Source of the DNA: Streptomyces sp. NBC_01267
GTDB lineage: Bacteria > Actinomycetota > Actinomycetes > Streptomycetales > Streptomycetaceae
DNA length: 64,000 bases
NCBI RefSeq assembly: GCF_036241575.1
Contig: NZ_CP108455.1
Coordinates: 7,795,001-7,859,000, forward strand
Reading direction: 5' to 3'
Shown: one piece after another, positions 1 through 64,000 of the stretch
Layout: each line of letters starts with the position of its first letter
How positions within the stretch are numbered: position 1 is the first letter of the stretch
The notes under the pieces: model-generated
Database searches by the model: none
The model's input: only the letters and a program-made list of their open reading frames with translations
Told to the model about the DNA's origin: nothing
Made by a program: the position numbers and the translations under genes

Positions 1-1986
1 AACAACCGCGTGGCCGACATGTACAACCGCGCCATGACGGACACCGCAGCCGCCATCGTCGCGGAGCGGCTGCGCCTGGACCCGTCCGCGCGCCTGCGCA
101 TCCTGGAGATCGGCGCGGGTACCGGCGGCACGAGCGCCGGGATGTTCGCCACGCTGCGCCCGTTCCAGGACCACATCGAGACCTACACGTACACCGACCT
201 CTCGAAGGCGTTCCTGAACCACGCCAGGACCGAGTACGGACCGGAGGTTCCGTACCTCGCCTACGCCCGCTTCGACGCGGAACAGCCGCTCGCCGGGCAG
301 GGGGTGGAGAGCGGGAGCTACGACCTGGTCATCGCCGCCAACGTGCTGCACGCGACGCGCGACACCCGGAACACCATCCGCAACGCGAAGGCGGCGCTGC
401 GCGACGGGGGGTGGCTCCTGCTGAACGAACTGGCGGCGTTCGACGTCTCCAGCCACCTCACGTTCGGACTCCTGGAGGGCTGGTGGCTCTTCGAGGACCA
501 CGCGCTGCGGGTACCCGGTTCGCCCGCGCTGTCGCCCGCGAACTGGCGGGAGGTGCTGGTCAGCGAAGGCTTCTCCTCCGTCGTCCCCGTGCTGCCCCGG
601 ACACTTGAGCTCGGGCAGCAGATCATCGCCGCGGAGAGCGACGGGATCGTCCGGCAGGCAGTGGCCCCGCCGTCGTACCGCGAAACCGCTGCTCCGCGAG
701 CGCTCCCGGAGCCCCCGGCGGAGGCCACCGCACCCCCGCGCCCCCGCCCCGCCCCGGCACGGCCCCCGGCCGGCGGCGGGACAGCCGGTGCGTCCGGCGC
801 CGACGCGGAGAACCGGGCCGGCGCCATGGCCGGATACCTCAGGGACCAGGCCGCGCAGACCCTCGGTATTCCGCCGGACAGGATCGCGCTCTCCGCGCCG
901 CTCAGCGACTACGGGATGGACTCCATCCTCGTCCTCCAGCTCACCACCGCGCTGCGTGAGGACCTCGGAGAGGTTCCGTCCACCCTGCTCTTCGACGCCG
1001 AGTCCGTCGAGGAACTCACCGACCACTTCATGGCGGCCGGCGGCCCCCGGGTGGACGCCCTCCTGGCACGCCTGAAACCCGCGGCAGCGGGAACACCCGC
1101 CCCCGGCACCGCGTTCCGGCCGCCGGAGCCGTCCGCGCATCCCGCCACGGCGCCGGCACAGCCCATCGCCGCGCTCTTCCGCGCGGCGGTGCGGACGGGC
1201 ACCCCGGAGCAGGCCGGTGACCTGCTGTCGATCGCCGCCCGGCTCCGGCTGTCCTCCGTGACCGGAGCGGGGACGGAGCCGGAAACCCTGCGGCTGTCGG
1301 ACGGCGATCAGGAACCGGCCCTGGTCTGCCTGCCTTCCCTCATCGCCCCCACCGGGGCCCACCAGTACGTGAAGTTCGCAGCCGCACTCCGTGGCCGCCG
1401 CGAGGTGTGGACGGTCTCCGTCCCCGGTTACGGCGCCGGTGAGCCGCTTCCGGTGAGCCTGGAAGCGGCTGCGGACCGGCTGGCCGGGACGCTGCTCCGA
1501 CGGTTCGATGGCCGGCCGTTCGCGCTCGCCGCCTACTCCTCCGGAGGGTGGCCCGCCCACGAGCTGGTACGACACCTGGAGAAGGCCGGTGCTCCGCCCG
1601 CCGCTCTGGTGCTGCTCGATACCCTCCAGTCGGCCGGAACCGCCATGATCCAGGGAATGTCGGTGCTCACGCGACGGCTGATCGACCGGTTCCCCCAACT
1701 GCCCGTCCTCGACGATCAGCTCACGGCGATGGCGTGGTACGCGCAGTTGCTCGAAGGCTGGCGCCCGCTGCCCGTGACCACCCCGACCCTCCTGGTGAGC
1801 GCCGCGGAGGACAAGACCCTGCTCGAACTGCTCGGCGACGACGCGCGCGCCGGCTGGCCGCTGGATCACCGACGGACGGAGGTGGCGGGGGACCACTTCT
1901 CCATGCTTGAGGAGTACGCGGAGCCGACCGCACTCGCCGTTCACGGGTGGCTCCGCGAACACTGCGCCTCCCGGCAGCAGTTCTGA
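1..1986 (+). CDS. C-terminal part of a PKS or PKS/NRPS: C-methyltransferase, carrier protein, thioesterase
   Basis: The reading frame is open from base 1, so the true start lies outside the window; the first in-frame GTG is at 10. Counting from it, residues about 1-200 are a SAM-dependent C-methyltransferase of the PKS type, with the glycine-rich motif LEIGAGTGGTS near residue 35. Residues about 270-350 are an acyl carrier domain (DYGMDS, phosphopantetheine serine near 305). Residues about 430-655 are an alpha/beta-hydrolase thioesterase with AYSSGG (nucleophile near S510, with alanine in place of the usual first glycine of GxSxG) and a late AGDH histidine. This order suits the releasing end of a synthase that methylates its chain and hydrolyses or cyclises it off. 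The product is unknown. The tailoring genes downstream are probably part of the same cluster. Confidence 0.9.
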   Translation, partial: NNRVADMYNRAMTDTAAAIVAERLRLDPSARLRILEIGAGTGGTSAGMFATLRPFQDHIETYTYTDLSKAFLNHARTEYGPEVPYLAYARFDAEQPLAGQGVESGSYDLVIAANVLHATRDTRNTIRNAKAALRDGGWLLLNELAAFDVSSHLTFGLLEGWWLFEDHALRVPGSPALSPANWREVLVSEGFSSVVPVLPRTLELGQQIIAAESDGIVRQAVAPPSYRETAAPRALPEPPAEATAPPRPRPAPARPPAGGGTAGASGADAENRAGAMAGYLRDQAAQTLGIPPDRIALSAPLSDYGMDSILVLQLTTALREDLGEVPSTLLFDAESVEELTDHFMAAGGPRVDALLARLKPAAAGTPAPGTAFRPPEPSAHPATAPAQPIAALFRAAVRTGTPEQAGDLLSIAARLRLSSVTGAGTEPETLRLSDGDQEPALVCLPSLIAPTGAHQYVKFAAALRGRREVWTVSVPGYGAGEPLPVSLEAAADRLAGTLLRRFDGRPFALAAYSSGGWPAHELVRHLEKAGAPPAALVLLDTLQSAGTAMIQGMSVLTRRLIDRFPQLPVLDDQLTAMAWYAQLLEGWRPLPVTTPTLLVSAAEDKTLLELLGDDARAGWPLDHRRTEVAGDHFSMLEEYAEPTALAVHGWLREHCASRQQF

Positions 1987-2060
1987 CAACGAGATGCGAC
2001 CCGCTCGGCAGGAATCCGGCTCCCCACGCCCTGACCACCACGAAACGCAGAAGAGGCATC

Positions 2061-2165
2061 ATGAATCATTCGGCCGGCCCGTGCGTGCGTCCCGACGCCC
2101 AGGCGAAATCGCGTACCCGGCCGGAACGGGCCACGCATCAGAAGCTCTCCGGGTGGGCGCGATGA
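2061..2165 (+). CDS. Possible 34-residue leader ORF coupled to the LysR gene
   Basis: A short ORF begins at ATG 2061 behind a good ribosome-binding sequence (AGAAGAGG, 5 bases before the ATG). It ends with a TGA that overlaps the ATG of the LysR gene in an ATGA arrangement. The peptide is basic and hydrophilic and resembles nothing I know. The ribosome site and overlap suggest that its translation feeds initiation of the regulator, whose own ribosome site is poor. It may be only a coupling device. No domain or composition argument supports a function. Confidence 0.4.
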   Translation: MNHSAGPCVRPDAQAKSRTRPERATHQKLSGWAR

Positions 2166-3088
2166 GCGATCGACTGGGCTTCAGCCTGACGCAATTGCGG
2201 TACTTCGTGGTATCCGCCGAGCTCGGCAACATATCGGAGGCGGCAGAGAAGCTGTGCGCCTCGCAGTCGACGGTCTCCTCCGCTGTGATGAGGCTGGAAC
2301 GCCAACTCGGTGTGCAACTGCTTCTCCGTCATCACGCCCGCGGTGTCACCCTGACCCCGAGCGGCCGTCACCTGCTGAGGGAGGCGCGCGCGCTGCTGGG
2401 GCAGGCCAGAAACCTCAAGGCCCAGGGCGACGCCCTGGCAGGCCACACGGCCGGCCGGCTGGACGTCGGCATCTTCTTCTCGATCGCCCCCTTCCTGCTG
2501 CCCCTGGTCTGCCGGATCGCCGCCGAGCGGTACACGGCCCTGCAGTTGAACGTTCATGAGGCATCGGAACGGCTGTTGGAGCTGCTGCGGGACGGCCGGT
2601 GCGAATTGGCTGTGACGTACGACTTCCTGTCGGGCGGAGCCAGGTTCCACCCTCTGGTCCAGCTCCCTGTTCATGCCCTGCTGGCGGATGACGACCCGAT
2701 CGGCATGACCGGCTCGATCGGTCTGGACGAGCTGGCCGCTCGACCGCTCGTCACCCTGAACGTTCCAGCTGTTCTCCACCATTTCGAGACGATGTTCGCC
2801 ACTGCGGGCGTCCGTATGCCGCAAGTGATCACGACGACGAGTCCGGAGACGATGCGCGGACTGGTGGCCGCGGGTTCCGGGTTCGCGTTGATGTATCAAC
2901 GCGCGGCCCATGCCAGGACTTTGGACGGCGGGAAAGTCCGACCGGTCGAGATCGCGGGAGAAGTGCCTCCTTCGTCCCTCGGCGTGGCGATGATGCCCGA
3001 TCTGAACCTCAGCAGCCGGGGCAGAGCTTTCCTGGAAGTGCTGGGCTCCGCGGTTTCGATCAGCGGCGAAGTGCATTCGATTGCGTGA
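2162..3088 (+). CDS. LysR-family transcriptional regulator
   Basis: The protein has 308 residues, the usual size for the family. The N-terminal winged helix-turn-helix covers residues about 6-65 (LTQLRYF, then SEAAEKLCASQSTVSSAVMR). A periplasmic-binding-type effector domain follows to about residue 295. ATG 2162 is chosen because the conserved LysR N-terminus starts a few residues later, although the frame stays open upstream. It lies between the synthase gene and an oppositely oriented ene-reductase. LysR proteins normally bind a small pathway molecule and activate neighbouring genes, so this is a likely pathway-specific regulator of the 1-11 kb cluster (inference). A palindrome in the reductase/SDR divergent promoter is one possible target. 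Confidence 0.9.
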   Translation: MSDRLGFSLTQLRYFVVSAELGNISEAAEKLCASQSTVSSAVMRLERQLGVQLLLRHHARGVTLTPSGRHLLREARALLGQARNLKAQGDALAGHTAGRLDVGIFFSIAPFLLPLVCRIAAERYTALQLNVHEASERLLELLRDGRCELAVTYDFLSGGARFHPLVQLPVHALLADDDPIGMTGSIGLDELAARPLVTLNVPAVLHHFETMFATAGVRMPQVITTTSPETMRGLVAAGSGFALMYQRAAHARTLDGGKVRPVEIAGEVPPSSLGVAMMPDLNLSSRGRAFLEVLGSAVSISGEVHSIA

Positions 3089-3109
3089 TACGGGCGTTCC
3101 GCGGATGCG

Positions 3110-3133
3110 GCCGGCAGTTCATGAACTGCCGGC
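3110..3133. terminator. Perfect 24-bp palindrome between convergent genes
   Basis: Two 12-base arms (GCCGGCAGTTCA and its complement) abut with no loop between the stops of the LysR gene and the ene-reductase gene. Its place between convergent genes suits a bidirectional, Streptomyces-type terminator without a U tract. Confidence 0.65.
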
Positions 3134-3178
3134 TCCCTCCTGGCGACCCCCCGCACAGGGGGAGCGGACGGGTGGCCG

Positions 3179-4267
3179 TCAGGCCAGGGTCTTGAGCACG
3201 GCCGGGTCGTAGGGGACGGTCCGGCCCAGCTCACCGCGCAGCGCCTTCGCCGCCCAGTCCGGGTTGGCCAGCAGCGTCCTGCCCACGGCGACGAGGTCGA
3301 ACTCGTCGCGCTTCAGGCGGGCCACCAGCTCCTCGATGCCGGTCAGGCCGGCCTGCTCGGTGAAGCCCTGGGCGAAGTCGCCCACACCGTACTGCTGGTC
3401 CAGGCCGACGGAGCCGACCGTCACCGTGGCCTTGCCACTGAGCTTGCGCACCCAGCCGGCCAGATTGAGCGGGCTGCCGTCGAACTCGGGCAGCCAGTAG
3501 CGGCGGGTGGAGGCGTGGAACGCGTCGACACCGGCCTCGGTCAGCGGCGCCAGCAACTGCGCCAGTTCGTCCGGGCTCTCCGCGATGCGGGCCCCGTACT
3601 GGTTGACCTTCCACTGGGAGAGCCGGAAGAGGACCGGGAACCCCGAGCTGACGGCCGCGCGGATCGCCTGCACGATCTCGGCGCCGAAACGGGCGCGGGA
3701 GGCCGGGTCTCCGCCGTAGCGGTCGGTACGCCGGTTGGTGGCGCTCCACAGGAAGTCGTCGATCAGGTAGCCGTGCGCGCCGTGCAGCTCCACGCCGTCG
3801 AACCCGAGCCGCTCTGCGGCTGCGGCGGCCTCCGCGAAGGCGGCCACCGTGTCGTCGATGTCCCGCTGGGTCATGGCATGCCCGGCCGGGGCGCCGTCCA
3901 GTCCGAGCCCGGACGGGCCTTCCGCGGGTGGCTCTGTCCCGAAGCGCACGACCCCCGTGTGCCACAGCTGAGGAATGATCCTGCCACCGGCCTGGTGCAC
4001 CCGCCGCACCACATGGGCCCAGCCGGCCAGGGGTTGCTCGCCGTAGAAGTGGGGCACGTTCTCGTACGCGCCGGCGGCCGCCCGGTTGATGTAGGTGCCC
4101 TCCGTGATGATCAGTCCGACCTGGTGGGCCGCCCGGCGGGCGTAGTACTCCGCCACGTCCGGGCCCGGCACGCCGTCGGGGGACTGCATCCTGGTCATCG
4201 GGGCCATCACGATCCGGTTGGGGACCGTGAGATCTCCCACGGTGAACGGCTCGTCCAGGCTGGCCAT
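3179..4267 (-). CDS. NADH:flavin oxidoreductase of the old yellow enzyme family
   Basis: The predicted protein has 362 residues and begins at ATG 4267, preceded by GGAGGAACA. The frame stays open far upstream, but the family N-terminus (FTVGDLTVPNRIVMAPMTR) follows this ATG. It is a TIM-barrel FMN enzyme. VELHGAHGYLIDDFLWSATN carries the substrate-binding H-x-x-H and the family NRRTDxYGG follows; GRTLLANPDW near the C-terminus is the phosphate-binding region. These enzymes reduce activated C=C bonds of enones with NAD(P)H. The gene is divergent from the SDR gene, so both probably share the 4268-4691 control region and act on the same polyketide-derived intermediate (inference). Confidence 0.93.
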   Translation of the reverse strand: MASLDEPFTVGDLTVPNRIVMAPMTRMQSPDGVPGPDVAEYYARRAAHQVGLIITEGTYINRAAAGAYENVPHFYGEQPLAGWAHVVRRVHQAGGRIIPQLWHTGVVRFGTEPPAEGPSGLGLDGAPAGHAMTQRDIDDTVAAFAEAAAAAERLGFDGVELHGAHGYLIDDFLWSATNRRTDRYGGDPASRARFGAEIVQAIRAAVSSGFPVLFRLSQWKVNQYGARIAESPDELAQLLAPLTEAGVDAFHASTRRYWLPEFDGSPLNLAGWVRKLSGKATVTVGSVGLDQQYGVGDFAQGFTEQAGLTGIEELVARLKRDEFDLVAVGRTLLANPDWAAKALRGELGRTVPYDPAVLKTLA

Positions 4268-4691
4268 TGTTCCTCCAGATGTGTCGGCACTGCTTACACG
4301 GACGTCCCGTGTGCACCTGATTCCCCCACGCGTCCCACTGCCCCGCGCTGATCCATCGGGCAGCGTGGGTCCGCCCTTGACGAGGTATTCCCCGGTTGTG
4401 CGGAAATTGTTGCTGCGGCACACCGGTAGCGCATGATTATCGACCTTGCCCATAGCGATGTCCAGCTCGCACAGGTCATTCCGAATTGCATCGCATGATG
4501 CGATCCGGTGCATCGAAATTTTCAGCTTGACCGTATGGGAGAAGGCCGTTGATAGTGGTCCTCGTGATTCCGCGTCACCGCGGTCGGCCGGAGTGAAGCT
4601 CCTGTTCCGAGAAGTATCCGGAGAGCTGATGTTCCTTACCGATCCGTTGCGCGGACAGGCCTGTTGAGGCAGGAAGGGGGCGGAACCCGGA
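4268..4691. promoter_or_regulatory. Divergent promoter region between ene-reductase and SDR genes
   Basis: This 424-base stretch is more AT-rich than its neighbours and has no convincing gene. Rightward, TTGACC (4527-4532), an 18-base spacer and GATAGT (4551-4556) form a plausible promoter for the SDR gene. A tight palindrome, TCGCATGATGCGA, sits at 4491-4503, upstream of it, and a looser GCATCG repeat follows at 4510. It is a candidate site for the neighbouring LysR protein or another regulator. Confidence 0.55.
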
Positions 4692-5477
4692 GTGAGCCGA
4701 GGTCGCCTTACCGAAAAGACGGAGAAGTTCGCCGACGAGTTGGAAGGAAAGCGGGCCGTGGTGACCGGCGGCAGCCGCGGTATCGGCGCCGCGATCGTGC
4801 AGAACCTGCTCGACGCCGGCGCCACCGTCGTGACCTCCGCCCGCAACGCGACCGAGCAGACCCCGTCCGCAGCCAAGTTCGTCAGAGCCGACCTCAGTAC
4901 GCCTGACGGCGTGCGGGAGTTCGCGGACATCGCTCTGGAGAATCTCGGCGGAGTGGACATCATCGTCAACAACGCGGGTGGCTGCCGGGCCTTTCAGAGT
5001 GCGCTGGACATCGAGAACGACTGGCAGTACACCGTGGACATCAACTTCCTGGCCGCGGTCCGCCTCAATTCTGCACTTGTGCCGTCCATGCGCGAGAGCG
5101 GAGGCGGAGTTGTCGTACACGTCTCCTCCATTGCCACCATCGCGTCCTACCCGATGATCCTGCACTACGCAGCCGCAAAATCCGCACTGGAGACTTACAA
5201 CAAGGGACTTGCGGCCGAGCTGGCGCCGCAAGGAATCCGCGTCGTCGCTGTGTCACTCGGGAACGTCATGACACCAGGGGCGGACGAGGCACGCGAAAAG
5301 ATCGTGGACTACCTCGGCAATGATTCCGCGGAGTGGGCCGACGAAATCCCGCTCGGACGCATCGGCCAGTCGGACGACATCGCGGGAGCGGTCGGTTTCC
5401 TGGTCTCGGAACGCGCCGCGTGGATCACCGGCAGCACTCTCGTCATCGACGGCGGGCGCAGCGCGGCCCTGACCTGA
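4692..5477 (+). CDS. SDR-family NAD(P)-dependent oxidoreductase
   Basis: A classical short-chain dehydrogenase of 261 residues. It has the cofactor motif TGGSRGIG near residue 25, NNAGG near 95, catalytic Ser146 (VSSIA) and the Y159-AAA-K163 pair, and ends with the usual ITGSTLVIDGG. The GTG start at 4692 follows GGAACCCGGA. The family closest by motifs is 3-oxoacyl-ACP reductase-like SDRs, so it likely interconverts a ketone and an alcohol on the cluster's product or on a carrier-bound chain. It leads a rightward run with P450, carboxylic acid reductase and SnoaL-like genes, the gap to the P450 being 67 bases. Confidence 0.92.
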   Translation: MSRGRLTEKTEKFADELEGKRAVVTGGSRGIGAAIVQNLLDAGATVVTSARNATEQTPSAAKFVRADLSTPDGVREFADIALENLGGVDIIVNNAGGCRAFQSALDIENDWQYTVDINFLAAVRLNSALVPSMRESGGGVVVHVSSIATIASYPMILHYAAAKSALETYNKGLAAELAPQGIRVVAVSLGNVMTPGADEAREKIVDYLGNDSAEWADEIPLGRIGQSDDIAGAVGFLVSERAAWITGSTLVIDGGRSAALT

Positions 5478-5544
5478 ACCTCCTCCGTCGGCGAACCCAC
5501 GTATGCGCAGGTATCCGTCTGCCAGGACTGAAAGGACCGACACG

Positions 5545-6741
5545 ATGACCGCCACAGGGGAAGGGGTGCGGGCCTACCCGTTCGGTCCCGTCGACCGGCT
5601 CGAAGTGGACCCGAAACTGGCCGAGATCTGCGGCGAACAGCCGGTGCTGCGCGTGACTCTGCCCTACGGCGGCGACGCCTGGCTGGTCACCCGGCACGCG
5701 GACGTCAAGGCGGTACTGGCCGATCCCCGGTTCAGCCGCGCTGCCGCCGTGGGCGAGGACATCCCCCGCACGGTCGCCACCGGGCTGCCCAGCACCTCCA
5801 TGCTGAGCATGGACCCGCCGGAGCACAGCCGGCTGCGGCGCCGGGTGGCCAATTCGTTCACCGTTCGCCGTGTCGAGGCGCTCCGCCCGCGCGTCCAGCA
5901 GATCGTCGACGGCCTGCTCGACACCATGATCGCCGCAGGTGGGCCCGCCGACCTGACCCGGACACTGACCTGGCCGCTGCCGATCACAGTCATCTGCGAA
6001 CTGCTCGGCGTGCCCGTCGCCGACCGCGACCGGTTCAACGCCTGGGTGGACGGCTTGCTGATGCTGTCCGATCCGGTGCAGTCCACGCAGGCCCGCGAAC
6101 ACCTCAACGACTACCTCGCCGGCCTGGTCGCACTCCGCCGCACCACCCCCACCGACGACTTGCTCGGCGAACTCGTCCATGTGGAGGACGAGGCGGACCG
6201 GCTCCTCGACGAGGAACTGGTCAGCCTCGGCGTCAGCTTGCTGTCCGCAGGCCAGGAAGCCACGGCCAACCAGCTCGGCAACTTCGTCTACACCCTGCTG
6301 ACCAGGCCTGATCTCTGGCAGAAGCTCGTCGCTGACCCCGGTCTGGTGCCCGACGCGGTCGAGGAACTCTCCCGGATCATCCCGATCAGCGCGTCCGCCG
6401 GCTTCACCCGCATCGCCGTCGAGGACGTGGAACTGGGCGGGCAGACCATTCGAGCAGGCGACGCGGTGGTCGCCGAGTTGGGGATCGCCAACCGGGACCC
6501 CGCGGTGTTCGACCACCCGGCAGAGATCGACTTCCACCGGGGGAACGTTCCGCACGTCACCTTCGGGCACGGCGTACACCACTGCCTCGGCGCCCAACTG
6601 GCCAGAACGGAGCTGCGAGTCGTGCTCGAATCGCTGCTCCGCCGCCTGCCGGGTCTGCGCCTCGCCGTGCCGGTCGACCAGATCTCCTGGCGTACCAACC
6701 GCCTGATCCGCGGGGTGGACGCGCTGCCGGTCAGCTGGTGA
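5545..6741 (+). CDS. Cytochrome P450
   Basis: The protein has 398 residues, typical of soluble actinomycete class I P450s. The heme motif FGHGVHHCLGAQLAR puts the thiolate ligand at C347. The I-helix oxygen-activation motif is A235-G-Q-E-A-T240, with glutamate where many have aspartate. An E-L-S-R ExxR motif is present. ATG 5545, behind AAAGGACC, is preferred over the earlier in-frame ATG at 5503 because the conserved N-terminus aligns with it. It probably hydroxylates or oxidatively couples the polyketide product. No ferredoxin gene is adjacent, so electrons must come from partners elsewhere. Confidence 0.93.
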   Translation: MTATGEGVRAYPFGPVDRLEVDPKLAEICGEQPVLRVTLPYGGDAWLVTRHADVKAVLADPRFSRAAAVGEDIPRTVATGLPSTSMLSMDPPEHSRLRRRVANSFTVRRVEALRPRVQQIVDGLLDTMIAAGGPADLTRTLTWPLPITVICELLGVPVADRDRFNAWVDGLLMLSDPVQSTQAREHLNDYLAGLVALRRTTPTDDLLGELVHVEDEADRLLDEELVSLGVSLLSAGQEATANQLGNFVYTLLTRPDLWQKLVADPGLVPDAVEELSRIIPISASAGFTRIAVEDVELGGQTIRAGDAVVAELGIANRDPAVFDHPAEIDFHRGNVPHVTFGHGVHHCLGAQLARTELRVVLESLLRRLPGLRLAVPVDQISWRTNRLIRGVDALPVSW

Positions 6742-6937
6742 GGTCCGCACGCGCCCACGGGTGAGCGTTCCACGAACACGGTCACGGCCGGGCGGCACAC
6801 CGGGCGTGCCGCACCGCGGGCCGCTGTGAGGAGCGACGTACGGACTCCATGGCCGGCCGACGCACGCAGACAAGTGCCCGGCGACGTCCATATCCAGGAC
6901 GCGCCGACATCACCGGGACGCTACGGGAGGCCTGATC

Positions 6938-9900
6938 ATGACCGAACCACTGGAGGCGGTCACTGCGGCGGTGCATGACCCGGACAAGGGACTCGCCGAG
7001 GTCATGGCCGCGGTACTGGAGGGCTACGGGGACCGGCCGGCCCTCGGCGAACGCGCAGCGGAAGCTTCGACAGCGCGGCTCCTCCCGAGGTTCGACACCA
7101 TCAGCTACCGCGAACTGTGGGCACGTGTCCGCGCGGTCGCCGGCACCTGGCACCACGATCCGCAGTATGCGTTGAGCGCGGGCGACCGGATCTGCATCCT
7201 CGGCTTCGCCAGCACCGACTACGCGACGCTCGACCTCGCCTGCATCCACTCCGGCGTCGTGTCCGTGCCCCTGCAGTCCAGTGCGCCACTGTCCCAGCTG
7301 ACGCCGATCATCGCGGAGACCGAGCCCCGCGCCCTCGCCACCAGCATCGAGCGTCTGGACACCGCGGTCGAAGCCGTGACCGAGGGAATCTCGATCCAGC
7401 ACATGATCGTGTTCGACTACCGTCCCGAAGTCGCCGACCAGCGCACCGCCTTCGAGTCCGCCCGGCGCCGCCTGGCCGAAGCCGGGCGGTCGGTGGCCGT
7501 CGACTCACTGGCCACGCTGATCGAACGCGGAGCCGAACTGCCGCCCGCGCCCCTGTTCACCGCCGACGCGGGAGACGATCCGCTGGCCCTGCTCATCTAC
7601 ACATCCGGCAGCACCGGGACCCCGAAAGGGGCCATGTACACCCAGCGGCTGGTCGGCACCGCGTGGTACGGGTTCGACTACGGTTCGGCGGACGGGCCCC
7701 CGGTCAGCATCCTCTACATGCCGCAGAGCCATCTCGCGGGCCGCTACGCCCTGATGGGCTCGCTCGTCCGGGGCGGTGTCGGCTACTTCACCGCCAGGAG
7801 CGACCTGTCCACCCTGTTCGAGGACATCGCGCTGATCCGGCCCACCGAACTGACCATGGTCCCGCGCCTGTGCGACATGCTCTTCCAGCAGTACCGGAGC
7901 GAACTGGGCCGCAGAGCCGGCGAACCGGGTGACGTCGAGACGGCGGTCAGGACGGACCTGCGCGAGAACTTCCTGGGCGGGCGCGTCGCCAAGGCGTTCT
8001 GCGGGACCGCCCCGCTGTCCGCAGAGGTGGCGGCCTTCGTCGAGTCCTGCCTGAACCTCCACCTGTACACCGGATACGGGTCCACAGAGGCCGGCGGAGT
8101 ACTGCTCGACACGGTGGTGCAACGCCCGCCGGTGATCGACTACAAGCTGGCCGACGTCCCCGAACTGGGCTATTTCCGCACCGACCTACCGCATCCGCGC
8201 GGGGAACTGCTGCTCAGGACGGAGAGCATCATTCCCGGGTACTACAAGCGGCCCGAGGTCACCGCCGAGATCTTCGACCAGGACGGCTACTACCGGACCG
8301 GCGATGTCATGGCCGAGGTCGGACCCGACCGGCTGGTCTACGTCGACCGCACCAAGGACACCCTGAAGCTGTCCCAGGGCGAATTCGTGGCCGTCTCCCG
8401 CCTGGAGACCGTCTTCGCCGGCAGCCCCCTCATCCGGCAGATCTACGTGCACGGCAACAGCGAACGCGCCTACCTGCTCGCGGTGGTGGTGCCCGCGCCC
8501 GACGCGCCGGCCGGCGGCGGCGAGGAGCCGGACCCACTCAAGGCGCTGCTCAGCGAGGCGCTCCAGCAGATGGCCAGGGAGGCCGAGCTCAACTCGTACG
8601 AGATCCCGCGTGACTTCCTGATCGAGGCCGAACCCTTCAGCCCGGAGAACGGTCTGCTCTCCGAGAGCCACAAACTGCTGCGCCCCAGGCTCAAGGAGCG
8701 CTACGGGGAGGCTCTCGACCGGCTGTACACCGAAATCACCGAGGGGCAGGACAGGCAGCTGCGCGACCTGCGCCGAACAGGGCCGGACCGGCCGGTGCTG
8801 GAGACGGTCACCCGGGCCGCCCAGGCGCTGCTGGGCTGTTCGAACTCCGCGCTCGGCGCCGACGCGCGCTTCACGGACCTGGGCGGGGACTCCCTCTCCG
8901 CGCTGTCCTTCTCCCAGCTCATGAAGGAGATCTTCCACATCGAGGTTCCGGTCGGGGTGGTCATCAGCCCGGCCAATGATCTGTCCCGGCTGGCGAGATA
9001 CATAGAGGCGGAACGCGTGCCCGGGGCGGAGCGGTCCACATTCGCTTCCGTACACGGCGAGAGCAGCACCGAAGTCCGCGCCGGTGACCTCACCCTGGAC
9101 AAGTTCATCGACGCGCCGACGCTCGCCGCCGCACCGGCTCTTCCCCGCCCCCGCGGCGCCGTGCGCACCGTCCTGCTGACCGGAGCCAACGGCTACCTCG
9201 GCCGGTTCCTCTGCCTGGAATGGCTGGAGCGGCTGGCACCCCCCGGCTCCAAGCTGATCTGCCTGGTACGCGCGAGCAACGCGGCTGCGGCGGCGCAGCG
9301 GCTTGAGGAGGCCTTCGACAGCGGGGACGCCGAACTGCTCCGGCGGTACCGGGATCTGGCCGAAGGGCCCCTGGAGGTACTCGCCGGTGACATCGGCGAG
9401 CCGTACCTGGGCCTGGACGAGGACACGTGGAACGGCCTGGCCGACACCGTGGACCTGATCGTCCACCCGGCTGCCCTGGTCAACCACGTACTGCCCTACC
9501 GGCAACTGTTCGGACCCAACGTCGTCGGCACGGCAGAACTGATCCGGCTGGCGCTCACCACGCGGATCAAGCCCGTCACCTACGTGTCCACCGTCGCCGT
9601 AGGAGCCGGAGCCGGGGCCGGGGCACCGGCCCCCGGGGAGGACGACGACATCCGCAGCACCAGTCCGGTGCGGCGGATCGACCAGAGCTACGCCAACGGG
9701 TACGCCACCAGCAAATGGGCCGGGGAGGTCCTGCTCCGGGAGGCGCACGACCTGTGCGGCCTGCCGGTCGTCACCTTCCGCTCGGACATGATCCTCGCGC
9801 ACAGCAGGTACCAGGGGCAGCTGAACGTCCCCGATCTGTTCACCCGCCTGCTGCTGAGCGTCCTCGCCACCGGCATCGCTCCGGCCTCGTTCTACCGGAC

Positions 9901-10345
9901 CGGTGACCGCGCGCACTACGACGGTCTGCCGGTCGACTTCACCGCAGAGGCCGTCACCGCGCTGGGCGTGGGGGCCACCGAGGGCTACCGGACCTTCAAC
10001 GTGCGGAACCCGCACGACGACTGCATCTCGCTGGACACCTTCGTCAACTGGCTGACGGAGGCAGGCCACCCGATCCGGCGGATCGACGACTACGGCGAAT
10101 GGCTCGCCCGCATCACGTCCGCGCTCCGCGCCCTGCCGGAGAGGCAGCGTCAGCACTCGCTGCTGCCCCTGCTGCACGCCTTCGCGCAACCCGAACAGGG
10201 CGTCCCTGGTCCGGCGATACCCGCAGACCGGTTCCGCGCTGCGGTGCGCGCCGCGAAGGTCGGCCCAGGCGAGGACATCCCCCATCTGTCTGCGGCCCTC
10301 GTGGGCAAGTACGTCGATGACCTGCGCCGGCTCGACCTGCTCTGA
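6938..10345 (+). CDS. Carboxylic acid reductase (adenylation, carrier, thioester reductase)
   Basis: A 1135-residue protein with the three-domain architecture of carboxylic acid reductases. Residues about 1-620 form an AMP-binding domain ([20 protein letters not shown]). A phosphopantetheine carrier carries LGGDSLSAL, serine 652. The reductase domain from about residue 740 has the NADPH motif TGANGYLGR and a Y-ATSK active-site pair in [14 protein letters not shown]. Such enzymes turn a free acid into an aldehyde using ATP and NADPH after 4'-phosphopantetheinylation. GGGAGG precedes ATG 6938. In this context the acid could be the product released by the synthase's thioesterase, giving an aldehyde for P450, SDR and ene-reductase chemistry. 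The substrate is inferred, not visible. Confidence 0.92.
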
Positions 10346-10449
10346 GGGCCGTCCCGGCCGCCGGGCTGCGGCCCACGCCGGGCCGCCCCCGTCGCTGAAC
10401 AGCCCGGAACGCCTTTTCGCCAGCCGCACATTCGACGAGAGACAGCGAG

Positions 10450-10836
10450 ATGGAAGTCGACATGGGACAGAACATCAGCGAGAAGGCGATGTCGTTTCTG
10501 CGCGGCCTGGAGGTGTACGACTTCGCCGGATGCCGGGCGATGTGCACCAGCAGGGCCACCGTGTGGCAGAACGACGGTCAGGGGGAGCGGGCGATCGACG
10601 CGACGCTGCAGCGGTTCCAGGCCTTTGCCGCTGACGTCGACGCGCTGCGGTACGACGTGATCCGCCAGTTCCGGAGTACGAACGAGGTCTTCCAGCAGCA
10701 GGTGCTCCACCTGAGTATGGCCGACGGGTCGGGCAGCAAGGTCCACGCCGCGGTCTACTTCCGGTTCGAGAGCGGCGGCCTCATCGACCGGATCGAGGAG
10801 TGCATCTACGCGGTCCCGACCGCCGGGACACCCTGA
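10450..10836 (+). CDS. SnoaL/NTF2-like protein
   Basis: A 128-residue protein with the length and pattern of the NTF2-like fold: an N-terminal helix (AMSFLRGLEVYDFAGCRAM), then CTSRATVWQNDGQ and alternating strands ending in FESGGLIDRIEECI. Members in natural-product clusters act as cyclases, hydrolases or isomerases on polyketide intermediates; others are just binding proteins. It closes the SDR-P450-reductase run, 104 bases after the reductase stop. A second possible start is ATG 10462. Catalytic residues cannot be assigned by eye. Confidence 0.75.
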   Translation: MEVDMGQNISEKAMSFLRGLEVYDFAGCRAMCTSRATVWQNDGQGERAIDATLQRFQAFAADVDALRYDVIRQFRSTNEVFQQQVLHLSMADGSGSKVHAAVYFRFESGGLIDRIEECIYAVPTAGTP

Positions 10837-11537
10837 CCTTCCCTCTGGAGCCCGGACCACCGAGGTGACGTCGGTCTTCAACCCACGATCAGAGAAGAGC
10901 AGGCTGCCCCCACCACCGCGGTTCTCCGGGCTGTTCACCGGCCGGTTCACGCGGGATCCGTGTGGTCGCCGGCCTTCGAGCTCCAGATCGGCGGGCGACG
11001 CTCGCGCCACGCCGCGGCGCCTTCTCCGACGTCGTCGGTACCCAGGAGGGCGAGGTGGGCGCGGGTCTCCTCCCGGTCAGCAGCATGTCGGCGGCGACGG
11101 CGAGGCCGACCGCGTGCCGCAGCGTGCAATGGGACTCGCAGTCACCGATCATGCCGCGCCGCACCTGTGGGACGGCCGGCTTAGACATGGATCGTGCCGC
11201 TCAACACCTTCTCCACCTGGGCGGGCGCGGGGGAAGTACGGCGTCCAGAACCCGGTGTCCGGGGCGGCCCTGGTGTCGAACTCTGGTGTCCGTTCTGGAC
11301 AGGGGGGCTGGGGGAGACCGGCGCGATGGGATTCGGCCAACGGGTTCACGTGGTCGCCAGGTGAAGTGGGTGCTGCGTGCGCCCTTCGATCAGTGGCGGG
11401 ACATCGGTCTGCGCGGCACGGGGCTGCGCCTTCAGGAGTGGGGCAGCGTCCTTGACGTGGAGATTCCGCGTTCCGCCGGGAGCCGTTTTCCGCGGGCCTG
11501 GTTGGCGGCGGCGTTTGAAGGGTGCCAAGGAGGGACG
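10837..11537. other. About 700 bases without an intact gene
   Basis: Between the SnoaL-like gene and the GTG at 11538 I see no ORF with an initiation signal and consistent codon bias. The only protein-like stretch is a frame-shifted relic on the minus strand at 10947-11160. The rest looks like decayed or spacer DNA. Confidence 0.5.
10947..11160 (-). pseudogene. C-terminal relic resembling enoyl-CoA hydratase/isomerase
   Basis: Reading leftward, one frame gives LRHAVGLAVAADMLLTG and, after a frame change near 11070, ETRAHLALLGTDDVGEGAAA and then WRERRPPIW. The second piece has the C-terminal pattern of crotonase-fold proteins, where an EG-x-x-A-x-x-x-(K/R)R-x-P-x-(F/W) ending is common. There is no start and no N-terminal half, so this is at most a remnant. 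The assignment rests on pattern memory only. Confidence 0.3.
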
Positions 11538-12002
11538 GTGGTATCGAATACCGAGGGCGGTGCTGCGGGAGATCGCGGCTACATCGACCCGTTGGAGGGA
11601 TCCCGGTCGCAGGCGATAAGCCGAGCCCGACGGCGAGGCGCCTACGAGAAGATCTCGTATAGGCGCCTTGCCCGTGGCTACAACGCCCGAAGTCGGCTGC
11701 TGTATCTGGAGGGCGGGGGATCGCAGGAGCTGACGGCGTTCTTCCTGTTGTCGACGGCATCGACCGCGGAGAACTTCGGCACGGTGGCGTCCTGGCCCGC
11801 AGTGCATCACCGGCCGGATGGAGGAGTCGACGTCTACGGCGATCACAAAGGGCTTGTGGACGCGTTCCGGGCACGGGTCAGGGCGCAGAAATTCACTCCG
11901 CAGGTCGTCCAGAGCATGGCAGAGGAGAACATCGTGCTGCGCGAAGCCCTGGCGAAGATCAAGACGGATCTGTCCGCACCGACCCTTCTCGGACTCTGCT
12001 GA
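11538..12002 (+). CDS. Hypothetical protein, 154 residues
   Basis: The GTG at 11538 is preceded by AAGGAGG at ideal spacing, which defines the start although the frame is open far upstream. Residues about 12-60 are basic (ISRARRRGAYEKISYRRLAR), followed by SRLLYLEGGGSQELTAFFLL and a segment that reads as an alpha/beta domain ending in EENIVLREALAKIK. I do not recognise the family; no membrane segment or signal peptide is visible. The gene contains an imperfect inverted repeat (11637-11669). It stands alone between a relic and a broken NRPS gene. Confidence 0.55.
   Translation: MVSNTEGGAAGDRGYIDPLEGSRSQAISRARRRGAYEKISYRRLARGYNARSRLLYLEGGGSQELTAFFLLSTASTAENFGTVASWPAVHHRPDGGVDVYGDHKGLVDAFRARVRAQKFTPQVVQSMAEENIVLREALAKIKTDLSAPTLLGLC
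11637..11669. repeat. Inverted repeat inside the hypothetical gene
   Basis: Left arm AGGCGCCTACGAGA (11637-11650) and right arm TCTCGTATAGGCGCCT (11654-11669) pair across a 3-base loop, with one 2-base bulge. The position near the 5' part of the mRNA could make a strong hairpin affecting translation. It could also be a chance product of codons. Confidence 0.6.
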
Positions 12003-12185
12003 CCGGCCCCGCACCCGCTGGGTGAGCCTGCGCAGCCAGGCATGAATTCCAGCCGTTTCACCCGCCCCGTCGACCTGCCCGATCACGGACCCGGATCTGT
12101 ACCAGGGAGATATATCGGCATAATTCTATAGTTGTGCGTTGGCTGAAACTGCTTCTCGCCGCGTAGCAGCTGTGAGAATAATTAC

Positions 12186-12200
12186 TGCAAATGCTTTGCA
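12186..12200. promoter_or_regulatory. AT-rich promoter-like segment with a 15-bp palindrome
   Basis: TGCAAA-TGC-TTTGCA is a perfect inverted repeat with a 3-base centre. It sits in an unusually AT-rich stretch (about 12110-12205) just before the truncated NRPS. It looks like an operator or promoter region that once served a complete gene. Confidence 0.45.
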
Positions 12201-12230
12201 TGGTCAACTGGGGGCTTCGTAGTTTCAGCG

Positions 12231-15200
12231 GTGGAGTGGCCCGCCGACCGCACCGCCTATGTCCTGGACGACGTCGCAACCCCCATCGTCATTACCCGGG
12301 ACCTGCCCGCAGGCCCCGGCCGCGTCCACCTCGATCCGCGGCAGCCCGCGACCGACGGCCCGGCGCCCGCCCCGCACATCCGCCCCGACCAGGCCGCGTA
12401 CATCATTTACACGTCCGGCTCGACGGGCACGCCGAAGGGCGTCGTCGTCCAGCACCGCTCCCTGAACCACCTCACAAGCACCCTGCAGGCCACCTTCCTC
12501 GGCCACGACCCGTATCTCGCCGGGGCCGACAGTGTGCCGCCCGGCGACAGGAAGCTGCGAGCGGCGCTCACCGCGCCGTTCACGTTCGACGCGTCCATGG
12601 AGCAGCTGAGCTGGATGCTGGCGGGTCACGAGCTGTTCATCGCGTCCGAGGATGTGCGCCGCGACCCCTCGGCCTTGGTCCGGTTCGTCGAGAAGCACCG
12701 GATCGACGTCATCGACACGACTTCGTCGCAGCTCGAACTCCTCATTTCCGCAGGTCTGTTGGAGGAGCAGTGGGCGCCTTCCATGGTCATGGTGGGCGGT
12801 GAGGCGGTCTCGCCGTCGCTGTGGCAGGCGCTGCGCGGCCAGCGGCGTGTCCGCTGCTTCAACCTCTACGGCCCTACCGAAGCGACCGTCGACGCGACCT
12901 GTCACGACCTCTCCGCGCCCGTTGACGTCCCCGTCATCGGCGCTCCCTTGCCGCATGTGCGGGTCCGTGTTCTCGACGCACACCTTCAGCCGGTGCCCGT
13001 CGGTGTCGCCGGGGAGATCTACCTCGGCGGCCTGGGACTCGCCCGCGGCTACGTCAACCGACCCGGTCTCACCGCCCAGCGCTTCATCGCTGACCCCTAC
13101 AGCAGCACCCCCGGCAGCCGCCTCTACCGCACCGGCGACCGTGCCCGCTGGCGCCCCGACGGCACCCTCGAATACCTCGGCCGCACCGACGACCAGATCA
13201 AGCTCCGCGGCTTCCGCATCGAACCCGGCGAGATCGAAGCCGCCCTCACCCACCACCCCACCGTCAAGGAAGCCGCCGTCATCGACGACGAGCACGCGCG
13301 GTTGATCGCCTATGTCACGCCCACGGTCGGGGGCGGGGCCGACCCCGCCGGCATTCGCCGCTTCACGCAAGGGCGACTGCCCTCGTACATGGTGCCGTCG
13401 GCGGTGGTGGTCCTGGACGCGCTGCCACTGACGCCGAACGGAAAGCTGGACCGCAGGCGCCTGCCGCTGCCCGAGGTGGGCAGGCCGGGACTGGACGTCC
13501 GCTTCGTGGCGCCGCGTGACATGGTGGAAGAGGTCGTGGCACAGGTCTGGTGCACCGTGCTCGGCGTCGACCGGGTCGGTGTGCACGACGACTTCTTCGA
13601 GCTGGGCGGGCACTCGCTGCTGTCGATCCAGGTGATTGCCCGGATCCGCAAGCTCCTCGGTGTCGAGGTACCGCTGCGGGCACTGTTCGACGCCGCGACG
13701 GTCGAGGAGCTGGCCGTCCGCGTCCGCGCCGAACAGGCCAAGGGCGTCGGCCACGGGGCTCCGGCCCTTGAGCCGGTGGACCGGAGCGGGCCGCTGCCGC
13801 TGTCGTTCGCGCAGCAACGCCTGTGGTTCCTTGACCAGTTGATGCCCGGCGGCGTCTTCTACAATATGTGCGACGCCTACCGGGTCCGCGGCCCACTCGA
13901 CCTGGATGCGCTGCAGCGGGCGCTGCGGATGCTGGTCGCGCGGCACGAGACGCTGCGGACGGCCTTCGTCGAGCGAGATGGTGTGCCCTACCAGGTCGTC
14001 TCGGCCCCAGACGCGCCCGGCGCGCGGCGCGTGGCGGAGATCGTGCGGATCGATCTGGCCGAGCGAACCGAGGGGGGTGTGCGGAACCTGGTGGCTGCAG
14101 AGGCGCGCACCCCGTTCCGGCTGGCGGACGGCGCGCTGATGCGTGTGGTGGCAGCCCGACTGGCGGACGAGGATCACGCACTGGTGGTCACCATGCACCA
14201 CATCGTCTCCGACGGCTGGTCGGTTGACGTCCTGGTGGACGAACTCGGGCGCCTCTACCGGGAATGCGTCACCGGCGCCCCCGCCGCACTGCCACGGCTG
14301 GATATCCAGTACGCCGACTTCGCCGTCTGGCAGCGGGCCTGGATGACCGGCCCGGTGCAGGAGAAGCAGATCGCCTTTTGGCAGCAGGCATTGGATGGCG
14401 CGCCCTTGGTGCTGCGCCTGCCTGCAGACTATCCGCGTCCCGCCGTCCAGTCCCATCGGGGCGAAACCGTAGAGTTCCCGCTGCCCGCACCGCTGGTCGC
14501 ACGGCTGGAAGCGCTCGGCCGGGAGCAGGGCGTCACCCTGTTCATGACGCTGCTCGGTGCCTTCCAGGTGCTGCTGGCGCGGTACGGCGGCCAGGACGAC
14601 GTGGTGGTGGGCGTGCCGACCGCGAACCGTACCCGCGCCGAGACCGAGCCCCTGGTCGGCTTCTTCGTCAACACCCTCCCTGTACGAGTCGGTTGCCGGC
14701 CGGAGCTGTCGTTCCGCGAGCTGCTCGACCGGGTGCGCGAGGCCTCGCTCGGCGCCTTCGCCCATCAGGACCTGCCCTTCGAGACGCTGGTCGAGACGCT
14801 CGCACCTGAACGGGACCTCAGCCACAACCCTCTCGTGCAGGTCACCTTCCAGCTCCTTGACGCTCCCGACGAAAAGCTCTCCCTGCACGGTACGGACTGC
14901 ACCTCGCTTGGCTTCGGCGGCGTGACCAGCCGGTTCGACCTGTCCCTCGACATCGTGTCGGGTCGCAAGGACATGCGGGGCGTGCTCACATACTGCCCCG
15001 ACCTCTTCAATCGGGCCCGCATGGACGTGCTGGTCGGCCACTACCTGACGCTGCTCGGCGCGGCGGCGGACGACCCCGGCCTCCGCATCAGCGACCTGCC
15101 GCTGAGCGATGCATCCGAGCGTCTCCGCCTGCTGGGCGAGTCCGGGCCGCAGTACACGCCCGGGACGGACACGGAGACGGTTCCGACCGCCTTCGCCGCG

Positions 15201-16308
15201 CAGGTGCGGGCAGCCTCCGCCCGCCGCCGCGGCGCGCCCCACCTTCCTCAAGGCCACCCCGTCGCACCTTCCCCTGCTGCGGCTGCTCCCGGACTCCTGC
15301 CTGCCCACCGGGCAGCTGGTGCTCGGCGGCGAGGCGCTGACCGGCTCGGCACTCGGGGACTGGCGCGCCACGTGCCCCGGCGTCACGGTCGTCAACGAGT
15401 ACGGGCCCACCGAGGCGACCGTCGGCTGCTGCGCCTACGTCCTCCGCCCCGGCGACGCCGTGGACCCGGGGGCCGTCCCCATCGGTCGGGCGTTCCCGGG
15501 CACGCGACTGTACCTGTTGGACGCGGAGGGCAAGCGAGTGGTCGCTGGCGCGGTCGGCGAACTGCACATCGGGGGCGCCCAGGTGGCGCGTGGTTACCTC
15601 GGGCGTCCGGAGCTGACCGACGAACGGTTCGTCACGGACACGTTCGCCGCCGACGGGTCGCGGATGTACCGCACCGGCGACCTGGTGCGCGAGCGTCCGG
15701 ACGGCAACCTGGAGTACCTCGGGCGCGCGGACGAGCAGGTGAAGGTCTCCGGCTACCGGATCGAGCCCGGCGAGATCGAGGCCGTGCTCCGCGGCCGACC
15801 GGACGTGCGGGACTGCGCGGTAGCCGCCGTCGGCGAGGCGGAAGCCCGCCGGCTCGTCGCCTACGTCGTCCCGGGGCCCGGTGCTCAGCCCGATGCCGCC
15901 GCGCTGGCGCGGCACGCGGCCGGGGCGCTGCCGCCGCACATGGTGCCGGCCGCGTTCGTCGCCGTAACCGAACTGCCGCTCACCCCGAACGGGAAGCTCG
16001 ACCGGGCGGCGCTGCCCGAACCCCCGCCGCCGGAAGCCGAGTCGGGCGGCCGGAGCCCGGCCGAGACGCTGCTGTGCGAGCTGCTGGCGCAGGCCCTGTC
16101 CGTCCCGGAGGTCGGTGCCGACGCCGACTTCGTGGCGTCCGGCGGCAGCAGCATCACCGCGTTGAAGCTGGTTGCCGCGGCCCGCAAGGCCGGGATCCGC
16201 CTCGACCTCACCACCGTCCTGCGGGAGCGCACGGTGCGCCGCATCCTCGCGGCCGATCCGGAGGCTGCCTCCGCCGCCTCGCCCCTCACGGAAGGAGCGC
16301 CCAAGTGA
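12231..16308 (+). pseudogene. Broken non-ribosomal peptide synthetase (A'-PCP-C-A'-PCP)
   Basis: The frame starts mid-adenylation domain: WPADRTAYVLDD corresponds to the stretch after motif A2, and no start codon or ribosome site precedes it. The first A domain keeps [25 protein letters not shown] and NGKLDR, and its specificity region begins FDASMEQ. A PCP (FFELGGHSLLS) and a complete C domain (SFAQQRLWF; HHIVSDG with catalytic His near 657) follow. Around 15205-15240 the second A domain jumps from its first residues (TAFAAQVRAAS) to a central segment (PTFLKATPSHLPLLRLL) in another frame, losing about 250 residues. From there YGPTEATV, YRTGDL and NGKLDR and a PCP (FVASGGSSIT) are intact to the stop at 16308. 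As read it cannot work. An assembly collapse between similar modules is the alternative explanation. Confidence 0.85.
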
Positions 16309-17276
16309 CCAGGTCTGCAACGCTCACCGCGCTCGGCGGGATCACCCCTCGGCCCCGCGGCGGGCTCACCACCGGCGCGGAGTACGACCTGGGGCCGCTC
16401 GGCGGCGCGGGCCCCGACTGGGTGCGCTCCCACGGCCCGCAGCTGCGGGCGCGCCTCGCCGCCGACGGGCTGATCCTGCTGCATGGCCTGTCCGCCGAGG
16501 GCGACGGCATCGACGGTTTCCACGACGTCGTCGAGGTCGTCGGCGGCGAGCTGCTGCGTTACACCGAGCGGTCCACCCCGCGCAGTGCGGTCAAGGGGAA
16601 CATCTACACCTCGACCGAGTACCCGGCCGACCAGTTCATTCCGATGCACAACGAAAGCTCGTACGCGGCCAGTTGGCCTTCCATGGTGAGCTTCTACTGC
16701 CACACCGCCCCGGGGACCGGCGGGGCCACGCCGATCGCCGACAGCGCCGCCGTCCTCGACCTGATCCCGGCCGAGGTCAGGGAGCGGTTCGCCAAGGGCG
16801 TCGTCTACACCCGCACCTTCCGCGCCGAGATGGGGCTGAGCTGGCAGGAGGCGTTCCAGACCGAGGACCGCTCCGACGTCGAACAGCACTGCCGCGCCCG
16901 CGGCCAGGAGTTCCACTGGGACGGCGACGTCCTGCACACCCGGTACCACCGCCCGGCCACCGCCGTCGACCCGGGCACCGGGGCCGAGGTGTGGTTCAAC
17001 CAGGCGCACCTGTTCCGCCTGTCCAGCCTGGAGCCGGAGCTGCGCGACGTGCTCCTGGAGACCTACGGCGAGGACGGCCTGCCACGCAACGCCCTGCTGG
17101 GCGACGGGAGTCCGATCCCGGACGCCGACCTGGCGGCGGTGCGTGCCGCTTACGACCGCGCCTCCCTCGCGCTGCCCTGGCGGCAGGGCGACATCACGCT
17201 CGTCGGCAACATGCGGATGGCACACGGCCGCGAGCCCTTCACCGGCGAGCGCCGAATCCTCGTTGCGATGACCTGA
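16305..17276 (+). CDS. TauD/SyrP-like Fe(II)/2-oxoglutarate dioxygenase
   Basis: The protein has 323 residues and starts at GTG 16305, overlapping the NRPS stop by 4 bases (GTGA), so it was translated with it. The iron triad reads H115-N-E117 in IPMHNESSYAASWP and H307 in RMAHGREPF, with a nearby arginine (GERRIL) for 2-oxoglutarate. Glutamate in place of aspartate in the HxD/E motif is common in the SyrP/clavaminate-synthase-like branch. Relatives hydroxylate the beta carbon of a carrier-bound amino acid such as aspartate, so a hydroxylated residue in the NRPS product is likely (inference). The gene itself looks intact although its synthetase is not. Confidence 0.88.
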   Translation: MTRSATLTALGGITPRPRGGLTTGAEYDLGPLGGAGPDWVRSHGPQLRARLAADGLILLHGLSAEGDGIDGFHDVVEVVGGELLRYTERSTPRSAVKGNIYTSTEYPADQFIPMHNESSYAASWPSMVSFYCHTAPGTGGATPIADSAAVLDLIPAEVRERFAKGVVYTRTFRAEMGLSWQEAFQTEDRSDVEQHCRARGQEFHWDGDVLHTRYHRPATAVDPGTGAEVWFNQAHLFRLSSLEPELRDVLLETYGEDGLPRNALLGDGSPIPDADLAAVRAAYDRASLALPWRQGDITLVGNMRMAHGREPFTGERRILVAMT

Positions 17277-17299
17277 CCCGGCAACCTGTGGAGAACGCT

Positions 17300-17533
17300 A
17301 TGAGCAACCCCTTCGACGACGAGGACGGCACCTTCCTGGTGCTGCGCAACGACGAGGACCAGTGCTCGCTGTGGCCCAACGGCCTGGCGATTCCCGCCGG
17401 GTGGCGCGCTGAGTACGGCCCGGACAGCCGCAGCGAATGTCTGGAGCACATCGAGCAGACGTGGACGGACATGCGTCCGCGGAGCGTGGCGGCGGCGCTG
17501 GATGGGGCCTCGGACGGGGATCGCCACGTGTGA
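17300..17533 (+). CDS. MbtH-family protein
   Basis: A 77-residue protein beginning at ATG 17300, 23 bases after the dioxygenase stop. It has the family signature N-D-E-D-Q-x-S-LWP, then P-AGWR and the C-terminal HIEQTWTDMRPRS. MbtH proteins bind NRPS adenylation domains and are often needed for their folding or activity. Its cognate synthetase here is broken, but MbtH proteins commonly serve other synthetases in trans. Confidence 0.95.
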   Translation: MSNPFDDEDGTFLVLRNDEDQCSLWPNGLAIPAGWRAEYGPDSRSECLEHIEQTWTDMRPRSVAAALDGASDGDRHV

Positions 17534-17657
17534 CTCAGGCGACTCCGGGGTCTCCCGAAGCTCGGGTTTCACGGCCCGCGCCAGGGGCATAGCCTCAACT
17601 GGCGCACCACAGACGCGGTTTGTCTCTGACTACTCATAGCCAGTTCCGGGAGAGGTA

Positions 17658-18110
17658 GTGCTGGACTACCCAGAAAATGACGCGCAAGCCAACAACGGGC
17701 GGCGTCGTCCGATGCGAATAATGCTGCTCGGCGCTGACGGTTTGTTGGGCACCGCGGTGCAAGAGACAGCGGCGACGCATCCGCACGTTCAACAGCTCAC
17801 CGCCCTCGGGCATTCGGACCTCGACATCACCCGTCCCGAACAGGTGAATGCGGCCATCGAGAGAACCAGGCCGGACGCGGTCATCAACACGGCGGCGCTG
17901 ATGCCCGCAGACCGCTGCGACGAAGTGCCGGCGGAGGCTTATGCCGTCAATGCACTCGGCCCGCGCTACATCAGCCGGGCATGCGCAAGCGTCGGCGCGA
18001 CTCCGGTGTTCGTGACCACCGATTTCATCTACGACGGCACCGCGACCGTCCCGTATCAGCCCGGAACCTCGCCGACGACATTGCCGCGCTCCCGACGCCC
18101 CCCGAGGTAG
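17658..18110 (+). pseudogene. Truncated RmlD-like sugar-nucleotide reductase
   Basis: From ATG 17712 the product is an N-terminal Rossmann segment (MRIMLLGADGLLGTA) with NTAALMPADRCDE and VFVTTDFIYDG, typical of dTDP-4-dehydrorhamnose reductase-like proteins. After about 120 residues the similarity stops and a short unrelated arginine-rich tail runs to a stop at 18110. The Y-x-x-x-K active site and the C-terminal half are missing, so it is a fragment. The earlier GTG at 17658 follows GGGAGAGG and may be the original start. An IS1380-type relic directly downstream suggests the truncation came with a transposition or deletion. Confidence 0.75.
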
Positions 18111-18262
18111 TGCGGACGCTGGCGGCTATGGGCGCTCCGTGAGCGCGGCGACCCGCTCCGCGGCCGGGCAGGCGCGGGCCATCGTCACGCGGACGGCGGG
18201 GACGGCGATCGAGTCGCGAAACGAGAAAGTGCCCTGGGACCTGCGATGACGGGAGTTCTTCA

Positions 18263-18816
18263 GGCTCGGTCTCCGCTGCGTTCGATGACTCGAATCTGAT
18301 CGCGCAGGCGGGGCTGGTCCCGGTGCTGCGGCTGGCCGAGCGGTGCGGGCTGTCCCGGCTGGTGGCCGAGAAGGTGAAGCTGACCGGGGCGAGGAACGGT
18401 GCGGGGGCCGCGGCGGACGCCAAGGTCACCAGCGTCGTGGGCGGCATGGTTGCGGGCGCGGACAGTATCGACGACCTGGGCATGTTGCGCCACGGTGCGA
18501 TGCCTGCCGTGTTCGGCGGTATCCGAGCCCCGTCGACGCTGGGTACGTTCCCGCGTGCGTTCACTCACGGGCATGCTCTTCAACTCCACGCTGTGCACCG
18601 CCGTCGAGGCCGGCTGCACCGGCCCCCACCCGGATCCCGCGTGCGGATTCGCAGCTCTACAACGCCGGGGTGATCGCCGCCTGCCGCCGGTCCGGCGCCT
18701 ACTCCTCGGTCACGACCGGGATGAACCCCTCCATCAAACAGGCCGTCCTCAGCATCCCCAACGAATCCTGGCAGCAGATCAGTTACCCGACCGCGGCGCC
18801 CGAACCGGGGGCGTGA
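18263..18816 (+). pseudogene. IS1380-family transposase relic
   Basis: Two pieces of one transposase are visible in different frames. The first, about 18263-18600, reads FDDSNLIAQAGLVPVLRLAE and then VAGMVAGADSIDD-like and APSTLGTFPRAFTHGH-like blocks of the N-terminal domain. The second, about 18625-18816, reads RADSQLYNAGVIAACRRSG and NESWQQISYP, from the catalytic half. The middle of the DDE domain is deleted. No intact terminal repeats are apparent. It marks the breakpoint downstream of the truncated reductase. Confidence 0.75.
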
Positions 18817-18945
18817 TGCCGGGGTGACACACCGGACATCCGGTTCCGGTTTTGGCCGACCGCCGAGCGAGCAGGATGGTCCACAATGCGCACGGCGGCA
18901 GCCGCTCCAGCGACATCGCCCTGTCCTGTCCGTTCCCAGGAAAGG

Positions 18946-19002
18946 ATGCTTGTGTTCCTGCATTTGTCCATCAGGCCGCCTGTCCCCGCCGTCATTCGGT
19001 GA
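18946..19002 (+). CDS. Candidate 18-residue leader peptide of the MFS gene
   Basis: AGGAAAGG is followed by ATG 18946 and a short frame encoding MLVFLHLSIRPPVPAVIR. Its TGA overlaps the likely GTG start of the transporter (GTGA, 18999-19002). Since that GTG has no ribosome site of its own, re-initiation after the leader is a natural explanation. The alternative is that the transporter starts further upstream. Confidence 0.4.
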   Translation: MLVFLHLSIRPPVPAVIR

Positions 19003-20228
19003 AGAGCGCGCTCTCGGGTCTGCCACGCGCCTTCTGGTGGCTGTGGACGAGCACGTTGGTCAACCGCCTCGGCTCGTTCGTGGCCACCTTCCTGGCCCTG
19101 TACCTCACCGCGGTCAAGGGGTACTCGGCGAGTTATGCGGGGCTGGTCGTCGCGCTGTACGGGACCGGGGGCGCTGTCTCCTCGGTGGTCGCCGGAGTCC
19201 TCGCCGACCGGGTGGGGCGGCGTCCGACGCTGCTGCTGGCGCAACTTGCCACGGCCACCCTGACCGTCGCCCTGGGCCTGGCCTCCCAGCCGCTGATGAT
19301 CGCCGGGCTGTCGTGCCTGCTCGGCGCTGCCTCCGGTGCCTCCAGACCCGTTGTCCAGGCGATGATTGCCGACATGGTGCCCGCGGAGGACCGCAGTCGG
19401 GCCTTCTCGCTGAACTACTGGGCGATCAACATCGGTTTCGCGGTGGCCTCGGCGTCCGCCGGACTCATCGTCGCGCACGGATACCTGTGGCTCTTCCTCG
19501 GCGAGGCGGCGGCAACACTGGCCTGCGCCCTGATTGTTTTCCGGAAGCTGCCGGAAACCAAGCCCGGACCGGCCGCGGAAGGCGAGGGGACGCGGGGAGG
19601 CACCGGGCTCGGCAGCGTACTGCGCGACGGGCGTTTCATGGCCGTTGCGGGCCTGACCTTCCTGGTGATCACCATTACCCAGCAGTCGGCCACCGCGCTG
19701 CCCATCGCCATGAACCGTGACGGACTGTCCGCCGCCCAGTACGGGTGGGTCATCAGCGGAAACGGGCTACTGATCGTGGTGTTGCAGATCCCGGTCACCC
19801 GGCTACTGGCCCGCCCCGACCGGATGCGACTGCTGGTGCTGGCCTCACTGTTGTGCGGTTACGGATTCGGGCTGAACGCGTTCGCGAGTTCCGCTGTCGG
19901 GTACTCGCTGGCCCTTGTGGTGTGGACGCTGGCCGAGGTCCTGCACGCGCCAGTGAACATGGACCTGGTCACCAAGCTCTCCCCTGCCCACGCCAAGGGC
20001 CGCTACCAAGGTGTCTACACGCTGTCCTGGGCGACTGCCTCGCTGGTGGCGCCACTGCTCGGCGGGGTGGTGATCGACGGCTACGGGCCCGACATGCTGT
20101 GGGCGGCCTGCGCCGTCGTCGGCACCCTGGCAGGCGCCGGATACTGGCTTCTCCTGCGCCGTATCCCGGCCGACGACCAACTGCCCCGGAAAGAAGGGGC
20201 GCTGGATCCCCTGACGGAAAGCCCCTGA
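18999..20228 (+). CDS. MFS transporter, drug-exporter type
   Basis: From GTG 18999 the protein has 409 residues and about 12 hydrophobic segments. Loop 2-3 carries the MFS motif GVLADRVGRRPTL near residue 70. Other features are SLNYWAINIGFAVASASAG in TM5 and the C-terminal repeat from about residue 210. The GTG is chosen because the protein then begins directly at a short cytosolic helix before TM1 (MKSALSGLPRAFWWLWT). The frame is open to 18852, and an 18-residue leader may control initiation. It is probably an exporter for the neighbouring peptide or polyketide, but the substrate is not readable. Confidence 0.88.
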   Translation: MKSALSGLPRAFWWLWTSTLVNRLGSFVATFLALYLTAVKGYSASYAGLVVALYGTGGAVSSVVAGVLADRVGRRPTLLLAQLATATLTVALGLASQPLMIAGLSCLLGAASGASRPVVQAMIADMVPAEDRSRAFSLNYWAINIGFAVASASAGLIVAHGYLWLFLGEAAATLACALIVFRKLPETKPGPAAEGEGTRGGTGLGSVLRDGRFMAVAGLTFLVITITQQSATALPIAMNRDGLSAAQYGWVISGNGLLIVVLQIPVTRLLARPDRMRLLVLASLLCGYGFGLNAFASSAVGYSLALVVWTLAEVLHAPVNMDLVTKLSPAHAKGRYQGVYTLSWATASLVAPLLGGVVIDGYGPDMLWAACAVVGTLAGAGYWLLLRRIPADDQLPRKEGALDPLTESP

Positions 20229-20453
20229 CTCAACTGGCCTTTCCCGCTCCCGTACTTCCCGGCGGCGGGGCGGCCGTCTCCCGCCACGGAGATCCTGCTC
20301 GTCACTGCCCATCCCCGGAACGTCCCGATGTCCGGTGCCGAGGCACATGTCCCCGGGGAAGCCGAGGGCCGGCCACGAGCGGGCCTGCTACGGCCCGCCC
20401 GGGTCACGGGTCATCTGCGACTGCGTCTCGCACCCACCCGACGTTTATCCCTC

Positions 20454-20506
20454 GGCCCCCTGGAGCACCGGCCGCCGTGGGCACGGACACCAGTGCTCCA
20501 GGGGCC
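20454..20506. terminator. Stem-loop between convergent MFS and NUDIX-GNAT genes
   Basis: GGCCCCCTGGAGCAC (20454-20468) pairs with GTGCTCCAGGGGCC (20493-20506), with one bulged C and a 24-base loop. It ends one base from the NUDIX-GNAT stop and can serve both convergent genes. Confidence 0.65.
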
Positions 20507-20507
20507 G

Positions 20508-21407
20508 CTACAACTGCTTCTCGAAGAGCAGTGTCGAGAGGCTCGCCTCGGTGGCCGTGCCGGTCTGGTGGTAGCCGTTGCGCCGGCAGAGGGCGAGAGC
20601 GGCGTGCTGGTCCTCGGTGGTTTCCAGGACCAGACGGCGGTAGCCGAGTTCGGTGCCGCGTTGCTCCAGGTACTCCAGTGCCAGACCGCCGAAGCCCCGG
20701 CCCCGCCACCGGGGATGGACCCGCATCCACTCGATTTTCCCGGTGTCGTCGCCCGCAGCGGGGCGCAGGGCTCCGGTGGCGAGGAGAAAGCCACCGAGGG
20801 AGCCGATGACGACATCGCTCCCGTCGTGAAGGTAGCGGGCGGAGAAGTCTTCCAGGTCTTTGTCGCAGGGACCGGCGTGGGCGCCGACCGCGTCGGGCGC
20901 GCAGTTGTGCAGGCCGGCAATCGCGGAGATGTCGGTCGGTACGGGCCTGCGTAGTGCCACAGGGCCGGGGCAGCCGCGCGGGGTGATGCGGCGTACGGCG
21001 CTGAGGACCGTACCGTGGTCGAACGCGAGCTGAGGCAGCCCGGAAGGAGCAAGCGGCCACCAGCGTGCCTCCGCCGCGTCACTGCCGCCCCGGACGGCGG
21101 GGCGCTCCGGCAACAGGCAGGCGTAGGCGAGACTCACATACCGGCCACGCGGGTCGCGGTCCGGAGCCGCGTACCAGGACAGCGGCGTCAGGTCGTACCG
21201 CTCCAGCGTCAGCCCGGCCTCCTCGGCGAGTTCCCGGCACGCGGCGGCCTCGGGCGACTCGTCGCGGTCGACCTTGCCACCGGGCAACGCCCAGACTCCC
21301 CGGTAGGGTTCCGTACCTCGTTCGACCAGCAGTACGTCCCACCCGTCGGCGCCGGGGGCCAGTACTGCGAGATCCACCGTCAGAACGACGCGGGCTTCTG
21401 TGGACAT
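20508..21407 (-). CDS. NUDIX hydrolase-GNAT acetyltransferase fusion
   Basis: ATG 21407 follows AAGGAGAAACC on the minus strand and gives 299 residues. Residues about 5-150 are a NUDIX domain: GGKVDRDESPEAAACRELAE plus EAGL matches the Nudix box (G-x5-E-x7-RE-x2-EE-x-G) with all key acidic residues. Residues about 155-299 are a GNAT domain with the acetyl-CoA loop WRGRGFGGLA. The N-terminal half should hydrolyse a nucleoside-diphosphate-linked substrate (MutT-like). The C-terminal half should acetylate an amine. The pairing suggests detoxification or repair of a modified nucleotide or drug, but neither substrate is readable. Confidence 0.9.
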   Translation of the reverse strand: MSTEARVVLTVDLAVLAPGADGWDVLLVERGTEPYRGVWALPGGKVDRDESPEAAACRELAEEAGLTLERYDLTPLSWYAAPDRDPRGRYVSLAYACLLPERPAVRGGSDAAEARWWPLAPSGLPQLAFDHGTVLSAVRRITPRGCPGPVALRRPVPTDISAIAGLHNCAPDAVGAHAGPCDKDLEDFSARYLHDGSDVVIGSLGGFLLATGALRPAAGDDTGKIEWMRVHPRWRGRGFGGLALEYLEQRGTELGYRRLVLETTEDQHAALALCRRNGYHQTGTATEASLSTLLFEKQL

Positions 21408-22284
21408 GGTTTCTCCTTGCGTTGTCGGCTGGTTGATTCCGGTCACTCGTAGGATCGGATGGCTCAGGGATGCCCCGTCCTGGCCGGATATCACTGTGAT
21501 GACACGGGCGGACGGCAAGTGGAACCAGTAAGGAGTGCCCGGTGTGCGGCTGAAGAACCGCCGGGCCGTGAATGCTCTGGAATCTGCTGCCCGCTTGAGT
21601 GCCGTCGTGATTTCGGAACCCGTTCCGCCGATGTTCACGTTCCGTCTTCCACGGGTCGGCCGTGGACTTTACCACGAAGGAATATCTGATTTGCAGAGAT
21701 GCCGTGCAGGTCTCAATCGAGTAATCGGTGCCCGGTAAGTGCCCGCAATTCCCATGGGGCTGTCCATGCACACACAGAACGGGCACGCACTGCGCGGACG
21801 AACTTCCGTTCGGGCGGGGGTCGGTACAGGCCACGCGTGCCGGTGCTGCGCTCGTTCGCCGGCCGGTCCGGTTGCGGCCGGGCGCGCGCCGACGCCGACA
21901 GGTGTGATTCCGCCTGTGCCCCAGTTCAGTCGGCGAAATGCGCGCTCGTTGCGACTGTGCTGACCGGTTGAGAATCGAGACCGTGCAGTCCGCCGATTAA
22001 TTCGAGCCATCGAAAGGAATGAGTCGGGGTGGCTGGAATATCTCGCCAGGTGGCCTGTTGGCGTAGGTCGTCCTTTCCGTGGGCGGGCGAATCATGGGCG
22101 CGGGGAGCCGGATGCGGTGACCAGTGACAATAGAAGGACGCGCGCGTAGCGCGATCGCGCCAGGGGGGCAAGGGTGAAGTGGAGTGGCGTTCGTCATGTT
22201 GGACTTACCGCATTCTCTGTGCGAGCTTGGAAGAGATCTCATCGAGATCACACAGGTCCGCACTCGGTCGAGTTGAGAGAATGT
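21408..22284. other. Long intergenic region upstream of the second NRPS locus
   Basis: Nearly 880 bases lie between the divergently transcribed NUDIX-GNAT gene and the small ORF before the NRPS. I see no ORF with a ribosome site and protein-like composition. The last 150 bases are relatively AT-rich, as expected for a promoter of the rightward NRPS-folE genes. No clear operator was picked out. Confidence 0.45.
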
Positions 22285-22659
22285 ATGTGCCTGAGGAAAT
22301 TATTCGGTGCACGGCGTGACGAACCGACTTTGAACTATTCCGCTTCGGCAGATATTGATGGATGGCTTGACCCTGAGTCATTTGCCTTCCCGCTCTTAAT
22401 GGAACGCCCGTTCGGCAGGTGCGACGGTTCCCTTCCGGAGCCAGGAGTGGGGGACCGGTCGCTCGCCGTCCGGCTCTCGGGCGGACAGGGGGCGCGCCCC
22501 CTCGGATCCGGACGGAACGTCGGCGACATCCGCACCGTCGTCGACGGTGCAGGACTGCCGGGTACCGGGCTGCCGGCGCAGGGCGAGGCAAGCAGGCAGG
22601 TCACCGGCGGTGGGTACACGCGTACCGCGCCGGAAGGCTGCATGGCGGGAGGTCTCTGA
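22285..22659 (+). CDS. Hypothetical 124-residue protein coupled to the NRPS gene
   Basis: The frame from ATG 22285 ends in a TGA that shares its A with the NRPS ATG (TGATG at 22657-22661). Its third codon positions are strongly G or C after the first 35 codons, which supports real coding. The first third (ADIDGWLDPESFAFPLL) reads like protein; the remainder is rich in glycine, arginine and alanine, with no recognisable domain. The start has only a weak GAGAGA site. It could be a small pathway protein or a relic kept for translational coupling. Confidence 0.4.
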   Translation: MCLRKLFGARRDEPTLNYSASADIDGWLDPESFAFPLLMERPFGRCDGSLPEPGVGDRSLAVRLSGGQGARPLGSGRNVGDIRTVVDGAGLPGTGLPAQGEASRQVTGGGYTRTAPEGCMAGGL

Positions 22660-25600
22660 TGGGCGGCCGGGTCAGCGCGCTGGTCGCGGGGATCGATGAC
22701 TGGTACGACGACAGCACCCCGCTCATCGAGTTCGGTGAACACACCGTTTCCCGGGGGGAGTTCAGCGCACTCACCCGCCGCGTTGCCGAGCAGCTCTCGG
22801 ACTCCGGTCTGCGGCAGGGGGATGTCGTCGCGGTGCGTGACTGCGAGGGCTGGCAATGGATTGCCGTCATGCTCGGCATCTGGCGCTCGGGCGGAATCTT
22901 CCTGCCACAGACCGCTTCCGAATGGGCACAGCACGCCCCCCGACCATGCCTGACGGTGCATTGCTCAGCGCCCGGAGGCCCGGCCGTGGTGGGCCGCGCG
23001 GAAGCCGGTGCGACCCGGCTCACGGACGGGACCGCCTACCTGCTGCCCACCTCCGGCAGCACCGGCCGTTCCAAGTGGATCCAGGGCACCCTGCACGGGC
23101 TGGACCACTTTGTCGCCTGGGAGATCCAGGAACTGCAGGCGGGACAGGGCGACATCTGCGCCCAGCTGACCGCACCGACGTTCGACCCCGTCCTGCGCGA
23201 GGTGCTGGTGCCACTTGTCGCGGGCGCCCGCCTCGCGGTGCCCCCGGACCGGAGCGGACTCGTACGCTCATCAGCCGCGGTGGACTGGCTGGCCCGTACC
23301 GGGGTGACCCTGGTGCACGCCGTTCCCACGCTCGCCCGGCTATGGTGCTCCGGGAACTCGCGCACCGAACTGCCCTCGCTGCGCGCCCTCCTCCTGGCGG
23401 GTGAGCCTCTGTACGAAGGCGACCTGCATGCTTGGGCAGACCGCTTCGGGACCGGCGCCACCCTCTACAACCTCTACGGCCCCTCCGAGACGACGCTCGC
23501 CAAGTGCGCCCAGCGCATTGATCTGACCCTCATCAAAGAGGTCGTTTCCGAAGGCAAGGTAGCTGTGGGACCGCCCCTCCCGGAGTGCGAGGTCCTGGTG
23601 GCCGACGGCGACCGCAGGTGTGACCCGTACGAGGTGGGGGAGGTGTTGATCCGTACTCCGCACGCCTCCAACGGCTACTGGAACATGCCGGACCTGAACG
23701 GGGAGCGGTTCGTCCGGAACCCCTTCGCGGAGGAGGATCCGCTGCGCATCTTCCGGACCCGTGACCTCGGTTACCAACTGCCCGACGGCAGGCTGGTCGT
23801 CGAGGGCAGGATCGACGGCGAGTACAAGTTCCGCGGCATCCGCGTCGACCTCGGCCTCATCGAGGATGCGATCCGGCGGGTACCGGGCGTGCGGGACGCC
23901 GGGGTCAAGGTGGCGACTCCTCCGGCCGGTCCAGCCGTCCTCGCCGCGTATGTGGTGACGGACCGACCGGTGCAGGACATCGCCCACGAGCTGCCCACAG
24001 ATCTGGAAGGCCCTCGGCCCGGCGCCTGGAAAGCCGTGGCGGAGCTACCCAGGACCCACTCCGGAAAGCTGCAACGGAACGCCCTGCCCGCCCTGGTCGT
24101 CGGCGAAGGAACTACTGACGACACGGCGGATCAGGACCCGTCGGTGCGCACCCTCCTGGGCATCTGGCGCGAGGTCATGCCACTCGCGCCGGGCCTCGGC
24201 GCACACTCCTCCTTCACCGACGCGGGCGGCCAGTCCATCGAAGCCGTCCAGGCGCTGACCAGAATCGAGGACGAGTTCGGTACCACCCTGGAACTCCGTG
24301 ACATCTTGGACCTCCAGACGCCGTACCGGATCGCCGCGCGCATTGGCGGCCAGGGGGTTCCGCACCGGTCCAGGACCCGGCTCGGCTCCGTGCCGGCTGT
24401 CGGCCCCCAGTTGCTCACCGGCGCACAGGAGCGGTTCTGGGAGTGGATCGGATGCGACAGCGAACCCGTGCGGTTCCAGTTCCTGTGGGCGGCGCGACTC
24501 ACCGGGCAGGTGGACACCGCACGTCTGGCAGAGGCCGCCGACACCGTACTGCGCAGCGCCGACGGCCAGTGGCTGGCCTTCTCCGGCTCCGGCTCCCAGG
24601 TACGCCAGTCCTCGGTCACGCCGCACCCGGCAGTCGAGGTGGTACGTCCCCCGAAGGACGCCGATCCGCGCATCTGGTGCCGGACCGACGCCGAACGGCT
24701 CGCCGTGCAGCCCTTTGCCTTCGGCACCGAACCCCTCATGCGCGTACGCATCTACCCTCTCGGGCCCGACGAGACAGCACTGGTGCTCGTCAACCACGTC
24801 CTGGCCTCCGACGGTTGGACGAAGGAGCAGTATCTGCGGCAGATCTCCGCGGCCTACGCGGGCGAAGAGCCGGGCGAGACACTGCAGTTCTCGGCCTACG
24901 CAGCCTGGGAGGCAGAGCAGCGATCCCAGTGGCCGGACCGATCCGGTTACTGGTACGACCGCCTGCAGCAGCTGACCGCGATGCGGCTCCCCTGGCGGTC
25001 CGGAGCCGGGAACAACCAGCTGAACCACGCCCTGCGCACCGTCTCGTGGAGCCTGGACCGCGAGGAGTCCCAGGCACTGCGGGCGGCATGCGCCGCTGCC
25101 GGAACCACGCTGCCTTCCGCCATCGCCGCCGCTCTGATCCGGGCGCTCCAGGAATGGACGGGCCAGCAGGAGGGGCAGTTGCTGCTGTCGAACGCCAAGC
25201 GACCCGACCCGTGCCTGAACAGCACCCTGGGATGTTTCACCGACTCGACCGTGCTGCCCTACGGAGCACTGCCCGAAGCGCCGGCGGCGGCGGCCCGTGC
25301 CGTCGGTGACGAGATCGGCACGGCGCTCCAGCAGTCCCAGCCGTCCTTTCTCTGGCTGCTGCGCCGCTACCGCCCGGACCTCGACCCGCATCATCCCCGA
25401 ACGTTCCCCGTCATCTTCGCGCCGCAGTCGGACTACTCAACTGCGGTGAACCTGCCAGGTGTACGCGCGAATGCGCTGGACTGGGGCGAACGACTGTGGA
25501 TGTGGCCGCTGGAGGTCTATCCGGTCGTCACCGGTCCGGAGATCCACTTCCATCTCCATCACGCCACCGAGTACTTCGACCACGACCGAGTCCGGGAGCT

Positions 25601-25673
25601 GGCCGCCGCACTGCGCGCGGAGCTCACCAGACTGGCGGCCGACCCGGCCCCGGAGCACCCCACAGCCCACTGA
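22659..25673 (+). CDS. NRPS with A-PCP-C order and a degenerate condensation domain
   Basis: ATG 22659, behind GGGAGG, gives 1004 residues. The A domain (about 1-470) has unusual core motifs: LPTSGSTGRSKW instead of SGTTGxPKG, NLYGPSETT, FRTRDL for YRTGD, KFRGIRVDLG, and HSGKLQR with the catalytic lysine kept. The specificity region reads TFDPVLREV, so the aspartate that binds an alpha-amino group is present. The PCP has DAGGQS, serine 526. The last 430 residues are a condensation-type domain, but HHxxxDG reads H713-V714-L-A-S-D718-G719, so the catalytic second histidine is valine. A free-standing A-PCP-C protein without a thioesterase suggests transfer to an external amine, or partner enzymes finishing the product. 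Confidence 0.88.
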   Translation: MGGRVSALVAGIDDWYDDSTPLIEFGEHTVSRGEFSALTRRVAEQLSDSGLRQGDVVAVRDCEGWQWIAVMLGIWRSGGIFLPQTASEWAQHAPRPCLTVHCSAPGGPAVVGRAEAGATRLTDGTAYLLPTSGSTGRSKWIQGTLHGLDHFVAWEIQELQAGQGDICAQLTAPTFDPVLREVLVPLVAGARLAVPPDRSGLVRSSAAVDWLARTGVTLVHAVPTLARLWCSGNSRTELPSLRALLLAGEPLYEGDLHAWADRFGTGATLYNLYGPSETTLAKCAQRIDLTLIKEVVSEGKVAVGPPLPECEVLVADGDRRCDPYEVGEVLIRTPHASNGYWNMPDLNGERFVRNPFAEEDPLRIFRTRDLGYQLPDGRLVVEGRIDGEYKFRGIRVDLGLIEDAIRRVPGVRDAGVKVATPPAGPAVLAAYVVTDRPVQDIAHELPTDLEGPRPGAWKAVAELPRTHSGKLQRNALPALVVGEGTTDDTADQDPSVRTLLGIWREVMPLAPGLGAHSSFTDAGGQSIEAVQALTRIEDEFGTTLELRDILDLQTPYRIAARIGGQGVPHRSRTRLGSVPAVGPQLLTGAQERFWEWIGCDSEPVRFQFLWAARLTGQVDTARLAEAADTVLRSADGQWLAFSGSGSQVRQSSVTPHPAVEVVRPPKDADPRIWCRTDAERLAVQPFAFGTEPLMRVRIYPLGPDETALVLVNHVLASDGWTKEQYLRQISAAYAGEEPGETLQFSAYAAWEAEQRSQWPDRSGYWYDRLQQLTAMRLPWRSGAGNNQLNHALRTVSWSLDREESQALRAACAAAGTTLPSAIAAALIRALQEWTGQQEGQLLLSNAKRPDPCLNSTLGCFTDSTVLPYGALPEAPAAAARAVGDEIGTALQQSQPSFLWLLRRYRPDLDPHHPRTFPVIFAPQSDYSTAVNLPGVRANALDWGERLWMWPLEVYPVVTGPEIHFHLHHATEYFDHDRVRELAAALRAELTRLAADPAPEHPTAH

Positions 25674-25846
25674 CCGGCCGGGAACTGACGCCCACGCGGA
25701 CAACGTCACCGGCCTGCCCGCTCGGCGGGGCCTCCGTCCCTCCCGCTGAGATCATCTCGCCCCTTCCGGAGGTGAAGCCCGTCACCTGAGCTCTCGAACC
25801 GATCGTCCCCGTCCGAGCCGCACGTCAGAACAGAAAGGCATCCGCC

Positions 25847-26377
25847 ATGACCATCGCCGATTGGCTCCAGGAGAACGTCACCGAGGACAAACGAGCTCTC
25901 GACTGGTTCCGCGCTCCCGAGTGCGAGGACCGCATCATTCGTGGCTACAAGGAATTACTGAGTGGATACGAGACCGACCCGTCCACCATCCTCAAGACGA
26001 CCTGCCTCGTGGACGACGAGCACCAGGGCGTCGTCCGCGTCCACGACATCAACTACTTCTCCATCTGCGCCCACCACTTCCTGCCGTTCTACGGGAAGAT
26101 CGACATCGCGTACGTGCCCGGCAGCCGCATCCTGGGGCTGGGCAAGTTTCCTCGGCTGGTGACGGCGTACGCGCGCCGTTTCCAGATCCAGGAGCATCTG
26201 GTACGGGACATCGCGCAGGAGATAATGGGGTCCGGTGACGCCCGTGCCGTGCTGGTGAAGTCGACGGGCCGGCACATGTGCATGTGCAGCCGGGGCCCCT
26301 CCGACCACACCGTGGTGACCGACACGAGCTGGGCCGCGGGCGACCCCGAGGTCCTGGCCCGGTACGGCGTTTCCTGA
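25847..26377 (+). CDS. folE: GTP cyclohydrolase I
   Basis: A 176-residue protein with the FolE fold signature. The zinc ligands appear as C74 and H77 in SICAHHFLP and C145 in RHMCMCSRG; the catalytic H-H pair is H76-H77. The block SRILGLGKFPRLVTAYARRF and the QEHLVRDIA helix are typical. It is slightly short at the N-terminus. FolE converts GTP to dihydroneopterin triphosphate, the entry point for folate, tetrahydrobiopterin and 7-deazapurines. Placed 173 bases after the NRPS and before an ATP-grasp ligase, rather than with folB/folK genes, it is probably a pathway-specific copy. Start ATG 25847, behind AAAGG. Confidence 0.93.
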   Translation: MTIADWLQENVTEDKRALDWFRAPECEDRIIRGYKELLSGYETDPSTILKTTCLVDDEHQGVVRVHDINYFSICAHHFLPFYGKIDIAYVPGSRILGLGKFPRLVTAYARRFQIQEHLVRDIAQEIMGSGDARAVLVKSTGRHMCMCSRGPSDHTVVTDTSWAAGDPEVLARYGVS

Positions 26378-26518
26378 ACCAGGTGAGCGTAGGCGCCCGT
26401 TGGTGCTCAGCGCCGACAGGTTCGTCCTTCGCTCGGGCGGCCGGTCTGCCGCCCGGCCGGTCCTGGGGACCGAGTCGGCGGTTGACCGGCCAACAGGCAG
26501 GCGTCGTGTGACGTAGCC

Positions 26519-26623
26519 CGCGGGGAAGACCTGGACGATCAGCTGACGGCCGGTGCCAGGTGCCGGCCGTCATACGGAAGCGCCCGGCGCGGCCGGGCGC
26601 TGGTCGGCCAGGTCTTCCCCGCG
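26519..26623. other. Three-stem structured element between folE and the ATP-grasp gene
   Basis: An outer 16-bp perfect stem (CGCGGGGAAGACCTGG at 26519-26534 with its complement at 26608-26623) encloses two hairpins. One is 26544-26553 with 26563-26572 (10 bp plus two G-U). The other is 26580-26588 with 26592-26600 (9 bp, 3-base loop). Folded, this is a compact three-way junction of 105 nucleotides. It lies 141 bases after folE and 346 before the ligase start. It could be a leader or riboregulator, a complex terminator, or a small mobile palindromic repeat. I know no family that matches. Confidence 0.6.
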
Positions 26624-26767
26624 CCGCTTCCGGAACCTGAACGGGCTGTCGCGGGTCCGTATCGCAGCTCTCCTGAACCTGGGGGTATACAGGGCCGCAC
26701 ACTCCGTGCCGGTGTGTGCCTCCGGTGGTCCACGCACACATCCGCAGACCATGACCGACCCGCAGGC

Positions 26768-26821
26768 GGCCGGGTCTCGCCTCTGCCACACCCCGCGGTG
26801 TGGCAGAGGCGAGACCCGGCC
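26768..26821. terminator. Perfect 25-bp stem-loop
   Basis: Arms 26768-26792 and 26797-26821 are perfectly complementary around a 4-base CCGC loop. No T-run follows, as usual in Streptomyces. It lies about 150 bases before the ATP-grasp start and probably ends transcription from folE or insulates the next gene. Confidence 0.65.
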
Positions 26822-26969
26822 AAGCAGTGCGGGGGCCTTCTCCCCGGGGTGCCGGGCCCCTGGGGCGACCGCGCAGGAGTGGTGAGGGCGGTGCCGGTCA
26901 GGCAGTGAACAACGCAGCCGGGCTTGCAGCGGCCGGACCGAGAGTCGAGACCGAAGAGAAAGGCCATTC

Positions 26970-28169
26970 ATGAGCACGCTGGTTTTCGTCGAATCCTCCT
27001 ATACAGGGGCGGGCGCCGACTGTGCCCGGATCGCCCTGGAGTCGGGCCACGAGGTTGTCCTGGTGTGCCGCGACGCGATCCCGTACGCGTTCGCACGGGA
27101 GTTGGGCCTGCGCATCGTCACGTGCGACACGACGGATCCCAGCGCCGTCACCGCCGTCCTCGCGGACCTCCCCGATGTGCGGGCGGTCGGCACCACCGAC
27201 GATTACTCGGGCGCCGTCGTCGCAGCCGTGGCCGAGCGGCTGGGCCTGCCGGGGCCGTCCCCGTCGGTGGCCCGGGCCTGCCGGGACAAGCACGCGCTAC
27301 GGTGTGCCCTGCCTGCGGACCTGAGCCCCGATTGGCGGTACGCCACCAACCCGGAAGAGGCCGTGGCCGCCGCGCGGGAGGTGGGCTATCCGGTGGTGGC
27401 GAAGCCCACCAACCTCACCGGCAGCGCCCTCGTGGCGGTCCGCCGCAGTGACGACGAGGTCCGGGCCCACGCGAAGGCGGCCTTTGCAGAGGAGGCCACC
27501 CGGGACACTCCCCGGGTGGCGGGGCTCCTCATCGAGGACTTCGTGGACGGGCCGGAGTTCAGCGTCGAGTTCATGGACGGCGCCGTCATCGGTCTCACCG
27601 GGAAACACCTGGTGCCGGGCCCCGGCTTCATCGAGCTGGGCCATGACTTCCCGGCGAGGGTGAAGGACGATCTCGCGGCTGTGGTACTGGACGCTGCCGG
27701 ACGGGCTGCCGCAGAGCTCGGTCTGAACTGGGGCCCGGCCCACATGGAGATGCGGTACGGCCCCAACGGCCCGGTGGTCATCGAAGTCAATGCGCGTATC
27801 CCCGGCGACCGCATTCCCCGCCTCATCGAGCTGACCACCGGCTTCTCCTTCGCCGAGTCATACGTGCGGCGACTGCTCGGTGAGCCTCTCCCCGCACCCC
27901 GCACCCCGATCGGCCGCGCTGCGTCAATTCGCATGTGGTGTCTGCCGGGAGAGGGGGTTCTCCAGGAGATCAGCGGGGTCGACGAGGCGACGAAGGTCCC
28001 CGGTGTCCAGGATCTGGAGTTCCGCGGGGTCGTCGGACGCCGCTACACGCCCAAGACTTCCAATCTGGACCGGATCGGCCATGTCATCACCTGCGCGGAC
28101 ACGGCGGAGGAGGCGGTGGCGGCGGCAGAGACGGCGCTCGCCGAGGTGCGGACCACCTGGGGCGCGTAA
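26970..28169 (+). CDS. ATP-grasp ligase
   Basis: A 399-residue protein beginning at ATG 26970 behind GAGAAAGG. The N-terminal Rossmann-like domain (about 1-105) precedes an ATP-grasp core: CRDKHALRCAL, the lysine-containing AKPTNLTGSALVAV loop and the metal-binding MEMRYGPNGPVVIEVNARI segment with its E and N ligands. A C-terminal extension of about 110 residues follows. The layout resembles amino-acid or carboxylate-amine ligases of the BacD/PurK-like group, which join a carboxyl phosphate to an amine. Beside an A-PCP-C synthetase and folE it could form an amide between a pterin- or amino-acid-derived acid and an amine (inference). Substrates are not readable. Confidence 0.88.
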   Translation: MSTLVFVESSYTGAGADCARIALESGHEVVLVCRDAIPYAFARELGLRIVTCDTTDPSAVTAVLADLPDVRAVGTTDDYSGAVVAAVAERLGLPGPSPSVARACRDKHALRCALPADLSPDWRYATNPEEAVAAAREVGYPVVAKPTNLTGSALVAVRRSDDEVRAHAKAAFAEEATRDTPRVAGLLIEDFVDGPEFSVEFMDGAVIGLTGKHLVPGPGFIELGHDFPARVKDDLAAVVLDAAGRAAAELGLNWGPAHMEMRYGPNGPVVIEVNARIPGDRIPRLIELTTGFSFAESYVRRLLGEPLPAPRTPIGRAASIRMWCLPGEGVLQEISGVDEATKVPGVQDLEFRGVVGRRYTPKTSNLDRIGHVITCADTAEEAVAAAETALAEVRTTWGA

Positions 28170-28365
28170 GCCATGCGAGGTCCAGTACGCAGGCATTGAC
28201 GTTGCCGTGCTGGTGGGTTCCCTTTTGTCGTGGATTCGTAACGGAGCGAGCGGGGTGCAACGGGCGGGGTGGCCAGCTCATCTGGGTAGTCAGCAAGGCG
28301 CACCGGGTGCCTTCGCGAAGGGGTTGGGTCTCACCATGTGGGAGAGATCCATGGAAGGGAAGTCC

Positions 28366-28788
28366 ATGACCAGGACGAAGAAGACCGGGTTGAAGGCGCG
28401 GGGCGGCCGGGTGGCTGTGATCGGTGCGCTGGGTCTGGCCTCAGTGACTCTGGCCGCGGCGCCGGCGTTCGCCAAGGGCACTGTGGAGATCACGGCGCCG
28501 CACACTGCCCAGGTCGGCAAGACCATCACGGTCAAGGCGCACGGCGGTGACGACAGCGCCGGCTACTTGCATCAGCTGTGCCTGGAGGAGAACGGCTTCG
28601 GCGAGGGGTGGCACCAGGAGACCTGCAGCGCCGCGGTCGAGGGCGATGCGCGGGTCACTGCACATGGCACCTCCGCGCGCCGCGGCAACCTGCGATTCCG
28701 TGCGGTGCTGTACGGCTTGACCAGCACGCACGACAAGAATCCCGTGCGCTTGCACGCCTCTGACGTGGTGACGGTGCACGTCCGCTGA
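28366..28788 (+). CDS. Small secreted protein, Ig-like fold likely
   Basis: ATG 28366 follows GGAAGGGAAG; in-frame ATGs at 28336 and 28351 are alternatives. The 140-residue product has a Sec signal peptide with a basic start (MTRTKKTGLKARGG), a hydrophobic core and an APAFA cleavage site near residue 34. The mature part of about 105 residues begins KGTVEITAPHTAQVGKTITV, a beta-sandwich pattern. It contains two cysteines about 18 residues apart that could form a disulfide. I do not recognise a named family. It lies about 200 bases after the ATP-grasp gene and is followed by its own terminator. Confidence 0.75.
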   Translation: MTRTKKTGLKARGGRVAVIGALGLASVTLAAAPAFAKGTVEITAPHTAQVGKTITVKAHGGDDSAGYLHQLCLEENGFGEGWHQETCSAAVEGDARVTAHGTSARRGNLRFRAVLYGLTSTHDKNPVRLHASDVVTVHVR

Positions 28789-28796
28789 GCAGCAGG

Positions 28797-28836
28797 GCGG
28801 CCGTGGACAGCCGGCACGCCCACTGCCCACGGCCGC
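28797..28836. terminator. Stem-loop after the small secreted protein
   Basis: GCGGCCGTGG (28797-28806) pairs with CCACGGCCGC (28827-28836) across a 20-base loop, starting 9 bases after the stop codon. Confidence 0.6.
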
Positions 28837-28890
28837 GCGGTGCAGCACCTGTTTTGCGATGTCGTCCTTCGGAGTCCGATCGTTCCTCTT

Positions 28891-28920
28891 TGCGGGAAGT
28901 TGCGGGAAGTTGCGGGCAGT
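28891..28920. repeat. Three tandem 10-bp repeats
   Basis: TGCGGGAAGT occurs twice and TGCGGGCAGT once, head to tail, with a period of one helical turn. They lie upstream of an IS5-type relic in otherwise gene-free DNA. The function is unknown. Confidence 0.6.
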
Positions 28921-29025
28921 TGTTCTGCATGGTGGCACCGCTGCCACGAACGCTTGACCGGCAGCGATGCCGCAACAACACCCCATCGAGCGACGGCAAT
29001 CCGGGCATAGAGTCGCGTACATCAG

Positions 29026-29397
29026 GTGTTCACCGGGGTCTCCCGGAGGCATCTCGCCTCTCTGGTTGAGGAGTTGGCAGGAGAGTGGCAGGCCGTGGTC
29101 GAGGGGCGTCGTCACGAAGCTCGCGGCGGGGCCAGGAAGCGTTTCGCGTACGCCCAGGCCGAGGGCATCGAGCTGCGGTTGGACGCCACCGAGGTCCAGG
29201 TGCGTCGGCGCCCCGGCTGCCGCGGCGAGCGCCGTGAGTTCGCCTCTGGCAAGAAGAAACAGAACACGATGAAGGCCAACGAAGGTATCGGCACCTGTTT
29301 CCGGCACTTCCGCGACGCGGAAGTCCTCCTGGACGACGGCTACCTCGGGCTCCGCCGCGATCATCCCGCCCAGGCGGCGACCCCGGCCAGGCGGTGA
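29026..29397 (+). pseudogene. IS5-family transposase relic (DDE_Tnp_4-like)
   Basis: The frame reads TGVSRRHLASLVEELAGEW, then GIELRLDATEVQVRRRPGCR and EFASGKKKQNTMK. These match the blocks of IS5-group transposases where the first catalytic aspartate (DATE or DGTE) and the SGKxKQN motif occur. The helix-turn-helix segment before it is deleted. The C-terminal part shrinks to EVLLDDGYLGL, so the catalytic core is incomplete. No terminal repeats could be confirmed. Confidence 0.75.
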
Positions 29398-29529
29398 CCC
29401 CGCCCAGGGAAGGGAAACAAGATCAGCCCGCCCGAGGTCCCCGAAGCCGGCCTACGAGCCCGGCACATGGAACGCGCGTAGAAAGCGCACAACACTCATT
29501 GCCGCCCCACCTGCTGTCGGCGTGCTGCC

Positions 29530-30492
29530 TCACAACCAGCCGCGGCGGGCCGCGATCACTCCGGCCTGGAAGCGGTTGGCGGCTCCGAGGAGGTCGTGCA
29601 GGCGGCTGATGCGGCGGCGCATGGTGCGGACGGACCAGCCGAGCTGGCGGGCTATCGCCTCGTCCTTGAGGCCGCTGACCAGGAGGGTGAGGACGAGTCG
29701 GTCCTCCTCGCCGAGGGGATCCTCGGCGGGGGCGTTGAGCGGCAGGGCCTGCTTCCAGCACATTTCCCAGTAGCTGGTGAGGGCATCGAGCAGCGTGGAC
29801 GGGCGGATCACCGCAGCACGGACGCCGTTGAGGTCGAGGGAGAGCGGCATCAGGGCGAGCTTGCGGTCGGCGATGGCGAGTTTGATGCCCAGGCCGGGCA
29901 TGACGCGGGCCTGTTCGCCGTGCCGGACCAGCTCGCGGATGTCGTCGAGGACGCCCGGCCATTCCAAGGCCTCGGGAGCGTAGACCGCGCGGTACCGTAC
30001 GCCGCGGCCGAGCGCCGACGCCTCCACCGGGTTGGAGGTGGTCAGGGCGTACGGCGGCCGGTCCAACGTCATCACGTCCTCGTGGGCCTCCTGTTGAAGG
30101 CGGACGAACCAGCGGCCGAGCGCCTCACTGCCGGTGGTGATCTCCACCTCGTCCTCATACGTCGCGCCGGTGCGCGCGGCGGCGAAGAGCCGGGACAGTT
30201 CGTCGGCCGCCGAACGGACCCGCTCCAGCTCATTGCTTCTGGCCCGCACCAGCGCCTCGACAGCGGCGCCCGGCTCGATCGCGGCGTACCGGCGGCGGGA
30301 ACCGGCGAGCCGGCCGACCAGCCCGTGGTCGCGGAGCCGGTCCAGCGCCCTGACGACGCGCTCGGCCGAACAGCCGAGATCCGCGGTGAGTTCGGCGGGC
30401 GCCGCCGTCCGCCGGGTCAGGACGGCGCGGTAGACGCTCTCGTCGAACGGATCGATGCCTGCCGCCGTGAGTTGCGGTGTCTCGGGAGTCAT
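29530..30492 (-). CDS. TrmB/LuxR-type transcriptional regulator
   Basis: From ATG 30492 the protein has 320 residues. The N-terminal 75 residues form a winged helix typical of TrmB-like proteins (VYRAVLTRRTAAPAELTADL; RVVRALDRLRDHGLVGRL). A central sensor-like region follows. The last 65 residues are a LuxR-type helix-turn-helix (VLTLLVSGLKDEAIARQLGW; RTMRRRISRLHDLLGA). It diverges from the S8 protease gene with a 91-base gap, so it probably controls the protease and itself. The ribosome site is weak, so the start could be one of several. Confidence 0.85.
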   Translation of the reverse strand: MTPETPQLTAAGIDPFDESVYRAVLTRRTAAPAELTADLGCSAERVVRALDRLRDHGLVGRLAGSRRRYAAIEPGAAVEALVRARSNELERVRSAADELSRLFAAARTGATYEDEVEITTGSEALGRWFVRLQQEAHEDVMTLDRPPYALTTSNPVEASALGRGVRYRAVYAPEALEWPGVLDDIRELVRHGEQARVMPGLGIKLAIADRKLALMPLSLDLNGVRAAVIRPSTLLDALTSYWEMCWKQALPLNAPAEDPLGEEDRLVLTLLVSGLKDEAIARQLGWSVRTMRRRISRLHDLLGAANRFQAGVIAARRGWL

Positions 30493-30583
30493 GGACGGAT
30501 GGTGGCCCAGTTGTGCCAGCGACAGCAATGGGCCACGAAGATCAGTTGTGCGGCAAGTGCCCTCACCGCTAAGACCTTTACGC
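30493..30583. promoter_or_regulatory. Divergent control region of regulator and S8 protease
   Basis: The 91-base gap contains a direct repeat CAGTTGTGC at 30508-30516 and 30543-30551, 35 bases apart. The first copy lies in a TGGC...GCCA palindrome and the second in TTG-TGCGG-CAA. These are candidate sites for the adjacent LuxR-type regulator. Confidence 0.45.
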
Positions 30584-33500
30584 ATGGCAATGAAGTCACG
30601 AAGATCGCGTCATGCCGCCCTCGCCGCCGTGGTTCTCGCCAGTACGCTGGCGGCGATACCGGCTGCCGCCGACGCGTCCACGCCCGACCCGTCGCAACGA
30701 GTGCTCGTCGAACTCTCCGGGAAACCCGCGGTCACCGCCGCACCCGGTGGATCGCTGCTCTCCGCCGAGGCCGCCCGTGGCGTCGGTCCAGCCCTCCGCG
30801 CACTCGACGCGCGGCAGGAGACGTTCCTCGGCTCGGCGAAGAGCGCCGGGCTGCACCCTTCGGCCACCCGCAAACTGGGTCTGCTCGTCGACGCCGTGGC
30901 AATGACGGTGCCCGCGTCCGAGGTGGGGCGGCTGTCGTCGCTGCCGGGCGTCACCGCCGTCCGCCCCGACACCCGGGTACTGACGAAGACGGACGTGAGC
31001 GTGCCGCTGATCGGAGCCCCCGGCGTCTGGCAGCGCAAGGACCCGGCCGGAATCCGCGTCACCGGCAAGGGGATCACCGTCGCGGTCCTGGACAGCGGCG
31101 TGGACTACAGCCACCCCGACCTGGGCGGCGGACTCGGCAAGGGGCACAAGGTCGTTGGCGGGCACGACTTCGTCAACAACGACGAGGATCCGATGGACGA
31201 CAACGGCCACGGAACCCATGTCGCCGGCATCATCGCCGGCAAGGCAGCCGAGAAGGGCGGCGTCACCGGCGTGGCGCCCGACGCGAATCTGCTGGCCTAC
31301 AAGGTGATGGATGCCGACGGCTCCGGCTACACCTCGGACATCATCGCGGGAATCGAGGCGGCCTCCGATCCGGCCAACCCGCACCGCGCCGATGTCATCA
31401 ACATGAGCCTCGGCGGTCCCGGCGACGGAACCGACCCGCTGGGCCGTGCCGCGACCGCGGCCGTACGAGCCGGTGTGGTCGTGGTGGCCGCGGCCGGCAA
31501 CGACGGACCGGGCGCGGGTACGGTCAGCAGCCCCGGCACGGCCGACGGTGTGGTCTCGGTCGGCGCGTCGACAAGCAATGTCCGGCTGCCCAGCGCCTAT
31601 CTGGCGGGCAGGAAACCCGAGCTGATCCAGAGCTACCGCGGGATCCTGTCGGCGAACCCGCCGGAGCAGCCCGTCACGGCGCCGCTCGTCGATGTCGGCG
31701 AGGGCACCGCCGAGGACTGGAAGCGGGTCGGCGACGTACGTGGAAAGATCGTACGGGCGCAGATGCTCGTCGCGGCCGATGCCCAGTACCTGACGGCGAG
31801 CGCCGTGGAGTGGGCGCAGGAGGCGGAGAAGCGCGGTGCGATCGCCGTGCTGGCCGGGCTGCCCTCCAGCGACGGCCCGGTGTTCGCCGCCGGAGCGCCG
31901 GGCGAGGTCCGGCCGCCGGAGGTGAACCCCGAGCGGGGAGTGGCCCAGGCTCCGGCATCGCCCGCGCGGATCGACGCCTCCGGCGACTCGCTGCGGATGG
32001 ACCACCTGGTGGTCATGGGCATCGACCCGACCCAGTACACGGAGCTGAGCACCCGGCTCGCTGCCGGGAAGGTGTCGGTGACGCTACGGGGCACCGACAC
32101 CACCGACCAGATCGCCTCGTTCTCCTCACGCGGCCCCGCACCGGACTTCGGCCTGAAACCCGACCTGGTCGCGCCGGGCGTGGAGATCCGCTCCACCATT
32201 CCCAAGTCGCTGTACGGGCCCGGCCAGTACCGCATGTCGGGCACGTCGATGGCGGCCCCGCACGTCGCCGGCGCCGCGGCCCTGCTGCGCCAGCTGCACC
32301 CCGACCAGGCGCCCGCCGAGATCAGGTCCGAGCTGATCGGAACCGCGAAGCCGCTGAGCGGCACCGGGCCCACGACACAGGGATCGGGCCGGCTCGATGT
32401 GGCCTCGGCCGCCTCGGCCACGGTCAGCGCCTCACCGGCGTCGGTGTCGTTCGGGCTCGCCGATCTGTCCCGGCGTCACGTCGGCGGCATCGCTGAGGTG
32501 ACGCTGCGGAACTCCGGCAAGCGCCCGGTCACGACCTCGCTGCGGACCGACGGACCGGCCACGGTCTCGCCGAAGCGGGTCACCGTACCGCCCGGGAGGA
32601 CCGCGACCGTCACGGTCTCGCTGCGCGTCGCCCGGCCGGCCGCCGACACCGGGATCAGCGGCCGTCTCACGGCGACCCCCGACCAGGGACCGGTGATCGG
32701 GGTGCCCTATCTGCTCGCCGTCCGGCATCTGGCCGTCCAGGCCGCGCCCGACCCGAGCGACGGTCACTCGACCGTGCGCATCGCCCCGCCGACCCACCTG
32801 GCCGCACCGCCGGTCGTCACCGTCACCCCGCCGCGCGGCAAAGCCGTCGAGTACGCTTCCACCCTCGATCCCGCCAACGGCTACTACCGGGCAGAGGTGA
32901 CCGGCAGCGTGGCCGGCGCCTACCGGGTCTCGGTACGTGGCACCGACGGCACCGGACAGCGGCTCACCGGCGCCGGCGCCTTCGAGGTCACCCCGGTCGA
33001 CAGCCGCAGGGATCGCTGGCAGCCGGTCGGCCCCAACAGTGAGGCTGGTTCCGTCGCCCTCTCGCGGAGCCGGCCGAAGCAGGCCGTCCTCACCCAGTAC
33101 CAGAAGGCGGCTCCCTGGCTGACCACCGACAACGGCGTCTCCTGGCGCCAGTTGGGACGGCTGCCGGTCGCGGACGGCACGGGGCCGCTCGTGGTGGACG
33201 CGGGAAATCCCGACCGCTGGTGGTACGCCGTGAACAGCGTCCACGACGGCAGCCGCCGGGGCACTCTCCTGCGTACCGATGACAACGGCCGCACCTGGCG
33301 CACACTCGACGTCCCGGACACCCGCGTCGCGGCGCTCGCCGCCGATGAACGGACCCGCACCCTGGTCGCGGTCACCTCGGACGCACTGCTGGTCAGCACG
33401 GACGCGGGCGACCACTGGACGACGTATCCGACCGGTGTCACCGGCACCGTCACCGCCGCCGCCGTCACCGGTGACACCCTCTACCTGACGACCAGTCACG

Positions 33501-34813
33501 GCGTCTGGGTACGCTCCGGCATCGGCTCGGGCACCCCCGGCGACGCACGCCTGCTCCTCGACGAGTCCGGCGGAACCGTCGGCGGGATGGCCGCCGACGC
33601 CTCGGTCGTGGCGGTGTACGTCCCGGGCAGGGGAGTTGTCGGCTCCCGTGACAGCGGGAAGACCTGGACCACCTTGCTGTCCATGGCTGAAGGCGGCCTC
33701 GACCTGACCGCCTCGGGTGGCGACCTGTACCTGAGCACGGTGTCCGGCAAGGGCCGTCTCAGCCGCGACCACGGGCAGACGTGGACCGAGGTCGCCGTGC
33801 CGTCGCGCGCGGCGCTGCCGATGGACTACGACCGCTGGGCCGACGGCTCCGTCACCGTCTCCAGCGAGCAGGACGGTCTCTACCGGGGTGCCGCGGACGG
33901 CACCGGATACCGACGGATCGGCGTCCAGGGACTGACCGTCAACGATCTCGCGGTCAGTGACGGCCAGCTGCTCGCCGCCACCGAGAGCGCGGTCTACCGC
34001 ACCGCCCTTCCCGTCGCGAGCCCGGAATGGGGCCGGTCGGGCGGCGAGGGCAAGAGGGGCGTCGGCGTCCCGCAGCTCTCCGTGCCGGCCAAGGACCCGA
34101 AGGTGGTCTGGAAGGTACGGCGCACCGGGTACGGCGCGTTCACCGTCGAGCGCAGCGGCGATGGCGGTGCCACCTGGGAGAAGAGGGGAAGTTCGGCGGA
34201 GGTGCCGACGGCGCTCCTGGTTCACCCCGCCGATCCGGACCGGGTCGTGGTCAGCTTCCAAAGCCTCCAGGGACCTGGGCTGTTCGCCACCAGCGACGGT
34301 GGCGCGACGTGGAAGAACCTCTACCACGAGCGTTCCTTCGACACCATCGTGGGCGACCCCGCGAACCCGCTGCGCCTGTGGCTCGGGAACACCGCCGGTC
34401 TCTACCGGTCCGACGACGGCGGGGTAACGGTCACCAAGGTCGCCGAAGGCCCGGTGACCGCGATCGAACTCGACGGACGGCGTCTCGTCATCGGTGGCGA
34501 GAACGTCCGCGTCAGCACCGACGGCGGCCGGACCTTCCGCACCGCGGACACCGGCGCTCTCGCGATCCATGTCTCCGATCTGCTGCGGGTCAAGGACACG
34601 CTCTACGCGGCCACCACCAGTTCCGGGGCCAGCGGCCTCCTGCAAGGCGGCCGTGGCGTACTGCGCAGCACCGACCACGGTCTGAGCTGGCACAACATCT
34701 CCACCGGCCTGCAGAACACCGACACCACCAAACTGGCCGCAGGCCCCGAAGGCCGCACACTCTACGTCGGCACCGTCGACGGCGGCGTGCACCGTCTCAA
34801 CCTGCGCCACTGA
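30584..34813 (+). CDS. Secreted S8 subtilisin-like protease with Asp-box propeller domain
   Basis: A 1409-residue exported protein. A signal peptide (to about residue 32) and a propeptide come first. The catalytic triad is D170 (VLDSGVDYSHPDL), H209 (NGHGTHVAGI) and S555 (SGTSMAAPHVAGA). The long interval between H209 and S555 holds a protease-associated insert. After about residue 600 come beta-sandwich regions. Then there are roughly ten sialidase/BNR-type Asp-box repeats such as TDNGVSWRQL, TDDNGRTWRTL and SDGGATWKNL, forming one or two beta-propellers to the C-terminus. The propeller probably binds a glycan, cell wall or protein target. ATG 30590 is an alternative start. The gene is divergent from its likely regulator and ends in a strong terminator. 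Confidence 0.93.
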   Translation: MAMKSRRSRHAALAAVVLASTLAAIPAAADASTPDPSQRVLVELSGKPAVTAAPGGSLLSAEAARGVGPALRALDARQETFLGSAKSAGLHPSATRKLGLLVDAVAMTVPASEVGRLSSLPGVTAVRPDTRVLTKTDVSVPLIGAPGVWQRKDPAGIRVTGKGITVAVLDSGVDYSHPDLGGGLGKGHKVVGGHDFVNNDEDPMDDNGHGTHVAGIIAGKAAEKGGVTGVAPDANLLAYKVMDADGSGYTSDIIAGIEAASDPANPHRADVINMSLGGPGDGTDPLGRAATAAVRAGVVVVAAAGNDGPGAGTVSSPGTADGVVSVGASTSNVRLPSAYLAGRKPELIQSYRGILSANPPEQPVTAPLVDVGEGTAEDWKRVGDVRGKIVRAQMLVAADAQYLTASAVEWAQEAEKRGAIAVLAGLPSSDGPVFAAGAPGEVRPPEVNPERGVAQAPASPARIDASGDSLRMDHLVVMGIDPTQYTELSTRLAAGKVSVTLRGTDTTDQIASFSSRGPAPDFGLKPDLVAPGVEIRSTIPKSLYGPGQYRMSGTSMAAPHVAGAAALLRQLHPDQAPAEIRSELIGTAKPLSGTGPTTQGSGRLDVASAASATVSASPASVSFGLADLSRRHVGGIAEVTLRNSGKRPVTTSLRTDGPATVSPKRVTVPPGRTATVTVSLRVARPAADTGISGRLTATPDQGPVIGVPYLLAVRHLAVQAAPDPSDGHSTVRIAPPTHLAAPPVVTVTPPRGKAVEYASTLDPANGYYRAEVTGSVAGAYRVSVRGTDGTGQRLTGAGAFEVTPVDSRRDRWQPVGPNSEAGSVALSRSRPKQAVLTQYQKAAPWLTTDNGVSWRQLGRLPVADGTGPLVVDAGNPDRWWYAVNSVHDGSRRGTLLRTDDNGRTWRTLDVPDTRVAALAADERTRTLVAVTSDALLVSTDAGDHWTTYPTGVTGTVTAAAVTGDTLYLTTSHGVWVRSGIGSGTPGDARLLLDESGGTVGGMAADASVVAVYVPGRGVVGSRDSGKTWTTLLSMAEGGLDLTASGGDLYLSTVSGKGRLSRDHGQTWTEVAVPSRAALPMDYDRWADGSVTVSSEQDGLYRGAADGTGYRRIGVQGLTVNDLAVSDGQLLAATESAVYRTALPVASPEWGRSGGEGKRGVGVPQLSVPAKDPKVVWKVRRTGYGAFTVERSGDGGATWEKRGSSAEVPTALLVHPADPDRVVVSFQSLQGPGLFATSDGGATWKNLYHERSFDTIVGDPANPLRLWLGNTAGLYRSDDGGVTVTKVAEGPVTAIELDGRRLVIGGENVRVSTDGGRTFRTADTGALAIHVSDLLRVKDTLYAATTSSGASGLLQGGRGVLRSTDHGLSWHNISTGLQNTDTTKLAAGPEGRTLYVGTVDGGVHRLNLRH

Positions 34814-34820
34814 TCGCTAC

Positions 34821-34863
34821 GGACAGGGCGCCCGGACGGTTTCTCTGTCGGGGCGCCCTGTCC
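34821..34863 (+). terminator. Terminator of the S8 protease gene
   Basis: A 13-bp perfect stem (34821-34833 with 34851-34863, GGACAGGGCGCCC arm) with a 17-base loop begins eight bases after the stop codon. Confidence 0.8.
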
Positions 34864-35041
34864 ATGCGTTGACACGACCAGCAGATCAGCGATCCTTTCG
34901 CTCAGCCGCTCCGGGCCTCACCCGCACTTCCCGGCTCCATCGTGGGGAGTGGTCACAGCGGGCGATGCCGCGGTGCGAATCGGGGTAGGGCACGGGCGTT
35001 GGCGGTTCGCCGCCGTGCCCTACGCCCCGGACCACCTCGGC

Positions 35042-36004
35042 TCAGCCGAGCGCGTCCATCAGGGCGGTGACGTAGGCGTCCAGCCGCTCTTCCACGACGC
35101 GCGTCGTCAGCTCTTTCCTCCCGGCTTCCCGCCATGGCCGCCCCACCGACTGCACTTCTTCCGAGAACGCCAGCGCGTCCCGCACCCACCAGTACAGCCG
35201 CTCGCTCGCGGCTGCGGCCAGCACCCCGCCGGCCTCCTCGTACGCCTCAGCGAACCGCAGACCCCACGCCGGGCCGTGCAGCAGCGCGAGATTGGTGGAG
35301 CAGTGCGCCACATCGAGATCCGCCGGGCCCCAGGAGGTCTGTACCCAGTCGACGACCCCGGTGATCCGGGGAACTGCCGGGCCGGGGAGCGGCACGTCGA
35401 ACAGCACGTTGCCGGGTTGGAAGTCCCGGTGCAGGAATCGCCCCTCGTACGGCGGCGCGGGCTCGCGGATCACGTCGATCGCCGCAGCCCATGCCGCCGC
35501 GTCGGCGTCCTTCGGCGTCACGACGGTGTCGGCAGTCGTCAACGCCACGTACTCGCGGGGCCGCTCGGCGGGTCGCAACGCGTGGATCGCCACCAGTTGA
35601 CGGGCCAGCAGAGGGACCCGCGCCTCCACTCCCTCGTCATCGAGGACCGTCCGGCCCGTCAGATGTGTCATCAGGAGCGACGGATACTCGCAATGCGCGG
35701 CGGTCGGATCAGCCGCGACCAGTCCAGGAGCCGACACGCCTGCCCCCGCGAGCAGGGGCAGGACACCGGCCTCCGTTTTCAGCAGGTCCTCGGCGTGCTC
35801 CACGAAGAACGGGTCGACGAAGGTCCGCAGCACCAGGTCACGGGTGCCTCCTTCCCCCGTGCCGATGGTCAGCCGCCGCATTTCGGCGGTGATACCGCCG
35901 TGCAGCGCTTCGGTTCCGACGATCCGTTCGCCGGCCTTCAGGTACCGGCTCACCCAAGCCAGGGTCAACGGTCGGACAGCCGCAGCCTCATCGTGGTCGG
36001 TCAC
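35042..36004 (-). CDS. Aminoglycoside phosphotransferase-family kinase
   Basis: A 320-residue protein with the APH/ChoK kinase core. The Brenner-type motif is FLHRDFQPGNVLF (catalytic aspartate in HRD), followed by VVDWVQTSWGPADLDVAH, whose aspartate binds magnesium. The N-lobe holds LVLRTFVDPFF. The start is GTG 36004. These enzymes phosphorylate small hydroxylated molecules, antibiotics or others. Sequence alone does not show aminoglycoside resistance. It lies 126 bases downstream of the TetR gene on the same strand and could be cotranscribed with it. Confidence 0.88.
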   Translation of the reverse strand: MTDHDEAAAVRPLTLAWVSRYLKAGERIVGTEALHGGITAEMRRLTIGTGEGGTRDLVLRTFVDPFFVEHAEDLLKTEAGVLPLLAGAGVSAPGLVAADPTAAHCEYPSLLMTHLTGRTVLDDEGVEARVPLLARQLVAIHALRPAERPREYVALTTADTVVTPKDADAAAWAAAIDVIREPAPPYEGRFLHRDFQPGNVLFDVPLPGPAVPRITGVVDWVQTSWGPADLDVAHCSTNLALLHGPAWGLRFAEAYEEAGGVLAAAASERLYWWVRDALAFSEEVQSVGRPWREAGRKELTTRVVEERLDAYVTALMDALG

Positions 36005-36130
36005 CGTGCCACCCCATCATCCGGACGACGGCGCGCGCAAAAGCTTTTCACCGGAGGCGATGCCCACTCTGCTCTCTTCCTCGCCCATGCCCAGATGGCT
36101 CGCCGGGCGGGCGCCGGTCCGTCCGGCCCG

Positions 36131-36724
36131 CTACCCGTTGGCCGGGGGGCCAGGCGCCCCCGCCCGCAGTCCGTCCATGACCAGATCCAGCAGCCGTCCC
36201 GCTCGGGCCTGCCAGTCGGTGTGCGGGTCGACCAGCCACAGGCCCGCGATCGCCAGCATGAAGTCGTCGGGCGTGAGGCCGGGGCGGACGGTGCCCGCCT
36301 GCTCGTTCGCGTCGAGCAGCAGCGTGACCGCCTCCGTCAGTGGGCCGTGCGCCAGGTTTTTCAGGGTGCCGCGCGCGGTGGTCGCCTCACGCAGCGCGTC
36401 CGCCAGGCCTGCTTTGGCCATCGCGTATTGCGCGAGCCGGTCCATCCACTCGCGCAGCGCTTCCTCCGGCGGCCGCGTGCAGAGCAACTGGGCCGCCGTC
36501 TCGGCGACCTGCTGCACCTCGTACCGGTACACCTCCAGGACGAGCGCCTCCCTGCTGGGGAAGTTGCGGTAGAACGTGCCCTGTCCGACGCCCGCTTTCC
36601 GCGCGATCGAGCTCAGGGGCGCGTCCGCCGAGTGCGTCAGCTCGGCCAGGGCCACCTCGAGGATGCGCTCGCGATTGCGCTGCGCGTCCGAGCGGAGCGT
36701 GGCCTGCTTCTTCGGCTGCCGCAC
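36131..36724 (-). CDS. TetR-family regulator of the molybdoenzyme operon
   Basis: A 197-residue protein starting at GTG 36724, preceded by AAGGAGGA. The N-terminal helix-turn-helix reads RERILEVALAELTHSADAPL and SSIARKAGVGQGTFYRNFPS. The ligand domain has no close named match. It is transcribed away from the molybdoenzyme operon. Two palindromes in the shared 201-base gap are good operator candidates, so it probably represses both directions until an aldehyde or purine-like ligand appears (inference). Confidence 0.92.
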   Translation of the reverse strand: MRQPKKQATLRSDAQRNRERILEVALAELTHSADAPLSSIARKAGVGQGTFYRNFPSREALVLEVYRYEVQQVAETAAQLLCTRPPEEALREWMDRLAQYAMAKAGLADALREATTARGTLKNLAHGPLTEAVTLLLDANEQAGTVRPGLTPDDFMLAIAGLWLVDPHTDWQARAGRLLDLVMDGLRAGAPGPPANG

Positions 36725-36765
36725 GCGTCCTCCTTCGGCCGTGGTGAAAAACGTCCTTGCTGAGC

Positions 36766-36812
36766 GGACAGTTGTCCACTACGTTCGTAGACCGCAGCGG
36801 ACAGATGTCCGC
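36766..36812. promoter_or_regulatory. Two palindromic operators for the TetR regulator
   Basis: GCGGACAGATGTCCGC (36797-36812) is a perfect 16-bp palindrome. A second copy, GGACAGTTGTCC (36766-36777), shares the GGACA-N2-TGTCC core. The centres are 33 bp apart, three helical turns, so two dimers would bind the same DNA face between the divergent genes. Confidence 0.75.
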
Positions 36813-36925
36813 TTCGGCTCGGTCCACCATAGCGGCGTCAGCGGCCGGCCCGACGCCGTTCCCCCCGCCGCCGTACGTACTCGCGCTGATTCGCCTCGCA
36901 CCGGATATGCGAAAGAAGGCTGTTC

Positions 36926-37480
36926 ATGGCCCCAGCGGGCATCTCCACGTCCAGCTCGATCACCTTGCACGTCAACGGAGAGAAGTACACGCTGCCCGTC
37001 GATCACCGCACCACCCTGCTCGACGCCCTGCGCGAGCGGCTCGATCTGACCGGCACGAAGAAGGGATGCGACCAGGGGCAGTGCGGTGCCTGCACCGTTC
37101 TCGTCGACGGGCGCCGGGCCGTGTCCTGTCTGCAGCTCGCGGTCGCCGCAGAGGGGCGCGAGATCACCACCATCGAGGGCGTCGCGGACGGCGACGAACT
37201 GCACCCCGTACAGCAGGCGTTCGTCGAACTCGACGGGTTCCAGTGCGGCTACTGCACCCCCGGCCAGATCTGTTCGGCCCTCGGTGTGCTGCGGGAGCAC
37301 GCTGCCGGCTGGCCGAGTGCCGCGACCGAGGACGTCCGGCCCGAGGCCGGACCGCCGGCTCTTACGCCTGAGGAGATCCGCGAACGGATGAGCGGCAACC
37401 TGTGCCGCTGCGGTGCGTACGTGTCGATCGTGCGGGCCGTCACGCAGGCCGCCGAACGTGCGAAGGAGCAAGTGGCGTGA
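36926..37480 (+). CDS. Molybdoenzyme 2Fe-2S subunit (xanthine dehydrogenase/aldehyde oxidase family)
   Basis: A 184-residue protein with two [2Fe-2S] motifs: the plant-ferredoxin type KKGCDQGQCGACTVLVDG plus C127-region SCLQLA, and the alpha-helical type GFQCGYCTPGQICSA with NLCRCGAYVSIV. It passes electrons from the molybdenum site to FAD. It opens an operon of four overlapping genes. There is no obvious Tat signal at the N-terminus (MAPAGISTSSSITLHVNGEK), so the complex is probably cytoplasmic, unlike E. coli PaoA. Start ATG 36926 behind GAAAGAAGG. Confidence 0.95.
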   Translation: MAPAGISTSSSITLHVNGEKYTLPVDHRTTLLDALRERLDLTGTKKGCDQGQCGACTVLVDGRRAVSCLQLAVAAEGREITTIEGVADGDELHPVQQAFVELDGFQCGYCTPGQICSALGVLREHAAGWPSAATEDVRPEAGPPALTPEEIRERMSGNLCRCGAYVSIVRAVTQAAERAKEQVA

Positions 37481-38469
37481 AGGAGTTCGGATACGAGAGG
37501 GCGATCGACGTGCCGGGTGCCGTGGCGCTACTCGGCGCGGACCCCGAGGCACGCTTCCTCGGCGGCGGCACCAATCTCGTCGACCTGATGAGGGCGGGGG
37601 TGGAACGCCCCGGACGCCTGGTCGACGTACGCGAACTGCCCCTGGACCGCGTAGAGCCGACGAAGGACGGCGGGCTGCGGATCGGGGCCACCGTCACCAA
37701 CAGCGACCTCGCCGCGCACCCCGAAGTGCGCCGCCGCTACCCGGCGTTGGCGCAGGCCGTGCTCGCCGGGGCGTCCGGGCAGCTGCGCAATATGGCGACC
37801 GTCGGCGGGAATCTGCTGCAGCGCACCCGCTGCGGCTACTTCACCGACGTCAGCAAACCGTGCAACAAACGGGACCCCGGCAGTGGCTGCCCCGCCGTCG
37901 CGGGCGAGCACCACAACCACGCGATCCTCGGCGCGAGCGAGGCATGCGTGGCCGTGCACCCGTCCGACATGGGCGTCGCGCTCACAGCGTTCGACGCCGT
38001 CGTGCACTTCCGAACCGCCGACGGGGAAGGCGAGGTGGCGCTCGACGACCTCTACCGGCCCGTGGGCGACACCCCGCACCTGGAGACCACGCTGCCGGCC
38101 GGCGCACTCATCACCGGGGTTGCTCTGCCGTCCGCACCCCTTGCCGCCGGCTCCCGCTACCGCAAGGTCCGCGAGCGCGCCTCGTACGCCTTCGCCATCG
38201 GGTCCGTCGCCGCTGCCCTCGACGTCCGTGACGGCGTCGTACGGGACGTGCGGCTGGCCTTCGGCGCGGTCGCGTCCCGGCCGTGGCGGGCCCGCACCGC
38301 GGAGCGCGCGCTGATCGGCTCGCCCGCGGACGGGGCGGCGTTCACGGCCGCGGCCGACGCCGAGCTCGCGGCGGCCAGGCCGCTGCCGCACAACGCGTAC
38401 AAGGTGCCACTGATGCGCAACCTCGTCGTGGCACTGCTCACCGAACTGAACGAGGAGGCGCCCCGGTGA
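37477..38469 (+). CDS. Molybdoenzyme FAD-binding subunit with extra cysteine cluster
   Basis: A 330-residue subunit starting at GTG 37477, overlapping the previous stop by four bases. FAD motifs are ARFLGGGTNLVDLMRAG and GQLRNMATVGGNLLQRTRC. Between about residues 110 and 140 it has RTRCGYFTD, KPCNKRD and SGCPA, a cysteine-rich loop known from the PaoB/YagS branch, where it binds a [4Fe-4S] cluster. It relays electrons between the iron-sulfur subunit and its acceptor. This places the complex nearer to PaoABC-type aldehyde oxidoreductases than to classical xanthine dehydrogenase. Confidence 0.93.
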   Translation: MKEFGYERAIDVPGAVALLGADPEARFLGGGTNLVDLMRAGVERPGRLVDVRELPLDRVEPTKDGGLRIGATVTNSDLAAHPEVRRRYPALAQAVLAGASGQLRNMATVGGNLLQRTRCGYFTDVSKPCNKRDPGSGCPAVAGEHHNHAILGASEACVAVHPSDMGVALTAFDAVVHFRTADGEGEVALDDLYRPVGDTPHLETTLPAGALITGVALPSAPLAAGSRYRKVRERASYAFAIGSVAAALDVRDGVVRDVRLAFGAVASRPWRARTAERALIGSPADGAAFTAAADAELAAARPLPHNAYKVPLMRNLVVALLTELNEEAPR

Positions 38470-40613
38470 CCACAGCGACAACGGCGACGACGGCGACGAC
38501 GGCGTCCACCGCGGCGCAGCCGCACGCGGTGGGTGTCGCGCACACCCGCATCGAAGCACGCGACAAGGTCACCGGCGCCGCCCGCTACGCGGGCGAGATC
38601 CCCTTCACCGAACTCGCGCACGGCTGGCTGGTGCTGTCGACCGTGGCGCGCGGCAGCGTCCGCTCGATCGGCGAGGACGCGGTCCGCGCCCTGCCCGGGG
38701 TGCTCAGCGTCCTGCACCACGGGAACGCGCCGCGCGTCAAGGACGACGTCATCGGCGCGCTCGGCCGGCCCGACCCGATCGTCGAGGTCTTCCAGCACGA
38801 CCGGGTGCCGCACGCGGGCTGGCCCGTCGCGCTGGTCGTCGCCGAAACGTCCGAACAGGCCAGGGAGGCCGCCGAGGCGCTCGTCGTCGAGTACGACGAG
38901 GAGCCGCACGACATCGCCTTCCACGCCGACAGGCCAGGTATCTACACCCCGCAGGACATGGAGGCCACCAAGGGCGACCTGGACACCCAACTCGCCGCCT
39001 CCGACGTGGTGGTGGACGCCGCGTACACCACGCCCGAGCAGCACCACACGGCCATGGAACCGCACGCGGTGACGGCGCGCTGGCACGACGGGCGCCTGCA
39101 GGTCTTCGACTCCAACCAGGGCAGCAAGTGGATCGCCGACGACCTCGCCGGCCTGTTCTCCCTCGACCCCGCTGCCGTCCACGTACGCTCCGAACACGTC
39201 GGCGGCGCCTTCGGCTCCAAAGGGCTGCGTGCGCACCACGTGGCCGCGGTGATGGCCGCGACCGAACTGCACCGGCCGGTGCGTGTGGTGTTGACCCGGC
39301 GTCAGGTGTTCGCCACCACCGGGTACCGCAGCCCCACCGTGCAGCGCGTGCGGCTCGGCGCCGACCCGGACGGGCGGCTGCGTGCCTTCGGGCACGAGAA
39401 CCTGAACCTCACCTCGAACCTGCGCGAGTTCGTCGAGGGGAGTGCCGCGTTCGGGCGCACCATGTACGACGCCGACGCCCACCACACCGTCAACCGGGTC
39501 GTGCCCGTGGACGTCGCGACGCCCACGTGGATGCGGGCGCCCGGCGAGGCGCCGGGCTCGTTCGCCGTGGAGTCGGCGCTCGACGAACTCGCCGAACGGC
39601 TCGGCATGGACCCGATCGCCCTGCGCGCCCGCAACGAACCGGCGGTAGGGCCCATGTCGGGCCTGCCGTTCAGCAGCCGCCGTCTCATCGGCTGCTTCGA
39701 GGACGGCGCGAGCCGCTTCGGCTGGGCGGACCGCGACCCGCGCCCGCGGATGCGCCGCGACGGCCGCTGGCTCCTGGGCACCGGTACGGCCGCCTCCACG
39801 TTCCCCGCCGGTGCGGTCCCTTCCACGGCGTCCGTGACCGCCGAACCGGACGGCACCTTCACCGTCAGGATCACCGCGGCCGACGTCGGTACCGGTGCCC
39901 GCACGGCTCTGACCCTCATCGCCGCGGACGCGCTCGACGTGACGCCCGAGCGGGTGCGGGTGCGGATCGCCGACAGCGACTTCGGGCCCGCCTGGGTCGC
40001 GGGCGGCTCCATGGGCACGCGATCCTGGGGCTGGGCCGTCATAGCAGCCGCCCGCGACCTGCGCGAACGCCTGCCGCTGACCAGCGGCGAGATCCCGGAC
40101 GGCGGAATCACGGCCCGCACGGACACCGCCGAGCTGATCGCGGCCCTCGCCAAGAAGGAGCGTTACGCGTACGGCGCGCAGTTCGCCGAGGTCGCCGTGG
40201 ACGTGGCCACGGGGGAGGTGCGGGTACGACGCATGCTGGGCGTGTTCGCCGCCGGACGCATCATCAACCCGCTCACCGCCCGCAGCCAGTTCGTCGGCGG
40301 CATGACATGGGGCATTTCCATGGCCCTGCACGAGGAAGCGGTACGCGACGAAGCGTCCGGCGGGCACGTCGGCGCCGACCTGGCGGGCTACCACGTCGCC
40401 GCGCACGCCGATGTGCCGGACATCCAGGCCGAGTGGATCGACGACCCGGACCCCGACGACCCCGTCGGGATCAAGGGCGTCGGCGAGATCGGCATCGTCG
40501 GCACCGCCGCCGCCATCGCCAACGCGGTGTGGCACGCGACCGGCGTCCGACAGCGCGATCTGCCGATCCGGCCCGACCGGGTACTGCTCGCCGAGGCGCG
40601 GCGGGATGCTTGA
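38466..40613 (+). CDS. Molybdopterin-binding catalytic subunit (aldehyde oxidase/xanthine dehydrogenase type)
   Basis: A 715-residue protein starting at GTG 38466, again with a GTGA overlap. It has the N-terminal aldehyde-oxidase hammerhead domain (RIEARDKVTGAARYAGEIPF) and then the molybdopterin domain: QGSKWIADDLAGLF, RSEHVGGAFGSKGL, WMRAPGEAPGSFAVESALDE and the late IKGVGEIG, whose glutamate is the catalytic base of the family. The first residues are a low-complexity TTATTATTATTA run encoded by a 9-bp DNA repeat. Together with the two smaller subunits it would oxidise aldehydes or N-heterocycles using water. The substrate is unknown. Confidence 0.95.
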   Translation: MTTATTATTATTASTAAQPHAVGVAHTRIEARDKVTGAARYAGEIPFTELAHGWLVLSTVARGSVRSIGEDAVRALPGVLSVLHHGNAPRVKDDVIGALGRPDPIVEVFQHDRVPHAGWPVALVVAETSEQAREAAEALVVEYDEEPHDIAFHADRPGIYTPQDMEATKGDLDTQLAASDVVVDAAYTTPEQHHTAMEPHAVTARWHDGRLQVFDSNQGSKWIADDLAGLFSLDPAAVHVRSEHVGGAFGSKGLRAHHVAAVMAATELHRPVRVVLTRRQVFATTGYRSPTVQRVRLGADPDGRLRAFGHENLNLTSNLREFVEGSAAFGRTMYDADAHHTVNRVVPVDVATPTWMRAPGEAPGSFAVESALDELAERLGMDPIALRARNEPAVGPMSGLPFSSRRLIGCFEDGASRFGWADRDPRPRMRRDGRWLLGTGTAASTFPAGAVPSTASVTAEPDGTFTVRITAADVGTGARTALTLIAADALDVTPERVRVRIADSDFGPAWVAGGSMGTRSWGWAVIAAARDLRERLPLTSGEIPDGGITARTDTAELIAALAKKERYAYGAQFAEVAVDVATGEVRVRRMLGVFAAGRIINPLTARSQFVGGMTWGISMALHEEAVRDEASGGHVGADLAGYHVAAHADVPDIQAEWIDDPDPDDPVGIKGVGEIGIVGTAAAIANAVWHATGVRQRDLPIRPDRVLLAEARRDA

Positions 40614-41727
40614 CCTCGCTGCCGAGCTGAGCCAATGGGCCGCGCAGGGACGCGAGTTCGCCGTCGCCACCGTCGTCTCGGTGAGCGGCAGCGCACCCCG
40701 GCCGCCCGGCGCGGCCCTGGCGGTCGACTCCGCCGGGGAGGTCATCGGCTCCGTCTCCGGCGGCTGCGTCGAGGGCGCGGTCTACGAGCTGTGCATCGAG
40801 GCCCTGCAGGACGGGAGGGTGCGCAGGGAGCGCTTCGGTTACAGCGACGACGACGCGTTCGCGGTGGGGCTGACCTGCGGCGGCGCCGTGGAGGTGCATG
40901 TCGTTCCGGTACGGTCCGACTCGCCGTGCCGTACGACGGTACGGGCGGCGCTCACCGCTGCGGCGCGCGGCGAGCCGGTGGCACTCGCCCGAGTACTCGA
41001 CGGAGCGGGCGAACTCACGGGCGCGGCCGAGCTGTTGCTGGTCCGGCCCGACGGCTCGTACACCAGCGGCCTCGGCTCGGGCGACGACCCCGGGCTCGCG
41101 GCACAGGCCCGCGCCCTGCTCGACCTCGGGCGGACCGGGGTGTGCGAGGTGCCGGAGAGCTCGGCCCGGTGCGGCGGCGACGTCACCCTGTTCGTCGAGT
41201 CGAACGTGCCGCCAGCCCGGATGATCGTGTTCGGCGCGGTGGACTTCGCGGGCGCGCTGGTACGGGTCGGCAAGCTCCTCGGTTTCCACGTGACACTGTG
41301 CGACGCGCGGGGAGTGTTCGCGACGCGGACCCGTTTCCCGGACGCCGACGAGGTGGTCGTGGAATGGCCGGACCGCTATCTGCGCGACACGGCCACCGAC
41401 GAGCGGACGGTGCTGTGCGTCCTCACGCACGATGCCAAGTTCGATGTACCGCTGCTGGAAGTGGCGCTTCGGCTGCCCGTCGCGTACGTCGGCGCGATGG
41501 GGTCGCGCCGTACGCACGAGGACCGGCTGGGCCGACTGCGGGAGGCCGGGGTGTCGAAGCGCCAACTGGCCAGGCTGCGCTCGCCGATCGGCCTGGACCT
41601 GGGCGGTCGTACACCCGAGGAGACAGCCGTGTCGATCGGCGCCGAGATCGTCGCGGTGCGGCGGGGTGGAAGCGGGCTGCCGCTGGCCGGGGAGCGGGGG
41701 CCGATCCACGGAGGCGGCGACGAGTAG
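40606..41727 (+). CDS. xdhC: XdhC/CoxI-type molybdenum cofactor insertion factor
   Basis: A 373-residue protein starting at ATG 40606, overlapping the catalytic subunit by eight bases. The N-terminal XdhC/CoxI domain has VSVSGSAPRPPGAALAVD and GSVSGGCVEGAVYE. The C-terminal Rossmann-like domain carries MIVFGAVDFAGALVRVGKLL and YVGAMGSRRTHEDRL. XdhC proteins bind the molybdenum cofactor, allow its sulfuration and insert it into the apoenzyme. It is the last gene of the operon; a stem-loop lies 80 bases downstream. Confidence 0.94.
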   Translation: MLDLAAELSQWAAQGREFAVATVVSVSGSAPRPPGAALAVDSAGEVIGSVSGGCVEGAVYELCIEALQDGRVRRERFGYSDDDAFAVGLTCGGAVEVHVVPVRSDSPCRTTVRAALTAAARGEPVALARVLDGAGELTGAAELLLVRPDGSYTSGLGSGDDPGLAAQARALLDLGRTGVCEVPESSARCGGDVTLFVESNVPPARMIVFGAVDFAGALVRVGKLLGFHVTLCDARGVFATRTRFPDADEVVVEWPDRYLRDTATDERTVLCVLTHDAKFDVPLLEVALRLPVAYVGAMGSRRTHEDRLGRLREAGVSKRQLARLRSPIGLDLGGRTPEETAVSIGAEIVAVRRGGSGLPLAGERGPIHGGGDE

Positions 41728-41806
41728 CCCGTACGACCCCGGGGCGGGAATCCCGGGAGGCCACTCGGGTACCGAGAACCGACCACGTGTTGCGACGATC
41801 CCTCCC

Positions 41807-41833
41807 GCCCGCTGCGACGGAGCGGCAGCGGGC
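41807..41833. terminator. Stem-loop downstream of xdhC
   Basis: GCCCGCTGC (41807-41815) pairs with GCAGCGGGC (41825-41833) across 9 bases in the gap between the convergent xdhC and NmrA-type genes. Confidence 0.5.
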
Positions 41834-42025
41834 GCATGTTGTGCAGTTACGCGGATGCTCGCGCTCGTTGTCGGGAGCCCACCGTTCCTTGCCTGGGTCT
41901 CCCGTGTGGAGAAGATCCGGATGGAGGCAGTTGCAGGGAGTGTCGAGCATCTGTGCCCAGCAGTACCCGGCTCACCCGGTCGTCGACTGGTGGGTCTCGG
42001 CGGGGGCAGGCCGCGGTCGACGAGG

Positions 42026-42913
42026 TTACGAACCCTCCGTGAACGCGGTGGCGTGGTCGGTGGCCCATTGGCGAAACGTTCGCGGCGCCGTCCCGAGGAT
42101 GTCGGCCACCGCAGTGGTGATGTACGCGGGCTGTCCGACCGCCGCGCTCCACGCGGCGAGCAGCATGTCGACGACCGAGCTGGGCGCCGTACCCTCCGAC
42201 AGGCTTCGGAACTCGTCCGGTGTCATCTCCTCGAATGCGATCCGGCGCCCCAGGGAGTCACCGATGACGCTCACCTGCGCGGCTTGGGTCAGCGACTCGG
42301 GGCCCGTGAGGACGTAGTCGCTTCCGACGTATCCGTCCTGATAGAGCGTCCGCGCCGCGACAGCTGCGACGTCGCGGTCGTCGACCGGTGCCGTCTCGGC
42401 AGCGCCGTAGGGCCACCGGACGACCTCGCCGGCCCGGATCGCGGGCGTCCACCAGGCCAGCGAGTTCGACGCGAGCATCCCCGGCCGGATGATCGTCGAT
42501 TCGAGTCCGGTGGCCGCGATGAGCCGCTCGATGTCGGCGTGCAGTGCCGCCATGGGATTGGGCTGCTGGAAAAAGGGGTGCGGCGTCTGGTGAGGGGAGG
42601 AGAGGAGGACGACCCGCCGCACGTGGGCTGCCAGCCGCTCGACGACCGCCGCGGCCGTCCGAGGCGGGGCGGTCCAGACGAGGAAGACCGCGCCGGCGCC
42701 GTTCAATGCCGGGTCGAGCGTCTCGGGCGCAGTGAGGTCGCCGGTGAAGACCTCGACCTTCGCCGGCAGCGTGGCCGCCGCCTCGGAACGATGGGTGAGG
42801 GCACGGACCGGCACGTCCGCGTCGAGGAGTTGGTCGATGACGATACGGCCGATCCGGCCCGTCGCCCCGGTGACGAGCACGGGAGGAATGTGCATCCGAT
42901 TCATGCCGCCCAT
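42026..42913 (-). CDS. NmrA-family NAD(P)-binding oxidoreductase
   Basis: About 295 residues, starting at ATG 42913 or 42904. It is an atypical SDR with the dinucleotide motif VLVTGATGRIGRIV at the N-terminus. The phrases VFLVWTAPPRTAAAVV, VRRVVLLSS and STIIRPGMLASN are typical of NmrA/QOR2-like proteins. These reduce quinones or only sense the NAD(P) state. It is divergent from a TetR regulator, with a 54-base gap holding direct repeats, so it is probably under that regulator's control. Confidence 0.88.
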   Translation of the reverse strand: MGGMNRMHIPPVLVTGATGRIGRIVIDQLLDADVPVRALTHRSEAAATLPAKVEVFTGDLTAPETLDPALNGAGAVFLVWTAPPRTAAAVVERLAAHVRRVVLLSSPHQTPHPFFQQPNPMAALHADIERLIAATGLESTIIRPGMLASNSLAWWTPAIRAGEVVRWPYGAAETAPVDDRDVAAVAARTLYQDGYVGSDYVLTGPESLTQAAQVSVIGDSLGRRIAFEEMTPDEFRSLSEGTAPSSVVDMLLAAWSAAVGQPAYITTAVADILGTAPRTFRQWATDHATAFTEGS

Positions 42914-42922
42914 GAAAACGTT

Positions 42923-42948
42923 ACTCGGTTAAAAAAGCAACTCGGTTA
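42923..42948. promoter_or_regulatory. Direct-repeat operator between NmrA and TetR genes
   Basis: ACTCGGTTA occurs at 42923-42931 and 42940-42948, 17 bases apart, within an AT-rich 54-base gap between the divergent genes. They are likely contacts for the TetR protein or overlap its promoters. Confidence 0.5.
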
Positions 42949-42967
42949 CGAATGTTATCCTGGTCAG

Positions 42968-43564
42968 ATGAGCGAGCCGACGGGGCTGCGGGCCCGCAAG
43001 AAGGAGCGGACGCGCGACGCCATCGGCGACGCGGCCGTTTCGCTGTTCCTGGAGCGCGGCTTCGACCGGGTCTCGGTCAACGACATCGCCGCGGCGGCCG
43101 AGATCTCCAAGCCGACCCTCTTCCGGTACTTCCCCACCAAGGAAGACCTGGTGCTGCACCGGTTCGCCGACCACCAGGGCGAGGCGGCACGCGTCGTACG
43201 TGACCGCGGGCCCGGCATCAAGCCGGTGACGGCGCTGCACCGGCACTTCCGGGCCGGCCTCGACCGGTACGACCCCGTCACCGGCCTCAACGATCATCCC
43301 GAGGTAGTGGCGTTCCACCGGCTGGTGTTCACCACACCGAGCCTGGCGGGACGGCTCACGCGGTACCAACTGGAGGACGAGGAGGCACTGGCGGGCGCCC
43401 TCGGCGAAGGCATCCAGGCGCGTCTGCGAGCCGCCCAGGTACTCGCGGTCCAACGGGTGCTCGCTCGGACGAACTGGCAGAAGATCGCCGACGGTCGAAC
43501 CGCCCACGACGTCCTCCCCGAGGCCGTAGCCGACGCCGACCAGGCATTCGACCAACTGCGGTGA
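42968..43564 (+). CDS. TetR-family regulator
   Basis: A 198-residue protein starting at ATG 42968. The helix-turn-helix reads TRDAIGDAAVSLFLERGFDR then VSVNDIAAAAEISKPTLFRY. The C-terminal domain, with a histidine-rich ALHRHFRAG segment, resembles the MftR-like subgroup, though I cannot assign it firmly. It is paired with the divergent NmrA-type oxidoreductase and probably represses it. Confidence 0.92.
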   Translation: MSEPTGLRARKKERTRDAIGDAAVSLFLERGFDRVSVNDIAAAAEISKPTLFRYFPTKEDLVLHRFADHQGEAARVVRDRGPGIKPVTALHRHFRAGLDRYDPVTGLNDHPEVVAFHRLVFTTPSLAGRLTRYQLEDEEALAGALGEGIQARLRAAQVLAVQRVLARTNWQKIADGRTAHDVLPEAVADADQAFDQLR

Positions 43565-43739
43565 GAGACGGCGCTTCCGGTCGAAGAGGGCCCCGCGGCC
43601 CGGTACACGCGTCGCCCCGGGCCTGGTCAGGCCGCTTCCACGGAGCTGGCGGCCCGGACTCCAGCTGATCGGTTCCAAGGGGTCTCCGGACACCCGTAAG
43701 CGGTTTCGCTCCGGCGGATCGGGCTGCGAGAGTGTGGCC

Positions 43740-44213
43740 ATGAGTGACGTTGTGATCCGGCGGGCCGAATTCGACGACGCGCCTGCGCTGGCAGCCATGC
43801 GCTGGCGGTTCAAGGTGGAGGACGGCGGAGTTGAAGTCCCGCAGGACGAAGAGGGGTTCACCGCCGAGTGCGAGCGGTGGTTGCGTTCTCGGATGGCCGG
43901 GCCGTGGCGTGTCTGGCTCGCGGAAGTGGGCGGCCGGCCTTGTGGTCACGTGTTCGTGTGCCTCGTGGAGAAGGTCCCGAGTCCCTACCCGGACTCCGAT
44001 GCCCTCGGTTACGTGACGAACTTCTACGTCACCCCGGAGCAGCGCAACCGAGGCCTGGGCAAGACCCTGCTCGACGAGGTCACCCGCGATGCGCGCACCC
44101 ACGGCCTGGACACGTTGATCGTGTGGCCGTCCGAACGCAGTGCGCCGCTGTACCGGCGCTGCGGGTTCGGCGGACCTGACGAGCTCCTCGAACAGCCCAT
44201 CGCGCCCAACTGA
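43740..44213 (+). CDS. GNAT-family N-acetyltransferase
   Basis: A 157-residue single GNAT domain starting at ATG 43740 (GTG 43734 is possible). The acetyl-CoA site is VTPEQRNRGLGKTLLDEV, preceded by strand 4 (ALGYVTNFYV), and the C-terminal LYRRCGF motif is present. It should acetylate the amine of a small molecule or protein. Nothing nearby indicates the substrate. It is followed by a terminator and faces the next NmrA-type gene. Confidence 0.9.
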   Translation: MSDVVIRRAEFDDAPALAAMRWRFKVEDGGVEVPQDEEGFTAECERWLRSRMAGPWRVWLAEVGGRPCGHVFVCLVEKVPSPYPDSDALGYVTNFYVTPEQRNRGLGKTLLDEVTRDARTHGLDTLIVWPSERSAPLYRRCGFGGPDELLEQPIAPN

Positions 44214-44426
44214 GCAAACTCTCACGGTGGCTGCGCCGACGCGGCTCGGGCTTCGAACTGACCAACTGGGCGCCGTTCGCCCGGACCTGATCCCGGGGCG
44301 CAGTCAGCGAGGCGGCAGCGCGTGGGACAGCCGCTCGCAGGTGCAGAAGGTGGCCGAGACGCCGGTAGGACCCCGTCAGGTCGCTGCGGTTCTTGAGTTC
44401 TGGCTGGTGGTGGGAGGTGGGCTACG

Positions 44427-44464
44427 GGGCCGCCCCGTGCGGCCGTAGTCGCACGGGGCGGCCC
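44427..44464. terminator. Strong stem-loop between convergent genes
   Basis: A perfect 15-bp stem (GGGCCGCCCCGTGCG at 44427-44441 with 44450-44464) and an 8-base loop lie just before the end of the leftward oxidoreductase gene and downstream of the GNAT gene. Confidence 0.8.
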
Positions 44465-44487
44465 GGGGGCTTCAGCTGAGATGGGCC

Positions 44488-45327
44488 TCAGCGAAAAGCG
44501 GCGATGCTCCGGGCGACCCAGTCGGCGAAGGGGCTCGGGGCGCGGCCGAGGACTCGTTCCACGTCCGAGCTGATCTGTAGTTCGGCCTGGTTCGGGGCGG
44601 CGATGATGTCCAGGGTGTCGTCGGCGAGCTCCGGCGGCACGAACTGGGTCATCGTGGCCTTGGCCTCCTCGCGGGTCAGTTCGTGGAACCGCACCGGCGA
44701 GCCGAGCGCGGCGGCGATGGCCTCCGCCTGCTGACGTGGCGTGATCACCTCGGGCCCGGTCAGCTCGAAGACTCCGCCGGCGTGCCGGTCGTCCAGCAGG
44801 CAGGCCGCTGCGACCTCGGCGATGTCCACCGGGTCGACGACCGGAACCCCGATGTCGCCGAAGGGTGCGGCGACCGTACCTTGCGTGCGGACGGAATCCG
44901 CCCAGGCCAAAGCGTTGGAGGCGAAGCCGCCCGGTCGCAGGACGGCCCAGTCCAGGCCGGACTCTCTCAAGGCGTCCTCCACCGCGCGCAGCGCGATCCG
45001 TGACGGGCCGAGCGGCCTGGTCGCCACTCCCTGCGAAGACAGCAGGACAACCCGGCGCACCCCGCTGGCCGCAGCCAGGTCGATGATGTCGGTCGGCCTG
45101 GCTCCGGGGGCGTGCAGATCGCCGGACAGCAGGAGGAACAGCGCCTTCGCCCCGTCCAACGCGGGGGTGAGGCTTGTCAGCTCGGCCAGATCGGCCGCCA
45201 CATGCCGGACTCCGTCCGGCACCGCCGCTGCGTGCCGTGACACCGCCATCACCTGCTCGCCCGCCTCGGCCAGGACCTGCGTCAAAGGTCGGCCCACATT
45301 TCCGGTAGCTCCGGTCACCACGATCAT
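44488..45327 (-). CDS. NAD(P)H-binding quinone oxidoreductase-like protein (QorB/NmrA type)
   Basis: A 279-residue atypical SDR starting at ATG 45327, behind AGGAGC. It has VVTGATGNVGRPL at the N-terminus and VRRVVLLSSQGV, LDWAVLRPGGFASNAL and GGVFELTGPEVIT further on. With its divergent HxlR-family gene it matches the qorB-ytfH type gene pair, in which an NADPH-dependent quinone reductase is controlled by an HxlR repressor. A minus-strand promoter, TTACAA with a 17-base spacer and TAGCGT, fits the gap. Confidence 0.88.
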   Translation of the reverse strand: MIVVTGATGNVGRPLTQVLAEAGEQVMAVSRHAAAVPDGVRHVAADLAELTSLTPALDGAKALFLLLSGDLHAPGARPTDIIDLAAASGVRRVVLLSSQGVATRPLGPSRIALRAVEDALRESGLDWAVLRPGGFASNALAWADSVRTQGTVAAPFGDIGVPVVDPVDIAEVAAACLLDDRHAGGVFELTGPEVITPRQQAEAIAAALGSPVRFHELTREEAKATMTQFVPPELADDTLDIIAAPNQAELQISSDVERVLGRAPSPFADWVARSIAAFR

Positions 45328-45419
45328 GTTCTGCTCCTAGTCCGTTGTGCACTGCGGTAATTGACGCTAGGAGGCGAGCTTATTTTTTGTAAGAACATAC
45401 CCAGAGGTAAGCTCCGAAC
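45328..45419. promoter_or_regulatory. Divergent promoter of QorB-like and HxlR genes
   Basis: An AT-rich 92-base gap. Leftward, TTACAA, 17 bases and TAGCGT form a good promoter. Rightward, TTGACG at 45361-45366 is a possible -35 element with a poor -10. The T-rich centre TTATTTTTTGTAAG probably contains the HxlR binding site. Confidence 0.5.
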
Positions 45420-45878
45420 ATGAGGGAAGGTGCGCAGCTGACGCAGGCCGAGACAGGCAATCGGTATGAGGTGTTTCACACCGACTGCCCTGCACGCGAC
45501 ATGGTCGACCACGTGACCAGCAGGTGGGGTATCTGGGTGCTGATCTCCTTGCGGAGCAACGACCTTCGGTTTTTCGAGCTGCGCGACAGCATCCAGGGCA
45601 TCAGCGAGAAGATGCTCGCTCAGACACTGCGCGCACTGGTCCATGACGGGCTGGTCTGGCGGGAGGTCGAGCCGACGATGCCGCCCCAAGTCACCTACGG
45701 GCTCACTGAGTTCGGCCAGGACGTCGGTGAGCCACTGACGGACTTGTTCGACCGGATCACACAGCGGCTGACGCCCAGCGGAGCGTCCGCCACGGAGCGG
45801 CTCAGCGCAACAGGTCAAGCGGAGCAGCTGACTGCCCCAGGCCCTCGACAGCTGGACCATCTCGACGACGAACACTGA
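45420..45878 (+). CDS. HxlR-family transcriptional regulator
   Basis: A 152-residue winged-helix protein. The HxlR core reads CPARDMVDHVTSRWGIWVLI, LRFFELRDSIQGISEKMLAQ and TLRALVHDGLVWREV, followed by VTYGLTEFGQDVGEPL. A cysteine at the start of the domain (C24) is the usual redox or electrophile sensor of YodB/QorR-like members. It most likely senses quinones or reactive electrophiles and controls the divergent oxidoreductase. Confidence 0.92.
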   Translation: MREGAQLTQAETGNRYEVFHTDCPARDMVDHVTSRWGIWVLISLRSNDLRFFELRDSIQGISEKMLAQTLRALVHDGLVWREVEPTMPPQVTYGLTEFGQDVGEPLTDLFDRITQRLTPSGASATERLSATGQAEQLTAPGPRQLDHLDDEH

Positions 45879-46471
45879 CCGTGACGGCAGGAGGGGTCAT
45901 GCGTATCCCCAGCACGAGCACGGGTCAGTGGCAGAAGGCCGCGCCACCGACACACCGGAAGTCACCCGCCGGACGACATCCAACTCGGCGCGCTGACCGG
46001 TGACATCATCGCGCTGCATCACCGGCACGAGCTGCACTTGGACGGAGAAGTCCCCTACGCGGTGAAGCTGTACGGGACCGACGACCGGTCGACCAGGCAG
46101 CGGACCTCGCCGGGTTCCGATCCTCCTGAGGAACCCGCCCTCGACAGTCCGCGAGACCTGGTTCCTCAACCCCGAAGCGGGCAATACCTTGCGCACCGCA
46201 CCCTATATGGCGAGGTCGTGACAGGCGCAGGCGAGGAGCCGGACACCGACTGCCGCCGGGACTGACAGTCTCGGATCGAATGGAGGGCATCGAGAGTGGC
46301 CGAGGATGAGCCTTGGACAGGTGACGATCAAGATCAGCGCCCCGGATGCGTCCGCTGCGCCCGCGGTCGTGTTGGGGTACGTCCCGGGACAACCGGCGGA
46401 TGGCAGACTTCCCGGGCGCGGTGCCGGGGCGGCCGTTCTTGCCTGGCCACCCCGGCACCGGAGGCGGGCCC
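45879..46471. other. Gap with a possible gene remnant
   Basis: About 590 bases between the HxlR and RlpA-like genes. The plus strand reads LGALTGDIIALHHRHELHLD and GEVPYAVKLYGTDD (about 45975-46085) and, in a different frame, STVRETWFLNPEAGNTLRTA up to a stop at 46229. Both parts look protein-like but belong to no family I recognise, and no start is visible. It is probably a frame-shifted relic. Confidence 0.35.
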
Positions 46472-46900
46472 TTAGGGAAGCACTTCCTCCGTCACCTCGA
46501 TGTGGCCCTGGTCCGGGTCGATGACGCCGCCGAGGCGCTGGAAGGCGCCATCGGTGAGGTCGAGGCACTTGGGTTCCTGCGGGGTCTGGGTGAAGGTGCC
46601 ACGGTCGTTGATGCGGACGACGAGGGACGCGCCGTTCGCGTTGTTGGTGACCTTCACCCGGGTGTTGAAGGGGAGTTGCGGGTCACGGGAGAGGGAGGTC
46701 GCCGCGGTGTCCGCGTTGTTGTCGAAGATTTCGCCGCTGGCGGTGTAGGAGCCGGGCGGGATGGGGCCGTAGTGCGTCGCCCAGCAGGTGTCGGCGAGCG
46801 GGACGGCGGGCACGGCGGAGCTGGGCGGCGCCGTGACGACCACCGCGGCGAGGGCGGTGAGGCCGATGGCCAGCCGGGCGAGAGGGAGTGAGCGGATCAT
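46472..46900 (-). CDS. Secreted RlpA-like double-psi beta-barrel protein
   Basis: ATG 46900, behind GGAAAGGA, gives 142 residues. A signal peptide (MIRSLPLARLAIGLTALAAV, ending near residue 30) leads into a single DPBB domain: TCWATHYGPIPPGSYTASGE, LPFNTRVKVTNNANGASLVV, RINDRGTF and CLDLTDGAFQRLGG. This is the fold of RlpA and of the expansin N-terminal domain, which binds or loosens polysaccharide. It is the third gene of a leftward operon with GH128-like and thaumatin-like genes, 44 bases after the former. Confidence 0.88.
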   Translation of the reverse strand: MIRSLPLARLAIGLTALAAVVVTAPPSSAVPAVPLADTCWATHYGPIPPGSYTASGEIFDNNADTAATSLSRDPQLPFNTRVKVTNNANGASLVVRINDRGTFTQTPQEPKCLDLTDGAFQRLGGVIDPDQGHIEVTEEVLP

Positions 46901-46944
46901 GGTCGCGTCCTTTCCGGAGCGGGAATGCGGGACAGGGCTGCGGC

Positions 46945-47811
46945 TCAACCCGCCGCGCGGTAGGCGGCACCCACCTGCGTGGCGGTCGTGCCGTTGTACA
47001 GTCCGGTGCCGTCGCCGCGGCTGGTGGAGAGCGTGAACCAGGCGTACCGTTCGACGAACGGCAAGCCCTGGAGCATGGCTGTCGACTGCTGCACGAAGGC
47101 CGCCTGCTGCTCCTGCGTCGGGTACCGCGGCGTGCCGGACGAGAAATCGATGAGGGCGTACTCGGTGAGCCAGAGCGGTTTGTGGTGGCGGTCGTAGGTG
47201 GCCTGGAGGTAGCCGCGCAACTGGTTGGTGGCGTTGGTGGCGTTGAAGTCGGCGCCGTACCAGTGGACGGGCAGGAAATCGACCTTGAGGCTGCGGCTGG
47301 TGGCGCCCCGGAGGAACTGGCCGAGCCAGCCGTCGGCGGTGTCCGCGCCGGTGGCCACCGCGGGCGCGCCGAGCCGCAGGCCCGTCGACTGCAACCGGGG
47401 CCACAAATCGAGGGCTTGCTGCACGGTCATGACCGCCTGCCCCGGATGGTCGGGCTCGTTGAAGCCGAGCAGGATCGTGCCCTGCTGCTTGGCCTGGTTC
47501 AACTCGGCGTCGGTCACCGAGCCCGGCCCCCAGATCATCGGGACGAACTCGACGCCATGGGGCGCGGCGATCCCTGACCTGCCCGAGGACCAGGTGTAGA
47601 ACCAGCCGACCCCGGAATCGGCCAGGTCTTGGGCGACGCCGTCGAAACTCCAGGCGCTTGCGCCCTTCTTCTTCACGCCGGCGGCTTCCGGAACCGCGAT
47701 CCGGTCCGTCGCCGGGGCGCCGTTCGGGGCTTGGGCCGCCGCGGCGCGGCCGGTGGCCGAGAGCGCGAGCGGCGCCGCCAGCGCGGCGGTGAGGATGCTT
47801 CTTCTGCGCAT
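46945..47811 (-). CDS. Secreted GH128-like beta-1,3-glucanase
   Basis: The product from ATG 47811 has 288 residues. A signal peptide with a twin-arginine-like MRRRSILTAALAAPLAL start precedes a glycoside hydrolase domain: WSFDGVAQDLADSGVGWFYT, VPMIWGPG, LLGFNEPDH (acid/base candidate E119), VHWYGADF and KPLWLTEYALID (nucleophile candidate E217). This set of motifs is that of family GH128 (Asl1-like) endo-beta-1,3-glucanases, whose substrates are fungal and algal glucans. It lies 17 bases downstream of the thaumatin-like gene. Confidence 0.88.
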   Translation of the reverse strand: MRRRSILTAALAAPLALSATGRAAAAQAPNGAPATDRIAVPEAAGVKKKGASAWSFDGVAQDLADSGVGWFYTWSSGRSGIAAPHGVEFVPMIWGPGSVTDAELNQAKQQGTILLGFNEPDHPGQAVMTVQQALDLWPRLQSTGLRLGAPAVATGADTADGWLGQFLRGATSRSLKVDFLPVHWYGADFNATNATNQLRGYLQATYDRHHKPLWLTEYALIDFSSGTPRYPTQEQQAAFVQQSTAMLQGLPFVERYAWFTLSTSRGDGTGLYNGTTATQVGAAYRAAG

Positions 47812-47828
47812 GGTGCGTTCCCGTCCGT

Positions 47829-48644
47829 TCAGGCGCCGCGGTGGAATTCGACCGTGAAGCCGCTGCACCGGCTGCACTGCTGCATGACCTGGTTGCCCGG
47901 CTCCTTGTCCTGCTTCGACCAGCCGTACGCCTTCGGGCAGTTGGTGGCGATCATGTCGCTGTAGGGGGTCTTGGCGTCGCGGTTCGGGCTGGTGCACAAC
48001 TTCGGCGTGCCGTCGCTCCACCGTGTCAGGTTGTCGGCGGGACACTTCGGCAGCAGATCTTCGGGGCAGCCCACCGCGCCGCAGCCGCCACCGGAGCCGG
48101 ACACCTCGGTGGGCGTGATCGTGATCGGCACGGAGAAGGCGTTGACGTAGCTCACGTCGTACCAAGGCGCCAGGCCGTCACCGCGGTCGAAGTTGAACTC
48201 GGCGAGACTGACCGGCTGTTCACCGGTATTCGGCGCGCAGTGGTCGGCGAAGACACCGCAGTCGCCCAGCTCGCAGTGGAAGTTGCTGCCGGACTGGCCG
48301 CCGCACCCCATACGGGCGAAGAACTTGCCGCGCCAGTAGCCGGGGGCCGCGTCCTCCGGGACGGCCACCGTCGCCGACTGCCCGGGTTCCAGGACCGGCA
48401 ACGATCCGAAGTTCTTGGAACCGTCGGCGTTGACGGTGCTGCCGACCCAGATCTTCTTGCCGGTGCTGTTGACGAACGTCGCCGTGTGGGCGGTCACGGT
48501 GGCCGCGGCCGGGGCGGCTCTGCCGAGCGCCGTACTTGTGGCCGACTTCGCCTGGGGCCGGGCGCCCGTGTGCGAGGGGGCCAGCATCAGCAGGGCGGCG
48601 GCCACGGCGATCGTGGCCGCCAGAGTACTCAAGGCCTTGCGCAA
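47829..48644 (-). CDS. Secreted thaumatin-like protein
   Basis: A 271-residue product from TTG 48644, with GGAGG just upstream; no ATG or GTG fits better. After a signal peptide (LSTLAATIAVAAALLMLAPS) the mature chain reads FVNSTGKKIWVGSTV, GYWRGKFFARMGC, FHCELGDCG, PVSLAEFNFD, WYDVSYVNAFSVPITITPT and CPKAYGWSKQD, with many cysteines. These are the thaumatin-family blocks, including the acidic-cleft residues of the R-E-D-D-D set. Members bind or cut beta-1,3-glucans and damage fungal cells. It leads the three-gene operon, and no obvious -10/-35 pair was identified upstream. Confidence 0.9.
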   Translation of the reverse strand: MRKALSTLAATIAVAAALLMLAPSHTGARPQAKSATSTALGRAAPAAATVTAHTATFVNSTGKKIWVGSTVNADGSKNFGSLPVLEPGQSATVAVPEDAAPGYWRGKFFARMGCGGQSGSNFHCELGDCGVFADHCAPNTGEQPVSLAEFNFDRGDGLAPWYDVSYVNAFSVPITITPTEVSGSGGGCGAVGCPEDLLPKCPADNLTRWSDGTPKLCTSPNRDAKTPYSDMIATNCPKAYGWSKQDKEPGNQVMQQCSRCSGFTVEFHRGA

Positions 48645-49413
48645 AGGTCCTCCGTCGAAAGTGCGGTGGGGGATGGGGAGTCGGGGCCGGGCCGGTCACA
48701 CTGCTGGGCGCGGCGAGCATCGGTACGACATGCGGCGCCCGGGGCGCGTCGCGACGGGCGGCGAGTCAAGATCCGGACCGTCTTCGGGCCAGCACCCCAC
48801 CGCTCGCCTCGATCCGGACGAACCCGCTGATGTCGTACTCGCCGAAGATGCCGGGCTTCTGCCAGGGCCCGGAAGAAGGCGCCTGACCTGTTCTTCTGTC
48901 CGGCTGGTGCCCTCGTACAGGCCTTGCCCAATTCGTCGGGTTCGACTCGGATGAGCGCGACGAAAGGAAGTGCTTCTCGATTCGCTCCTGGCCGACGAGG
49001 ATCCAGGCCCGTACCGCCTTCGAGCGATCCGGACGCCGGAAGGTCAACCTCCTGAAACCGTCGGCCCCGGGAGCCATCGGCAGTCCGTTGCCGCACCCCG
49101 TCAGTCCATCGGACATACGCCTCCTCGCATCCACAGGCCAATCGCGAAGCCCGTACGACCAAGGGGCCGACACGCGATCACACCGTTGCTGACTCGCCCG
49201 GAACAGATCCTGCACACTCCACACCCTTCGGAAACAGCCGCAGCAGGGGTGCACATGAGTTCGGCTACCTAAATCCCACTCGGACTGCTTTCGGACTGCC
49301 TCAGACATATGGAGTTCAGGCCGCACATCCCGCTATACGTTTTCGCAGACCCCCTTCCTGGGGCGGGCAGCGACCTGTTCAAGGTCTCCGCTTGTGCGGT
49401 CGGTGTCCTGTCC
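48645..49413. other. Gap upstream of the thaumatin-like operon
   Basis: Nearly 770 bases without a convincing gene. The minus strand has an open frame (about 48766-49326) whose middle is arginine-rich. Its end (GIFGEYDISGFVRIEASGG) looks slightly protein-like, but there is no ribosome site or known motif. It may include a relic and the operon promoter. Confidence 0.4.
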
Positions 49414-49830
49414 ATGGGGTTCAGGTACCGAAGCCGTGTCACGCGTGTGCTGACGGTGGCAGTCGCGCTCGCCGTCGTCGGTGGTGTCACTGCCGCGGCT
49501 ATTCAGACGCAGCACAACAAGGTGCGCGAGACGGGGCTGACCGGCACGGCCAAGCTGTACCGCAAGGCCGGGGACGACATCCATTTCACGTTCGACGTCC
49601 ACGGCCTTGTGGGAAAGGCCCATGGCACGTTCAGCTTCAGCCACTACGGCGGGAAGATCGGCACGGGCGGCGGCTACGCCACCGGGCGCACGCCGTACGC
49701 CCCGCCCCGGGCTCCGGCCGAACTCCTCGCCCAGCTGCGCGCCGACCGGCGCGCCGTGCAGTGGGTGCCGGTCTTCGAGCGGGAGTCGGGTGTCAAACTG
49801 GCGACCTCGCGTAATCGACTGACGCCTATT
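49414..49830 (+). pseudogene. Membrane-anchored or secreted protein cut off by the recombinase locus
   Basis: ATG 49414 starts a protein with a hydrophobic segment (VTRVLTVAVALAVVGGVTAA) and a beta-rich part (LTGTAKLYRKAGDDIHFTF; GTFSFSHYGGKIGTGGGYAT). Then follows PPRAPAELLAQLRADRRAVQ, which may come from another gene (a DUF6247-like start, low certainty). Beyond about 49830 the frame runs through the antisense of the zinc-ribbon recombinase, so the original C-terminus is missing. I interpret it as a gene truncated by insertion of the recombinase trio. Confidence 0.5.
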
Positions 49831-49854
49831 CCTTGGTCATTGAGGCGCTGGTTG

Positions 49855-51318
49855 TCACCGTGTGTGGTCGCCGGGGGCATAGTGGCGCCAGGTTCCTCCT
49901 GCCTCGGCGGCGAGCTGGGCGGTGGTGTCGTCGTGGTAGCCGAGCATGCGGGCGATCACGGGTGCGGGAGCCTGGAGAACGAGGTGGCGGATGGCCGCCG
50001 TGCGTCCTCGCTGGGTGGGGAAGCCCAGGTGGCGAAGCCTGAGTTCGAGCGTGTGCGGGGTCATGGGCTGTCCAGCCCTGCGGCCGGGAAAGAGCCACCG
50101 GGCGTTGGGGTTGGTGGCGGTCATGGTGTTCGGTCGCTGGTCGAGATAGGTCAGCAGCATTCCGGCAAGCGGTTCGGGGACGGGCGAGGGAGGATCGCCG
50201 AGCCGGACCAGAACCTCGCCGTCCTCGTGAAGAACATCGTCGGTGGTGAGCCGAGCGATCCGGGTGAGCGGTTGCGCGTAAAGGAGGACGAGCGCGGCGA
50301 CCACACGGTCCTGGAGCGGAATGTCGCCTTGGTCGACGGCCTGCCGCAACAGGGTCAGTCGCTGGTGTTGAGCGAGCGGGGCGGGGTTGCTCGTGGAGCG
50401 ATGCGAGACGGCGACCTTGAGCAGGTGTTTGGACCGCATCGCCCATCGCAGAAAGGCGTGGGTCAGGCGCCGGGCGGTGTAGCCACCCGCGTACCAAGTA
50501 TCGACATCGGCCTGCGTGCACTCGGCGAGGGTCCGCCCTCGCTCGGCGAGGTGATCGAGAAAGGCGGTCGCGAGACGAATCTCGTTGCGGGCCTGCTGAA
50601 CCTGCTTACTGGTGAGCGGGCCGCGGTCGGCCAGGGAGTTCAGACGGCGCTGAACGTGCCAGGTCGCGAAGAGCTCCAGAAGCCGCCGGTGCCCGGCGTC
50701 GCCGACGGCAGGCAGTTTCTCGGCGAGCCACCGCTGGAACAGCAGCAGCTGCCGGTCAGCCGGGGGCAGGACGCCGCTCTGCATGAGCAGGTCGCGCAGG
50801 TAAGCGACCGATCGCCAGGGGTGGAGCTGGCTCAGGCCGTCGTGCGTGAGCGGAACCTCTTTCAAGGCGAGAGCGCGCAGGTTGCGCTGAGTGTGGGGCT
50901 TATTAGTCCAGGTCAGGGCGCCCCACGGGCGGCGGATCTGCCGTAGAGCGTCGAACAGCGGGAGCAGTTCGGCGTGGACGGAGCCGGTGCCGTCGTCGAG
51001 GAGTTCGCGGAGCCGCTCGGTCAGGACGCATCGGCCGCAGACCCCGCGCCGGTATCGTCTGGCCTCCTGGCCGCATTGCTCGCAGAAGAAGTCACCGATC
51101 CCGCCGGCGCAGTCGGAGCAGAGCTTCCCGCCGTCCGCCGCGAGGCCGGGAGTGAGCCGCTCGACTCCGCATCCGGTGCAGGTCCCGTAGGTCTCCAGAG
51201 CTCTGGTCATGCAGCTCCGGCAGATGTAGCCCTCGGGCCAGTGGTTCGCCCCCAGCCGCAGTGCACGGTCGCAGCGGGTGCAGAACAGGTCCTCGGCGCG
51301 GACGCGGGTGCGGCTCAT
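49855..51318 (-). CDS. Zinc-ribbon tyrosine-recombinase-like protein
   Basis: A 487-residue protein from ATG 51318, behind GGAAGG, its ATGA overlapping the XRE stop. The first 120 residues contain repeated Cys pairs (CTRCDRAL, CRSC, CTGCGVER, CSDC, CEQCGQEA, CGRC), suggesting three zinc ribbons. The rest resembles a phage-integrase fold: LLYAQPLTRIARLTTDDV for box I, then TAAIRHLVLQAPAPVIARML and GYHDDTT, and a C-terminal WRHYAPG with Y480 as candidate nucleophile. Box II HxxR is replaced by AxxR. It may be an active divergent recombinase or an accessory DNA-binding partner. It is the third gene of a coupled trio. Confidence 0.8.
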   Translation of the reverse strand: MSRTRVRAEDLFCTRCDRALRLGANHWPEGYICRSCMTRALETYGTCTGCGVERLTPGLAADGGKLCSDCAGGIGDFFCEQCGQEARRYRRGVCGRCVLTERLRELLDDGTGSVHAELLPLFDALRQIRRPWGALTWTNKPHTQRNLRALALKEVPLTHDGLSQLHPWRSVAYLRDLLMQSGVLPPADRQLLLFQRWLAEKLPAVGDAGHRRLLELFATWHVQRRLNSLADRGPLTSKQVQQARNEIRLATAFLDHLAERGRTLAECTQADVDTWYAGGYTARRLTHAFLRWAMRSKHLLKVAVSHRSTSNPAPLAQHQRLTLLRQAVDQGDIPLQDRVVAALVLLYAQPLTRIARLTTDDVLHEDGEVLVRLGDPPSPVPEPLAGMLLTYLDQRPNTMTATNPNARWLFPGRRAGQPMTPHTLELRLRHLGFPTQRGRTAAIRHLVLQAPAPVIARMLGYHDDTTAQLAAEAGGTWRHYAPGDHTR

Positions 51319-51641
51319 CCTTCCGGCCGGATGCGGGCGCGCTTGGGACGGATCGCCGACAGGTCGACGACCGCATCGCCGGTGGCGACCCTGCGGACGG
51401 TGGCGTTCTCTGCCCTGGTGGCGATCAGGTCGGCCGGGGTGCAGTCGAAGATGTCGCAGAGCGCGGCCAGGACCGGCAGCGACAGCCGCTCGGGGGTGCC
51501 GGTGACGAGCCGGTGGACCTGGGACAGGGAGAGGTTGATGCCGCGCTCGGCGAGGGGCGGGGCGAGCTCGCTGGTGGTGAACATTCCGGCCGTGGCCATC
51601 TTCTCGCGCAGTCGCCACTGGTAGCTGACCTGGCGTTTCAT
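51315..51641 (-). CDS. XRE-family helix-turn-helix protein
   Basis: A 108-residue protein from ATG 51641, behind GAGGAG. It overlaps the stop of the interrupted recombinase and the start of the zinc-ribbon protein, both as ATGA. The helix-turn-helix covers about residues 8-75: LREKMATAGMFTTSELAPPL, INLSLSQVHRLVTGTPERLS, LPVLAALCDIFDCTPADLI. It is a Cro/C1-type DNA-binding protein of the YozG-like kind. In this locus it may regulate the recombinases or help shape the recombination complex. Confidence 0.9.
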   Translation of the reverse strand: MKRQVSYQWRLREKMATAGMFTTSELAPPLAERGINLSLSQVHRLVTGTPERLSLPVLAALCDIFDCTPADLIATRAENATVRRVATGDAVVDLSAIRPKRARIRPEG

Positions 51642-51774
51642 CGAGCACTCCTCGCGGGCTTGAGCGCGGCCTCGATGGTGGCGTCCAGCGCCCGCCGCAG
51701 AGTGCGGGTGCGGAAGTCGGAGGACACGCAGGTGTAGATGGAGGTGGTGGACGCGTGGTCGTGGCCGGCCTGTT
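51638..51774 (-). pseudogene. 3' fragment of the interrupted tyrosine recombinase
   Basis: This is the C-terminal 45 codons of a tyrosine recombinase: QQAGHDHASTTSIYTCVSSD with the active-site His and the Tyr nucleophile in IYT, then TRTLRRALDATIEAALKPA. Its 5' portion lies 4 kb away at 55789-56800, beyond the Tn554-like element. Joined at the shared GTCCAGC core the two halves give one uninterrupted frame of about 382 residues. Its TGA overlaps the XRE ATG. Confidence 0.9.
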
Positions 51775-51876
51775 GCTGGACTATCTTGAGCTCCTTTGCT
51801 CGGCAGGCCGTTGACCTGCGCGTTTGTTTCACGGTTGTTGTCCATGACGTGTCGGACGAGAGCATGCATTGGCCTT

Positions 51877-52320
51877 TCAGCACGGGCCGATCGTTACTGA
51901 GCTGGGATTGCCCGCACTCGTGCGTGGCGGGCGTGTTCGAGTGCTCGCGGCGCGTTGTTCGCCGAGGGCCTGAGCGAGTTGCTCGCGCAGTTGTCGGTTC
52001 TCCTCGGTGAGCCGCTGGATGCGAGTGTTCGCGGCTTCGAGTCGCCGTAGCAGGGAGGCATCGGAGGTGCGCTGGCGTGCGGGAACGGGGGATGCGGGGG
52101 CTCGGCGGTGTGTTGCTCGCAGATGCTCGATCTCCGTTCGCAGGTCCGGCTGGGCATAGAGCCAGGAGCGGGAGACTCGTGCTCGTTTCGCGACGGTCTC
52201 GAAGGTGACTGGTTCGCCCGCGGCATCCAGAGCGCGGAGTGCCTGGATGGCCTTGGAGCGGGTGTACTCGCTTCGGCGCCGGGCGGCGTCGACGATGTGC
52301 TGGCTGTTGTCAGCTCGCAT
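51877..52320 (-). CDS. tnpC: TnpC-like accessory transposition protein (DUF6262-type)
   Basis: A 147-residue protein starting at ATG 52320, overlapping the tnpB stop by 11 bases. The N-terminal half is helix-turn-helix-like (SKAIQALRALDAAGEPVTFE; VAKRARVSRSWLYAQPDLR). It is followed by a coiled-coil stretch (LLRRLEAANTRIQRLTEENR, QLREQLAQAL) and a disordered tail. This matches TnpC of Tn554-type transposons, which is not essential but improves efficiency and orientation of insertion. It is the last gene before the element's low-coordinate end, 95 bases away. Confidence 0.88.
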   Translation of the reverse strand: MRADNSQHIVDAARRRSEYTRSKAIQALRALDAAGEPVTFETVAKRARVSRSWLYAQPDLRTEIEHLRATHRRAPASPVPARQRTSDASLLRRLEAANTRIQRLTEENRQLREQLAQALGEQRAASTRTRPPRTSAGNPSSVTIGPC

Positions 52321-54562
52321 CGGCGGTCGCCTCCGGCTGGTCGGGGTCGGATTCCAAGGTGGTGATGATCTGCTCCAGGTTGCCCAGGACCTGCTGGTTC
52401 ATCTCGACCACCCGTGCTTGGCCGCGGGCCTCGGCGGCGGAGACGATCTGCAGCAACTGCTGGCGTTGTTCCCGGTGTTGTGGCAGGAACTCCGGGGTGG
52501 TGACGAACATCGGGCAGGTCAGGCAAGCATTGGCATGCGGACAGGTCTTCTGCACCGGCAGACCGCAGTAGCCGTTGGGCAGGGCCTGGGTCACGCGGCC
52601 GAGCCGCTGCTTGGCCCAGGTAGCCTCGGCCAGCGGACCATCGGGGTCGACGGTGACGCTCTCGCCCTTGATGTTGACCTTGCGGGCCTTCTCCCAGTGC
52701 CGGCGGACCGTGGTGTCGTGCAGCCGGGCGTAATGCGCGGTCATCTCACCCGAGGAGTGATCAAGAAGGACACGTACGACTTCCTGCGGGACGTCCCGGT
52801 TGATCAGCCTGGTTCCAAAAGTGTGGCGCCATTGGTGGGGTGTCAGGTGCACTGCCCGGCCGTGCTCGTCGCGGACGTCGCAGCGTTCCAGCCAGAGGTC
52901 AAGCTGTCCGCGGTAGGAGTGCGTGGTCAGTGGCCGGGTGCCGTCGGGGTTCATCCGCGGGGCCGGGAACAGCCACCGGCTGCCGCCGGGCCACCGCTCC
53001 AGGACGCGCTGCTGCTGGACGGTGATCTCGCCCTCGACCTCCTCGTCGATGGGGACCAGGGCCTCGCGTTTCATCTTCCGGTTGAGATAGCGCAGGTAGC
53101 CGGCGCCATCGGCGTCCCGGACGATGCAGTCGAAGGCCAGGTTGCAGGCGTCACCGACCCGCAGCCCGCACCGCATGAGAATCAGGGTGAGCAGGCGGCC
53201 CTCGGAGTTGTGCCAGCGGTCGAGGTTGGCGGGCTGCTCGACCTGGGCCATGACCTGCTCGGCCAGCGCCCGGGGCAACCGCTTGTCGGGACGGGGGAAG
53301 TCGTCGGGGTAGAAGGTCGCGTTGGCCGGAAGGGTCTCGTCCCAGCCGTGGCGGCGCATGGCATGGAAGAACGCGTTCAGCGAGCCGATGTCCCGGCCTC
53401 GCGAGTGGACCGACCGCGGGTCGACGGAGAGATCGGCCAGATAGCGTTCGAGTACCTTCCGGTCCACCGCAGCCAGACCACTCGCGGCGACACGTGGGTC
53501 GGCCAGGAAGCCGGAGAACCGGTTGAGCGCGAGGATGTCGACGACGGCCTGGTTGATGCTGCGGCCGATACTGAGCCGCCAGCGCACGAACCTCTTGGCC
53601 GGCTCCCGTAGCCACGGCTGGGCGATGCGGTCGAACCGCAACCGGGCCCGGGTGCCCTCGATCCCGAGCCGACGCAGCACCCACACATCGCGGGGGAACT
53701 CGCTCTCCCAGCCGCTGCCGCAGGCGAGATCCTCCAGATGCTCGTGCGCGTAGCGCAGGAACGCAAGCTGTCCGTTCTGGTCGTGGCTGGCGCCGCGCAT
53801 CGCGGCGAAGTGCTCGCTCCATTGCTCCATCGGCCACTCCAGCAAGGAACTTGCCTCGCTGGCGGCGGTCAGCCGGATCACCGGCGAGACGGCCGAGCTG
53901 TGGGTGTTGACCTGGCGCTCGTCGTGGCGGCACTGCAGCGCGTACTGAAGTTCCAGCTTGAGCTGACGCTTGTCGTCCAGCGACCGGAAGTCGAAGCGGT
54001 CGTCTCCGGCGGCCTCGCAGCGGCGTACGAACTCCTCGATCTCGGGGCTGCCGACGGCATACCAGCGGGATTTGTGGTTGTGGCAGAACGGCGACTTCCC
54101 CTGGGTCCACAGGGTGCAGAACGACAAGCGGCAGATCGGGCGGCCGTTGTCGGTGACGGCCGGCAGACTCGCCACCCACTTCTTCTTCTCGGGCTTGTCC
54201 GCCCGTTCCCAGAAGCCGTGATGGCGCACGCACAGACCTTGGCGGGCCGCACCGTAGCGGCAGCCGGTGACGAAGCATTCGGTCAGTTCAGTCCGCCCGA
54301 CCGGGCCGGGGCCGGGATCGGCGATGAACGCTTCGATGTCCGGGCCTCCGCGCCGCTGCCAGCGGTAGTAATGACCGCGGCAGAGCTGACGGGTGCGGGG
54401 CTGCCGTGGACAGTCGGGAACCCGGCAGGCTCCCAGCCCGAAGATCAGTTCTCCCGGAGCGGGGATGAACACATCGACGCGGAACTCCGGCCGGACCGCG
54501 GCCATGAGTTTGCCCAGCAGTCCTGAGCCGGGAAGGGGAACGGCAGGAGTCGACTCGCTCAC
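52310..54562 (-). CDS. tnpB: TnpB tyrosine recombinase of the Tn554-like element
   Basis: A 750-residue protein from GTG 54562, overlapping the tnpA stop by 4 bases. The N-terminal 200 residues contain three Cys-Cys-Cys-His clusters (CRVPDCPRQ...CRGHYYRW; CFVTGCRYG...CVRHHGFW; CRLSFCTLW...CHNHKSRW), likely zinc fingers. The catalytic domain has R468 (CGLRVGDA), H576-x-x-R579 (HQWRHTFGTR), H602 (LLDHSSGEM) and nucleophile Y611 (HYARL). A C-terminal CPHANACLTCPMF cluster and coiled coil follow. It is longer than Tn554 TnpB, but the core layout is the same. All active-site residues are present. Confidence 0.92.
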   Translation of the reverse strand: MSESTPAVPLPGSGLLGKLMAAVRPEFRVDVFIPAPGELIFGLGACRVPDCPRQPRTRQLCRGHYYRWQRRGGPDIEAFIADPGPGPVGRTELTECFVTGCRYGAARQGLCVRHHGFWERADKPEKKKWVASLPAVTDNGRPICRLSFCTLWTQGKSPFCHNHKSRWYAVGSPEIEEFVRRCEAAGDDRFDFRSLDDKRQLKLELQYALQCRHDERQVNTHSSAVSPVIRLTAASEASSLLEWPMEQWSEHFAAMRGASHDQNGQLAFLRYAHEHLEDLACGSGWESEFPRDVWVLRRLGIEGTRARLRFDRIAQPWLREPAKRFVRWRLSIGRSINQAVVDILALNRFSGFLADPRVAASGLAAVDRKVLERYLADLSVDPRSVHSRGRDIGSLNAFFHAMRRHGWDETLPANATFYPDDFPRPDKRLPRALAEQVMAQVEQPANLDRWHNSEGRLLTLILMRCGLRVGDACNLAFDCIVRDADGAGYLRYLNRKMKREALVPIDEEVEGEITVQQQRVLERWPGGSRWLFPAPRMNPDGTRPLTTHSYRGQLDLWLERCDVRDEHGRAVHLTPHQWRHTFGTRLINRDVPQEVVRVLLDHSSGEMTAHYARLHDTTVRRHWEKARKVNIKGESVTVDPDGPLAEATWAKQRLGRVTQALPNGYCGLPVQKTCPHANACLTCPMFVTTPEFLPQHREQRQQLLQIVSAAEARGQARVVEMNQQVLGNLEQIITTLESDPDQPEATADAS

Positions 54563-55668
54563 CAGCGGACCTCCCGCCCGGTCAGAAACCCGGCGTCCTC
54601 CAGGGCGCGACGGGCGTCCTCGACGGACAAGTGACCGTAAATATCGAGCGTGGTGGCGATCGAGGAATGGCCGAGCAAAGTACTGACCACCTCGATGGGC
54701 ACCTTTCGGCGCAGGAGCAAGGTGGCCCGGGTGTGCCGGAACCAGTGGGGGTCGAAGTCGATGCCGGTGGCGCGGCGGATCCGCAGCACCAGGTCGTAGA
54801 CCGCCGCGTAGGTCAGGGGGTGCCCGTAGGCACCGCCCCAGAGGTTGACGAACATGTAGTCGCTGTCCAGATCGCCGTACTCATCGTGGAGATAGTCCGC
54901 GTAGAGCCGGATGATCTCAGGGCCGACGGGAACGGTTCGGGGCGAGGCGGACTTGGCCCGAGCCCGGTTGTCATTGATTCGCGGAGTGACGATCAACTCG
55001 CCTTCCGCCGCGGCGAGATCCTCGTGACGGAGACCAAGGGCCTCGCCGATCCGGATCCCGGTCTCCCACAGCAGGGCGAACAAGAACCGGTCCCGAAGCC
55101 GGGTGCAGGCATCCAGGATCGCCTGGACCTGGGCGGCGGTCAGGATGGTCGGGTGCATGCGAGGGGTCTTCAGCTTGATCGTGCGGCGTCGCTCGGGTTC
55201 GCCGCCGGCCAGGTGATACAGAAACGGCTTCCAGCCCGTGCGCCGGGCACGGACCGGCTGCAGCTCGGTGACCAGATCGCCGAGGTCCACGCCGTGACGG
55301 GCGTGGAAGACGTACAGACCACTGACCGCCGACAGCTTCCGGTTGACCGTGGTCACCCCGCAGTGATGCTCCGCCGACGGCAGCAACGCGACCCTGCCGT
55401 CACGGCCCGCAGGCGGCAACCGGAGCCAGGCAACGAACTCGCCCAGGTCCTCCAGCCGCACCTCGCGCCAGTCCAGACCACTCCGGCCGAGGAAGACGAA
55501 CCAGTCCTTCAGATCATGGGCGTATGCCTTGACCGTGTTCGGTGACCGCTCGATGTCGGTTAGGTAGGCCAGGTAACTCTCGATCGGCTTGACTATCCCA
55601 CCCTCGTCGCCGAGGACCGTCCACGACTCAAGCGACGAGGCGGGCATCAACACCCTCTGCACCAACAT
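54559..55668 (-). CDS. tnpA: TnpA tyrosine recombinase of the Tn554-like element
   Basis: From ATG 55668, directly behind CCAGGAGGTCTG, the protein has 369 residues, close to Tn554 TnpA. The frame extends upstream to 55722, but that segment lacks a ribosome site. An N-terminal SAM-like core-binding domain (PIESYLAYLTDIERSPNTVK) precedes the catalytic domain with R206 (ETGIRIGEALG), H308-x-x-R311 (HWFRHTR), H334 (LLGHSSIATT) and nucleophile Y344 (DIYGHLS). TnpA and TnpB act together in cutting and joining the element at its core. The active site is complete, so the element may still be mobile. Confidence 0.93.
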   Translation of the reverse strand: MLVQRVLMPASSLESWTVLGDEGGIVKPIESYLAYLTDIERSPNTVKAYAHDLKDWFVFLGRSGLDWREVRLEDLGEFVAWLRLPPAGRDGRVALLPSAEHHCGVTTVNRKLSAVSGLYVFHARHGVDLGDLVTELQPVRARRTGWKPFLYHLAGGEPERRRTIKLKTPRMHPTILTAAQVQAILDACTRLRDRFLFALLWETGIRIGEALGLRHEDLAAAEGELIVTPRINDNRARAKSASPRTVPVGPEIIRLYADYLHDEYGDLDSDYMFVNLWGGAYGHPLTYAAVYDLVLRIRRATGIDFDPHWFRHTRATLLLRRKVPIEVVSTLLGHSSIATTLDIYGHLSVEDARRALEDAGFLTGREVRW

Positions 55669-55788
55669 CAGACCTCCTGGAAAACTGCGTGATGGACGGC
55701 CGTAGATAACCACCTCCACCACACAGATCTCCGCTCACCCCAGGCTCGTGCTGCACGTCGTGGACACACCACAGAGGACTCAAGAGAA

Positions 55789-56800
55789 GCTGGACGAACA
55801 GGGGGTCCATGCCGTCTTCGATCAGATGGGTGACGTAAGACCTGCGTAGCGAGTGGAAGTCCAGGACCGGGTCCAAGCCGAGATCGTCGCGGTAGGCGGC
55901 AAAGCGGGAGTCCAGCCGTTGCAGGCCCACTCGCCGCCCGCGTTCGGAAGGCCACAGGGCTGGCCCGTCCGCGTGCCGCATGGCGGGCCGGACCTCGCTC
56001 GTCCACTGGTCGAGGATCTCGGCCGACCACTCCCATACCGTCAGCACGCTGCGGCGTTTGGGCGGCGATCCCTTCTTCGCCTTGCCATGGCGGACGTAAC
56101 AAATGCCGAACTCACCGAACTCCGCTCCTTCGGGGTTACGGCCGAAGTCCGCGGTGTCCAGCATCCGGGTCTCATTGCGGCGCAGTCCGAATGCGTACGC
56201 GGTCTTGAACAACATCGCGTCGCGGAAGGCGGGCAGCCAGCCTTTGCGACCGCGTCCGCGGACGCGCTCGACCTGGTCGTCGGCGTAGTCGAAGAATGTC
56301 TGCAACTCGTCCCGGGTGAAGGCCCGTTTCGGGGCTTCTGCCTCGCACTCCTGCATGTGCACGGCGGTGTTCCACTCGTGGCAGACCTGGATCGGATGGG
56401 TCCCGAAGCGCCGTTCGCACTCGGCCGCCCACTCGTAGGCGGGGTCGGTGGTGTAGTCGCAGAACAGCCGTACCGCTTCCTGGTAGCCCCGGAGCGTCGA
56501 ACGTCCGCAGCCGTGAACCGACCGCAGGTCGCCGAACCACTCGTCGGCCAGCGGCGAGGACCAGTTCCACGGGAAGGCGTCAGCGTGAGCGGCGAACGCC
56601 CGCACCTTGCGCTCGCGGCCGTTGATGGTCGACAGCGCGAGGTTACGGGCCAGCTGCTGGTTGCGCCAGCCGTCCAGCATCGCTTCGAAGACCTGCTCGT
56701 CCGGCCGGAGCAGCGGCACCCCGTCGGCCAGGTGAAGCCGTGCGGCCCCCGGCGCCGCCCTGTTGTTGCTCACCACATTGTCACGCTCCGTAGATCGCAT
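55789..56800 (-). pseudogene. 5' part of a tyrosine recombinase interrupted by the Tn554-like element
   Basis: The first 337 codons of a phage-integrase-family protein, from ATG 56800 (GTG 56776 or 56773, behind GGAG, are possible real starts). Visible are the core-binding domain (STINGRERKVRAFAAHADAF), box I FGLRRNETRML and box II FHSLRRSYVTHLIEDGMDPL. After FVQ at the GTCCAGC core the host sequence stops and the frame runs about 53 codons into the transposon. The missing His and Tyr residues are in the fragment at 51638-51774. Whole, it is the first gene of the recombinase-XRE-zinc-ribbon trio. Confidence 0.9.
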
Positions 56801-56814
56801 TCGCCGCGAGAATC

Positions 56815-57006
56815 TCGCATCAGATGCGAAGCGTGGAGCGGAACGGCAGGTCAGCCATCCGATCGAGTGAAGCGGAACGACATGGACCCGTCCTGTCGGT
56901 TACCGTCCCAGCAGGCCATGGAGAACCACCTACCTGCTGATCAGCGGCTTCCCGGCGCCGCCTGACCAATGCGGCGCAAGGTGACGCCAGTTCGCATCAG
57001 ATGCGA
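56815..57006. repeat. Two identical 15-bp palindromes upstream of the recombinase trio
   Basis: TCGCATCAGATGCGA occurs at 56815-56829 and again at 56992-57006, 177 bp apart, each a perfect inverted repeat around CAG. A further half-site, TCGCATTCG, lies near 56795. They are candidate operators for the XRE protein or binding sites for the trio's recombinases near the end of that element. Confidence 0.7.
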
Positions 57007-57073
57007 TAAGCGCCGGTTCCGAGATACGCACCAAAGGGGCCACGGGATGATCTTGAAGCCTGATCCGCTCGGA

Positions 57074-57930
57074 TTACGTGCGGCGACGTGCAGCGGGGTC
57101 GCGTCCGGCGACGTGCCGGGCGGCCGAGTCGACGCCGGGACGGGCGTACCGCTCCAGGGAGCGGACGGAGGTGTGGCGGGAGCGGGCCAGCAGCATCGGG
57201 GTAGAGGTGCCGTCCTCGGCGTCGTGCGTCAGGGCACTGTGACGTAGCCGATGCAGCGTCCAGCCGTCCAGATCCTCGATGTCGTCGGGTGAGGCGAGGG
57301 GGTTGGCCACCAGCCGGGTGTTCTCCTCGAAGATCTCCTCAGCGCGGTGGTAGGAGAGCCGGGCCCGGCCGGTCTCCGGGCACACGTCGAGCGTCGGTGT
57401 TCCGTCGTAGAACATCTTCCACTGCGTCTTCTCCCGGAGCGCGACGTCGAGGCGCCACAGGGCGGCGATCTGGTTCTCCGCGAAGCTTGGTGCGGTCCGG
57501 CGGTGCCGGCCGCCGCTCGATGCCGATCGTGGGATCGCCGTCGATCCAGCCTTGGCGCTGCCACCAGCCGATCGCCTTGCGGGCGATGCACAGTTCACGG
57601 TTGACGGTGCCGGCGTCCTATCCCGTCCGCCCGCGCGGCGGCCAGCTCGGCCAGGACTTCCGGCAGTGCCGCTTCGTGACGCCCGCGCCGGTGAGGTAGC
57701 GCTCGACCGCCGCGGTGTACGACGCGGGCGGGGCGGACAGCGGTACGACCCGCCCGCGCGGCAACCGAAGCGCGCCCCCGCTCCCGAGCTCGGTCACCGG
57801 TTCGATCGTCACGCCGTCCCACCCTTCCGGCACTGCCGCAGCAAATGCGTACACCTCGCACCGGCGGCCGGAATGCCCCGCCGCAGGTCGCGGTGATCAC
57901 GGTAGGGCTCCGCCGCAGTAAATCCGGCAT
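57074..57930 (-). pseudogene. Frame-shifted integrase (tyrosine recombinase)
   Basis: Pieces of one integrase lie in three frames. An N-terminal stretch reads SYTAAVERYLTGAGVTK (about 57690-57860). A middle stretch reads ELCIARKAIGWWQRQGWIDG then DPTIGIERRPAPPD (about 57500-57600). An intact C-terminal domain reads ENQIAALWRLDVALREKTQW, LHRLRHSALTH (box II), SRHTS and ERYARPG (nucleophile Tyr) to the stop at 57074. At least two frameshifts separate them. It is a dead integrase, independent of the neighbouring trio. Confidence 0.75.
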
Positions 57931-58299
57931 CTACTGCGATAGTCCTGCGGAAGTGCGGGAGTCACAGACAGCAGGCCTCGTAGTCCTAGCTCGGACACGA
58001 GAGAGCAAGTAACCCGTCGGTAGGTTTTCGCGAGTCCACCTGCGTCGACGGACGCCCGGGTCGCGCTCGTCAAGGTGCTGGGCAGCCGCGCCGCCGCCGG
58101 GCCGGACGCACCTCTCCCGGGAACGCCCCTGCTCTCCGGCGTGGCCGTCCAAGCGGCCCTTGTCCTGCACCTCAACGCCTCCGCACAGATGCGCCGGGCA
58201 GGCCGTGCAGCCCATTTATTGCAAACACCTTGTAATTGCAAGTAACAAGCAGAAGGCTAGGTCAGCCCTTACTGTCGACCCAGGAGGCGGAGCCCCGTC
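57931..58299. other. Gap upstream of the MFS gene
   Basis: No gene with a start was found. One plus-strand frame reads DARVALVKVLGSRAAAGPDA and LLSGVAVQAALVLHLNASAQ (about 58045-58195), which looks like a protein remnant of unknown family. The last 90 bases are AT-rich and hold the promoter and operator-like repeat of the transporter gene. Confidence 0.4.
58229..58249. promoter_or_regulatory. Operator-like repeat before the MFS gene
   Basis: CTTGT and ACAAG arms flank a central palindromic TTGCAA at 58236-58241, with a second TTGCAA copy upstream at 58219-58224. TTGCAA at 58219, 17 bases and GTAACA could be a weak promoter. A repressor site is likely, but its regulator is not adjacent. Confidence 0.45.
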
Positions 58300-59535
58300 A
58301 TGCCTAAACTGATGCCGGATTCCGGCCCACAGCGCGTCATCGCCGCCTCGAACTTTGTCTACACCGTCGGCAGCGGCCTCTATCTGACCGCTGGGGTCCT
58401 GTACTTCACCGAGGCAGTCCACCTTCCGGCAACCCAGGTGGGCCTCGGACTTGGCATTGCCGGTGTCGTCTCGCTGGCCGCGGGCATCGCTGTCGGTCAT
58501 CTCGCGGACCGGCACGGAGCACGCGGCGTCTACGCGATCACCCTCGTCGTCCAAGCGCTGGCCACTGCCGGCTTCGTACTGGCAGACGGCTTCTGGCCGT
58601 TCGTCATCGCGGTAGGCACGGCCACCGGCGCCAAAGCGGCCGGATTGGCCGCACGCAGTCCGCTCATCAGGCACTACGGAGGGGACCGACCGCAGGAATT
58701 CCGCGCCTATCTCCGCGCCGTGACCAACGTAGGCATCTCCCTCGGTGCCCTGCTGGCGGGCTGGGCCGTCCAGGTGGGCACCCTCCCCGCCTACCAACTC
58801 CTGGTCATCGGCAACGCGGTTGCCTTCGCGGCTTCCGCAGCAATCCTGATCTACCTTCCGCCGGTCAAACCTGTCCCCTCCGCCGGCGGCCCCCGCTGGA
58901 TCGCCCTGCGGGACCGCCCTTACCTCCTGCTCACCGCTCTCGACGGCATCATGGCTGTCCAGTTCAAGGTGCTCACGGTAGCCATCCCGCTCTGGCTGGT
59001 TACGGCCACCACCGCCCCGCGCTGGCTCATCTCGGGCACGATGCTCATCAACACCACCATCGTCATTGCGTTGCAGATACGAGCCAGCCGTAGCGTCAAT
59101 TCCCCAGCTGCCGGCGGAACCGCCTACCGCCGAGCGGGCGTGGCCTTCCTCGTCTCCTGCTCACTGATCTCCCTGTCTGCGGGGATACCGGCGTGGGCTG
59201 CTGCCACGCTTCTCCTGGCCGCGATGGTGATCCACACCATCGGCGAGCTGTGGCACTCCGCCGCGGGCTTCGAAGTGTCCTTCGCCCTCGCCCCACAGCA
59301 TGCCACCGGTCAGTACCTCGGAGTGTTTGGCTTGGGTGCCGGACTGGCTGAAGCCCTCGGGCCGAGCCTGCTCATCTCACTCTGCATCACTTGGGGCCGC
59401 CCCGGGTGGTACGTCGTAGGGGCGCTGTTCACCCTGACGGGCCTGGCAGCACCACTCGCCGTCCGCTGGGCACAACGCCACCAGCAAGCTCAGCAGATAC
59501 ACCCAGAAGTCGCGTGGAAGGAAGCGGCCGCCTGA
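58300..59535 (+). CDS. MFS transporter
   Basis: A 411-residue integral membrane protein with about 12 hydrophobic segments. AGGAGGCGGAG precedes ATG 58300. The loop 2-3 MFS motif appears as GHLADRHGARGV near residue 67. TM4-TM5 include LRAVTNVGISLGALLAGWAV, as in drug-type exporters. The C-terminal tail is hydrophilic (RWAQRHQQAQQIHPEVAW). It probably exports a small toxic molecule. No partner gene in the surrounding recombinase-rich DNA points to a substrate. Confidence 0.88.
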   Translation: MPKLMPDSGPQRVIAASNFVYTVGSGLYLTAGVLYFTEAVHLPATQVGLGLGIAGVVSLAAGIAVGHLADRHGARGVYAITLVVQALATAGFVLADGFWPFVIAVGTATGAKAAGLAARSPLIRHYGGDRPQEFRAYLRAVTNVGISLGALLAGWAVQVGTLPAYQLLVIGNAVAFAASAAILIYLPPVKPVPSAGGPRWIALRDRPYLLLTALDGIMAVQFKVLTVAIPLWLVTATTAPRWLISGTMLINTTIVIALQIRASRSVNSPAAGGTAYRRAGVAFLVSCSLISLSAGIPAWAAATLLLAAMVIHTIGELWHSAAGFEVSFALAPQHATGQYLGVFGLGAGLAEALGPSLLISLCITWGRPGWYVVGALFTLTGLAAPLAVRWAQRHQQAQQIHPEVAWKEAAA

Positions 59536-59637
59536 AAGAGGTGGCTTCTGGCGCCGCTTCGGTTGTACGGCCCGTGCGCACACGAGAAGGCTCGCTACGT
59601 GTAGCTGTGCCGCCGCCCGGCGGCCACCGGCGGTAGT

Positions 59638-59865
59638 TTGCTATGGCACGTCTACCTGGACCATCCCGTCCAGGGCCCGTTGGGTTACTGCACCGGCGCG
59701 GACGAGGAGTTCGACCCCGCCGCCGCTATCCGGGTGCTGGCGCAAGGGGGATGGCAGGTCATCAGCCCGTGGTCGGAGACCCCGCCGACCGCCGAAGCCT
59801 CGTATACCGCGTCGGTGATCGCCACCGGTTCCGACAGCAGTTCGGCGGCGTCGAAGGCTGGATGA
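59638..59865 (+). CDS. Small hypothetical protein, 75 residues
   Basis: A TTG start at 59638 gives LLWHVYLDHPVQGPLGYCTG, then ADEEFDPAAAIRVLAQGGWQ and VISPWSETPP, which has real-protein composition. Similar small WHVYLDHP-type proteins seem familiar from actinomycetes, but I cannot name a family. The ribosome site is poor, so the N-terminus could be truncated. It ends just before a stem-loop at 59869-59905, which supports a real transcription unit. Confidence 0.4.
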   Translation: MLWHVYLDHPVQGPLGYCTGADEEFDPAAAIRVLAQGGWQVISPWSETPPTAEASYTASVIATGSDSSSAASKAG

Positions 59866-59868
59866 ACT

Positions 59869-59905
59869 GCGGGGCCCGCAGCGCCTGAATCGCCGCGGGC
59901 CCCGC
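59869..59905. terminator. Stem-loop after the small ORF
   Basis: GCGGGGCCCGC (59869-59879) pairs with GCGGGCCCCGC (59895-59905) across 15 bases, three bases past the stop of the small ORF. Confidence 0.6.
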
Positions 59906-60144
59906 CCTGGAGGAACTCGGTCCAGGGCAGGGTCTCGATGACGTGCTCCGGTACGGCGGTCGGCTCACCGTCGAAGCCGGTGCCGGCCTGCCATCCCTCG
60001 AAGACGACGACGGGTTCGTCGGCGGTGATCATGTCGGTGCCCTCGCACTTGGCGCACTCGCTGGGTACTGCCCTGGACCGGACTCAGCATGGGGACACCT
60101 GCCACCACTGTACGGAGCCGTCCGCAAGGCCAACGTGGGCTGCG

Positions 60145-60681
60145 TCAGAGCCGTCTCGTGGTGAACAGGTTGGTTCCGTACACCGCGTCCACTTCTTTCC
60201 GCTCGGTCTCGGTGAATCCGACCTTGGCCAGAACACGGCGAGAAGCGGTGTTCCAGTCCCAGACCGTGGCCCACAGACGTTCGTACCCAGATGATCTCGC
60301 CCATTCCAGAACCGCCAACGAGGCCTCGGTCGCGTATCCCTGACGCCAAACTCGGCGTAGCAGCTCGAATGCCAGTTCCGGTTCCCCTACCGATCCTCGC
60401 CCGCCGTCGACCAGCCCGCAGTAGCCGATGACGTCGTGAGAGGCCTTCCGCTCGACCGCCAGCAACCCGATCGACCACAGTTGGTTGTTGCGGATCGAAT
60501 CCTCAAGTTGCGCGACCGTGGGGTGTCCGTCCGCGTCGATTCGGCGGTGCGGCGGCACTCGTGGATCACGTTCGGTCCACAGCTCACGCTGGACGACAGC
60601 CTCGGCTACCCGCCAAGGTCTGAGCAGCAGGCGACTTGTCTCGAGTACAACCTCACTGCCCGGAACCGCGTCAACTGTCAT
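60145..60681 (-). CDS. GNAT-family N-acetyltransferase (RimJ/RimL-like)
   Basis: From ATG 60681 (ATG 60693 is possible) the protein has 178 residues. VVLETSRLLLRPWRVAEAVV at the N-terminus, IGYCGLVDGGRGSVGEPELA, the acetyl-CoA loop RRVWRQGYATEASLAVLEWA and SRRVLAKVGFTETE are the usual order for RimJ/RimL-like GNATs. It could acetylate a protein N-terminus or a small amine. It is 145 bases downstream of the HEAT-like gene on the same strand. Confidence 0.88.
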   Translation of the reverse strand: MTVDAVPGSEVVLETSRLLLRPWRVAEAVVQRELWTERDPRVPPHRRIDADGHPTVAQLEDSIRNNQLWSIGLLAVERKASHDVIGYCGLVDGGRGSVGEPELAFELLRRVWRQGYATEASLAVLEWARSSGYERLWATVWDWNTASRRVLAKVGFTETERKEVDAVYGTNLFTTRRL

Positions 60682-60826
60682 GGCAGCAACCATGCCACGG
60701 GTGGCTTTGTTCACGAAGTCTCGACAGCGGCTGTTCAGCAGATCGGGAGGGACCCGGATTCGTCCGAGGCCGTTGTTCATGAGAGCGGGAGGCATCGGAG
60801 GCCGGGAACTGCTCGTTCGAACAGGT

Positions 60827-62050
60827 TCAGGGCAGACGCAGGCCGGAAGGGGCCACCAGGCGTGCTCGGGCCGCGGCTCGCACCTCGGACGTCTCCATCG
60901 GATCATCGCGCAGTACGGCGATCCGCCCCAGGGTCTCCGGGCTCGCGGGTGCCGAGGCGATCCCCAGCAGCCGCGCCCTTTCCTCGCAGTCCCAGAGAGA
61001 CTCGGTGTACACGTAGTCCAGGCCGCCCCGGTCGATGGCGGCGAGTGCCTCCAGGTACGCGGGTCGCTCGTAGGAGTGCGGGGTGCGTAGCCAGAAACGC
61101 CGTATGTAGGGCACCGCTTCGGCAGCGTCGGGCCCGAATCGGGCCAGGCGCCGGGCCGTCCGGTCGGGGCCGCACCAGGTCCGCGCCGCCCACTGCTTGG
61201 CGAGTTCTTCCACGAGGCCCAGCAAAGCCTCGGGACCGGGATGATCGGCCAGGACGTCCGCACCCAGCTGCACCAGCCAGGGGCAGTCGTCCCGTGCCCA
61301 GCTGTGCGCTGCCGGTACGGCGAGGGCGCCCAGGCGCTCAACGGCCCGCCTGAGCAGGGGCAAGGGCCGGCGGCCGTCCGACGTGCCCAACGAGGGGATC
61401 AGCGGGATAAGCCCTTCAGCAGGCTCTCGGCCGTTCAGTGCACGCAGTGCGTCGATCTTCGTGGCATCTTCCGTACAGGTGTCGGCGAGCAGGGCGAAAA
61501 GCTCTGCGGTGCTGAGCCCGGCCAGTGACGGCCGCGGAACGAACGGATGGCTCTGGACCTCGATCCCGAACCCCGTCCACGGCTCGGAGAACCACGGAAG
61601 TTCGGCTTCTGCTCCGATCCGAGCACATGCGACGTCACGGAGGTCTTCCCACCACTCCGGTGGCCAGCAGGCTGATACCGACTCCAGTACGCGGACCCAG
61701 TGATCGCCTTGCCTGACATACGCCCGAAGCCCCTCCCTAGCTTCGCCCGATCCGGCGAGAGCCAGCAGCTCCAGCACCTCGCAGGCCCGCACGCAAGCCT
61801 CCTCGTCCCCCGCCAGCTGGTCCACGACTGGCGTTGGGGACAACCCCAGGTCCAGAATCAGCCGTGCCAGGTACAAAGACCGATCGTCGACCCCGTCCAA
61901 CCGCCAGTCACAGCGGATTCCGTCATACACGAACACGGCAACTCCCTGCGGGTCGCGGAGAGCTCGGATAGCGCCCAGACCACGGCCCCGTTGCAGCAGG
62001 CCCTCGACGGAGCCGGGGTGGGCATATGACATCTCGTACTCGTCGCTCAT
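60827..62050 (-). CDS. HEAT-repeat-like hypothetical protein
   Basis: ATG 62050 gives 407 residues that are largely helical, with leucine/alanine patterns spaced about 35-40 residues (ACEVLELLALAGSGEAREGL; IPLIPSLGTSDGRRPLPLLR; LARFGPDAAEAVPYIRRFWL; RPAYLEALAAIDRGGLDYVY). This suggests an alpha-solenoid of the HEAT/Armadillo type. There are no enzyme motifs, signal or membrane segments. Such proteins usually scaffold other proteins. The frame is open further upstream, but MSDEYEMSYAHPGSVEGLL looks like the natural N-terminus. Confidence 0.7.
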   Translation of the reverse strand: MSDEYEMSYAHPGSVEGLLQRGRGLGAIRALRDPQGVAVFVYDGIRCDWRLDGVDDRSLYLARLILDLGLSPTPVVDQLAGDEEACVRACEVLELLALAGSGEAREGLRAYVRQGDHWVRVLESVSACWPPEWWEDLRDVACARIGAEAELPWFSEPWTGFGIEVQSHPFVPRPSLAGLSTAELFALLADTCTEDATKIDALRALNGREPAEGLIPLIPSLGTSDGRRPLPLLRRAVERLGALAVPAAHSWARDDCPWLVQLGADVLADHPGPEALLGLVEELAKQWAARTWCGPDRTARRLARFGPDAAEAVPYIRRFWLRTPHSYERPAYLEALAAIDRGGLDYVYTESLWDCEERARLLGIASAPASPETLGRIAVLRDDPMETSEVRAAARARLVAPSGLRLP

Positions 62051-62419
62051 CACCCGCCACCCTGCCCGACCCGGGCACCGACCCGCCAGGCGATATCGGC
62101 CGGGCCCCACCGGACAGGCCCTCCTTGTCGAACACGACCGGGCCCACGATGAAGGCAGGGTGCCGTCGAAACTCGGTGAACAATCCGTCTCGGACGCCCG
62201 TGGTGTGATCTCTCGGGTTGGTGTCAGTGGTGGGGATTGTTGTCGTGGGTTGTTGTTGCTGGTCGGAGCGGTTTTGGATCGTCTGGTGTCGCTGTCATGA
62301 GGTGAGAGATTTTGCTGTTATGAGGCGTTATCTCATGGTGGGTGACGCTGCCTCGGGTCCGAGAGTTCTTATGGAGTGAGTGCCGTTCCGCTCGGTTCAA
62401 GGACCCGCCGTGGCCGGTG
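62051..62419. other. AT-richer gap between HEAT-like and helicase genes
   Basis: About 370 bases with no convincing gene. Part is AT-rich for this genome and has the short inverted repeat ATGAG-7-CTCAT around 62320-62336. It may contain a terminator for the helicase gene or a promoter of the HEAT-like gene. A minus-strand fragment (FRRHPAFIVGPVVFDKEG) near 62130-62180 could be a relic. Confidence 0.4.
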
Positions 62420-64000
62420 TTACGCCCATTCCATCCCGAGTTGGGCGAGGGCCTCGCGCTGTTCCTGGGTGAGGCGTTCACGTCGGCTTTTGGTGTTGCT
62501 GATGAAGACGCCGAGTTTCACGATGTGTTCCTGGCCGTCGATGTCGACGGGTTCCTCGTGTTTTCTGGGGATGGGTCGTTCGTGTCCTTCGCGGTGGAGG
62601 TATTGGGCGAGGGCTGCGACTCCTTTCCGGAACGGTGCTGACAGTCCACTCGACTCCTTCACCGCGCGTGTTGCCACCGGGGCGGGTGCGGGCTTGTCGG
62701 GTGTTACGCCCAGCCTGGAGAGCCGTTCTTGCTGCTCGGTGGAGAGTTGTGTCCAGGTGTGTGCCCGGCGTTGCTGTGCGAGCCATTTGCCGAGGTCGTC
62801 GCCTTCGAAGATGACGCCGGGTTGGATGTCGGGGAGGGTTCCGTTGGTTTCGGTGTCGGTGAGGTCGGTGAGGACCCGGTAGTGGCGTTGCCAGTCGAGT
62901 GGCCATGGGCAGTTCCAGTCCTCATCGATGGCGGCCAGCTGCATGGCGCGTGTCTCGGCCCGTTCCTGGTCTTTGCCGAGGCCCTCTTTACGCCTCAGGT
63001 TGGCCAGGAGTTGTCCGATCGCCACGAGGTCGTCGTCGGCTTCGCCCCATACGGCGTCCTGTCGGGGTGCCAGGTGTCCGTGGGCCCGGCGGAACGACCG
63101 GAGCGCGGCGAGTTTCGTCTCCCATGCCTCGTCCCCCGGTTCCCACACCATCCCCTCCTGGTCGAGGAGTTCTTTGCGGTAGGTGTCGAGTTCACCGGCG
63201 CGCTGGGCACGCCGCTGTTGGTGTACCCACCGCCCGAGCGGGAACTGGATGACGCCGGCCTCGACCATGGTGTCGTACGGCACGGCGAACAGCCCGGTGA
63301 TCTCGTTCTCCTCACGCCACCGGCGCAGGGCTTGGTATCCGTCGAGCCACACCAGCGACTCGGGCCGGAACACCCGGGTCCGCAAGAACGCCGCGATCGT
63401 CGCAGGATCACGCGGCGTCGAGAAGTGCAGCAACGCCGACTCCACCACGGCCTCGGTCCCGTCCTCCTGCTCGACGACCTTGCCCTCACCCTCGCGCTCG
63501 GCCCTGATGATCCGTCCGTCCGCGTCCCGCTGAACGTGCACCGGCCGTTCCCTGCTGCTCCGTGTCAGGGCGCGGGAGGCGAGCTGCTCGACCAGGCGCT
63601 CGTCATGAGAGCGGAGTCCCTGGAGGAGGGCTACAAGGGGTGCATACGAGGCGGAGGCGACCATGTCGGTGGGGTCTTCGCCGGGCTGAAGGAACACTGG
63701 GACGATGATCCTGGCCACCTTTGTCGTCCCGTCCGGGTTGGGCCGGAGTGCCCGCCCGATGTTCTGGACGATCTCGACCTGGGAGCCGCGGGTGTCGGCG
63801 AAGCAGACGGCCTCGACGCCGCGTTCGCCGACGATGTCGATGCCTTCCCCGAGGATGCGTACGGAGGCGAGGAACGCCCTGTGCACCCGGCGGTTATCGG
63901 CGTCGGTGCCGTTGGCGAACTGGCGGAGGACCTCCCTGCGCTCGCTCACCAGGTGGTCCCCGCACAGCCACTCCGCCCAGACCCGGTCCGGCGGTACATG
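62420..64000 (-). CDS. C-terminal part of a DEAD/DEAH-type helicase with helicase-associated repeats
   Basis: The frame enters from the right edge, so the N-terminal helicase domain is outside the window; codons before 63949 (AEWLCGDHLVSERREVL) are in frame, and the GTG there is internal. Seen are the end of the second RecA domain, with motif V SVRILGEGIDIV and motif VI QNIGRALRPN, and then about four helicase-associated repeats. Examples are WLDGYQALRRWREENEITGL, LAALRSFRRAHGHLAP, LGKWLAQQRRAHTWTQLS and LGVFISNTKSRRERLTQEQR. Such superfamily 2 helicases are frequent on Streptomyces plasmids and chromosome ends. Their exact role is unsettled. Confidence 0.88.
   Translation of the reverse strand, partial: HVPPDRVWAEWLCGDHLVSERREVLRQFANGTDADNRRVHRAFLASVRILGEGIDIVGERGVEAVCFADTRGSQVEIVQNIGRALRPNPDGTTKVARIIVPVFLQPGEDPTDMVASASYAPLVALLQGLRSHDERLVEQLASRALTRSSRERPVHVQRDADGRIIRAEREGEGKVVEQEDGTEAVVESALLHFSTPRDPATIAAFLRTRVFRPESLVWLDGYQALRRWREENEITGLFAVPYDTMVEAGVIQFPLGRWVHQQRRAQRAGELDTYRKELLDQEGMVWEPGDEAWETKLAALRSFRRAHGHLAPRQDAVWGEADDDLVAIGQLLANLRRKEGLGKDQERAETRAMQLAAIDEDWNCPWPLDWQRHYRVLTDLTDTETNGTLPDIQPGVIFEGDDLGKWLAQQRRAHTWTQLSTEQQERLSRLGVTPDKPAPAPVATRAVKESSGLSAPFRKGVAALAQYLHREGHERPIPRKHEEPVDIDGQEHIVKLGVFISNTKSRRERLTQEQREALAQLGMEWA

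Follow-up and report, generated by a model that had tools for sequence, protein, structure and literature searches.

A cargo-free Tn554-type transposon at a conserved site in a Streptomyces tyrosine-recombinase gene, with relatives in other recombinase and transposition genes

We analysed a 64,000-nt stretch of Streptomyces sp. NBC_01267 (NZ_CP108455.1, positions 7,795,001 to 7,859,000; hereafter the window), in which a three-gene element lies between the two halves of a tyrosine-recombinase gene. The host unit and the nested element comprise the following features, in window positions:

49790–57058, minus strand: host mobile unit including the nested element; approximate limits, from the ends of similarity to L180, L182 and L183
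55789–56800, minus strand: N-terminal part of the host recombinase, ending ...HSLRRSYVTHLIEDGMDPLFVQ; matches PF00589 up to position 151 of 172
51638–51774, minus strand: C-terminal part of the host recombinase, QQAGHDHASTTSIYT..., with GH and Tyr
51315–51641, minus strand: host unit gene 2, Cro/C1-type HTH protein (PF13443)
49855–51318, minus strand: host unit gene 3, Cys-rich recombinase-like protein; no Pfam hit; gene order the same in host relatives
51775–55788, minus strand: Tn554-type element, left arm to end of right core, 4,014 bp
55789–55794, minus strand: left 6-bp core TCCAGC, from the target according to the footprint rule
55779–55788, minus strand: left arm TTCTCTTGAG, from the sequence; same arm at 12 left ends of the named-genome set, variants elsewhere
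55755–55766, minus strand: subterminal repeat TGTCCACGACGT, inverse of the right-end subterminal repeat at 11/12 positions (sequence reading)
54559–55668, minus strand: tnpA, tyrosine recombinase (PF00589, 7.4e-31); ORF extendable to a GTG at 55722
52310–54562, minus strand: tnpB, long tyrosine recombinase (PF00589, 5.8e-21), overlapping tnpA by 4 bp
51877–52320, minus strand: tnpC, DUF6262 (Pfam, 2.1e-15), same direction as tnpA and tnpB
51839–51850, minus strand: subterminal repeat ACGTCATGGACA near the right end (sequence reading)
51781–51790, minus strand: right arm CTCAAGATAG; most other copies that have a right end show CTCAAGATAA
51775–51780, minus strand: right 6-bp core TCCAGC, from the donor according to the footprint rule and here the same as the left core

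The element contains tnpA, tnpB and tnpC only, and all three are open. Translation of tnpA more likely begins at the ATG at 55668, which stands behind an AGGAGG, than at the GTG at 55722; the Met at 55668 aligns with Met1 of the Tn554 protein. In comparison with a plasmid record annotated as Tn554, TnpA is 35% identical to transposase A (E 4e-73) and TnpB 33% identical to transposase B (E 1e-73), with the R, HxxR, GH/DH and Y motifs aligning in both proteins, and the third gene of that record also matches DUF6262, as tnpC of the window does. An earlier sequence-only reading, which had proposed a Tn554-type element with three intact genes, is thus borne out. A UPF0758 gene adjoins tnpA in the plasmid record. 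Tn554 itself is inserted in radC; the window insertion is not in radC (att554), its host being a tyrosine-recombinase gene.

The same reading had stressed the absence of cargo, which is true yet ordinary: 23 of the 36 copies given two ends by script measure 3.95–4.08 kb (the right ends that the script gave L112 and L154 are unreliable). Larger close copies of 4.8–5.4 kb are L089, L090, L091, L092 and L162, and some close copies carry 0.8–1.4 kb extra. By reading, L045 and L040 include a protein-kinase-like gene and L039 a phosphotransferase-like gene. The copy L041 (G007, 9159–15083) reads as decayed: its hybrid tnpA runs into sequence resembling gene 3 of the host unit, it lacks tnpB, and genes like those for ABC transporters and regulators precede the right end.

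The arms TTCTCTTGAG and CTCAAGATAG are imperfect terminal inverted repeats that face the 6-bp cores, likewise in other copies, so that the inverted arms had been placed correctly beside the core at both ends. The core itself had been given as GTCCAGC. This 7-mer is indeed the overlap at the join in the window, but the conserved core is 6 bp long and lies between 10-bp arms; it reads TCCAGC in the window, and TCCAGG, TGCAGG, TGCAAT, TTCAGC or further variants in other copies. The seventh shared base does not hold generally, as other copies have a G there or a core that differs elsewhere; since only 6 bp are conserved, the 7-mer is partly this host's own sequence. Bases similar to the subterminal repeats of the window are kept in the right ends of sister clades.

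Comparison with uninterrupted relatives supports the borders to the base. In all three relatives compared (L182, L183 and L184), whose junction-adjacent blocks are 84–89% identical to the window host, the host blocks meet with an overlap of exactly 7 bp, GTCCAGC, which is the join predicted for a base-precise 4,014-bp element splitting a tyrosine-recombinase gene. Uninterrupted relatives encode the same residues across the junction. Of 392 same-genus genomes, 89 have host homologues (E <= 1e-45), and among the matches listed, 28 of the 29 host loci besides the window are uninterrupted at the site, with one (L069) filled. Among these uninterrupted loci, L062 has another host-type unit inserted 15 codons beyond the site, and L074 has a stop codon beside the core. 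The genome of the window itself yielded one TnpA match (E <= 1e-20) and one host match (E <= 1e-45). The other strain of the species (G358) gave no host match at E <= 1e-45 and a TnpA of only 46% identity, so there is no within-species empty site to compare.

The host is a repeated three-gene unit that is apparently itself mobile: three copies in one genome are 100% identical over exactly 3,943 bp (L171–L173), and host-type units of about 5 kb are repeated in two other genomes (L174–L176 and L177–L179). The host enzyme of the window is cut after LFVQ, which severs the GH and Tyr motifs, so it is very probably inactive. By reading, host-type units also seem to lie inside tyrosine-recombinase genes: a close relative of the host, L180 (G089), is split by another host-type unit after ...STTSIYT, and L174, L175, L177 and L178 have left flanks that resemble the ends of other recombinases (LGH...Y). 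A C-terminal integrase fragment at 57074–57598 directly adjoins the outer end of the host unit. Outside the window, G000 C1 103213–106940 holds three consecutive Phage_integrase matches on one strand, possibly another recombinase cluster.

TnpA matches (E <= 1e-20) were found in 82 of 392 same-genus genomes. In all four other same-genus genomes with a TnpA at least 90% identical, the element occupies the same codon between the host halves; their TnpA proteins are 91–92% identical and their hosts 44–69% identical to those of the window. The decayed copy L041 belongs to one of these four genomes. A scan of named genomes with TnpA gave 79 loci (the best 79 of 134), and in this set 18 of the 20 loci with at least 70% TnpA identity and a readable left flank are at this site; independent cases are fewer than counted, because L091, L092 and L162 duplicate three of the four same-genus loci and L097 and L156 share 99.99% identity over 15 kb. 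The copies that occupy the site span Streptomyces, Embleya, Streptosporangiaceae bins, Mycobacterium, Nocardia, Arthrobacter and a Pseudonocardiales bin. In all 11 host halves scanned, the PF00589 match ends at the junction, at profile position 151 of 172, in agreement with the earlier proposal of a specific target inside the recombinase catalytic domain.

Two loci among the 20 are exceptions: L100, which lies inside the TnpA clade of recombinase-target copies but whose left flank was not recognised and for which no right end was found, and L104, with 70% TnpA identity, in a Tn3-type gene. By reading, L104 (1108–2304 and the right flank) shows opposed Tn3-type N-terminal parts, as recombination between two insertions would produce. 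The 20 do not include L096, which has no flank, or L160, which lacks a recognisable left end and whose right end abuts a host C-half. Empty sites that do not match the predicted join, or relatives with other borders, had been named as findings that would speak against the assignment, and within the clade our search found none except L100. No relative emerged from a scan of viral contigs with TnpA, which gave 14 pattern matches.

Thirteen of the 17 right ends read in the clade have a start codon (12 ATG, 1 GTG) 29 codons ahead of the junction, in a frame open into the host C-half (51638–51865 in the window); this mini-ORF is absent in L089, L090, L101 and L162. In a codon-position test on 14 of these ends, the differences at positions 1, 2 and 3 were 0.43, 0.31 and 0.39, values that do not form a coding pattern, and in sister clades the stretch is kept as DNA. 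With no coding signature, we do not claim a fusion protein from the right-end mini-ORF.

A footprint in which the target core stays at the left and the donor core arrives at the right has been described for SEs (PMC10214605) and seen with Tn554 relatives (PMC12486829), according to the excerpts of both papers. Sequence comparison points to this footprint in one clear case and one supportive pair. The clear case is L094 in Embleya, where the element is inverted within the same gene: at the left, it borders on the reversed C-half of the host through a core that reads as host; at the right, it carries TCCAGC, the core of the non-inverted copies, facing the reversed end of the host N-half. Of that N-half, 17 residues are recognisable (82% identical, E 5e-5) and the remainder was not found. 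In the supportive pair, L095 and L097, the elements of two Mycobacterium species share 99.6% identity over 4,056 bp, with no other same-strand block at E <= 1e-10, which suggests recent movement, and the right core of L095, TGCAAG, is the left core of L097. Unequal left and right cores in L092, L097, L103 and L162 agree with a target-left, donor-right footprint, and the equal cores of the window, L089, L098 and L102 are uninformative. We dropped L105 and L170 as a second footprint case: their elements are 96% identical and their left flanks differ, but the entire right flank is common to both, which makes recombination between copies the probable origin.

We next consider the wider family, counting a left flank as readable when the left end can be recognised and 120 bp or more of flank is present. 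This leaves 54 of the 79 named-set loci (the best 79 of 134), with L111 and L112 set aside by hand before the count; L110, L114, L116–L120 and L160 have no recognisable left end, and the rest have too little flank. By our placement, 48 of the 54 readable left flanks lie in recombinase or transposition genes: 18 are at the recombinase site, 10 in IS5-type, eight in IS256-type, five in Tn3-type, four in IS1380-type and three in TniB-type genes, with six unplaced (L100, L107, L150, L153, L154 and L164). Of the 48 placements, 33 are based on Pfam matches of the flank, eight on tblastn to the window host, and seven only on a motif or on overlap with a relative (L104, L127, L128, L137, L146, L151 and L159).

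Junctions recur at set points of the target domains. The IS256 junction falls at profile position 338 of 379 in six flanks and at 337 in one, the eighth piece (L128) having no hit, and the IS1380 junction lies at 351–352 of 435 in all four left flanks, of which two score under the curated cut-off. For Tn3, the DUF4158 junction is at position 47 of 165 in three of four; the IS5 DDE domain starts at 35 of 200 in both flanks compared, and the TniB junction is at 149 of 189 in one flank. L139 and L143 match DDE_Tnp_1_4 below the curated cut-off. No Pfam hit was found in the flank pieces of L104 (both sides), L127, L128, L146 and L159 or in the right piece of L149.

In a first TnpA tree, made by a quick method with 90 rows, the recombinase-target copies form a clade of 22 rows, L100 included, with SH-aLRT 100. 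The second tree has 87 rows, with L162 and L163 rebuilt and L050, L051, L054 and L055 left out. It requires 10 changes of target class, compared with 26–35 in 300 shuffles, over 54 labelled rows that are not the same as the 54 flanks, as they include the window, L043, L044, L046, L047 and L109 and some duplicates. Since target class follows the TnpA tree in this way, targets are inherited and occasionally switched. A more distant clade of 46–47% TnpA identity (L046, L047, L049 and L052) lies antisense in a gene that reads as DUF5999-like.

Altogether, we put at about 90% the probability that the window holds a cargo-free actinobacterial Tn554-type transposon whose attachment site is conserved DNA in the tyrosine-recombinase gene of another mobile unit. 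Comparison among copies shows its borders, target specificity and mobility and, in one clear case, its footprint. The attachment site lies between HxxR and GH...Tyr, with the cut between FVQ and xQxGH. TnpA and TnpB, with TnpC, most likely circularise the element ends around a 6-bp spacer from the left flank of the donor, and the circle would then recombine within the 6 bp of the target, so that the target's own 6 bp remain at the left and the donor's 6 bp arrive at the right. Strand bias and the role of each protein are our inference. Severed before its catalytic His and Tyr, the host enzyme is probably dead. Sister clades have similar arms with other cores and lie in IS256, IS5, IS1380, Tn3-type and TniB-type genes. 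Movement genes of other mobile elements are, by the flanks compared, the usual landing places of the family, probably because such sites are common, often repeated within a genome and harmless to the cell.

The sequence-only reading had gone on to suggest that one recombinase system might silence a rival reversibly, with precise excision restoring the host recombinase, as in developmentally excised elements. The two cores of the window are identical, so that precise excision would leave an open host gene, and uninterrupted relatives encode the same residues across the junction. We nonetheless consider it very improbable, as no excised form was seen and the left and right cores are unequal in several other copies, as expected of a strand-biased process that leaves a footprint. 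Nor do hosts seem to be kept functional, given the stop codon beside the core of L074 and the mere remnant of an N-half in L094. PMC10214605 records that SEs circularise without leaving an empty site and that the matter has not been evaluated for Tn554.

Even less probable, in our judgement, is an old insertion inherited with the host unit, its position shared by common descent rather than by current specificity. Some loci do have flanks in common, namely the right flank of L105 and L170 and the surroundings of L097 and L156, but common descent is contradicted by the near-identical elements of L095 and L097 in unalignable hosts, by hosts only 44–69% identical around TnpA proteins 91–92% identical, and by the inverted copy L094. 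A third alternative is that the family does not favour mobile genes as such. It may simply use any conserved coding motif, with mobile genes prevailing among its targets only through their abundance and repetition, and we regard this as a serious contender, somewhat short of even odds. The apparent placement of the 46–47% TnpA clade in a DUF5999-like gene, the target radC of Tn554 and the six unplaced left flanks all fit it; on the other side, the 48 placed flanks are spread over six or more unrelated classes of recombinase or transposition gene, between which the family has switched repeatedly.

Tn5053-type "res hunters" and group II introns in mobile DNA also have other mobile elements as their usual targets; their enzymes and target features differ from those of the window element. 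Like Tn554 and related transposons of Staphylococcus, Enterococcus and Listeria, the window element encodes TnpA, a long TnpB and a DUF6262 TnpC in one direction. It is unlike Tn554 in its target, a recombinase gene instead of radC, in a TnpA only 35% identical, and in its lack of resistance cargo. It shares with Tn554-related transposons, as the excerpts of PMC10214605 and PMC12486829 describe them, a specific target, no long target duplication and a 6–7 bp right-end footprint. Actinobacterial Tn554-related transposons were already defined in 2012 by Van Houdt and others (PMC3414803), and by that description the window element belongs to the class, with the same gene set and host groups. Section 10 of that paper left attachment sites open, whereas here they are placed at single codons of recombinase or transposition genes.

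Two further comparisons help to delimit the element. With SEs it shares, according to the excerpted text of PMC10214605, two tyrosine recombinases, arms around a 6-bp core, and a target core at the left with a donor core at the right. SEs, which that text reports only in Gammaproteobacteria, have four core genes, intA-tfp-intB-srap, whereas the window element has three and does not qualify as an SE, whose set includes tfp. Like RIT elements (about 3.5 kb and cargo-poor in the excerpts of PMC3414803), it is small and free of cargo, but RIT elements have three adjacent tyrosine recombinases, and TnpC of the window is a DUF6262 protein with no recombinase match.

A systematic pattern of landing in recombinase or transposition genes was not reported in the literature that we searched in full text, mostly outside subscription journals. 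Single cases of related elements in transposase genes have been recorded: an SE inserted into insJ of IS3 (PMC10214605, as excerpted) and, among RIT types, one inside a Tn6049-like transposase gene; another RIT type lies in radC of an ICE (PMC3414803, as excerpted). It is tempting to see actinobacterial Tn554 relatives as hyperparasites of mobile elements, with subclades tuned to one motif of a rival family (tyrosine recombinase, IS256, IS5, IS1380, Tn3 or TniB) that arise by motif switch, each landing immobilising the rival for good because transposition copies out without restoring the target. We advance this only tentatively. A safe, common and repeated landing site probably explains the pattern, and selection to disable rivals is possible too. 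For the family, attachment sites that section 10 of the 2012 paper left open (PMC3414803) can now be read as single codons in genes that move other mobile elements. In their target sites, footprints and switches of target, the copies form a natural series from which to learn how a tyrosine-recombinase pair acquires a new sequence, and they offer a clear case of mobile elements habitually breaking one another's enzymes.
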